Below are positions 1 through 32,533 of a stretch of DNA of 32,533 nt, in pieces (positions within the stretch are counted from its first letter, which is position 1; each line of letters starts with the position of its first letter). The stretch comes from an uncultured Hyphomicrobiales bacterium (GTDB lineage: Bacteria; Pseudomonadota; Alphaproteobacteria; Rhizobiales; Aestuariivirgaceae). The notes under the pieces are model-generated. The model was not told the origin of the DNA and did not search any database. It saw only the letters and a list, made by a program, of their open reading frames with translations. Location of the stretch: NCBI GenBank assembly GCA_903951595.1, contig CAJBCQ010000213.1, forward strand, positions 1-32,533. Reading direction: 5' to 3'. The translations under genes were made by a program, and so were the position numbers.

Positions 1-1010
1 TGACCATCCGTCAAGCTCATCACTTCTTCGCCGATGGGATCGCCCACGCCATCATTTTCGGTCAGCACCGTGTAGATCGCGGTCATGGGGCCAGCATTGG
101 TGCGGCCACAGCGTTCGATGAGGCGGGGAAGTTCAGCATATACCGAAGGCGTAAACCCGCGCCGCACGGGCTGTTCACCGGCGGCCAAGCCCACTTCACG
201 CAAGGCGCGGGCAAAGCGGGTGAGGCTGTCGAGCAGCAATAGCACTTTCTGGCCGCGTTCACGGAAATAGGCGGCAAGGGAAACCGCGGTGTGAGCTGCG
301 AGCATGCGCTCCATCGCCGGCCGGTCGGCGGTGGCGACCACGACGACGCAGCGTTCGCGGAAATCGGGCGGGAGCTGTCGGTCCATGAATTCGCGAACTT
401 CGCGACCACGTTCACCGATCAAGCCCAGAATACAGACATCAGCGCGCGAATTGCGGGCCAGCGAGCCTAGAAGTGTTGATTTACCGCCGCCGGGATCGCC
501 AAAAACGCCGATGCGCTGGCCTTCACCGAGCGTCAACATGCCGTCAATCACGCGCACGCCGGTTTCAAAAATGTCGTCAATCAGGGGGCGGTCGAGGGGA
601 TTGGGGGTTTCACACTCCGCCCGCCGCCACAGGGCACCGGAAACCTCCGGCATGGGGCCGTCTATGGGGGTGCCAAGACCATCCAACACACGGCCTAGCA
701 GGAAGTCACCAGCGGCAAACTGGAAAGGCTTTCCGGTGGCGATCACTTCGGTATCCGGCCCCAGGCCATCCACCGTGCCGATGGGGGCGAGAATGGCTTG
801 GCCTTCCACCACGGAAACCGCCTGAGCTTTCAATTCCGCTCCGCTGTGCGGGTTTCGCAGAAGGCAGACTTCGCCTACCGAGATTCCGGAAAGGGAAGTG
901 GCAAGGCGTGTCGCGCTGATTTCGGTGAGCTTGCCAATGCTGCGGCGCAGGGAAGCATTGCCGATGCGGTGCAGCATGCCATCGGTCAGGTGCGAAATGG
1001 CGCGGTTCAT
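1..1010 (-). CDS. sctN: Type III secretion system ATPase SctN, C-terminus cut by window edge
   Basis: This is the cytoplasmic ATPase of a type III secretion system, which separates chaperones from substrates and unfolds them at the export gate. About 336 residues are visible and the C-terminal part lies outside the window. The Walker A loop GDPGGGKSTLL (about residues 170-178) has the PGGGKS form of virulence-type SctN; flagellar FliI has a different loop. The Walker B segment LLLLLDSLTRFARA lies near residues 253-266, and the C-terminal visible part carries the family motif GDPIGEEVMSLTDGH. The start is the ATG at 1010, whose codon overlaps the stop of sctL in an ATGA arrangement, so the two are probably translationally coupled. 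It is the last visible gene of an operon with sctI, J, K and L. Identity as SctN is very secure; the substrates are unknown. Confidence 0.95.
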   Translation of the reverse strand, partial: MNRAISHLTDGMLHRIGNASLRRSIGKLTEISATRLATSLSGISVGEVCLLRNPHSGAELKAQAVSVVEGQAILAPIGTVDGLGPDTEVIATGKPFQFAAGDFLLGRVLDGLGTPIDGPMPEVSGALWRRAECETPNPLDRPLIDDIFETGVRVIDGMLTLGEGQRIGVFGDPGGGKSTLLGSLARNSRADVCILGLIGERGREVREFMDRQLPPDFRERCVVVVATADRPAMERMLAAHTAVSLAAYFRERGQKVLLLLDSLTRFARALREVGLAAGEQPVRRGFTPSVYAELPRLIERCGRTNAGPMTAIYTVLTENDGVGDPIGEEVMSLTDG

Positions 1011-1702
1011 GCGTCCACTTCCTCATCCTTCGGCGGTGGATCAGTTTCAGCTGCAAGTGATTGTTCGGCCTGTAGATATTCGGGTGCCAAATGTTCGCGC
1101 AGAACCTTGAGCTGGCTTTCAAGCCCGACATCAATTTGCGAGCGGCCCGTGTCGAGCACGAGTTGGCCTTTTTCAAGTCGGTTGTCGATTTCAACATTGT
1201 CGATGACGCCGGAAAAACCGAGATCGGATTTCCACAGCGCATAGCGCACATCCGAATAGTCATCGGCAGGCACCTTCACGGTGATGCGGCGGCTTTCGCG
1301 CAATTCGGAAAGCCCGCGCGCCACCACACGGCGCACCAATTCGGCATCATCGAAGCCTTCCAGAATGCGGCGCATGCTGGCAAGCACCAGTTCAGCGATG
1401 GTGGATTGGGAAACCTGCAAATCTTTCTGCGCTTCCTGCGTCATTTCAATGACGCGGCGGGTGACGGCACTGTTGGCGTCGTCGAGGATCGCTGCGGCGC
1501 CTTGCTCGGCATCCACACGCGCGTTGCGGACGATTTTGTTGGCTTCGACTTCGGCGCGCTCACGGGCTTCGCTGATGATTTTACGTGCGTTTTCCTTGGC
1601 TTCGTCTTCGGCTGATTTGACGGGTACGGCGGGCTTCATTGCCGGGTCGGGCTTTGGCTTACGCATCAGGCGGCCCGTGTAAACGGGGGCTGGCTGGGTC
1701 AT
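1007..1702 (-). CDS. sctL: Type III secretion stator protein SctL (HrpE/YscL/FliH-like)
   Basis: SctL is the peripheral stator that links the ATPase SctN to the SctK/SctQ sorting platform on the cytoplasmic side. The 231-residue protein has the usual family length. It has a charged proline-containing N-terminus, then a long alanine/glutamate/arginine-rich helix (about residues 32-100) of the kind that dimerises in FliH/YscL. A C-terminal domain follows with the family-like stretch SQIDVGLESQLKVLREHL. It lies between the sctK-like gene and sctN, 3 bases after one and overlapping the other by 4 bases. Assignment rests on the helical pattern, the C-terminal motif and the position; a flagellar FliH is unlikely because the neighbours are SctJ and an SctN-type ATPase. 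Confidence 0.87.
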   Translation of the reverse strand: MTQPAPVYTGRLMRKPKPDPAMKPAVPVKSAEDEAKENARKIISEARERAEVEANKIVRNARVDAEQGAAAILDDANSAVTRRVIEMTQEAQKDLQVSQSTIAELVLASMRRILEGFDDAELVRRVVARGLSELRESRRITVKVPADDYSDVRYALWKSDLGFSGVIDNVEIDNRLEKGQLVLDTGRSQIDVGLESQLKVLREHLAPEYLQAEQSLAAETDPPPKDEEVDA

Positions 1703-1705
1703 GGA

Positions 1706-2299
1706 TCAGACCTCGCGCGATGTAAAATTGCGGGCTGCAAGTACCAGAATATCGGCGCAGATGGCAGGCGGCAGGGACGCTGCCTCATCGGCAAAGCTCA
1801 GAACGCGCGGTAGTGACATGCGTAAGCGACCGGCCAAGCCCGGTGGCAAGGATTTGAGCCAGCTCAAGACACAGCGCAGGCCTGCGGTTTCGATAAAATC
1901 GCGAAGCTTTCCCGCCTCATAGCCGAAACTGGCTTCGGCGGGCGCAAATTCGCGCAGCTTGAGGGCAAAGATCAGATCCTTGCGGTCGATCTGGCCGAGC
2001 ACAGGGGTGACTGCATCGCGCGTCACCATGCGGGCCAGAAAGCGTGCATTCCACACAAGCCCTGTCAGCGTAACGAGACGGGCGGAATCTTGCGAAAACG
2101 CGGCAAGGATTTGGCGAGAGGCGGCATTGAGCCCATGGGTTTCGGCATCTGGCAAGCCTTGTTCGGCGGCAAGGCGAGCGGCAACGCGCACGCGCATGCG
2201 GGCATCATTGGCGAAGCTTTCGCGCAAGCGCGGCTGGCGGATGCGAGCTGCCGCATCGCTCAGCCAATCTGCATGCAGAGCCACCGCAAGGTCGTTCAT
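1706..2299 (-). CDS. sctK: Probable type III secretion sorting-platform protein SctK (NolU-like)
   Basis: SctK connects the inner-membrane ring (SctD) to the SctQ/SctL/SctN cytoplasmic complex. The family is poorly conserved and I see no diagnostic motif in these 197 residues. The protein is largely helical, rich in alanine and arginine, and has no signal peptide or membrane segment. The call therefore rests mainly on position: it sits between sctJ (4-base overlap at 2296-2299) and sctL (3-base gap). This is exactly where nolU lies between rhcJ and nolV in rhizobial systems. An unrelated accessory cytoplasmic protein of the operon is the alternative. Confidence 0.68.
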   Translation of the reverse strand: MNDLAVALHADWLSDAAARIRQPRLRESFANDARMRVRVAARLAAEQGLPDAETHGLNAASRQILAAFSQDSARLVTLTGLVWNARFLARMVTRDAVTPVLGQIDRKDLIFALKLREFAPAEASFGYEAGKLRDFIETAGLRCVLSWLKSLPPGLAGRLRMSLPRVLSFADEAASLPPAICADILVLAARNFTSREV

Positions 2300-3036
2300 G
2301 AGGGCTGTCTCATACGTTTGAAGCCACCGGGTACCACGGCCTTCTTGCCACGCATGAGCAGAAGCAACAGCAAACCAGCAAGGCCAAGTGCAGCAGCGGC
2401 ATAAAGCGGCAACACACTGGTGCCGCGCGGTGCGACGAGTGGCACATCCAGTAGGTTTGCCGGGAAAATAGCCACGGTCACATCTTCATATTGAAGATTG
2501 TCCACGCTGTTCATCACGAGGCTTTTGATTACCGGCACATAGGTTTTCACATTTGCGTCGGGGCGTTCATAAAGGAACACAGAAGCGCGCGGGCGCGGCT
2601 TGGTGCGCTCGAAGGGCTGGCTTTCAGGCAGGGTCACATGAACACGCGCGGAGATGACGCCGGCAATCTGGCTCAGGCTCTGGGCGATTTCCTCGTTCAG
2701 CGCATACATGAAACGGGCGCGTTCTTCGAAAGGTGTCGCCACCATCTTCTCACCATTAAAGGTGACACCAAGCCCGTTGAAGGTCTTGCGCGGCAGGCCT
2801 TGCGCGTTGAGCGCAGCCATTGCTTCGGTAAAATCAGAGCTGTTGACCGACAGCGCAAAGCCGGCCTTGGAGGATGAACGCTCCACCTCGATGCCACGGC
2901 TTTGCAGCACCATGGCCATTTCGTTGATCTCTTTTTCGGCAAGCCCGGAATAAAGCTCGGACTTGCACCCGGTCAGCATCAGAAGGGCCGCCAGACACAG
3001 GGCGGAAACACGCGGCCGCATTGCACGCAGATTCAT
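2296..3036 (-). CDS. sctJ: Type III secretion inner-membrane ring lipoprotein SctJ
   Basis: SctJ (YscJ/PrgK/RhcJ family) forms the periplasmic inner ring of the injectisome base. The 246-residue protein has a lipoprotein signal with lipobox LTGC (lipidated Cys24). The ring-building domain begins at ELYSGLAEKEINEMAMVL, and the family signature EERARFMYALNEEIAQSL is near residues 104-121. The motif GVISARVHVTLPES follows at about 126-139. A C-terminal membrane helix (about residues 209-229) precedes a basic tail, as in other SctJ proteins. The start is the ATG at 3036, preceded by AGGTGG. It lies 50 bases after sctI and overlaps sctK by 4 bases. Confidence 0.96.
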   Translation of the reverse strand: MNLRAMRPRVSALCLAALLMLTGCKSELYSGLAEKEINEMAMVLQSRGIEVERSSSKAGFALSVNSSDFTEAMAALNAQGLPRKTFNGLGVTFNGEKMVATPFEERARFMYALNEEIAQSLSQIAGVISARVHVTLPESQPFERTKPRPRASVFLYERPDANVKTYVPVIKSLVMNSVDNLQYEDVTVAIFPANLLDVPLVAPRGTSVLPLYAAAALGLAGLLLLLLMRGKKAVVPGGFKRMRQPS

Positions 3037-3086
3037 GAGACCACCTGACTTGAAAAACGTGAAAACACGGACGAAGCAGAGTGGCG

Positions 3087-3452
3087 TTAGCTCTGGCGGG
3101 TCAGCGTTCGGGCGGTGTCCTGAATACCATCCAGAATTTTATGCAGCGCCATGGAAGCCACTGAGCGCGTATCGGCCTGAACCTTCAATTCGCGCGCCAT
3201 CTCAACGAGGTTTTCCTGCGTCAGGGACTGGCCGGAATATTGCTCCCACGGGGACGGCAACTGTCCGCCCGCATTGCCGCCTTTGCCGTAATTGGCAAGG
3301 CCTGCCCACGGGTTTTGCTCCACCGTCGGCTGGAGGTTGGTCAAGATTTCGTCGAACATGCCCGCAGCTGAAGCCTGGCCGGCCGAGCCTGCCGCCGGCG
3401 TCTGGGCCGGAAGAATGCTCGTCAACGCTGCTGCGCTCACTGTCATGGTCAT
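3087..3452 (-). CDS. sctI: Probable type III secretion inner-rod protein SctI (NolB/YscI-like)
   Basis: SctI forms the inner rod/adapter at the base of the needle and is itself secreted. The 121-residue protein has a flexible N-terminus rich in Ala, Gly, Pro and Gln (about residues 5-35). An amphipathic C-terminal half contains LVEMARELKVQADTRSVASM and ends in a helix, which is the usual layout of SctI and NolB. No membrane segment or cleavable signal is seen. It is the first gene of the visible operon, ahead of sctJ, matching nolB-rhcJ in rhizobia. The ATG at 3452 has GAGGA seven bases upstream; an ATG two codons in is possible. Sequence conservation in this family is low, so the name depends partly on position. 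Confidence 0.68.
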   Translation of the reverse strand: MTMTVSAAALTSILPAQTPAAGSAGQASAAGMFDEILTNLQPTVEQNPWAGLANYGKGGNAGGQLPSPWEQYSGQSLTQENLVEMARELKVQADTRSVASMALHKILDGIQDTARTLTRQS

Positions 3453-3461
3453 GGTTTCATC

Positions 3462-3517
3462 CTCGGTCGTTTGGCGCGCTCAACCTTTTAGCGCAAGTGC
3501 CATGTTTAACGACCGAG
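3462..3517 (-). promoter_or_regulatory. Long hairpin covering the sctI ribosome binding site
   Basis: Read on the minus strand, CTCGGTCGTT (3517-3508) pairs perfectly with AACGACCGAG (3471-3462). Inside it TGGC (3502-3499) pairs with GCCA (3475-3472), and GCGCT (3494-3490) pairs with AGCGC (3480-3476). The loop is 9 bases, AAAAGGTTG. The 3' side is continuous; the 5' side has two bulges, AAACA and ACTT. The sctI Shine-Dalgarno GAGGA occupies 3464-3460, so its first three bases lie in the stem. The pairing is seen directly; a role in holding back translation of the secretion operon is inference. The rest of the 3453-3582 gap holds a TATACT at about 3518-3523 but no -35 box at a suitable distance. 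Confidence 0.55.
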
Positions 3518-3582
3518 AGTATACAATGGGTAAAGACCCTATGCGAGGAATGCCCTTTATTTACGCTAACAAAACGTGAATT

Positions 3583-4701
3583 TCACAGCTTGGCTGGGCG
3601 CGGCACGGGAAGGGGAATAACGGGCTTGGTTAACGGCTCGTCGGCCTCCTCTGACTCCTCCGACTCCTCCGCTTCCTCCGCCAGCCGCTTTTCCAGCGCG
3701 CGCCATTCCTTCACATTTGCGTTGTGGTCATCGAGCGTTTTGGAGAAGGCGTGACCACCGGTGCCGTCTGCCACAAAATAGAGATCTTCGGTTACCGCCG
3801 GATTGAGAACGGCAGCAATCGAGTCACGGCCCGGATTGGCAATGGGGCCGGGCGGCAGGCCCTTGATGCGATAGGTGTTGTAGGGCGTCTCTTGGCGCAG
3901 GTCGGCTTTGCTGATCGTGCGGTCAAGCCTGCCCTTGCCTGCGACAATGCCATAGATCACGGTCGGGTCGGATTGCAGGCGCATGCCAAGGCGCAGGCGG
4001 TTGATGAACACAGCCGCCACTTGCGGGCGCTCAGCAGGAACGCTCGTTTCCTTTTCCACGATGGAAGCGAGAATGATGGCTTCTTGCGGGGTCTGGATGG
4101 GAAGGTCTGCGGCGCGCTTCGGCCATAGCTCGGCGATGAGGTCTTTTTGCGCCTTCGTCATGTTGTCGATGAGCTGCTGGCGGTCAAAGCCGCGGCGGAA
4201 AGTGTGGGTGTCGGGAAGCAGCGTGCCCTCGGCGGGCACTTCAACAGCACTGCCGCCCAGCGCATTATTGGCATTGATGCGTTCCACGGCCATCTGGCTT
4301 GTCCAGCCTTCGGGGATGGTGAGGCGGAAGGTGTATTCCTTGCCCTGAACGATGATGTCCATGAGCATTGCCATGCTGGCACCTGCGGGGGCCAGATATT
4401 CACCAGCCTTGATGCGGCGGAAATCGCGGGTGACATAAGCGGCGACGGTGAAAATATCGGCGCTGCGGATGATGCCCTGCGCGGCCAGCATTTTTGCCAC
4501 TGCTCGCGCATTCATGCCGCGTTCGACAGTAAACACCTGTTCGGTGGCAAGTGGGCCTTCGGCCTCATATTGCTGCTTGCCGTAAAATGCCGCCCCCGCC
4601 GCGATGAGCAGCAGGAGCAAAAGCCACAGCATCACACGCATGAACTTGCCGCGTTTGCGGCGCGGTTCAGGCACGCGCATGCGGTCTCTGGAACCGAACA
4701 T
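3583..4701 (-). CDS. mltG: Endolytic peptidoglycan transglycosylase MltG
   Basis: MltG cleaves nascent glycan strands within the chain at the inner membrane and so sets glycan length. Counting from the ATG at 4701 the protein has 372 residues. It has a basic cytoplasmic N-terminus, one membrane helix (about residues 22-40), a LysM-like region, and the catalytic domain with ASIVEKETS, where Glu216 is the expected catalytic residue. The family motifs SDPTVIYG, YNTYRIKGLPPGPIANPG and FVADGTGGHAFSKT follow. An acidic tail of Glu/Ser repeats is encoded by a 9-base DNA repeat. An in-frame GTG at 4716 is an alternative start. It follows fabF by some 40 bases, its usual place in this cluster. Confidence 0.95.
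   Translation of the reverse strand: MFGSRDRMRVPEPRRKRGKFMRVMLWLLLLLLIAAGAAFYGKQQYEAEGPLATEQVFTVERGMNARAVAKMLAAQGIIRSADIFTVAAYVTRDFRRIKAGEYLAPAGASMAMLMDIIVQGKEYTFRLTIPEGWTSQMAVERINANNALGGSAVEVPAEGTLLPDTHTFRRGFDRQQLIDNMTKAQKDLIAELWPKRAADLPIQTPQEAIILASIVEKETSVPAERPQVAAVFINRLRLGMRLQSDPTVIYGIVAGKGRLDRTISKADLRQETPYNTYRIKGLPPGPIANPGRDSIAAVLNPAVTEDLYFVADGTGGHAFSKTLDDHNANVKEWRALEKRLAEEAEESEESEEADEPLTKPVIPLPVPRPAKL
3647..3682. repeat. Four 9-base repeats encoding the acidic tail of MltG
   Basis: On the plus strand four consecutive 9-base units follow TCCTCYGMY: TCCTCTGAC, TCCTCCGAC, TCCTCCGCT and TCCTCCGCC. On the coding strand they give Glu/Ser/Ala triplets, part of the run EEAEESEESEEADE. Because the unit is a multiple of three, gain or loss of copies would lengthen or shorten the tail without a frameshift. 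Confidence 0.7.
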
Positions 4702-4741
4702 AGTCAATCGTTCCACCTAGCCGCCCGGAAAGCACGTCTCA

Positions 4742-6007
4742 TCACGCAACATATCTGCGGAAGACGAGCGAAGCATTCGTGCCACCAAAACCAAAGGAAT
4801 TCGACAAAACTGTGTTGATTTCCTTTTTCTTAGGCGTGTGCGGCACAAGGTCGATCTGGGTTTCGACAGACGGGTTGTCCAGATTGATCGTGGGCGGGCA
4901 AATCTGATCGCGGATGGCCAGCACCGAGAAAACCGCTTCCACGGCACCCGCTGCCCCGAGAAGATGGCCGACGGATGATTTGGTGGAGGACATGGCAAGC
5001 CCTGCCCCGCGATTGCCCATCAGCCTTTCCACGGCGCGCAGTTCAATCTCGTCACCCATTGGGGTGGAAGTGCCATGGGCGTTCACATAGTCGATCTCGT
5101 GGGCCTGAAGGCCAGCCCGCTTCAACGCGGCCTGCATGCAGCGGAAAGCGCCGTCGCCTTCGGGTGATGGGGCGGTGATGTGGTAGGCATCGCCCGACAA
5201 GCCATAGCCGATGATTTCGGCGTAAATCTTAGCCCCGCGCGCCTTGGCGTGTTCCAGTTCTTCGAGAATGACGACGCCGGCGCCTTCGCCCATCACGAAG
5301 CCGTCGCGGGCGGAGTCATAGGGCCGTGAGGCGCGGGTGGGATCGTCATTGTAGCCGGTGGAAAGGGCTTTGCAGGCAATGAAGCCCGCCATGCCAACCC
5401 GGCAAATGGCGCTTTCGGCACCGCCAGCAATCATCACATCCGCATCATCCATCATGATGAGGCGGGCAGCGTCACCAATGGCATGGGTGCCGGTGGCGCA
5501 GGCGGTGACGACGGCGTGGTTGGGGCCACGGGCCTTGTGTTCAATGGAGATGATGCCGCCAGCCAGATTGATGAGGCTGCCGGGGATGAAGAAGGGGCTG
5601 ACGCGGCGCGGGCCCTTTTCCTGCAATAAAAGGGTGGTTTCCTCGATGCCTTCAAGCCCACCAATGCCAGAGCCGACGAGCACGCCCGTGCGGCACTGCT
5701 GTTCGTCCGTTTCGGCCTTCCAGCCAGAATCAGCCATGGCCTGCTTGGCAGCGGCGAAAGCGTAGAGGATGAATTCGTCGTAACGGCGCTGGTCCTTCGG
5801 TTCCATGAACTGATCACAGTTGAAGGTGCCGTTGGTGCCATCGCCGCGCCTGACCTCGCAGGCGATGCGGCAGGCGAGGTCTGCGGCTTCGAATTTGGTG
5901 ATGGGGCCAGCGGCACTCTCGCCTTTGAGAAGGCGCGACCATGTTTCTTCCACGCCTGTCGCAAGCGGTGAAACCAGACCCAACCCCGTAATAACTACCC
6001 TGCGCAT
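4742..6007 (-). CDS. fabF: Beta-ketoacyl-ACP synthase II
   Basis: FabF condenses malonyl-ACP with a growing acyl-ACP in type II fatty-acid synthesis. The 421-residue protein has full family length. The catalytic Cys170 lies in VVTACATGTHAIGDA, His311 in NAHGTSTPMGD and His348 in SSVGHLLGAAGAVE, giving the Cys-His-His triad of KAS II enzymes. The C-terminal NSFGFGGTNASLVF motif is intact. It lies downstream of acpP, its acyl carrier partner, across a 163-base gap holding several hairpins, and about 40 bases upstream of mltG. The start at 6007 gives the normal N-terminus MRRVVITGLGLVSP. Confidence 0.98.
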   Translation of the reverse strand: MRRVVITGLGLVSPLATGVEETWSRLLKGESAAGPITKFEAADLACRIACEVRRGDGTNGTFNCDQFMEPKDQRRYDEFILYAFAAAKQAMADSGWKAETDEQQCRTGVLVGSGIGGLEGIEETTLLLQEKGPRRVSPFFIPGSLINLAGGIISIEHKARGPNHAVVTACATGTHAIGDAARLIMMDDADVMIAGGAESAICRVGMAGFIACKALSTGYNDDPTRASRPYDSARDGFVMGEGAGVVILEELEHAKARGAKIYAEIIGYGLSGDAYHITAPSPEGDGAFRCMQAALKRAGLQAHEIDYVNAHGTSTPMGDEIELRAVERLMGNRGAGLAMSSTKSSVGHLLGAAGAVEAVFSVLAIRDQICPPTINLDNPSVETQIDLVPHTPKKKEINTVLSNSFGFGGTNASLVFRRYVA

Positions 6008-6092
6008 AACCGTCTCCTGCGGTGCCGAAACCAGCCCGGGAGCGAAATGCTCGCCTTGGGGCGGGCTTGGCCAGTGAAACTGAAAACGCGGC

Positions 6093-6176
6093 GGCAGGCT
6101 GATAGACCTGCCTCCGCGCTCTGCGAAGCCTTCAATTCCGCCTAGAATTGGCGGAATACGCTGTCTGAAATCAGAC
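6093..6176 (-). promoter_or_regulatory. Three hairpins between acpP and fabF
   Basis: The 163-base gap contains three inverted repeats. GTCTGA/TCAGAC (6163-6168 and 6171-6176) overlaps the acpP stop codon. ATTCCGCC/GGCGGAAT (6135-6142 and 6150-6157, 7-base loop) is perfect. GGCAGG/CCTGCC (6093-6098 and 6107-6112, 8-base loop) is also perfect. None is followed by a T run on the minus strand, so they are not standard terminators. Processing, mRNA-end protection or partial attenuation between acpP and fabF would fit, since acyl carrier protein is needed in much larger amount than FabF. This is inference. Confidence 0.5.
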
Positions 6177-6407
6177 GGCAGTCTTTTCGATGAACTTCAC
6201 CGCATCGCCAACGGTCTGGATGGTTTCCGCAGCGTCATCGGGAATTTCAATGCCGAATTCTTCTTCAAAGGCCATGACCAGCTCGACGGTGTCGAGGCTG
6301 TCTGCGCCCAGGTCATCGATGAAGCTTGCCTCGATCGTCACCTTTTCGGCATCCACACCGAGATGCTCGATCACGATCTTCTTCACCCGCTCTGCAACGT
6401 TGCTCAT
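6171..6407 (-). CDS. acpP: Acyl carrier protein
   Basis: AcpP carries growing acyl chains as thioesters on a 4'-phosphopantetheine arm in the cytoplasm. The 78-residue acidic protein has the classic site [11 protein letters not shown] with Ser37 as the attachment residue, followed by helix II residues [16 protein letters not shown]. Length and sequence are those of the primary housekeeping ACP. AGGA stands about 10 bases before the ATG at 6407. In most related genomes fabG lies directly upstream; here an RTX gene separates them, so acpP probably has its own promoter in the 267-base gap before it. Confidence 0.98.
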
Positions 6408-6674
6408 CGTTTGTACGTCCTTGGTTTGTTAAGTCCGCCTGGGCGGCGGTATGACGATATAGCCCCGGCCCCCTGACCTGAAGCTTCCCCGAAAGGGTCT
6501 CCCCCCACTGGGTCGGCGGCTTCCTAACACAGTCAGCCGTTTCCTACAAAGAGGCAATCTACGGATGAGCAAGAAGGCAAGCAAGGGTTTCCGCGCGCCA
6601 ACCCCCAGCGCAATGAACTGGGGCGGAAATATATGATTTACTTAGTAAAAAGACGAAATTGACGCAGCAAAACC
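6408..6674 (-). promoter_or_regulatory. acpP upstream region: candidate promoter and dyads after the RTX gene
   Basis: This 267-base gap holds no gene that I can support. On the minus strand TTGCTT (6584-6579) and TAGATT (6561-6556) are 17 bases apart, a weak match to a sigma-70 promoter that would give a leader of roughly 140 bases. Near the acpP start, CCGCC/GGCGG (6435-6439 and 6445-6449) can form a small stem. Just after the RTX stop are a 13-base dyad TTTACTTAGTAAA (6637-6649) and a CCCCAG/CTGGGG stem (6603-6608 and 6618-6623). Neither is followed by a T run, so termination after the RTX gene is uncertain. Confidence 0.3.
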
Positions 6675-9578
6675 TTAGATCAACTGGAAATCAGCCTCGG
6701 TGAGCGGGGCTCCGGCGAGGCCTGTGAGGGTGATGGAGGTGTTGGCGTCAATCTGAAATTTCAGATTCAAACCCGATGTTTTGAAGGCCAAAACCATGTC
6801 CGCGAGGTCTTTTACGCCGTCTTTGTTGAAATCCCGCAACAGAGATTCGGACAGGTGGATGCGGTCTGAACCCTGTGCAAAATCTGTGATCACATCGCGG
6901 CCAAAGCCCCGCGTGAACACAAAAACGTCATCTCCAGCACCACCCGTCAATGTATCGGCACCGCCGCCGCCCCTGATGGTGTCGTTGCCGGCTCCACCAA
7001 ACAGCCGGTTAGCACCGGAATTTCCGACCAAATCATCATTATGGGCTGAGCCGATGAGATTCTCGAAGTTTCGGAAGCTGTCCCCCTCGGCATCACCACC
7101 GAAAGCGGTGCGGGCGTTGAGGTCGATGGTAACCGCTGAACTTGACCCAGCGTAAGAAAGCGTATCGGTGCCTTTGCCGCCATCCAGCCTGTCGGCACCC
7201 GCGCCACCTTCGATGACGTTGTTGCGGTAATTACCCGTGATGACATTGGCAAGTTCATTGCCGGTGCCATTGATGTGGCCCCTGCCCGTCAGCACCAGAT
7301 TATCCACCTCAGCCGACAGGGTGAAACTGGCGGAAGCGCGCACGAGGTCGGTGCCTTCGCCAGCCAATTCGGTGATGGTATCAGCGGCGTTGTCCACGAC
7401 ATAGGTATCATCACCCTTGCCGCCGATCAGGATATCGGCCCCAGCCAAGCCGTCGAGATAGTTATTCTGGTCATTGCCCGTGATTTGGTTAGCCGCCGCA
7501 TTGCCGATGCCATTGCGAGCTGTGCCGGACAGGGTGAGGTTTTCAAAATTGGCCCCGAGGGTCCAGTTGATATAGGTGATGACCGTATCGGTGCCTTCGC
7601 TTGCGTTCTCGAAAACCCGGTCCTTGGTGTTGTTCACATAGAAAATGTCGTCTCCACCGCCGCCGCGCATGATGTCGGCACCGGACCCGCCATCCAAAAT
7701 GTCATTGCCTTGCGCGCCTGTGAGCGTGTCGTTACCGCCGAAGCCGAAGAATTCACTTCCCGTGGCCGCCGCCGTCATGTTGTCGATATAGCGGGTGCCG
7801 TGGACGATCTGGATATTCGAAAGCGTATCCGTGCCGCCAAGGCCATCGCGGGCGGTTCCCAAGGCGAGATTGACGGTGACGCCCGTCAAGCCAGCTTTGC
7901 CATTGCCCCATTTGGCATTGTTGAGCAGGCCTTGGCCGAAATCATAATCAAATTCATAAGTGACAATATTGCGGCCACCGCCACCATTGATGATGTCATT
8001 GCCAGCAAACCCAGCGAAGATTTCATCGGCGGCACCACCGGTCAAGCTGTCGGCAAGGCCGGTGGCGTAGATTGCATCGATGCCCAATACCGTGTCGATG
8101 GTGCCAAAGCTATCTGTGACCGTACCTTCGGCCAAATCAGCGATGATGCCGAGTGTGCCGCCACGGCCTCGCTCCAAATCATAGCGCAAGCGGTCCAACC
8201 CCGCGCTGCCGGTAATCGCATCATTGCCGCGCATGCCTGCGGCTTGAAACCAGATGCCTTCGCCAAGATTGGCGGTTTTGATGGTATCGGCCTGATTGGT
8301 GCCGGTGATGGCTTCAATTTCGGCCACATAATCGGTTTCGCCATGCGAATCCGTGATGGTGATATAGCCGTCTATATCTGCTGCTTTGGTGAAATCAGCA
8401 TGGATTCCCTGAACTGCCGGATCATCAAGCTGGTCTGCGGCTTCTTGGGCATAATCGAGCCAGTCTTGCCCCGTTCCGCCCACGATTTCATCACTTCCAG
8501 CACCACCCACCAAGCGATCCGAGCCGTTGCCACCGATCAGAATATCATTGTCTTCGCCGCCAGAAAGAAAATCATCCCCGGCGCCACCATCCAGCCGATC
8601 ATCACCGCCACGGCCAGAGAAGATATTGTTTTCTCCACCGCCCCACATTTTGTCACGGAAGCCTGTGCCTTCAATGCCTTCGATTTTTGTGACGTAATCT
8701 ATGTGGTTGAATGTGTCTTTGATGGTGCCGGCCGCCATGCCGCCGTTGGCTCTGTCGGTAGCGAGATTGGCGATGACGCCAAAATAGGTGTCATTCTGTC
8801 GCAAATCCTCACGCAGATCGGCATCTAAGGCAAATTCGTCAAGCTGATATTGCACAATGTCGATGCCATTGCCGCCGATCAGCCTGTCATATCCGGCAAG
8901 CCCCATGAGATAGCGTGTTTCACCGCCTGCAACGGAGTTGGAAATGAGCGTGTCATTGAGAAATGTGCCGCGCACCTCCTCAATGTCGATGAGCCTATCG
9001 GTGCCTCCGGTTCCATCCTTGAGCGTGAGCTTGCCTTTCGAGAGGGACATGGTGATGCCGACGGTGCCTTGGCTGTAATCGGCGATGTCGTGATCATTCG
9101 CGTCATTGTTCGCTGCGGTGCCGTCTAGCGTGTCGTGGCCGCGTCCGCCGTAGAAACTATCCTCGCCTGCGCCACCGCGCAGCGTGTCATTGCCTGCAAG
9201 GCCATAAAGCTTGTCATTAGCGGCTGTGCCCGTGATGTCATCGGCACCTGCCAGCAGGATCGACAAGGGGTCGGCGCTTTGCAGCATTTCGTTGAATTTG
9301 GCAGCGGTGAGCGACAGGCCGGTTACTGTGATGACCTGAGTGGCGGGTGTGCCTTGGAAAAGCTTAAGCCCGGTGATGGTGCCGCCTGTGATGCCCGTTC
9401 CGCTGAAGGCGAGGCTTCTGCCGGAAATCTCCCAGAAATCATTCGGGTTCGCGTCATTGGCAAAGCGCAGCAGTTTACCGGATTGGATCGGGGTAAGATT
9501 GGAATAGTCGCTCCAATCAATTGAGCTGAAGTGAAAGCCCTCACCAAGAACTGGCGAGCGAAGTATGACATTCGGCAT
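6675..9578 (-). CDS. Large RTX calcium-binding protein, probably type I secreted
   Basis: The 967-residue acidic protein is built mostly of glycine/aspartate nonapeptides of the GGxGxDxLx type, for example GNDTLRGGAGEDSFYGGRG and GGDDRLDGGAGDDFLSGG. These bind calcium and fold into beta-rolls after secretion. It has no N-terminal signal peptide, and the C-terminus (FTRGFGRDVITDFAQGSDRI, ending ADFQLI) resembles the uncleaved signal of type I secreted proteins. Residues 1-110 are not repeat-like and I do not recognise them; no protease, lipase or epimerase domain is visible. The ATG at 9578 has GGGGAA six bases upstream; a GTG at 9596 is less likely. No type I exporter genes are in the window. 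It lies, in the same direction, between fabG and acpP, an unusual place. Function is unknown: surface layer, adhesin or matrix protein are possible. Confidence 0.88.
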   Translation of the reverse strand: MPNVILRSPVLGEGFHFSSIDWSDYSNLTPIQSGKLLRFANDANPNDFWEISGRSLAFSGTGITGGTITGLKLFQGTPATQVITVTGLSLTAAKFNEMLQSADPLSILLAGADDITGTAANDKLYGLAGNDTLRGGAGEDSFYGGRGHDTLDGTAANNDANDHDIADYSQGTVGITMSLSKGKLTLKDGTGGTDRLIDIEEVRGTFLNDTLISNSVAGGETRYLMGLAGYDRLIGGNGIDIVQYQLDEFALDADLREDLRQNDTYFGVIANLATDRANGGMAAGTIKDTFNHIDYVTKIEGIEGTGFRDKMWGGGENNIFSGRGGDDRLDGGAGDDFLSGGEDNDILIGGNGSDRLVGGAGSDEIVGGTGQDWLDYAQEAADQLDDPAVQGIHADFTKAADIDGYITITDSHGETDYVAEIEAITGTNQADTIKTANLGEGIWFQAAGMRGNDAITGSAGLDRLRYDLERGRGGTLGIIADLAEGTVTDSFGTIDTVLGIDAIYATGLADSLTGGAADEIFAGFAGNDIINGGGGRNIVTYEFDYDFGQGLLNNAKWGNGKAGLTGVTVNLALGTARDGLGGTDTLSNIQIVHGTRYIDNMTAAATGSEFFGFGGNDTLTGAQGNDILDGGSGADIMRGGGGDDIFYVNNTKDRVFENASEGTDTVITYINWTLGANFENLTLSGTARNGIGNAAANQITGNDQNNYLDGLAGADILIGGKGDDTYVVDNAADTITELAGEGTDLVRASASFTLSAEVDNLVLTGRGHINGTGNELANVITGNYRNNVIEGGAGADRLDGGKGTDTLSYAGSSSAVTIDLNARTAFGGDAEGDSFRNFENLIGSAHNDDLVGNSGANRLFGGAGNDTIRGGGGADTLTGGAGDDVFVFTRGFGRDVITDFAQGSDRIHLSESLLRDFNKDGVKDLADMVLAFKTSGLNLKFQIDANTSITLTGLAGAPLTEADFQLI
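7170..7652. repeat. Tandem 80-residue repeat within the RTX gene
   Basis: Two consecutive units of 240 bases (80 codons), starting on the minus strand at 7652 and 7412, encode similar segments. The first begins DDIFYVNNTKDRVFENASEG and the second DDTYVVDNAADTITELAGEG. Each continues through NLTLSG/NLVLTG and a GNxxANxITGN motif to a GGKG end. The repeat is clear in protein and divergent in DNA, so it is an old duplication. Confidence 0.75.
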
Positions 9579-9628
9579 GAAAAGTTCCCCGGTCACAGCA
9601 AGAAGCGCGACCGGGTTATAGGGTTGGA

Positions 9629-9657
9629 AAGTTACCTAGCTATTTTAGCAGATGCAA
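9629..9657 (-). promoter_or_regulatory. Candidate promoter of the RTX gene
   Basis: In the 118 bases between fabG and the RTX start, on the minus strand, TTGCAT (9657-9652) and TAACTT (9634-9629) are spaced by 17 bases. A TATAAC lies further down at 9620-9615 without a matching -35. The match is weak, but an own promoter would fit an accessory gene placed in a housekeeping cluster. Confidence 0.28.
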
Positions 9658-9696
9658 TTTGATGCATTGAGGTTACGAAGTTGCTTCGCAATTCGC

Positions 9697-10434
9697 TCAA
9701 ATCATCGCCATGCCGCCGTTCACATGCAGGGTCTGGCCCGTCACATAAGCGGCTTCGGTGCTGGCGAGGTAAAGCACGGCGGCGGCAATATCTTCCGGGG
9801 TGCCGAGTTTTCCTGCCGGAACGGAAGCGAGAATGGCTTCCTTTTGCTTTTCGTTCAGCTCATCCGTCATCGGGGTTTCAATGAAGCCGGGGGCGACGCA
9901 GTTGACGGTGATGCCACGGCTGGCGACTTCCTTGGCGAGCGCCTTGGACATGCCGATCATGCCGGCCTTGGAGGCGGCATAATTGGCCTGGCCCGCATTG
10001 CCGGTGACACCGACCACGCTGGTGATGCCGATGATGCGGCCCGAACGGCGCTTCATCATGCCTTTAATGGCGGCGCGGGATAGGCGGAAGCTGGCGGTGA
10101 GGTTTACGTCGATAACCGATGCCCAATCTTCATCTTTCATACGCATGGCAAGCCCATCGCGCGTGATGCCAGCATTGTTCACCAGAATATCGAGCGAGCC
10201 CATGGCGGCTTCGGCGGCGGGCACCAGCTTTTCAACATCTTCCGGGTTCGACAGATTACACGCAATCACATGGGCGCGGCTGCCCAATTCAGCGGCGAGA
10301 CTTTCCAAAAGTGCCGCGCGCGTGCCCGACAGGGCAACGGTGGCACCGCTTGCATGCAGCACACGCGCGATGGATGCCCCGAGGCCGCCGGTGGCACCCG
10401 TTACAAGAGCTGTCTTGCCAGTCAAATCAAACAT
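9697..10434 (-). CDS. fabG: 3-oxoacyl-ACP reductase
   Basis: FabG reduces 3-oxoacyl-ACP to 3-hydroxyacyl-ACP with NADPH in the fatty-acid elongation cycle. The 245-residue short-chain dehydrogenase has the cofactor loop GATGGLG near its N-terminus, NNAGITRDGL in the middle and the catalytic serine in GITSVVG. The YAASK catalytic pair and the C-terminal VTGQTLHVNGGMAMI are typical of true FabG. I chose the ATG at 10434, which has GGAG eight bases upstream and gives the usual MFDLTGKTALVTG start. A reading frame open to 10518 would run into fabD and has no ribosome binding site. It lies 16 bases after fabD. Confidence 0.97.
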   Translation of the reverse strand: MFDLTGKTALVTGATGGLGASIARVLHASGATVALSGTRAALLESLAAELGSRAHVIACNLSNPEDVEKLVPAAEAAMGSLDILVNNAGITRDGLAMRMKDEDWASVIDVNLTASFRLSRAAIKGMMKRRSGRIIGITSVVGVTGNAGQANYAASKAGMIGMSKALAKEVASRGITVNCVAPGFIETPMTDELNEKQKEAILASVPAGKLGTPEDIAAAVLYLASTEAAYVTGQTLHVNGGMAMI

Positions 10435-10450
10435 GTGAAGTTCTCCAAAT

Positions 10451-11398
10451 TCAGATTTTGAGCTGCGGCAGGGCAGCGGTGATATCGTCGGGTGTGCCGA
10501 TGGAAATGCCTGTGGCACCTTCCACGTTGCGTTTCACAAGACCCGCCAAAACTTTGCCCGCTCCGATTTCTACAAACAGAGTGACACCGGATGCGGCCAT
10601 CGCGGCCATGCATTCGCGCCAGCGCACTGTGCCCGTGACCTGCGCCACGAGACTGGCGCGGATTTGGGCGGGATCGGTAAGCGGGCCGGCGGTAACATTG
10701 GCAATGAGCGGCACGGCGGGCGCGTGCATGGTGACTTGGGCCAAGGCTTCGGTCATGGCATCCGCCGCCGGTTTCATCAGGGCGCAATGGAAGGGGGCAC
10801 TTACCGGCAGCAGCACGGCGCGTTTGGCACCCTTGGCTTTTGCGATGTCGAGGGCGCGCTCCACCGCGGCTTTGTGGCCGGAAACAACCACCTGTCCGGG
10901 TGCGTTGTCATTGGCGGCTTCGCACACTTCGCCTTGGGCTGCTTCAGCGGCAACTTCGGCGGCCTGCTCGTAATCAAGCCCCAGCAAAGCCGCCATGGCA
11001 CCGGTGCCCACAGGGGTTGCCGCCTGCATGGCACGCCCGCGAATACGCAACAGGCGGGCGGTGTCCGCAATGCTGAAGGTGCCAGCCGCTGCGAGGGCAG
11101 AATATTCGCCCAGAGAGTGACCGGCCACGAATTTCGCATGGTTTTTCAATTGGATACCGTGTTCTTGCTGCAATACGCGCAAAACCGCCAAGCTCACGCT
11201 CATCAGCGCAGGTTGGGCGTTTTCGGTGAGCGTCAGATCGCTTTCTGGGCCTTCCCACATGAGGGTCGATAGCTTTTGGCCCAGCGCGTCATCCACCTCG
11301 GCAAATACCGCGCGCGCGGCTGGAAATGCTTCCGCCAAGGCTTTGCCCATGCCGACTTGCTGGCTTCCCTGACCCGGGAAAATGAATGCGATACCCAT
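10451..11398 (-). CDS. fabD: Malonyl-CoA:ACP transacylase
   Basis: FabD transfers malonyl groups from coenzyme A to acyl carrier protein, supplying two-carbon units to FabF. The 315-residue protein begins MGIAFIFPGQGSQQVGMGKA. It carries the nucleophile Ser95 in GHSLGEYSALAAAG and the catalytic His204 in APFHCALMKPAADAM. The ATG at 11398 is preceded by a G-rich ribosome binding site; an extension to 11428 is open but unlike the family. It is the first gene of the leftward fab cluster and is divergent from rpsF across 375 bases, so its promoter must lie there. Confidence 0.97.
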   Translation of the reverse strand: MGIAFIFPGQGSQQVGMGKALAEAFPAARAVFAEVDDALGQKLSTLMWEGPESDLTLTENAQPALMSVSLAVLRVLQQEHGIQLKNHAKFVAGHSLGEYSALAAAGTFSIADTARLLRIRGRAMQAATPVGTGAMAALLGLDYEQAAEVAAEAAQGEVCEAANDNAPGQVVVSGHKAAVERALDIAKAKGAKRAVLLPVSAPFHCALMKPAADAMTEALAQVTMHAPAVPLIANVTAGPLTDPAQIRASLVAQVTGTVRWRECMAAMAASGVTLFVEIGAGKVLAGLVKRNVEGATGISIGTPDDITAALPQLKI

Positions 11399-11554
11399 GG
11401 CGAGCCCCCCTTTTGTGGTGCCGCGCATCCATCACCGCACGCCCCGTGCTGTCAAGCCATTGCCGCAATGCTGATCTGGGACGATCTGGTGGGCAAATAA
11501 CCTTACCTTACGTCAATTTTGCCTAGATTCCGACACCATGCCCAGCCAAATGGC

Positions 11555-11583
11555 TTGCACAAGCAGCGTCATTTGGGCATAAG
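11555..11583 (+). promoter_or_regulatory. Candidate promoter of rpsF-rpsR
   Basis: TTGCAC (11555-11560) and CATAAG (11578-11583) are separated by 17 bases in the gap between divergent fabD and rpsF. The -10 keeps ATAA and the -35 keeps TTG of the sigma-70 consensus. It would give a leader of about 180 bases containing the competing stems at 11672-11723. I found no clear fabD promoter on the other strand, and there is no gene in 11399-11773. Confidence 0.35.
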
Positions 11584-11671
11584 GCGGCTCGTCAGCGGTC
11601 CTGGTCGGGGGCTGAACGGAAGGTCGTGCCGCAAGCATGGCAGGGGTTTGCCCCAGCTTCCCGTGTCCCCG

Positions 11672-11723
11672 CTCTTTCGAGGAACCGGACTTTCGAGCCT
11701 TTCACACGATGGGCTCGAAAGAG
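11672..11723 (+). promoter_or_regulatory. rpsF leader with two mutually exclusive stems
   Basis: CTCTTTCGAG (11672-11681) is a perfect complement of CTCGAAAGAG (11714-11723). CTTTCGAGCC (11690-11699) is a perfect complement of GGCTCGAAAG (11712-11721). Both 5' arms need the same 3' bases, so only one stem can form at a time. The second is a compact hairpin with a 12-base loop. A CCG stands between the two 5' arms. It ends about 50 bases before rpsF. Many bacteria control this operon by binding of the S6:S18 complex to a leader with a bulged CCG; whether this is that motif I cannot verify. Confidence 0.45.
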
Positions 11724-11773
11724 GCTCTGCGCCGGGATCGCCTGAGACGAAACACGTGAGAAAAGGCCGTAAC

Positions 11774-12280
11774 ATGCCGCTCTATGAGCATATTTTCATG
11801 GTGCGTCAGGATGCTTCCACCACGCAGGTTGAAGCCCTGACTGCCCAATTCAAGGCAATTATTGAGGAAGCTGGTGGCAAGGTCCACAAGACCGAAGCTT
11901 GGGGTGTGCGTTCGCTCACCTATCGCATCCGCAAGAACCGCAAGGCGCATTACACACTGATGAACATCGAATCCCTGCCCGCAGCAGTGGCTGAGATGGA
12001 ACGTCAGATGTCGATCAACGAAGATGTCATCCGCTTCATGACCGTGCGTGTGGAAGAGCATGAGGAAGGCCCCTCGGCCATCCTGCGCGCCTCCTCGCGT
12101 CGCGAACGTGATGATGACCGTGGCTTTGGCGGTGATCGCGGCTTTGGCGGCGACCGCGAGCGCGGTGGCTTCAAGGGCGGCGATCGTGACCGCGCCGGTG
12201 GCGGCGGTTTCCGTGGCGACCGTGACCGTTCTGAACGTTCCGGTGTGCGTGCGCGCGTAGATGAGGAGGCAGCATCATGA
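11774..12280 (+). CDS. rpsF: 30S ribosomal protein S6
   Basis: S6 binds S18 in the platform of the small ribosomal subunit. The 168-residue protein begins [15 protein letters not shown] and keeps the family core [20 protein letters not shown]. After about residue 110 it has a long low-complexity tail rich in Gly, Asp and Arg ([16 protein letters not shown] and similar). Tails of this kind occur in alphaproteobacterial S6 proteins, and they make it longer than the 135-residue E. coli protein. The ATG at 11774 fits the family; the frame is open further upstream (to 11519), but that part is unlike S6 and covers the leader stems. Its stop overlaps the start of rpsR by 4 bases, as expected for partners made in equal amounts. 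Confidence 0.96.
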
Positions 12281-12540
12281 GCATGACCCAGTCTTCTGGT
12301 TCTTCACAGGGCGGCGCGCGTCGTCCCTTCTTCCGCCGCCGCAAGAGCTGCCCGTTCACGGGTGAAGGCGCGCCGAAGATTGACTACAAGGACGTCAAGC
12401 TTCTCGCTCGCTTCATTTCCGAGCGTGGCAAGATTGTGCCCAGCCGCATCACGGCTGTTTCGGCCAAGAAGCAGCGTGAGCTGGCCCGCGCCATCAAGCG
12501 TTCGCGCTTCATGGGCCTTCTGCCCTACGTGATGGGCTAA
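12277..12540 (+). CDS. rpsR: 30S ribosomal protein S18
   Basis: S18 joins S6 on the 30S platform near the 3' end of 16S rRNA. The 87-residue basic protein contains the family segment [20 protein letters not shown] followed by [20 protein letters not shown] and ends [13 protein letters not shown]. The FRRRKSCPF stretch near the N-terminus carries a single cysteine. Its ATG overlaps the rpsF stop (ATGA). Confidence 0.97.
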
Positions 12541-12556
12541 CACAACACCCTTCGGA

Positions 12557-12601
12557 GCGCCGGCTGCGATGCCGGCGCCCCGGTTGGGGCAATTTCGCCC
12601 C
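12557..12601 (+). terminator. Two tandem GC hairpins after rpsR, no T run
   Basis: GCGCCGGC (12557-12564) pairs perfectly with GCCGGCGC (12571-12578) around a 6-base loop. GGGGC (12586-12590) pairs with GCCCC (12597-12601). No T run follows either stem, so this is at best a weak terminator. Partial read-through into DUF2232-rplI or an RNA-processing site would fit the operon layout. Confidence 0.4.
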
Positions 12602-12617
12602 TAACCCATCAGACCAG

Positions 12618-13631
12618 ATGCGGGACAGCCAGAGAATGAATGCGAACCAGTTTCTCATAGCGTTTTTGGCCGGGTGCGCTTCGGCAGCGATGACGGCCAG
12701 TGTGGCCGCGTTTTCGGCTGTTGCAGTCGTGCTGTTCTATTTGGCCCCGCTTCCCCTGCTCATCATCGGCTTTGCCAATGGCGCGCTCAGTGCTGCCGTG
12801 GCGGGTGTGGCGGGCAGTCTTGTCATCGGCTTTGTCATGGGCCTGAAGCCCGGCCTGTTCTTCCTGTTCAGCACGGCCATCGCGCCTGTTGTCCTCAGCC
12901 ATTTCGCGCTGCTGCGGCGGCCGGCAACGCAAGGGCCGATTGCGGAAGGCGAAGTGCGCGCGCAAGGCCATGAATGGTATCCGGAGGGCCGCCTGCTGCT
13001 GTGGTGTGCGGGTCTTGCGGGCGTGCTTGTGGCGGCCAGCATTCTGGCGGCGGGACCGGATGCGGAAACCTTCCGCAATCTCATCCGCAGCACCGTCAAC
13101 ATCATGATGGAACCGCAGCTTCAAACGATGAGCGCACCAGAGCGCGAGCAGGCGGGCCAAGTTATTGATTTGATGGTCGTGGCCTTGCCGATGATCTCGG
13201 CTGCGCTCTGGCTTGTTACGCTTTACGTGAATATGCGGCTTGCCGGTGCCATCGCCACCGCCTCCGGCAAGGGTTTGCGCCCGTGGGCAGGCTTTGGCGA
13301 CATGCGGTTTCCGCGCATGGCTGGCATGGCGTTCGCTGCCACCACCGCCTTGGCGATGTTACCCGGTACTTTTGGCGTTTTAGCCAGCGTGTTTGCCGCC
13401 GCTTTCGGCACGGCCCTCACTTTGCTTGGGCTGTCGGTCATCCATGGGGTGATGGCCTCGCACAAGGCCAAGGCCGCCTTGTTGTTCGCCCTCTATTTCG
13501 CCCTTTCCGTTTTGAACTGGATCCTCGTCCTGCCGCTGGCCGCATTGGGGCTTGTGGACCTGTTCACTGACATCCGTGCCCGCAAGGGTGCGCAAGCTGC
13601 CAATTCCAACAATCCACCATCAAAGGAGTAA
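12618..13631 (+). CDS. DUF2232 multi-pass membrane protein
   Basis: This 337-residue protein is strongly hydrophobic, with roughly eight predicted membrane helices: a cluster in the first 100 residues, one near 130, and more from about 190 to the end. Few charged residues lie between them. Position between rpsR and rplI is typical for the DUF2232 (YybS-like) family in alphaproteobacteria; no biochemical role is established that I know of. The frame opens with ATG at 12618 and again at 12636; neither has a strong ribosome binding site, so the start is uncertain by six codons. It ends 6 bases before rplI, whose ribosome binding site overlaps its stop, and is presumably co-transcribed. Confidence 0.82.
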   Translation: MRDSQRMNANQFLIAFLAGCASAAMTASVAAFSAVAVVLFYLAPLPLLIIGFANGALSAAVAGVAGSLVIGFVMGLKPGLFFLFSTAIAPVVLSHFALLRRPATQGPIAEGEVRAQGHEWYPEGRLLLWCAGLAGVLVAASILAAGPDAETFRNLIRSTVNIMMEPQLQTMSAPEREQAGQVIDLMVVALPMISAALWLVTLYVNMRLAGAIATASGKGLRPWAGFGDMRFPRMAGMAFAATTALAMLPGTFGVLASVFAAAFGTALTLLGLSVIHGVMASHKAKAALLFALYFALSVLNWILVLPLAALGLVDLFTDIRARKGAQAANSNNPPSKE

Positions 13632-13637
13632 AACCAA

Positions 13638-14219
13638 ATGGACGTTATCCTTCTTCAGCGCGTTGAAAAGCTTGGGGCCATGGGCCAGGTCGTCAAGGTA
13701 AAGGACGGCTATGCCCGCAATTATCTCTTGCCGCTCGGCAAGGCCCTGCGCGCCACCGCTGCCAACCGCGCCAAATATGAAGCCGACCGCGTTGTGCTGG
13801 AAGCCAAGAACGCCGAACGCCGCACGGGGGCGGCTGGTGAAGCCCAGAAGCTCGATGGCAAGAACTTCACCGTTATCCGCCAGGCTGGCGAAACCGGCCA
13901 GCTTTACGGCTCGGTTTCCCCGCGTGACATTGCTGAAGCGGTGTCCAGCTCTGGCGTTGAAGTTTCGCGCACGCATGTAATGCTCGACACGCCCATCAAG
14001 GCCGTGGGCCTGCATCAGGTGCGTATTGCGCTGCATCCGGAAGTCATCACCAATGTCACCATCAACGTGGCACGTTCGAATGATGAAGCCGAAGCGCAGC
14101 TTCGCGGCGAAAAGCTGGGCGGCAATCAGGATGATCGCGAAGAAGCCCGCGCGGCTGCGGCGGCCCTGTTCGAAGACGAAGAACTGGCCGAAGATGCCGC
14201 TGGCGGCAACGACGCCTGA
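13638..14219 (+). CDS. rplI: 50S ribosomal protein L9
   Basis: L9 binds 23S rRNA at the base of the L1 stalk and affects reading-frame maintenance. The N-terminal domain [20 protein letters not shown] with [17 protein letters not shown] is the family signature. A long connecting helix and the C-terminal rRNA-binding domain follow. At 193 residues it exceeds the roughly 150 of E. coli, owing to an acidic/alanine-rich extension ([20 protein letters not shown]) that is common in alphaproteobacteria. AAAGGAG precedes the ATG. A strong terminator follows the gene. Confidence 0.96.
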
Positions 14220-14241
14220 TCTTAGGCCCAAGCGCGTTTCC

Positions 14242-14275
14242 AAGGGGCTCCGGCACATCGCCGGGGCCCTTTTTT
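14242..14275 (+). terminator. Rho-independent terminator after rplI
   Basis: GGGCTCCGGC (14245-14254) pairs with GCCGGGGCCC (14260-14269) around the loop ACATC, with one G-T pair in ten, followed at once by six T residues (14270-14275). AAG upstream can extend the stem against the T run. This closes the rpsF-rpsR-DUF2232-rplI unit and is the clearest terminator in the window. Confidence 0.9.
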
Positions 14276-14349
14276 CTAGGTTATTGCCAGCCGTTGATCC
14301 GCATGATTGACTGTTCCTATTGCCGGGGGCTGCAAAGGTGCAAACCGGC

Positions 14350-15603
14350 ATGTACAGGATTGTTGACCAGACACTCATCGGTATGATCCGGCGGGGCAAC
14401 CTGACGGTTACCGACGCGCTCGGAAATTCGTATCATTACGGCAACGGCCAAGGCGAAGCCCTCGCCTTCCGCCTTACCGACAGGCGCACGCAGTGGCGCC
14501 TTGGCCTGAACCCTGAATATGAACTCGGCCAAGCCTATATGGATGGCCGCCTCGTCATCGAAAAGGGCGACATTTACAAGCTGCTGGCGTTGTTCATGGG
14601 CAATCTGGAAGGCTACCCACAGCCGCGGATCGCCATGGCGCTTTATCGCCTGCGCCAGCTTTTCAAGCATGTGCAGCAGTATAATCCAATCGGCCGGGCT
14701 GAACGCAATGTGGCGCATCATTACGATCTTTCCGCCCGGCTCTATGACCTGTTCCTGGATGCCGATCGGCAATATTCCTGCGCCTATTTCGAACGCGAAG
14801 GTGCCAGCCTTGAGCAGGCGCAGCTTTCCAAGAAGCGGCATATCGCGGCAAAGCTCAGGATTGAGCCGGGCATGCGGGTTTTGGATATCGGGTCGGGCTG
14901 GGGCGGGCTGGGGCTTTATCTGGCGCGCGAATGTGGGGCGGATGTAACGGGGGTCACACTCTCGCGCGAGCAGCATAAGTTTTCCAATGAACGGGCCGCG
15001 GCCTTGGGGTTGTCGCAGCAACTGCGCTTTCTGTTTCAGGATTATCGCTTGCTGGAAGGTCCATTTGACCGGATCGTCTCGGTTGGCATGTTCGAGCATG
15101 TGGGGGTTGGGCATTTTGGCGAGTTCTTCGCCAAATGCCGTGCGCTTCTGGCACCGGATGGTGTGATGCTGCTGCATTCGATCAACCGATCCAATGGGCC
15201 TGGTGTTACATCCTCATGGATCGCCAAATACATTTTCCCCGGTGGCTATATTCCAGCCCTTTCCGAAGTGCTGCCGGTGATTGAGAAATCGGGGCTTTAT
15301 CTCACCGATGTCGAGATCCTGCGGCTACATTATGCCGACACGCTGAAAGCCTGGCGGGAGCGGTTTTTGGGGCGGTGGGACGAGGCAGCGGCGATTTATG
15401 ATGAGCGGTTTTGCCGGATGTGGGAGTTTTATCTGGCAAGCTCAGAGGCGAGCTTCCGGCATGCTGGTTTGAATAATTTCCAAATCCAGCTTGCCCGCAG
15501 CCAGCACGCCCTGCCCTTGACGCGCGGCTATATGATGGACGAGGAAGAGAGCTTGCGCCGCACCGATGGGGGCATGGCGGCTCAGAGGGTGAGGACGGGA
15601 TGA
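14350..15603 (+). CDS. cfa: Cyclopropane-fatty-acid-phospholipid synthase family protein
   Basis: Enzymes of this family transfer a methylene group from S-adenosylmethionine to cis double bonds of membrane phospholipid acyl chains, making them more stress-resistant. The 417-residue protein has an N-terminal lipid-associated domain, then NVAHHYDLSARLYDLFLD, the SAM-binding loop VLDIGSGWGGLGLYLA and GVTLSREQHKFS. The conserved SVGMFEHVG follows, then the C-terminal catalytic part (RFLGRWDEAAAIYDERFCRM). I chose the ATG at 14350, with AAGGTG upstream; in-frame GTG (14338) and TTG (14320) starts are possible. Its stop overlaps the next gene by 4 bases. Relatives with other methyl acceptors exist, so the exact substrate is not proven. 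Confidence 0.9.
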   Translation: MYRIVDQTLIGMIRRGNLTVTDALGNSYHYGNGQGEALAFRLTDRRTQWRLGLNPEYELGQAYMDGRLVIEKGDIYKLLALFMGNLEGYPQPRIAMALYRLRQLFKHVQQYNPIGRAERNVAHHYDLSARLYDLFLDADRQYSCAYFEREGASLEQAQLSKKRHIAAKLRIEPGMRVLDIGSGWGGLGLYLARECGADVTGVTLSREQHKFSNERAAALGLSQQLRFLFQDYRLLEGPFDRIVSVGMFEHVGVGHFGEFFAKCRALLAPDGVMLLHSINRSNGPGVTSSWIAKYIFPGGYIPALSEVLPVIEKSGLYLTDVEILRLHYADTLKAWRERFLGRWDEAAAIYDERFCRMWEFYLASSEASFRHAGLNNFQIQLARSQHALPLTRGYMMDEEESLRRTDGGMAAQRVRTG

Positions 15604-16082
15604 CACCGCAGAAAGAAGATCTGGCCGAATTGCTGGCGCAGGAAGAAGAACTCACTTTCGAAAGTTTTTCCAATGAAATGGCCATTTCCCTTGGCCTTTT
15701 GATGGTGGAATCCGCCGCCAAGCAGAAACTACCCGCTGCGGTGGATATCACCCGCTCAGGCCAGCAGCTTTTCTTTGCCGCCATGCCCGGAACGTCACCA
15801 GACAACGCACATTGGATCCGCCGCAAGATGACGCTGGTGAACCGTTATCAGCACAGCTCGTTCTATATCGGCTGCCTGCATCGTTCGAGGGGGACGGATT
15901 TTTACACCGCCACCGGCTTGCCGCAGGCAGAATATGCGCCAAATGGCGGGTGCTTTCCTATTCTCATCCGCAACACCGGCATCATTGGCACTGTCACCGT
16001 TTCTGGCCTGCCGCAGGCGGAAGATCATGCTTTCGCGGTGGAATGTCTCAGGGCTTTCCGCGCGCAAGGCAAAATCGGCTGA
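15600..16082 (+). CDS. UPF0303 family protein (heme-degrading-domain fold)
   Basis: The 160-residue soluble protein resembles the UPF0303 family, which shares the GlcG/HbpS-like fold. Features seen are the helix MAISLGLLMVESAAKQKLPA, the core VDITRSGQQLFFAAMPGTSP, KMTLVNRYQHSSFYIG, and the glycine-rich C-terminal NTGIIGTVTVSGLPQAEDHA. The fold includes heme-binding proteins, but UPF0303 members have no agreed function and I do not infer heme breakdown. The ATG at 15600 overlaps the stop of the cyclopropane synthase gene (ATGA), so the two are probably made together. It sits between rplI and dnaB, which are neighbours in many relatives. Confidence 0.78.
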   Translation: MTPQKEDLAELLAQEEELTFESFSNEMAISLGLLMVESAAKQKLPAAVDITRSGQQLFFAAMPGTSPDNAHWIRRKMTLVNRYQHSSFYIGCLHRSRGTDFYTATGLPQAEYAPNGGCFPILIRNTGIIGTVTVSGLPQAEDHAFAVECLRAFRAQGKIG

Positions 16083-16194
16083 GACGGGCGGCATTCGTCT
16101 GTCACTCCGGCTTGCGGGTTGCATGCACCCAAGCCATCGACAATGCAGGGCCAACCGAAGCCTTGTTGGCTGTGGTATTATCATTTTAGAAATT

Positions 16195-16333
16195 GAGTCG
16201 TGTTATTCACACGCGAGGATTGCGTCAGAATCTCACGTCAATTGACGGGAAATATTCTTTTCCAGCCTGTGAATAACGGGATAATCGTCAAGTCGAAGCT
16301 TCGTTACGCGGCCAGCCCTGCTACAGAAGAGTC
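16195..16333 (+). promoter_or_regulatory. dnaB upstream region: inverted DnaA boxes, palindrome and three GANTC sites
   Basis: TTATTCACA (16203-16211) and its complement TGTGAATAA (16268-16276) both match the DnaA box TTATNCACA and form a 10-base perfect inverted repeat with one flanking base. Near the centre lies the perfect 12-base palindrome CGTCAATTGACG (16236-16247). GANTC sites, the CcrM methylation motif, are at 16195-16199, 16228-16232 and 16329-16333, the last directly before the dnaB ATG. A GATAAT at 16280-16285 could be a -10 element, with the second DnaA box just upstream of it; no good -35 is seen. The motifs are seen; cell-cycle control of dnaB by DnaA and methylation is inference. 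The rest of 16083-16333 holds no gene. Confidence 0.6.
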
Positions 16334-17851
16334 ATGGATCAAGCATATAGTCTCAAGCCTCGCCTCAGCCTTGCCGGATCAGAACCTGATACGGGCGATG
16401 CGAGCTATCGGCAGGCGCCGCATAATCTGGAAGCCGAGCAGTCGCTTCTGGGGGCTATCCTCGTGAATAACGAAGCCTGCGATCGCGTGACCAGCTTTCT
16501 AATGCCGGAGCATTTTTACGAAGGCGTGCATGCGCGCATTTTCGAAGCGGCTTCCACCCTGATCCGCGCGGGCAAGCTTGCCTCTCCTGTGACGCTCAAA
16601 ACTTATTTCGAGCGCGATGAGACGCTGAATGAAATCGGCGGGCCTGCTTATCTTGCGCGCCTTGCTGCCGCGGCCACAACGATTATCAATGCCGAAGAAT
16701 ATGGCCGCACGATCTATGAGTTGGCGACCCGCCGCCGCCTCATCAGCATCGGCTCGGACATTGTGAATGACAGTTTCGACACGCCGGTAGATTTGACCGC
16801 GCGCGATCTCATCGAAGGGGCCGAGCAGAAGCTTTATGAAATCGCCGAAACGGGCCGCTATGGGCAAGGCTTTCAGCCTTTCGGTACGGCACTGACGGAA
16901 GCCATTGATCTGGCCGCAGCGGCTTATCAGCGCGATGGGGGGCTTTCGGGGGTTTCGTCGGGTTTCCGGAATATCGACGAGAAGATGGGTGGCTTGCAGA
17001 GGTCGGACCTCATCATTCTGGCCGGTCGGCCCGCTATGGGCAAAACCTCGCTTGCTACCAATATCGCCTATCATGTCGCCAAGAATTATCGGGCGGAACA
17101 CAAGCCGGATGGCACGGTGGATGTGAAGGACGGGGCGGTGGTTGCGTTCTTCTCGCTGGAAATGTCGGGTGAACAGCTGGCTACGCGCATCATCTCAGAG
17201 CAGGCGGGAATCCCGTCTGAAAAAATCCGGCGCGGTAAAATCACGGAAGAAGAATTCCACCGACTTTCGGCAACCGCTGGTGAGCTGCAATCGCTGCCGC
17301 TTTATATCGACGCGACTGGTGGCCTGACCATCGCCCAATTGGCCGCGCGCGCGCGTCGTCTGAAGCGTCAACGTGGGCTTGGTCTTATCATCGTGGATTA
17401 CCTCCAGCTTCTCACTGGCTCCTCACGCAAGGCTGCGGAAGGCCGCGTGCAGGAAGTTACCGAAATCACGGTGGGGCTGAAGTCTCTGGCCAAGGAACTG
17501 GCGGTTCCCGTCATCGCGCTTTCCCAGCTTTCGCGCCAAGTCGAAAACCGCGAAGACAAGCGTCCGCAATTGGCTGACCTTCGTGAATCCGGCTCGATCG
17601 AACAGGACGCCGATATCGTGATGTTCGTTTATCGCGAGGAATATTATCTGGGCCGCGCCCAGCCGCAGCTCAACACGCCGGAATTTTACACCTGGCAGGA
17701 AAAGATGGCGAAGGTGGAGGGTATTGCCGAGGTCATTATCGGCAAACAACGCCACGGCCCCACGGGAACCATTGAACTGCACTTCGAAGGCAGTTTGACA
17801 CGCTTCTCCGATCTGATCAGAGACGATCATCTTCCGGAGCAATTCAACTGA
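16334..17851 (+). CDS. dnaB: Replicative DNA helicase DnaB
   Basis: DnaB is the hexameric 5'-3' helicase that unwinds DNA at the replication fork and recruits primase. The 505-residue protein has the N-terminal domain beginning at QAPHNLEAEQSLLGAILVNN. The RecA-like ATPase domain has Walker A GRPAMGKTS (about residues 231-239), FFSLEMSGEQLATR, Walker B LGLIIVDYLQLL and the DLRESGSIEQDADIVMFVYR motif near the C-terminus. An insertion near residue 258 (EHKPDGTVDVKDGAV) is of a kind often found in alphaproteobacterial DnaB. No intein is present. The gene follows a 251-base gap with DnaA boxes and is 14 bases before alr. Confidence 0.98.
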   Translation: MDQAYSLKPRLSLAGSEPDTGDASYRQAPHNLEAEQSLLGAILVNNEACDRVTSFLMPEHFYEGVHARIFEAASTLIRAGKLASPVTLKTYFERDETLNEIGGPAYLARLAAAATTIINAEEYGRTIYELATRRRLISIGSDIVNDSFDTPVDLTARDLIEGAEQKLYEIAETGRYGQGFQPFGTALTEAIDLAAAAYQRDGGLSGVSSGFRNIDEKMGGLQRSDLIILAGRPAMGKTSLATNIAYHVAKNYRAEHKPDGTVDVKDGAVVAFFSLEMSGEQLATRIISEQAGIPSEKIRRGKITEEEFHRLSATAGELQSLPLYIDATGGLTIAQLAARARRLKRQRGLGLIIVDYLQLLTGSSRKAAEGRVQEVTEITVGLKSLAKELAVPVIALSQLSRQVENREDKRPQLADLRESGSIEQDADIVMFVYREEYYLGRAQPQLNTPEFYTWQEKMAKVEGIAEVIIGKQRHGPTGTIELHFEGSLTRFSDLIRDDHLPEQFN

Positions 17852-17865
17852 CGATAGGTCATGTG

Positions 17866-19002
17866 ATGGGGCCAGAGCTTTCAGGCGCAAGCCTCCACAT
17901 TGATCTTCGCGCGCTACAGCGCAATTACCTGCGCTTTTGTGATGCGGCGGGGGCGGGCAAATCGGCTGCCACGGTGAAAGCGGATGCCTATGGGCTTGGG
18001 CTTGTGCCGGTTGCACGCGCGCTTTGGGCTGCTGGATGCCGCAGTTTTTTCGTGGCCCTGCCCGGTGAAGGCGTGGAACTGCGCGCCGCGCTGGCGGATG
18101 CAGAAATCATTGTGCTGAACGGCCTGCTGCCCGGAGCGGCGGCGTTTTACGCAAATGCCGCTTTGACGCCCGCCTTGGCCCAGCCGGAGGAGCTGGCCGA
18201 ATGGGCCAGCTTCTGCCGTGCCACCTCGACCAGACAGGCCGCCGCCATCCATTTCGACACGGGCATCAACCGCTTGGGCTTTTCGGAACGGCAACTGCGG
18301 GCAATCAAGCCCGATGATCTTGCCGCCATCCACCTCACCTTGGTGATGAGCCATCTGGCCAATGCCGATGCGCCTGATGATGAGATGAATGCGCGCCAGC
18401 TTGCCCGCTTTCATGAGCTGCGCCAGCTTCTGCCGCCCTGCCGATTGAGCCTAGCCAATTCTCCCGGCAGCCTGCTGGACAAAAGCTTCGCGCAAGACCT
18501 GCTGCGGCCTGGCATCGGCCTTTATGGCGGCAACCCTTACGGGTTAAATCAGGAAAACCCGTTTGAGCCAGTCGTGCGCCTAACCGCACCCGTCATGCAG
18601 GTGCGGGAAGTTTTGGCAGGCGAGAAGGTGGGCTATACGGGCAGCTTCACCGCTAAACGCCCAAGCCGTATTGCCATTTTCGGCGCGGGCTATCGGGACG
18701 GCTATCCGCGTGCGTTGAGTTCAGGGCCGGAGGGTGGACCGGCGCGGGTGTTCATCGCGGGGCATTTCGCGCCCATAGCGGGCCGGGTTTCGATGGATAT
18801 GATCAGCGTGGATGTGACAGATATTCCAGCTGAAAAGATTGCTCGCGGGACGGTTGCCGAAGTGCTGGGCGAACATGTTACACTGGATGAAATGGCCAGC
18901 CTTGCCGGCACCATTCCTTACGAAATCTTGACCCGTTTGGGAACGCGCTATGCCCGGATATATTCGGGTTTCGAATCGCCTGACCAAGGAGCGCCCGTCT
19001 GA
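17866..19002 (+). CDS. alr: Alanine racemase
   Basis: Alr interconverts L- and D-alanine with pyridoxal phosphate, supplying D-alanine for peptidoglycan. The 378-residue protein has the cofactor lysine Lys38 in ATVKADAYGLGL. The second catalytic residue is probably Tyr257 in KVGYTGSFTA, followed by FGAGYRDGYPRAL. RPGIGLYGGNPYG and RVSMDMISVDVTD are also family motifs. Length is normal. The start is ATG 17866 or the GTG just before it (17863). The gene directly follows dnaB, and its stop overlaps the mlaE start by one base (TGATG), so translation of mlaE is probably coupled to it. Confidence 0.96.
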   Translation: MGPELSGASLHIDLRALQRNYLRFCDAAGAGKSAATVKADAYGLGLVPVARALWAAGCRSFFVALPGEGVELRAALADAEIIVLNGLLPGAAAFYANAALTPALAQPEELAEWASFCRATSTRQAAAIHFDTGINRLGFSERQLRAIKPDDLAAIHLTLVMSHLANADAPDDEMNARQLARFHELRQLLPPCRLSLANSPGSLLDKSFAQDLLRPGIGLYGGNPYGLNQENPFEPVVRLTAPVMQVREVLAGEKVGYTGSFTAKRPSRIAIFGAGYRDGYPRALSSGPEGGPARVFIAGHFAPIAGRVSMDMISVDVTDIPAEKIARGTVAEVLGEHVTLDEMASLAGTIPYEILTRLGTRYARIYSGFESPDQGAPV

Positions 19003-19775
19003 TGAATTTCGTTGCCCATCTGGGCCGCACCGTGCTTGCCCTATTTGCCGAAGTGGGCCGCAGCAGCCTGTTCTTGAAGGAGGCTTTGGTGCAGGGCATG
19101 ACGCCGCATTTCTATTGGCGGCAGATTTTCACGCAGATGATGCGTATTGGCTATTTCTCGCTTCCCGTGGTGGGGCTTACCGCCTTCTTCACCGGCGGGG
19201 TGCTGGCGCTGCAAATCTATATCGGTTCCTCGCGCTTCAATGCCGAAAACCTTGTTTCTTCTATCGTGGCACTGGGCATCACGCGCGAGCTTGGGCCGGT
19301 ATTGGCGGGGTTGATGGTGGCAGGGCGTGTGGCAGCGGCCATTGCGGCGGAGCTTGGCACCATGCGGGTGACCGAGCAGATTGACGCGCTCTCAACCCTT
19401 TCCACCAATCCTTACAAATATCTCGTGGGGCCGCGTTTGTTGGCTGGTGTGATCACCCTGCCCTTGCTGGTGGTGATTGCCGATACGATTGGCATTATGG
19501 GCGGCTATATTGTCGGCACGAAGTCACTTGGCTTCAATGGTGCGGCTTATATCAAGAACACGGTGGATTTTCTGGAGATTGGCGATGTGACCTCCGGCCT
19601 GATCAAGGCGGCCGTGTTCGGCTTCATTATCGCGCTGATGGGTTGCTATCATGGCTTTCATTCCAAGGGCGGCGCGCAAGGGGTGGGACGGGCTACTACC
19701 AATGCGGTCGTTTCGGCTTCCATCCTGATCCTCGCGGCGAATTACGCGATGACCTCTTTGTTGTTCGGCAAGTGA
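19002..19775 (+). CDS. mlaE: MlaE-family ABC transporter permease
   Basis: MlaE is the inner-membrane permease of the phospholipid transporter that keeps the outer leaflet of the outer membrane free of phospholipid. The 257-residue protein has about five membrane helices. It contains the family stretches FFTGGVLALQIYIGSSRFNA, TRELGPVLAGLMVAGRVAAA and ELGTMRVTEQIDALSTL. Near the C-terminus KAAVFGFIIALMGCYHGF is the expected coupling region. It overlaps alr by one base and is followed by mlaF after 10 bases. No mlaD, mlaB or mlaC gene is adjacent, so the substrate-binding parts must be encoded elsewhere or the substrate may differ. Confidence 0.92.
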   Translation: MNFVAHLGRTVLALFAEVGRSSLFLKEALVQGMTPHFYWRQIFTQMMRIGYFSLPVVGLTAFFTGGVLALQIYIGSSRFNAENLVSSIVALGITRELGPVLAGLMVAGRVAAAIAAELGTMRVTEQIDALSTLSTNPYKYLVGPRLLAGVITLPLLVVIADTIGIMGGYIVGTKSLGFNGAAYIKNTVDFLEIGDVTSGLIKAAVFGFIIALMGCYHGFHSKGGAQGVGRATTNAVVSASILILAANYAMTSLLFGK

Positions 19776-19785
19776 GGGCGTGGGC

Positions 19786-20559
19786 ATGAGCGGACATATT
19801 GAACTTTCCGGCGTCCACAAAAGCTTCGGCCCCAAGCATGTGCTGGATGGGGTGAATCTTTCGGTGCCCAAGGGCCATTCACTGGTCGTGATCGGCGGCT
19901 CGGGTACGGGCAAATCCGTGATGCTGAAATGTATTCTGGGCCTCATCCAACCCGATAGCGGGTCCATCAAGATTGGCGGCGAAGAAGTCTCGCGGCTGAA
20001 AGGTAAAGACCGCGACCGCCTGATGACGCGGTTCGGCATGCTGTTTCAGGGTGGTGCTTTGTTCGATAGTATTCCCGTTTGGGAAAATGTGGCCTTCGGC
20101 CTGATCCAGGGGCCGCTGAAAATGGCCCGCGCGCGCGCGCGTGAGATTGCGATGATGAAGCTGGGGCAAGTGGGCTTGGGTGCCGCCATCGGCGAACTCA
20201 AGCCTGCGGAGCTTTCCGGCGGCATGCAAAAGCGCGTGGCACTGGCGCGCGCCATTGCGGCGGACCCGGAGATCATCTTTTTCGATGAGCCCACGACCGG
20301 GCTTGATCCCATCATGGCGGATGTCATCAACAATCTGATTGTCGATTGCGTGAAGCGGCTGGGGGCCACCACCATTTCCATCACCCACGACATGGCCAGT
20401 GCGCGCAAAATCGCGGACGATATTGCCATGATCTACAAGGGCCGCATTCTGTGGCAGGGCGAGGCGAAGAAGATCGACAAGAGCGGCAACGCCCATGTGG
20501 AACAGTTCATCCACGGGCGGGCGGAGGGGCCGATCCAGATGGAAGTTTTGAAGCCTTGA
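19786..20559 (+). CDS. mlaF: MlaF-family ABC transporter ATPase
   Basis: MlaF drives the MlaE permease by ATP hydrolysis. The 257-residue protein has Walker A GGSGTGKSV, the Q-loop MLFQGGALFDSIPVWENVAF typical of the Mla/Mkl group, signature LSGGMQKRVALARA, Walker B IIFFDEPTTGLDP and the switch histidine in SITHDMAS. The ATG at 19786 gives the start MSGHIELSGVHKSFG; a GTG two codons earlier is possible. The C-terminal extension ending EGPIQMEVLKP is short. It is the last gene of the dnaB-alr-mlaE-mlaF run, and radA begins a new transcript after it. Confidence 0.94.
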   Translation: MSGHIELSGVHKSFGPKHVLDGVNLSVPKGHSLVVIGGSGTGKSVMLKCILGLIQPDSGSIKIGGEEVSRLKGKDRDRLMTRFGMLFQGGALFDSIPVWENVAFGLIQGPLKMARARAREIAMMKLGQVGLGAAIGELKPAELSGGMQKRVALARAIAADPEIIFFDEPTTGLDPIMADVINNLIVDCVKRLGATTISITHDMASARKIADDIAMIYKGRILWQGEAKKIDKSGNAHVEQFIHGRAEGPIQMEVLKP

Positions 20560-20639
20560 GGGTGCTCCACCGTCAGCATCGCGCGCTTGAACTGATGACG
20601 ACATATAAATGGTTTCTTCGCATTGGTACCCGAGCCGGA

Positions 20640-20668
20640 TTGACAAATTCGGTAAAAGAACATAACAT
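20640..20668 (+). promoter_or_regulatory. Near-consensus sigma-70 promoter of radA
   Basis: TTGACA (20640-20645), a perfect -35 box, is followed after 17 bases by TAACAT (20663-20668). Transcription would start near 20675, giving a leader of about 20 bases that contains AGGAG (20683-20687) before the TTG start of radA. It is the best promoter match in the window and separates radA from the mlaEF genes. Confidence 0.75.
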
Positions 20669-20695
20669 GAACGATTGATTGTAGGAGAATTTGAT

Positions 20696-22069
20696 TTGTC
20701 GAAAGCTGCCCCCAGTTACGTCTGCCAGTCCTGCGGGGCGTCCCATAATAAATGGTCCGGGCGGTGTGATGCCTGTTCGGAGTGGAACACGATTGTTGAG
20801 GAGCAAACGGCTGCACCTGTGGCCGGTGCCAAGGGTGCTAAATTGCCCAAGGGTAGGCCTTCGCGGCTTGTGGGGCTGAAAGGCGACAATACCGCACCGC
20901 CGCGCTTGGAAACGGGCATTGCGGAGCTGGACCGGGTGGCGGGCGGTGGGTTTGTGCCGGGGTCGGGGGTGCTGATCGGCGGTGATCCGGGCATCGGCAA
21001 ATCGACACTTCTGTTGCAGGCTTTGGCAGCACTGGCCAATAAGGGCGAGCGGGTGATTTATATCTCTGGCGAAGAAGCCATCGCGCAGGTGCGGCTGCGG
21101 GCAGAGCGTCTGGGGCTGGCGGAATCGGCGGTATTGCTCGCCTCTGAAACCAATGTTTCTGATATTCTGGCCACGATGGGCGAAGGGGCTGTGCCTGCGG
21201 TGGTGGTGATCGATTCCATCCAGACGCTGTGGTCGCCTGTCATCGACAGTGCGCCGGGCACCGTTTCGCAATTGCGGGCTGGTTCGGAAGCGTTGATCCG
21301 CTTTGCCAAGCAGAAGGGTTCCACGGTTTTGCTGGTCGGCCATGTCACCAAGGACGGGCAGATTGCGGGGCCGAAGGTGGTGGAGCATATGGTGGATGCG
21401 GTGCTTTATTTCGAAGGCGACCGGGGCCATCAATTCCGGGTGCTGCGGGCGGTCAAAAACCGCTTCGGGCCTACCGATGAGATCGGTGTTTTCGAAATGT
21501 CGGATGGGGGCTTGCGGGAGGTGATCAATCCTTCGCGCCTGTTCATGGGCGCGCGCGAACAAGCCACCCCCGGTTCAGCCGTGCTGGCGGGCATGGAAGG
21601 CACGCGGCCCATCCTCATGGAGGTGCAAGCCCTTGTTTCGCCATCGGTTCTGGGCAATCCGCGGCGTGCGGTGGTGGGCTGGGACCAGAACCGGCTTTCG
21701 ATGGTGCTGGCGGTGCTGGAAGCGCGCGCAGGCGTTGCCATCGGGCAGCATGATATTTACCTCAACATTGCGGGCGGTTTGAAGGTGAAGGAACCCGCCG
21801 CTGACCTTGCCGTTGCAGCAGCTTTGGTATCCTCGCTGACCGGCAATGCCCTGCCGACGGATGCCGTGATTTTTGGCGAAATCGCCCTTTCCGGGGCCGT
21901 GCGACCTGTGGGCCAGACGGAATCCCGGCTGAAGGAAGCCGCCAAGCTGGGGCTGACACGGGCGGTTATCGCAGGCGGCGGGGAGGCTTCCAGTGTCAAG
22001 GGTTTGACGCTGAAGCCGATCGAATCCGTCTCCGATCTGGTGGCCTGGGCCGCCGCCAAGCCCGCATAA
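20696..22069 (+). CDS. radA: DNA repair protein RadA
   Basis: RadA processes recombination intermediates and promotes branch migration. The 457-residue protein has the N-terminal zinc finger with Cys10, Cys13, Cys24 and Cys27. The RecA-like ATPase has Walker A GGDPGIGKSTLLLQ and the RadA-specific motif VKNRFGPTDEIGVFEM. The C-terminal Lon-protease-like domain (LNIAGGLKVKEPAADLAVAA and GEIALSGAVRPV) is also present. I chose the TTG at 20696 because AGGAG stands eight bases before it and the protein then begins just ahead of the zinc finger. An earlier in-frame TTG at 20675 would precede the ribosome binding site. cvpA follows after about 100 bases. Confidence 0.96.
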   Translation: MSKAAPSYVCQSCGASHNKWSGRCDACSEWNTIVEEQTAAPVAGAKGAKLPKGRPSRLVGLKGDNTAPPRLETGIAELDRVAGGGFVPGSGVLIGGDPGIGKSTLLLQALAALANKGERVIYISGEEAIAQVRLRAERLGLAESAVLLASETNVSDILATMGEGAVPAVVVIDSIQTLWSPVIDSAPGTVSQLRAGSEALIRFAKQKGSTVLLVGHVTKDGQIAGPKVVEHMVDAVLYFEGDRGHQFRVLRAVKNRFGPTDEIGVFEMSDGGLREVINPSRLFMGAREQATPGSAVLAGMEGTRPILMEVQALVSPSVLGNPRRAVVGWDQNRLSMVLAVLEARAGVAIGQHDIYLNIAGGLKVKEPAADLAVAAALVSSLTGNALPTDAVIFGEIALSGAVRPVGQTESRLKEAAKLGLTRAVIAGGGEASSVKGLTLKPIESVSDLVAWAAAKPA

Positions 22070-22100
22070 CCCTTTCCAGCCATGCGCGGCGTTGTTTCGC

Positions 22101-22129
22101 AAGACAGCGCGGCGCAAGCCTTCTATAAA
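22101..22129 (+). promoter_or_regulatory. Candidate promoter of cvpA-purF-SDR
   Basis: AAGACA (22101-22106) and TATAAA (22124-22129) are separated by 17 bases. The -10 matches five of six consensus bases and the -35 four of six. It lies in the 102-base gap after radA and would start transcription about 35 bases before the cvpA ATG. Confidence 0.45.
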
Positions 22130-22171
22130 AGCACCGGAATCTGCCGCTGGATCACACTTGCCCGAGGCCCC

Positions 22172-22855
22172 ATGTCCCTTGAACTGCTCGATTTTATCCT
22201 GATTGGAACGATGCTCGTTTCGGCGCTTCTGGCGCTGTCACGCGGGTTCACCCGTGAAATCCTGTCGCTCATCGCCTGGGGTGCGGCTGGCCTTGCGGCG
22301 GCGGCGGCTCTTCTCAGCCCCGATATCATGAATTTCGCCAAGGCCTATATCCAGCCGGAAGTCGTGGCGACTGTGGGTGTGGGGGCTGGCGTTTTCCTCA
22401 TCGTGCTGATCGTCACATCCCTCATCGGTGTGAAGATTGCCGATTGGGTGCTGGATAGTGCGGCAGGTGCGTTGGACCGCACGCTGGGCTTTGTCTACGG
22501 GTTGACGCGCGGGCTTTTGCTCGTTGTCGTGGCTTATGTTTTCTACATCTGGCTTGTGCCTGCCGACAAGCGCGAGACGTGGATCAAGAACGCACAGTCG
22601 CTGCCGATCGTTGAAAGCACGGCGACTATTCTGATCGGTTTCCTGCCGCCGGAAATCAGCGAGGATCTGCTTTCCAAAATGGCCGCTGCCCATGCACAGA
22701 ACACACCGGCAGAGGGCGCGGAAGGCTATCAGTCTGGCCAGACGCGCGGGCTTAACCAGTTGCTGCAAGGCACGGATGGCAGCACCGAAGCTCTGCCGCC
22801 GCCGGAACCGCCCGCACAACCTAGCTTGGGCGGCCAAAGCACCACCGGGCAATAA
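22172..22855 (+). CDS. cvpA: CvpA family membrane protein
   Basis: CvpA is an inner-membrane protein first known from colicin V production and linked to envelope stress tolerance; its molecular function is unclear. The 227-residue protein has about four membrane helices in the first 140 residues and the family motifs FILIGTMLVSALLALSRGFT, REILSLIAWG and DRTLGFVYGLTRGLLLV. A polar, proline-rich tail (LPPPEPPAQP) follows. The ATG at 22172 gives the usual start MSLELLDFILIG; the frame is open to 22082, but that part is not family-like. It is 16 bases before purF, the same pairing as in E. coli. Confidence 0.92.
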   Translation: MSLELLDFILIGTMLVSALLALSRGFTREILSLIAWGAAGLAAAAALLSPDIMNFAKAYIQPEVVATVGVGAGVFLIVLIVTSLIGVKIADWVLDSAAGALDRTLGFVYGLTRGLLLVVVAYVFYIWLVPADKRETWIKNAQSLPIVESTATILIGFLPPEISEDLLSKMAAAHAQNTPAEGAEGYQSGQTRGLNQLLQGTDGSTEALPPPEPPAQPSLGGQSTTGQ

Positions 22856-22871
22856 GAAAGGCAATCAACCC

Positions 22872-24335
22872 ATGGCGCATGATACATTCAACCTCGACAT
22901 GGATGGTGACACGCTTCGCGAAGAATGCGGCGTGTTCGGCATTTTTGGCCATGATGATGCCTCCGCCCTTACCGCCCTTGGGCTTCACGCCTTGCAGCAC
23001 CGGGGCCAAGAGGCCGCCGGGATCGTGTCTTATGATGGTGGGCGCTTTCATGCCGAAAAAGGCTTGGGGCTTGTTAGCGATTATTTCTCTCGGGAAGAAA
23101 CCATTGGCCGTCTGAAGGGCCGCGTGGCTTTGGGCCATGTGCGCTATTCGACAACGGGCGAAACCATTCTACGCAATGTGCAGCCCCTATTTGCCGAGCT
23201 TGCCACGGGTGGGCTTGCAGTGGGGCATAATGGCAATCTTACCAATGGGCACATGCTGCGGCGCGATCTCATCCAACAAGGTGCGATCTATCAATCAACA
23301 TCTGACACGGAAGCCATTTTGCACCTTGTCGCGCGCTCTACCAAGCCGCGTATCGTGGAGCGTTTCATTGATGCGCTGCGGCTTCTGGAAGGGGCTTATT
23401 CGCTGGTCGCCATGACCAACAAGAAGCTCATCGGCGCGCGTGATCCCTTGGGCATCCGGCCCCTCATTCTGGGAGAGTTGAACGGCGCCTATATCCTCTG
23501 CTCAGAAACCTGCGCGCTCGACATTATCGGTGCCAAGTTTGTGCGCGAAGTTGAGAATGGCGAAGTGGTGGTGATTTCGGAAGAAGGCATCCAGTCACTG
23601 CGCCCCTTCCCCAAGCTGCCCGCGCGGCCGTGCATTTTCGAATATGTGTATTTCTCGCGTCCTGACAGCGTGCTGGGTGGACGGTCTGTCTATGCCGCGC
23701 GCAAGGCGATGGGTGTGCAGCTGGCCCAGGAAAGCCCGGCGGATGTGGATGTGATTATTCCCGTGCCGGATTCAGGTGTGCCGGCCGCGCTGGGTTATGC
23801 CCAGCAATCTGGTATTCCGTTTGAGCTTGGCATCATTCGCAACCACTATGTGGGGCGCACCTTCATTGAGCCTACCCAGCAAATCCGGGCGCTGGGTGTG
23901 AAGCTGAAGCACAATGCCAATCGCTCGGTCATTGCTGGCAAGCGCATTTTGCTCGTCGATGACAGCGTGGTGCGGGGCACAACTTCGGTGAAAATTGTGA
24001 AGATGATGTATGAGGCCGGTGCCAAGGAAGTGCATATGCGTATTGCCAGCCCGCCGATCAAGCACCCGGATTTCTACGGCATCGACACGCCAGAGCAGAA
24101 GCATTTGCTTGCCGCCACGCACAGCATCGAGGAGATGCGTGAATTCATTGGGGTCAAGTCGCTGGCCTTCCTTTCGGTAAATGGAATTTATGCGGCCGTC
24201 GGCGGCACGCCGCGCAATGATGTGCAGCCGCAATTCACGGACCATTGCTTTACCGGCGATTACCCAACCCCCCTCACCGATCTTGAAGGGCAGGCCACAC
24301 CGCGCCAGCTTTCGCTTCTGGCGGAAGGGCGCTGA
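22872..24335 (+). CDS. purF: Amidophosphoribosyltransferase
   Basis: PurF makes 5-phosphoribosylamine from PRPP and glutamine, the first committed step of purine synthesis. The 487-residue protein has the short N-terminal propeptide and the nucleophile Cys19 in REECGVFGIFG, the glutaminase motifs ALQHRGQEAAGIVSYDGG and GHNGNLTNG, and the PRPP-binding loop ILLVDDSVVRGTTS near residue 360. VIIPVPDSGVPAALGYAQQSG is also typical. The ATG at 22872 has AAAGG upstream. It lies between cvpA and an SDR gene that begins 2 bases after it, so the three are probably one transcript. Confidence 0.97.
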   Translation: MAHDTFNLDMDGDTLREECGVFGIFGHDDASALTALGLHALQHRGQEAAGIVSYDGGRFHAEKGLGLVSDYFSREETIGRLKGRVALGHVRYSTTGETILRNVQPLFAELATGGLAVGHNGNLTNGHMLRRDLIQQGAIYQSTSDTEAILHLVARSTKPRIVERFIDALRLLEGAYSLVAMTNKKLIGARDPLGIRPLILGELNGAYILCSETCALDIIGAKFVREVENGEVVVISEEGIQSLRPFPKLPARPCIFEYVYFSRPDSVLGGRSVYAARKAMGVQLAQESPADVDVIIPVPDSGVPAALGYAQQSGIPFELGIIRNHYVGRTFIEPTQQIRALGVKLKHNANRSVIAGKRILLVDDSVVRGTTSVKIVKMMYEAGAKEVHMRIASPPIKHPDFYGIDTPEQKHLLAATHSIEEMREFIGVKSLAFLSVNGIYAAVGGTPRNDVQPQFTDHCFTGDYPTPLTDLEGQATPRQLSLLAEGR

Positions 24336-24337
24336 AT

Positions 24338-25069
24338 ATGGGTGTGCTTTCGGGAAAGATCGCGCTCGTAACAGGTGCCTCGCGCGGCATTGGACGCGCC
24401 ATGGCGTTGATGCTGGCGCGTGAAGGAGCGCATGTGATCGCCACTGCGCGCACGGTGGGCGGGCTTGAAGAATTGGATGATGACATCCGCAAAGCCGGTG
24501 GTGCGGCCACATTGGTTCCGCTCGACATCAAGGATGCAGAAGGGGTGGACCGCTTGGGTGCGGCCATTTTTGAACGCTGGCAGAAGCTGGATATTCTTGT
24601 CGGCAATGCCGGCATTTTAGGCAAGCTGTCGCCGCTGGGGCATATTGATCCTTCTGTTTGGGCCGATGTGATGGCGACCAATGTGACGGCCAATTGGCGT
24701 CTCATCCGTTCCATGGACCCGCTGTTGCGGCAGGCTGAGGCACCGCGTGCGGTATTTTTGACGTCTGGAGCGGCGGGGAATTTCCGTGCCTATTGGGGGG
24801 CCTATTCGGTTTCCAAGGCAGGGTTGGAAGCCTTGGTGAAAACCTATGCCGCTGAAATGGCAACCACGCCTTTGCGCGTGAACCTGCTTAGTCCCGGGCC
24901 CATCGCCACCAAAATGCGCGCGCAAGCCATGCCGGGGGAAGATGCAAGCACATTGCCAACGGCGGACGCCTTGGCGCAGGCCGCGTTGCCTTTGTTTTTG
25001 GATCCGGTGGATGTGACGGGGGAAGTGTTTCGCTTCCAGCGTGAAAGTGGCAAGCTGGTTCAGCAGTGA
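24338..25069 (+). CDS. Short-chain dehydrogenase/reductase next to purF
   Basis: The 243-residue classical SDR has the NAD(P)-binding loop TGASRGIGRAMA, NAGILGK in the middle, the catalytic serine in LTSGAAG and the YSVSK pair of Tyr and Lys. The arginine after the first strand (TARTVGG) would suit NADP. The substrate cannot be told from the sequence. An SDR directly after purF is a recurring arrangement in alphaproteobacteria, with 2 bases between them here, but its relation to purine synthesis is unknown. FabG activity is possible but unlikely, since a canonical fabG lies in the window. It converges with der. Confidence 0.85.
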   Translation: MGVLSGKIALVTGASRGIGRAMALMLAREGAHVIATARTVGGLEELDDDIRKAGGAATLVPLDIKDAEGVDRLGAAIFERWQKLDILVGNAGILGKLSPLGHIDPSVWADVMATNVTANWRLIRSMDPLLRQAEAPRAVFLTSGAAGNFRAYWGAYSVSKAGLEALVKTYAAEMATTPLRVNLLSPGPIATKMRAQAMPGEDASTLPTADALAQAALPLFLDPVDVTGEVFRFQRESGKLVQQ

Positions 25070-25077
25070 ACCAGCGC

Positions 25078-25106
25078 GATAAGGTGGTTTACCGATCACC
25101 CTTATC
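25078..25106. terminator. Hairpin between convergent SDR and der genes
   Basis: GATAAGGTG (25078-25086) pairs with CACCCTTATC (25097-25106) with one bulged C. It overlaps the end of der and follows the SDR stop by 8 bases. There is no T run on either side, so it is a weak candidate for a shared bidirectional terminator. Confidence 0.35.
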
Positions 25107-26540
25107 AAACGGATTGCGCCCTGCCCGCATGTTGAAGCGGATGGGAACACCACCCAGATCGAAATCATCGCGCAGGCCCTTCACGAGATAGCGGATATAG
25201 CTTTCCGGCACATCATCCGCGCGTTGGCAGAAGCCGATGAAGGTGGGCGGGCGGTTTCTGGCTTGCGTCATGTAGCGGATTTTCAAACGCCTGCCGCCGG
25301 GTGCCGGGGGTGGATGGCGTTCAAGCATGGCCGCGAGCCAGCGGTTGAGCTTTTGTGTGCGGATGCGGCTGTTCCATTTGGCGTACATGTCGAACACAGC
25401 CTTCATCAGCTTATCAACACCCTGCCCCCGCTCGCCCGACAGCGGCACGAGCGCAACGCCCTTGATCTGGGGTAAGAGGTAGCCGACTTCTTCTTCGAGA
25501 TATTTCAGAAGCTTCTGCTTGTCCTCCACCGCATCCCATTTATTGAGTGCGATGACGAGGCCACGGCCTTCCTGTTCAATGAGATCGGCGATCTGCAAAT
25601 CCTGCTTGTCGAAGGGGGAAGCCGCATCAATCATCAGCACCACCACTTCGGCAAAGCGCACGGCGCGCAGCGCGTCAGTGACGGACATTTTTTCCAGCTT
25701 CTCATTCACGCGCGATTTGCGGCGCAGGCCTGCGGTGTCCCACAGTTTGACGGGCTGGCCTTGCCAGTTCCAATCGACACTGATGCTATCGCGCGTGATG
25801 CCCGCTTCGGGGCCGGTGAGCATGCGTTCTTCACCCAAAAGCGTGTTGATGAGGGTGGACTTGCCCGCATTCGGGCGGCCCACAATTGCCAAGCGCAGCG
25901 GGCGCTTTTCGGAGAGGCGTTCTGCTTCATCGAGCTTTTCGAGAGCCGCTTCGCGGGCTTCCTCATCATCGAGGCCTGCAATGGCGGCTTCCTGCGCGTC
26001 GCTGGTTTCGGGGCTTGCCGCAGCATCGACTTCTTCATCGTCATAAGGATCAAGCCAAGGCAGCATGGCATCATAAAGATCACCAAGGCCTACGCCATGT
26101 TCAGCGGAAATGGCGATGGGTTCGCCCAGCCCCAAGCCCCAAGCATCGCCCAGGGTGAAGCTGGCCTTGTTGCCTTCGCATTTATTGGCGAGCAGCAGAA
26201 CGGGCTTGCCCTTTTTACGCACGATTTCGGCAAAGTGCCGATCCATCGGGGTGACACCCTGGCGGGCGTCGATCACGAACAGGCATAAATCCGCATCATC
26301 AATGGCGGCTTCGGTTTGGCCACGCATGCGATCTTCCAGCGTGCCTGCCTTGGCCCGGTCGAGGCCTGCGGTATCGAGCAGCGCGAAGCGGCGGCCACCG
26401 AGCGAGGCATCGCCTTCGCGCCGGTCGCGCGTTACCCCCGGCTGGTCATCGACAAGGGCGAGCTTGCGTCCGATCAGGCGATTGAACAGCGTGGATTTGC
26501 CGACATTCGGGCGGCCGACGATCACAACGGTGGCGGTCAT
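25089..26540 (-). CDS. der: Ribosome-assembly GTPase Der (EngA)
   Basis: Der has two GTPase domains and a KH-like domain and is needed for 50S subunit maturation. The 483-residue protein has [14 protein letters not shown] with LLDTAGLD and NKCE in the first domain. The second has [16 protein letters not shown] near residue 221, [12 protein letters not shown] and NKWD. The C-terminal RNA-binding domain includes [20 protein letters not shown]. The linker between the GTPase domains (about residues 165-210) is longer and more acidic than in E. coli ([14 protein letters not shown]). It starts 14 bases after bamB, a usual neighbour, and is the last gene of the leftward unit. Confidence 0.97.
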
Positions 26541-26554
26541 ACGTTTTCAATAGC

Positions 26555-27856
26555 CTATCGCAGCGCAATCAGATCCGCGCTGTCTGAGAGAAGGTAAACC
26601 GTGCCGTTGGCAACGACCGGTGCAATGTAAAATTTGCCGCCGAGCTTTTGCGTTCCCAGAAGCTCGCCCGTTTGCGGGCTGAAGCTGGCCAGAAGGCCGG
26701 TGTTGGAAACCGCGATCAGCTTATTGCCGGCCAGAACGGGTCCGGCCCATGTGCCTTCCGGCAAGGGCTTGATCCACCAGGTGCCGCCGGTTTTGGTGGA
26801 AATGGCCTGCAGCTTGCCATCACGGCTGATGACATAGAGAGCCGAACCGGCAGCCCATGGCGTCTCGGTTCCAGCAATGCTGCGTTCCCAGATGCGCTGG
26901 CCGGTTTGGCCGTCAAAAGCGGCAAAGCGGCCTGTATGAGACAAGGCAAAGGCGGTGGTGCCGTCGATCACCGGGCGGGCGGAAATATCGTTTAGATTGG
27001 CAAGGCCCGTTGAGGTGTCGAGCGCGGTGAGCGATTCCACCCACAGGCCAAGGCCGCTAGATGCGCTGATGCCGACGAGATCGCCGGAGGTAGTGGGTGC
27101 CACTACAAGATCACCAGCCACAGCCGGACTGGTGCTCGACAGGGCGGACGCGGCTTCGCCCGTGCCTTGATAGCGCCAGAGCTCCGTGCCGTCAGCAGCG
27201 TTCATGGCGTAGACATCATTGGTGACGGTGACAAAATAGATGCGGCCATTTTCAACCGTTGGGGCAGTGCGGACCGGCACATCCACCTTCTTGCGCCAGA
27301 CTTCCTTGCCGTCGCCTGCGTTGAGGGCGACGATTTCGCCAAAAGCGGTGGCGGCGTAAATGCGCTGGCCGTCCGACGCGATGCCACCGCCATAGGCACC
27401 AGCGCCATCTTCGCCATTGGGCACGGCGGATGTGCGCCACAGGCGCTTGCCTGCGGCATCAAAGCCCGTAATGGTGGCTTCGGTATCCATGACATAGAGG
27501 CGGCCATTATCGAAGATGGGTGGCGCTGTCAGGCGGCCGTTCTTGTCGGAACCGGCACCAGCACTGGCGGCAAAAAGCTTTTTGAGTTCACCGCCCAGCT
27601 GAAGATGCTGGAGATTGTGAGAGGCGTTGCCGCCCGATTGCGGCCAGCCGGCATTGGCCATGGCGGCGGGAATGGCGATAGGCTCGGCAGGTGTTGCCGC
27701 CTCACCGGTATTGCCTTCCGGCAGAACGGTTTCGCGCGTGCCGACCAGCGGCTGGTCTTTGTCAGCCCCAAAATCCAGCAGCTTGCTTGCGGTAGTTCCG
27801 CAACCGGCGAGCGTCAGGGCCATAAGTCCGGCAAAGGCAATGCGGCGGATGTTCAT
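26555..27856 (-). CDS. bamB: Outer-membrane assembly lipoprotein BamB (PQQ-like beta-propeller)
   Basis: BamB is a periplasmic lipoprotein of the Bam complex that helps BamA insert beta-barrels. The 433-residue protein has a lipobox LAGC with lipidated Cys19, a proline/alanine linker, and then about eight repeats of the PQQ beta-propeller type, with blades containing GxxxW or GxxLW such as AGDGKEVWRKKVDVPVR, AADGTELWRYQGTG and TGQRIWERSI. Position beside der and a YfgM-like gene is the standard arrangement and supports BamB rather than a quinoprotein enzyme. No dehydrogenase motif is seen. It is 2 bases after the YfgM-like gene. Confidence 0.92.
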   Translation of the reverse strand: MNIRRIAFAGLMALTLAGCGTTASKLLDFGADKDQPLVGTRETVLPEGNTGEAATPAEPIAIPAAMANAGWPQSGGNASHNLQHLQLGGELKKLFAASAGAGSDKNGRLTAPPIFDNGRLYVMDTEATITGFDAAGKRLWRTSAVPNGEDGAGAYGGGIASDGQRIYAATAFGEIVALNAGDGKEVWRKKVDVPVRTAPTVENGRIYFVTVTNDVYAMNAADGTELWRYQGTGEAASALSSTSPAVAGDLVVAPTTSGDLVGISASSGLGLWVESLTALDTSTGLANLNDISARPVIDGTTAFALSHTGRFAAFDGQTGQRIWERSIAGTETPWAAGSALYVISRDGKLQAISTKTGGTWWIKPLPEGTWAGPVLAGNKLIAVSNTGLLASFSPQTGELLGTQKLGGKFYIAPVVANGTVYLLSDSADLIALR

Positions 27857-27858
27857 GT

Positions 27859-28524
27859 TTATCCTGCGTTCTTGGCGCCGAGGCGCGGGGCAAGCACTTG
27901 AAGGAGAATTTGCGCCCGCGAGCGCGCGCTCGCGGGGGCTTCAGGGTCGGCCATAAGCTCATTGAGCAGCGCGTCCGCCTTGGCCAGATCGCCAGCCTTG
28001 TAATAGGCAAGGCCCAAAATTTCACGCACGCCATTGCGCCAGGCGTTTTGCGGGGTGTTGAGGCCATTCAGGCGGGTTTCGAGGTCAGCCGGGGAAGCGG
28101 TGTCCACCAGCAGCCAAGCGGCCCGCACACGGGCGGTTTCGGCCAGAAGCGGGTCGCTGCCAGACGCGAGGCTGTCATAGGCCTTCACGGCTCCTTCCAC
28201 ATCACCTGCGGCGGCCAGATTGGCGGCTTCGCGCAGGCTGGCCAAGGCAGCAAAGCCCTGATGCCCACCCTTGGCGGCGGCGAAGGCCTTGGCAGCTTCG
28301 GCGGAATTGCCTTCATTTTCGAGCTTGGCAGCGGCAAAATAGGCCCTTGCTGCGGTTTCGGACTGCTTGAGCTGGAAATACTCATAGCCCTTTATGCCAG
28401 AGACCGCCGCGATGACGCCGATGCTGACCGCGATGATGGCATTGCCATAGCGTTTCCACAGCTTGGAAAGCTGGTCGCGGCGGACATCTTCATCCACTTC
28501 GCGGAACAGTGATTCATCGCTCAA
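27859..28524 (-). CDS. YfgM-like membrane-anchored tetratricopeptide protein
   Basis: The 221-residue protein has a short cytoplasmic N-terminus, one membrane helix (about residues 28-46, NAIIAVSIGVIAAVSGIKG) and a periplasmic part rich in alanine helices that read as tetratricopeptide-like repeats (from about residue 55 on). This is the layout of YfgM, an inner-membrane protein linked to the SecYEG translocon and periplasmic chaperones and encoded next to bamB and der. The start is a TTG at 28524 with GGGGAG about eight bases upstream; the ATG nearby is out of frame. Function in this organism is inferred from position and layout. Confidence 0.82.
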   Translation of the reverse strand: MSDESLFREVDEDVRRDQLSKLWKRYGNAIIAVSIGVIAAVSGIKGYEYFQLKQSETAARAYFAAAKLENEGNSAEAAKAFAAAKGGHQGFAALASLREAANLAAAGDVEGAVKAYDSLASGSDPLLAETARVRAAWLLVDTASPADLETRLNGLNTPQNAWRNGVREILGLAYYKAGDLAKADALLNELMADPEAPASARSRAQILLQVLAPRLGAKNAG

Positions 28525-28548
28525 AACAGAAACTCCCCAAGCAAGACA

Positions 28549-28566
28549 TTACGCTTCAGCGCGTAA
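28549..28566 (-). promoter_or_regulatory. Small stem before the YfgM-like gene
   Basis: TTACGC (28549-28554) and GCGTAA (28561-28566) form a perfect 6-base stem with a 6-base loop in the 79-base gap between panB and the YfgM-like gene. There is no T run. It could be an operator, a weak terminator of panB or chance. Confidence 0.25.
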
Positions 28567-28603
28567 GGTAACCGCTTGGCCAAATCAAGGCAAATCCGGT
28601 GGG

Positions 28604-29422
28604 CTAGTCTTTCACCTTGTAAGTGTTCTCCGCCGCCGGGAAGCTGCGGGTGCGGACTTCTTCGGCGTAGAGGGCGATGGCGTCTTCGATCACCTTGCCG
28701 ACCTTGCCGAATTCCTTGACGAATTTGGCCACTTTGGGGGAAAGGCCCAGCATATCCTCCATGACGAGGATCTGGCCGTCACAATGGGCGGAGGCACCGA
28801 TGCCGATGGTGGGAATGGGGATGGCGGCGGTGATTTTGGCCGCCAGCGGCTCGGCCAGCGCCTCCAGCACCACGGCGAAGGCACCGGCTTCAGCGACCAG
28901 CCGGGCGTCTTCCTCAATATGGGCCCATTGGTCGCGGGTGCGGCCTTGGGTGACGAAGCCGCCCATCACGTTCACCGATTGGGGGGTCATGCCGATATGG
29001 GCCATTACCGGAATGCCGCGCTCGGTCAAAAAGCGGATGGTTTCGGCCATGCGGCGGCCACCTTCCAATTTGATGGCACCACATTCGGTTTCCTTCATCA
29101 CGCGGGCGGCGTTGCGGAAGGCTTGGGCGGGGCTTTCCTCATAGGAACCGAAGGGCATGTCCACCACCACAAGCGCGCGGCGCGCGCCACGGGTGACGGC
29201 GCGGCCATGCATGATCATGAGGTCGAGGGGCACGGGGATTGTCGATTCAAAGCCGTGCATGACCATGCCGAGGCTGTCGCCCACGAGCAGGAAATCCACA
29301 TATTTATCGGCAATGGCGGCGGTGTGCGCGTGATAGGAGGTGAGCGACACAATGGGTGCCGCACCTTTGCGCGCGGTGATGTCCGGTGCGGTTATGCGCC
29401 GTTGCGGAGGTGATTCAGCCAT
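28604..29422 (-). CDS. panB: 3-methyl-2-oxobutanoate hydroxymethyltransferase
   Basis: PanB makes ketopantoate from 2-oxoisovalerate and methylenetetrahydrofolate, the first step of pantothenate and so of coenzyme A and ACP cofactor synthesis. The 272-residue protein carries [15 protein letters not shown], the metal-site segment [20 protein letters not shown] and [14 protein letters not shown]. It also has [16 protein letters not shown], with the conserved glutamate in [11 protein letters not shown] and [20 protein letters not shown] near the C-terminus. I chose the ATG at 29422, ten bases after AGGAG, over a TTG at 29431. No panC is adjacent. Confidence 0.96.
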
Positions 29423-29482
29423 GACGCCCAAGCTCCTGATTTCATGGCTTTTCTAGCATATGGACGGGGCCTCGTCACCCAC

Positions 29483-29989
29483 TCAGAATTTGGTGGTGAG
29501 GCCAGCCCGCAGGAACTGATATTCGGTGCCCAAACCCTCTAGATCCTGCTCGGAATACAGATATTCAGCGCGCACATGCCACAAATCGGTGAGCTGGTGT
29601 TCATAGCCCAAGCCCACGATCCAGCCATCGGGATTATCGCCTTCAATCTGGGTTCCGGCGTAGCCGACGGTGGCGAAGGCCATGCCTGTTTCATTCATCA
29701 CTTTGTAGCCCGCGCGCGGGCGCAGGCTATAGGAGAAATCGTTCTTGTTCAGGGTGTCCGAACTCAAGTCGCCTTCAAGGCCGACAACGAAGCTGGGGCC
29801 CAAATCCATGTTGTAACCGGCAATGATGCTGGCGATGGCTTGCGCGTCTGAAATGCCGCCATCGCTGCTGGCTTCCAGATTACCCACGGCAGCGCCGCCA
29901 TATAGCCCGGTCCAGCTTTCCTGCGCCTGTGCCGCAGGGGCAAGGATGGCCAACAGGGCGGTGGTGATGGCAAGGTAAGCGGTACGCAT
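29483..29989 (-). CDS. Small outer-membrane beta-barrel protein
   Basis: The 168-residue protein has a signal peptide ending AQA-QE (cleavage after about residue 22). Alternating hydrophobic/aromatic strands follow: WTGLYGGAAVGN, SFVVGLEGDLS, LRPRAGYKVM, GMAFATVGYAG, GWIVGLGYEHQL and WHVRAEYLY. It ends in phenylalanine, the usual last residue for Bam-dependent barrels. It fits the OMP_b-brl/porin-like family with eight strands, with no OmpA peptidoglycan domain. Such proteins act as surface or structural barrels; a specific function cannot be given. GGAG lies nine bases before the ATG. It is set apart from panB (60 bases) and nnrU (70 bases) and probably has its own promoter. Confidence 0.85.
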   Translation of the reverse strand: MRTAYLAITTALLAILAPAAQAQESWTGLYGGAAVGNLEASSDGGISDAQAIASIIAGYNMDLGPSFVVGLEGDLSSDTLNKNDFSYSLRPRAGYKVMNETGMAFATVGYAGTQIEGDNPDGWIVGLGYEHQLTDLWHVRAEYLYSEQDLEGLGTEYQFLRAGLTTKF

Positions 29990-30059
29990 AGACGGTTACT
30001 CCAATGGGCCGGATTTTATGCATTTAAGCACTCGTCTGGAACCAAAAGGTTAACGACCT

Positions 30060-30620
30060 TCAGTTTGTTAGCGTCAAAACTGGCACGCCGATCAACACCG
30101 CGTGAAGTTGCGTGAATACTCCGTAAAAGGCCAACCCGAACAGGATACCGAGGAGATTGTGTCCTTTTCGAACCTCCGGCGTGGGACGCATGCCTTGGGC
30201 CAGGCCCAGCGCCAGATAGGCCGCGCCAAAGGCGATGATGCCGCCAAATAGGATGAGGCTTGCCACATCCCCCCGCACAAAAAGATGACCAAAGCCCCAG
30301 AAAATGGTGGCGAGGGCGAGCGGGAAGCGGATGGATTGACGCCAACTGCCCCGGAAAATCCACGTGCCGAGGAACAGGAACGCGATGAGAACCAGAGTGA
30401 AAGTGGCGTACTTGCCCCAGATCGGCGGCTCATAAACCGGCACCCATTCGCGCGCGCGCCAAGCCAGCACAAGCAGCGCCAAAGTGACGAGCGATGCACC
30501 GCCGAAGCCGGGGCCATAGGCCTTGCCCAAACGTGCCCTCAGGGAAGCTTTTGCGGCAGGCATGGCCGCGATGAGGTGGACGGCGATGAAGGCCAAAACG
30601 GCAAGGGCAAGCAGGATCAC
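30060..30620 (-). CDS. NnrU family membrane protein (second of a tandem pair)
   Basis: The 186-residue protein has about five membrane helices. Helix 1 has the histidine in AFIAVHLIAAMP, and a later helix carries RFPLALATIFWGFGHLFVRG with the conserved GHL histidine. A further histidine is in VRKGHNLLG. NnrU proteins were named from denitrification clusters, and the plant 15-cis-zeta-carotene isomerase Z-ISO, a heme protein, belongs to the same family. No nitrite or nitric oxide reductase genes are near, so denitrification is not supported here. It overlaps its paralogue upstream by 4 bases. The true reaction is unknown; isomerase or redox functions are guesses. Confidence 0.85.
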   Translation of the reverse strand: MILLALAVLAFIAVHLIAAMPAAKASLRARLGKAYGPGFGGASLVTLALLVLAWRAREWVPVYEPPIWGKYATFTLVLIAFLFLGTWIFRGSWRQSIRFPLALATIFWGFGHLFVRGDVASLILFGGIIAFGAAYLALGLAQGMRPTPEVRKGHNLLGILFGLAFYGVFTQLHAVLIGVPVLTLTN

Positions 30621-31186
30621 TGGAACACCGGAACATTGAGGACATAAGGGTGGAAGATGAGGGCGAAGAAGGCAAACAGCAACAATCCGCCCGTAATGGC
30701 AATAACATCATGCAGCACGCGCGGCTGATGGGATGGGCGTTTGCCTTGCCATTCATTGAAAGCGACATCAATTATGGACTGGGCGAGGAAAGCCCCGAAA
30801 ACCAAAACACTGGCGAATTTGCCGTTGGAAAGCAGATGCCCCGCCGCCCACAGCCCCACGCCAATGGACATGGGATTACGCAGCCAAGTTTTAAGATAGC
30901 CTTTGTGGAAAGACGCCGCGAGCGCGATCATGCCTAGCAGCACCAACAGCATTGTCGCATGGCGGGACCCTTCGGGCGGATACCAAACGAAATCAGCCGC
31001 GGCAGGCCCGGCGCGCGTGCCCATATAGCCCCAGATGAGCAAGCCCAGACCTGCAAGCGAGATGAGCGAAAACGCATTTTTCCACGCTTTTTCTCCACGC
31101 CCTTGGATGATGACTTGTTTTGCGGGCGTATAGGCAAGAAAATGGACGCCGAAAAACAAAACCAGCCCGAGATAAAGCCAAATCAT
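30617..31186 (-). CDS. NnrU family membrane protein (first of a tandem pair)
   Basis: The 189-residue protein has about five membrane helices. Helix 1 has the histidine in LFFGVHFLAYTPAKQ. FHKGYLKTWLRNPMSIGVGL runs into WAAGHLLSNGKFASVLVF, with the same GHL histidine as its paralogue. The pair share layout and both histidines but differ greatly otherwise, so the duplication is old. The start at 31186 faces an ABA4-like gene on the other strand across 65 bases, and the stop overlaps the second NnrU start. A two-subunit or heterodimeric membrane protein is possible. Function is unknown, as for the family at large. Confidence 0.86.
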   Translation of the reverse strand: MIWLYLGLVLFFGVHFLAYTPAKQVIIQGRGEKAWKNAFSLISLAGLGLLIWGYMGTRAGPAAADFVWYPPEGSRHATMLLVLLGMIALAASFHKGYLKTWLRNPMSIGVGLWAAGHLLSNGKFASVLVFGAFLAQSIIDVAFNEWQGKRPSHQPRVLHDVIAITGGLLLFAFFALIFHPYVLNVPVFQ

Positions 31187-31251
31187 GATGAACCCCTATG
31201 AATCGGTGTCAATCTGGGCCGTACTGCCACAAAAGGCAACGGAGTGCGTCC

Positions 31252-31698
31252 ATGACCGCAGATGACGCTTTCACTTATGCAAATTCCGCAGCTTTGGCTG
31301 GATGGATTGTGCTTCTGGCTGGGGTCGCGCTGAAAAATCATCGGCTGGCGGGATTGGTTGCAGGCCGCATCATTCCCGTTAGCCTTGCCGTGGCCTATGC
31401 CACGATTGCGCCTTCCTTCTTCACCACGACGCAAGGCGGTTTTGATACGCTGGCAAATCTCCAGATCATGTTTGGTGATCCGTGGTTGGTGCTGGGGGGA
31501 TGGCTGCACTGGCTGGCGGCTGACCTGTTTATCGCTTCTTGGGTGGCGATGCAGATTATGAAAAAGGGCTGGAGCCGTTGGTGGCTCGCGGGGTTGCTTC
31601 CACTTTGTTTTGCCGTGGGGCCGGTTGGGTTTCTGGCCTATCATGCGCTGGCCCTTGCGCGCAGCGGTCAGACGAATTCAACGAACGCAGGTGCCTAA
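31252..31698 (+). CDS. ABA4-like (DUF4281) family membrane protein
   Basis: The 148-residue protein has about four membrane helices and the family-like segments FGDPWLVLGGWLHWLAADLF, IASWVAMQI and LLPLCFAVGPVGFLAYHALA. In plants ABA4 is needed to make neoxanthin from violaxanthin; bacterial members have no known role that I can name. GGAG stands seven bases before the ATG at 31252; the frame is open to 31198 without a better start. It is divergent from the NnrU pair, with only 65 bases between, which include a small TGCC/GGCA dyad. It overlaps the TetR gene tail to tail by 21 bases. Confidence 0.82.
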   Translation: MTADDAFTYANSAALAGWIVLLAGVALKNHRLAGLVAGRIIPVSLAVAYATIAPSFFTTTQGGFDTLANLQIMFGDPWLVLGGWLHWLAADLFIASWVAMQIMKKGWSRWWLAGLLPLCFAVGPVGFLAYHALALARSGQTNSTNAGA

Positions 31699-32310
31699 TT
31701 CCTCGCGCGGGAAGTGAGCCGGGAAAACTGCATGCAGGCAAGCTTGAATGATGCGGCGGGCTTCTGCTTGAGTGATCGTTCCCAAGAGCTTGCGCTGAAT
31801 GAGGCCCTTTAGCGCAGCATCAATGATATTTGCACTGAGCAAAGGATCAGGCGCGCCAATTTTGTCGCATTGGCGAACGAGTTCCTCAAAAAAGCGGTTA
31901 TCATCGAACGTGCAAACGGAATGGTAGAGCATAGGTGCCTCGGAGCGGAAAGCTGCCCAGGCGCGAATGATGCGTTGTGTGCTTAGCTCATCGCAAAACT
32001 CAGCTTGCGCCAAGCCACTGATGGCGGCCGCTGGATCATCCCCGGCGGACTGCAAAGCCCGATCCATCAAGGCGCAATAGCGTGCTTCCATTTCCATGAT
32101 GGTTTCACGCAGCAGCTCATCCTTGCTGGTGAAATGGAAGTTCACAATGCCGTGGGAAAGGCCAGCCTTATTGGCCACATCGCTGATGGTAAGGTTTGAA
32201 AAGCCTTTTCCGGCCAAAACATCAATAGTGGCCTCCATCAGCTGCATGCGACGGGCTTGTTTGGGGGCAGTGCGATTGTGGACGGGCGGCTGCTGCACGA
32301 GATCAACCAC
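31678..32310 (-). CDS. TetR family transcriptional regulator (BetI-like)
   Basis: The 210-residue protein has an N-terminal helix-turn-helix domain (about residues 22-68), with GFSNLTISDVANKAGLSHGI followed by VNFHFTSKDELLRETI, close in style to BetI. A helical ligand domain follows with WAAFRSEAPMLYHSVCTFDD. The start is a GTG at 32310 with GGGGGA six bases upstream. No bet genes for choline metabolism are visible, so naming it betI would be unsafe. It starts 15 bases after an MscS-type channel gene in the same direction and overlaps the ABA4-like gene on the other strand. Target and ligand are unknown; the neighbouring genes are candidates. Confidence 0.87.
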   Translation of the reverse strand: MVDLVQQPPVHNRTAPKQARRMQLMEATIDVLAGKGFSNLTISDVANKAGLSHGIVNFHFTSKDELLRETIMEMEARYCALMDRALQSAGDDPAAAISGLAQAEFCDELSTQRIIRAWAAFRSEAPMLYHSVCTFDDNRFFEELVRQCDKIGAPDPLLSANIIDAALKGLIQRKLLGTITQAEARRIIQACLHAVFPAHFPREELGTCVR

Positions 32311-32325
32311 AAGCCTTCCCCCTTC

Positions 32326-32533
32326 TCATGCCGCCAGCCGCTTGCGCCGCTTCTTCACGGGCGGAATGACTGGCTTGCGGGAAATATTCTTGACGATGCG
32401 GCTGGCAAGTTCCGAATTTGTGATACTCACGAGGGCGCCATCGGAACTGCGTAAACGGGTGGAACGCATGCCGATCTGCTCAATGACGCCTTCCACATCG
32501 TTGGCCTCAATACGCTCACCCACGCGCACCGAA
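32326..32533 (-). CDS. MscS-type mechanosensitive channel, C-terminal end only
   Basis: Sixty-eight residues are visible and the N-terminal part lies beyond the right edge. The segment RVGERIEANDVEGVIEQIGM followed by RSTRLRSSDGALVSITNSEL is the beta domain of MscS channels, which lies just after the pore helix. The remaining end is short and very basic (KKRRKRLAA), without the usual full C-terminal cage domain, so this may be a compact or divergent member. Such channels open on osmotic downshock. It lies just before the tetR gene and is probably co-transcribed with it. Confidence 0.85.
   Translation of the reverse strand, partial: SVRVGERIEANDVEGVIEQIGMRSTRLRSSDGALVSITNSELASRIVKNISRKPVIPPVKKRRKRLAA

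Follow-up and report, generated by a model that had tools for sequence, protein, structure and literature searches.

A conserved DnaA box before dnaB as a probable operator for DnaA control of helicase transcription in an uncultured Hyphomicrobiales bacterium

Positions 16195–16333 of the stretch of DNA analysed here (the window; 32,533 nucleotides)—contig C213 of genome G000, which comprises 264 contigs and 2.72 Mb—probably form the promoter region of dnaB, in which the proximal DnaA box would act as a conserved operator for DnaA control of helicase transcription. The region is most likely a conserved switch that ties helicase supply to the start of replication, rather than an origin; switches of this type are known from Caulobacter. 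The assignment of dnaB to the Caulobacter DnaA regulon is already known; what we add is a distinction between those parts of the region that are conserved and those that are incidental, the description of a composite element and a class-wide comparison, for which we claim no priority. Class-wide retention of a site before dnaB would point to a core connection between the initiation of replication and the supply of helicase.

Results

The dnaB locus

The organism was placed in a family of Hyphomicrobiales with Aestuariivirga and Taklimakanibacter among its named members, and is the sole member of its genus among the genomes compared. The replicative DNA helicase gene dnaB occupies positions 16334–17851 on the plus strand and encodes a protein of 505 amino acids (NCBIfam NF006606, E-value 1.1e-227, and TIGR00665; Pfam PF03796 and PF00772). 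Its neighbourhood is that of an ordinary chromosomal gene, in the order rpsF, a gene for a DUF2232 membrane protein, rplI, a cyclopropane fatty acid synthase gene, an HbpS-like gene, dnaB, alr, an MlaE permease gene and radA. All of the boxes, the palindrome and the GANTC sites discussed below lie within the 251-bp gap 5′ of dnaB, where G+C content is 51%, compared with 59% for the window, a value that is not unusual for a promoter. The genome encodes DnaA, GcrA and a CcrM-type protein with a RAMA domain.

Two exact DnaA boxes (TTATTCACA) face each other in this gap, as an earlier note on this DNA had described, with 56 bp between them: a distal box at 16203–16211 on the plus strand and a proximal box at 16268–16276 on the minus strand, both within 131 bp of the dnaB start codon. 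The 9-mer TTATNCACA occurs 29 times in the 2.72-Mb genome, compared with 35 occurrences of a reversed-pattern control, and thus shows no enrichment over the genome as a whole. No second contig in the genome carries two copies, and the pair at dnaB is the only close pair; by an arithmetic estimate, about 0.03 pairs within 100 bp would be expected for 29 uniformly scattered sites. The close pair before dnaB is beyond chance.

The facing geometry itself was considered as a conserved feature and set aside: pairs of such spacing were found in only four of 100 genomes and, judged by coordinates, lie at dnaB only here. Tight inverted pairs were seen before dnaB in four loci from other orders (L223, L241, L298 and L302), where DnaA-like boxes face each other with only 3 bp between them, as in TTATTCACA GGC TGTGAATAA.

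Conservation of the proximal box within the family

Of the 69 family genomes, 62 yielded a DnaB, and the sequence upstream of its gene was examined in 56 of these. An exact box lies within 200 bp of dnaB in 22 of the 56, and a one-mismatch box in 27. In most of the family, the proximal box is kept about 66 bp before the dnaB start codon, mostly on the minus strand and at −65 to −77, while the surrounding DNA has diverged between genera. Conservation of the boxes before dnaB in relatives, which the earlier note had proposed as a check, was thus confirmed for the proximal box and not for the distal one, which has no counterpart at the same place in relatives and is specific to this lineage. The earlier suggestion that DnaA controls dnaB is well supported by the conservation of the proximal box, together with the Caulobacter precedent. 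Three observations on the sequences count against the operator reading: genus g3 of the same family shows only poor matches and no clear box within 200 bp of dnaB; genus g10 carries its box (TTATCCACA) at about −92 and in the opposite orientation (plus strand); and relatives do not share the distal box.

These patterns also bear on whether the boxes might be DnaA titration sites or mere remnants, with no effect on dnaB transcription. The lack of genome-wide enrichment and the unconserved distal box fit that account. Against it, the proximal box keeps its orientation and a nearly constant distance from dnaB from genus to genus, in surroundings that have diverged, and boxes are strongly enriched before dnaB across the class, as reported below; titration would have no need of a fixed distance to the gene. 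We consider this explanation very unlikely.

A composite element at the proximal box

When 39 sequences were aligned on the box, the resulting logo read C-TGTG(G/A)ATA-n-CG-n-G-n-ATAA, with little conservation in the flanks. The version in the window is CTGTGAATAACGGGATAA, in which the second half is one base shorter. This second half (CGGGATAAT; 16277–16285, plus strand) directly follows the box and might be either a weak abutting DnaA site or a −10 element. The first of these is favoured, because its conserved bases (xGxGnATAA) follow the DnaA box form TGTGnATAA, free fifth base included. Further 9-mers of this kind occur among relatives. Several members of genus g5 show a third one (TGTGGATAG CGGGCATAA GGCGCATAA), Bradyrhizobium and its relatives have TGTGAATCGTGCATAA before dnaB, and Brucella-like and Rhizobium-like genomes have a tandem TGTGAATCA-n-TGTGRRT at 10 bp.

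A pattern search for the composite motif across the 69 family genomes returned 30 matches, 22 of them at dnaB. The motif was also considered as the mark of a wider regulon, which we rejected: in the neighbours that were scanned, the other eight matches have no type of gene in common. One copy of the composite DnaA element lies at the start of hemE (URO-D), in locus L210 at position 1501 (G013:C404). In Caulobacter, hemE is the neighbour of the origin.

Promoter elements and the sign of control

Many family members carry a GCTATCA-like element 10–17 bp before the dnaB start codon. The housekeeping −10 element of Caulobacter is GCTANAWC, which the family element resembles. In the window, the corresponding sequence is GCTACAGA (16320–16327, plus strand), a putative −10 element of a nearly leaderless dnaB transcript; this GCTA-type element recurs in the family. 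If GCTACAGA is the −10 element, the transcript would be nearly leaderless and the centre of the proximal box would lie some 62 bp ahead of the transcription start. This is a classical position for an activator, for which reason we prefer activation as the sign of control.

The opposite sign would follow if DnaA repressed dnaB. The box and xATAA would then form an operator that overlaps a promoter with GATAAT (16280–16285) as its −10 element, and bound DnaA would block RNA polymerase in a negative feedback. The composite element does set the box 3–4 bp before xATAA, which is CATAAT or TATAAT in many relatives, and the dnaA gene of Escherichia coli is repressed by its own product (PMC8203912). 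However, the last base of the supposed −10 element is not fixed (G in 16, T in 14, C in seven and A in two of the 39 sequences), the 39-sequence logo shows no conserved −35 element ahead of it, the GCTA-type element recurs closer to the start codon and Caulobacter dnaB is reported to be DnaA-dependent by expression (PMC8203912). We judge repression unlikely.

GANTC sites and the palindrome

Three GANTC sites lie within 140 bp, as the earlier note had pointed out: GAGTC at 16195–16199, GAATC at 16228–16232 and GAGTC at 16329–16333, the last directly against the start codon at 16334. GANTC is depleted about three-fold in the window (34 observed, compared with 116 expected), so three sites in 140 bp represent a real local excess. 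Across the family, GANTC density is 9.7 per kb before dnaB, whereas coding and downstream sequence has 1.8 per kb. An intergenic GANTC bias is usual in CcrM-bearing Alphaproteobacteria (PMC3973325), and the excess before dnaB fits this general bias. GANTC positions before dnaB are not fixed: sites shift between genera, and several relatives have few or none. The position of the first site in the window is not conserved and that of the second not generally so; the third has a counterpart at −5 in relative L012, whereas most relatives are without one there.

Control of dnaB by CcrM, which the earlier note had raised, is possible but unsupported at these exact sites, given that GANTC positions shift between genera. 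In a stronger proposal, the cell-cycle control of dnaB would run chiefly through the GANTC cluster, methylated by CcrM and read by GcrA, with a secondary part for the DnaA boxes. This proposal draws on the CcrM-type and GcrA proteins encoded in the genome and on the high GANTC density before dnaB, but is set against the shifting positions, the relatives with few or no sites and the generality of intergenic GANTC enrichment in the class (PMC3973325); we judge it improbable. The region resembles CcrM/GcrA-controlled promoters of Alphaproteobacteria in having promoter GANTC sites and in the presence of both proteins, and differs from them in that GANTC positions before dnaB are not conserved.

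The 12-bp palindrome CGTCAATTGACG, reported between the boxes, is indeed present (16236–16247) and is probably incidental. We considered it as an operator and rejected this, since the window holds 22 perfect 12-bp palindromes and this one is absent from relatives; it does not look functional.

Location of the replication origin

The earlier note had also held that a chromosomal or accessory replication origin should not be dismissed here, and DnaA boxes, lower G+C content and GANTC sites beside a replication gene are what such a reading would draw on. Several lines of evidence argue against it. In the complete relative G017 (a single contig, compared with 264 contigs for our own genome), sampled GC skew turns positive at about 2.3–2.7 Mb, with dnaA at 2.94 Mb and dnaB at 5.26 Mb, far from the switch; this profile is coarse, comprising twenty 20-kb samples, two of which do not fit (skew is negative at 4.17 Mb and close to zero at 6.8 Mb). 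The gene neighbourhood of dnaB is an ordinary chromosomal one, and only two boxes lie there. The densest DnaA-box cluster in the genome is not at dnaB, a denser one being found on contig C240. Both the sampled skew in G017 and the C240 cluster disfavour an origin at dnaB, which we regard as extremely unlikely.

The C240 cluster is intergenic (L337, G000:C240, about 6320–6470), has genes for a flavin reductase and an MFS transporter as neighbours, and comprises dense DnaA boxes, GANTC sites and a TTAA-N7-TTAA site of the CtrA type. From these motifs it appears more origin-like than the dnaB region and is a candidate origin of this genome.

Comparison across the class

The Caulobacter DnaA box consensus, [TC][TCG][AG]TCCACA (as quoted in PMC2877005), was sought in 88 dnaB upstream regions of 200 bp, spread over many families of the class outside our own order. 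It was present in 36 of the 88, compared with 1.3 (maximum 5) in shuffles of the same sequences and none for the reversed pattern. No consensus box was found within 200 bp of dnaB in 52 of the 88, the majority, which is a further point against the operator reading. Over all long loci, with the family included, the consensus occurred in 55 of 143 windows upstream of dnaB and in 52 of 3815 other 200-bp windows from the same loci. These control windows are mostly coding DNA, and base composition is more fairly controlled for by the shuffles. Because the samples are related, neither set of counts amounts to strict probabilities.

Within the Hyphomicrobiales, a DnaA-like box before dnaB takes the form TGTGAATCR, which holds a GANTC (CcrM) site. 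It was seen at −95 to −138 in twelve loci (L063, L066, L074, L081, L083, L084, L086, L103, L104, L106, L107 and L108), and also at −92 (L057) and −34 (L060). The free base of YGATnCACA before dnaB is T 17 times and C twice in the Hyphomicrobiales; in the rest of the class, that of YTATnCACA is C in 32 of 38.

Discussion

In Caulobacter, dnaB has been reported as part of the DnaA regulon, being DnaA-dependent by expression and having predicted boxes (review PMC8203912, citing Hottes et al., 2005). The regulon described for Caulobacter crescentus includes gcrA, ftsZ, podJ, mipZ and hdaA, with dnaB and dnaQ assigned by expression and predicted boxes (PMC8203912), and four promoters tested in Caulobacter were activated by DnaA, some of them through a single box (PMC3193534). 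Our region shares the regulator and the target gene dnaB with that regulon, and its box matches the Caulobacter consensus or is one base off, with one to several boxes per promoter (PMC8203912, PMC3193534, PMC2877005). It differs in that the box belongs to a composite element whose distance from the start codon is nearly constant, in that a second exact box faces the first 56 bp away and in that the evidence here comes from sequence comparison.

DnaA regulons are said to vary greatly among species (PMC8203912). Like the E. coli dnaA and nrdAB promoters, the dnaB region would combine strong with weak (ATP-form) sites, DnaA boxes there too lying at genes for replication or nucleotide synthesis (PMC8203912). 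The E. coli targets are genes other than dnaB, and the sign of control differs between them: dnaA is repressed, whereas nrdAB is activated or repressed according to the level of DnaA and its nucleotide (PMC8203912).

Under activation of dnaB, our preferred reading, DnaA would bind the proximal box, aided by the weaker abutting site and, in this lineage, by the distal box. Bound DnaA would activate dnaB, the expression of which would rise when DnaA is active around the start of replication. Input from CcrM and GcrA through the GANTC sites is possible and would be secondary.

More tentatively, DnaA control of dnaB might be an ancient, class-wide alphaproteobacterial circuit in which many dnaB promoters carry a short tandem array. 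In such an array, one or two weak 9-mers would accompany a strong box, either directly next to it or at 10 bp, and a small DnaA filament that responds to the level of DnaA-ATP would be seeded there; in several Hyphomicrobiales families, the CcrM site within the TGTGAATCR box would couple DnaA binding to methylation state. We see this extension as possible, though with the balance against it. The set of promoters defined here is suited to testing the action of DnaA-ATP against that of DnaA-ADP, as well as coupling between DnaA and CcrM methylation.

Elsewhere in the window, positions 6675–9596 on the minus strand encode a 973-amino-acid protein with nine stretches of RTX calcium-binding repeats (PF00353), which is probably a secreted calcium-binding protein.
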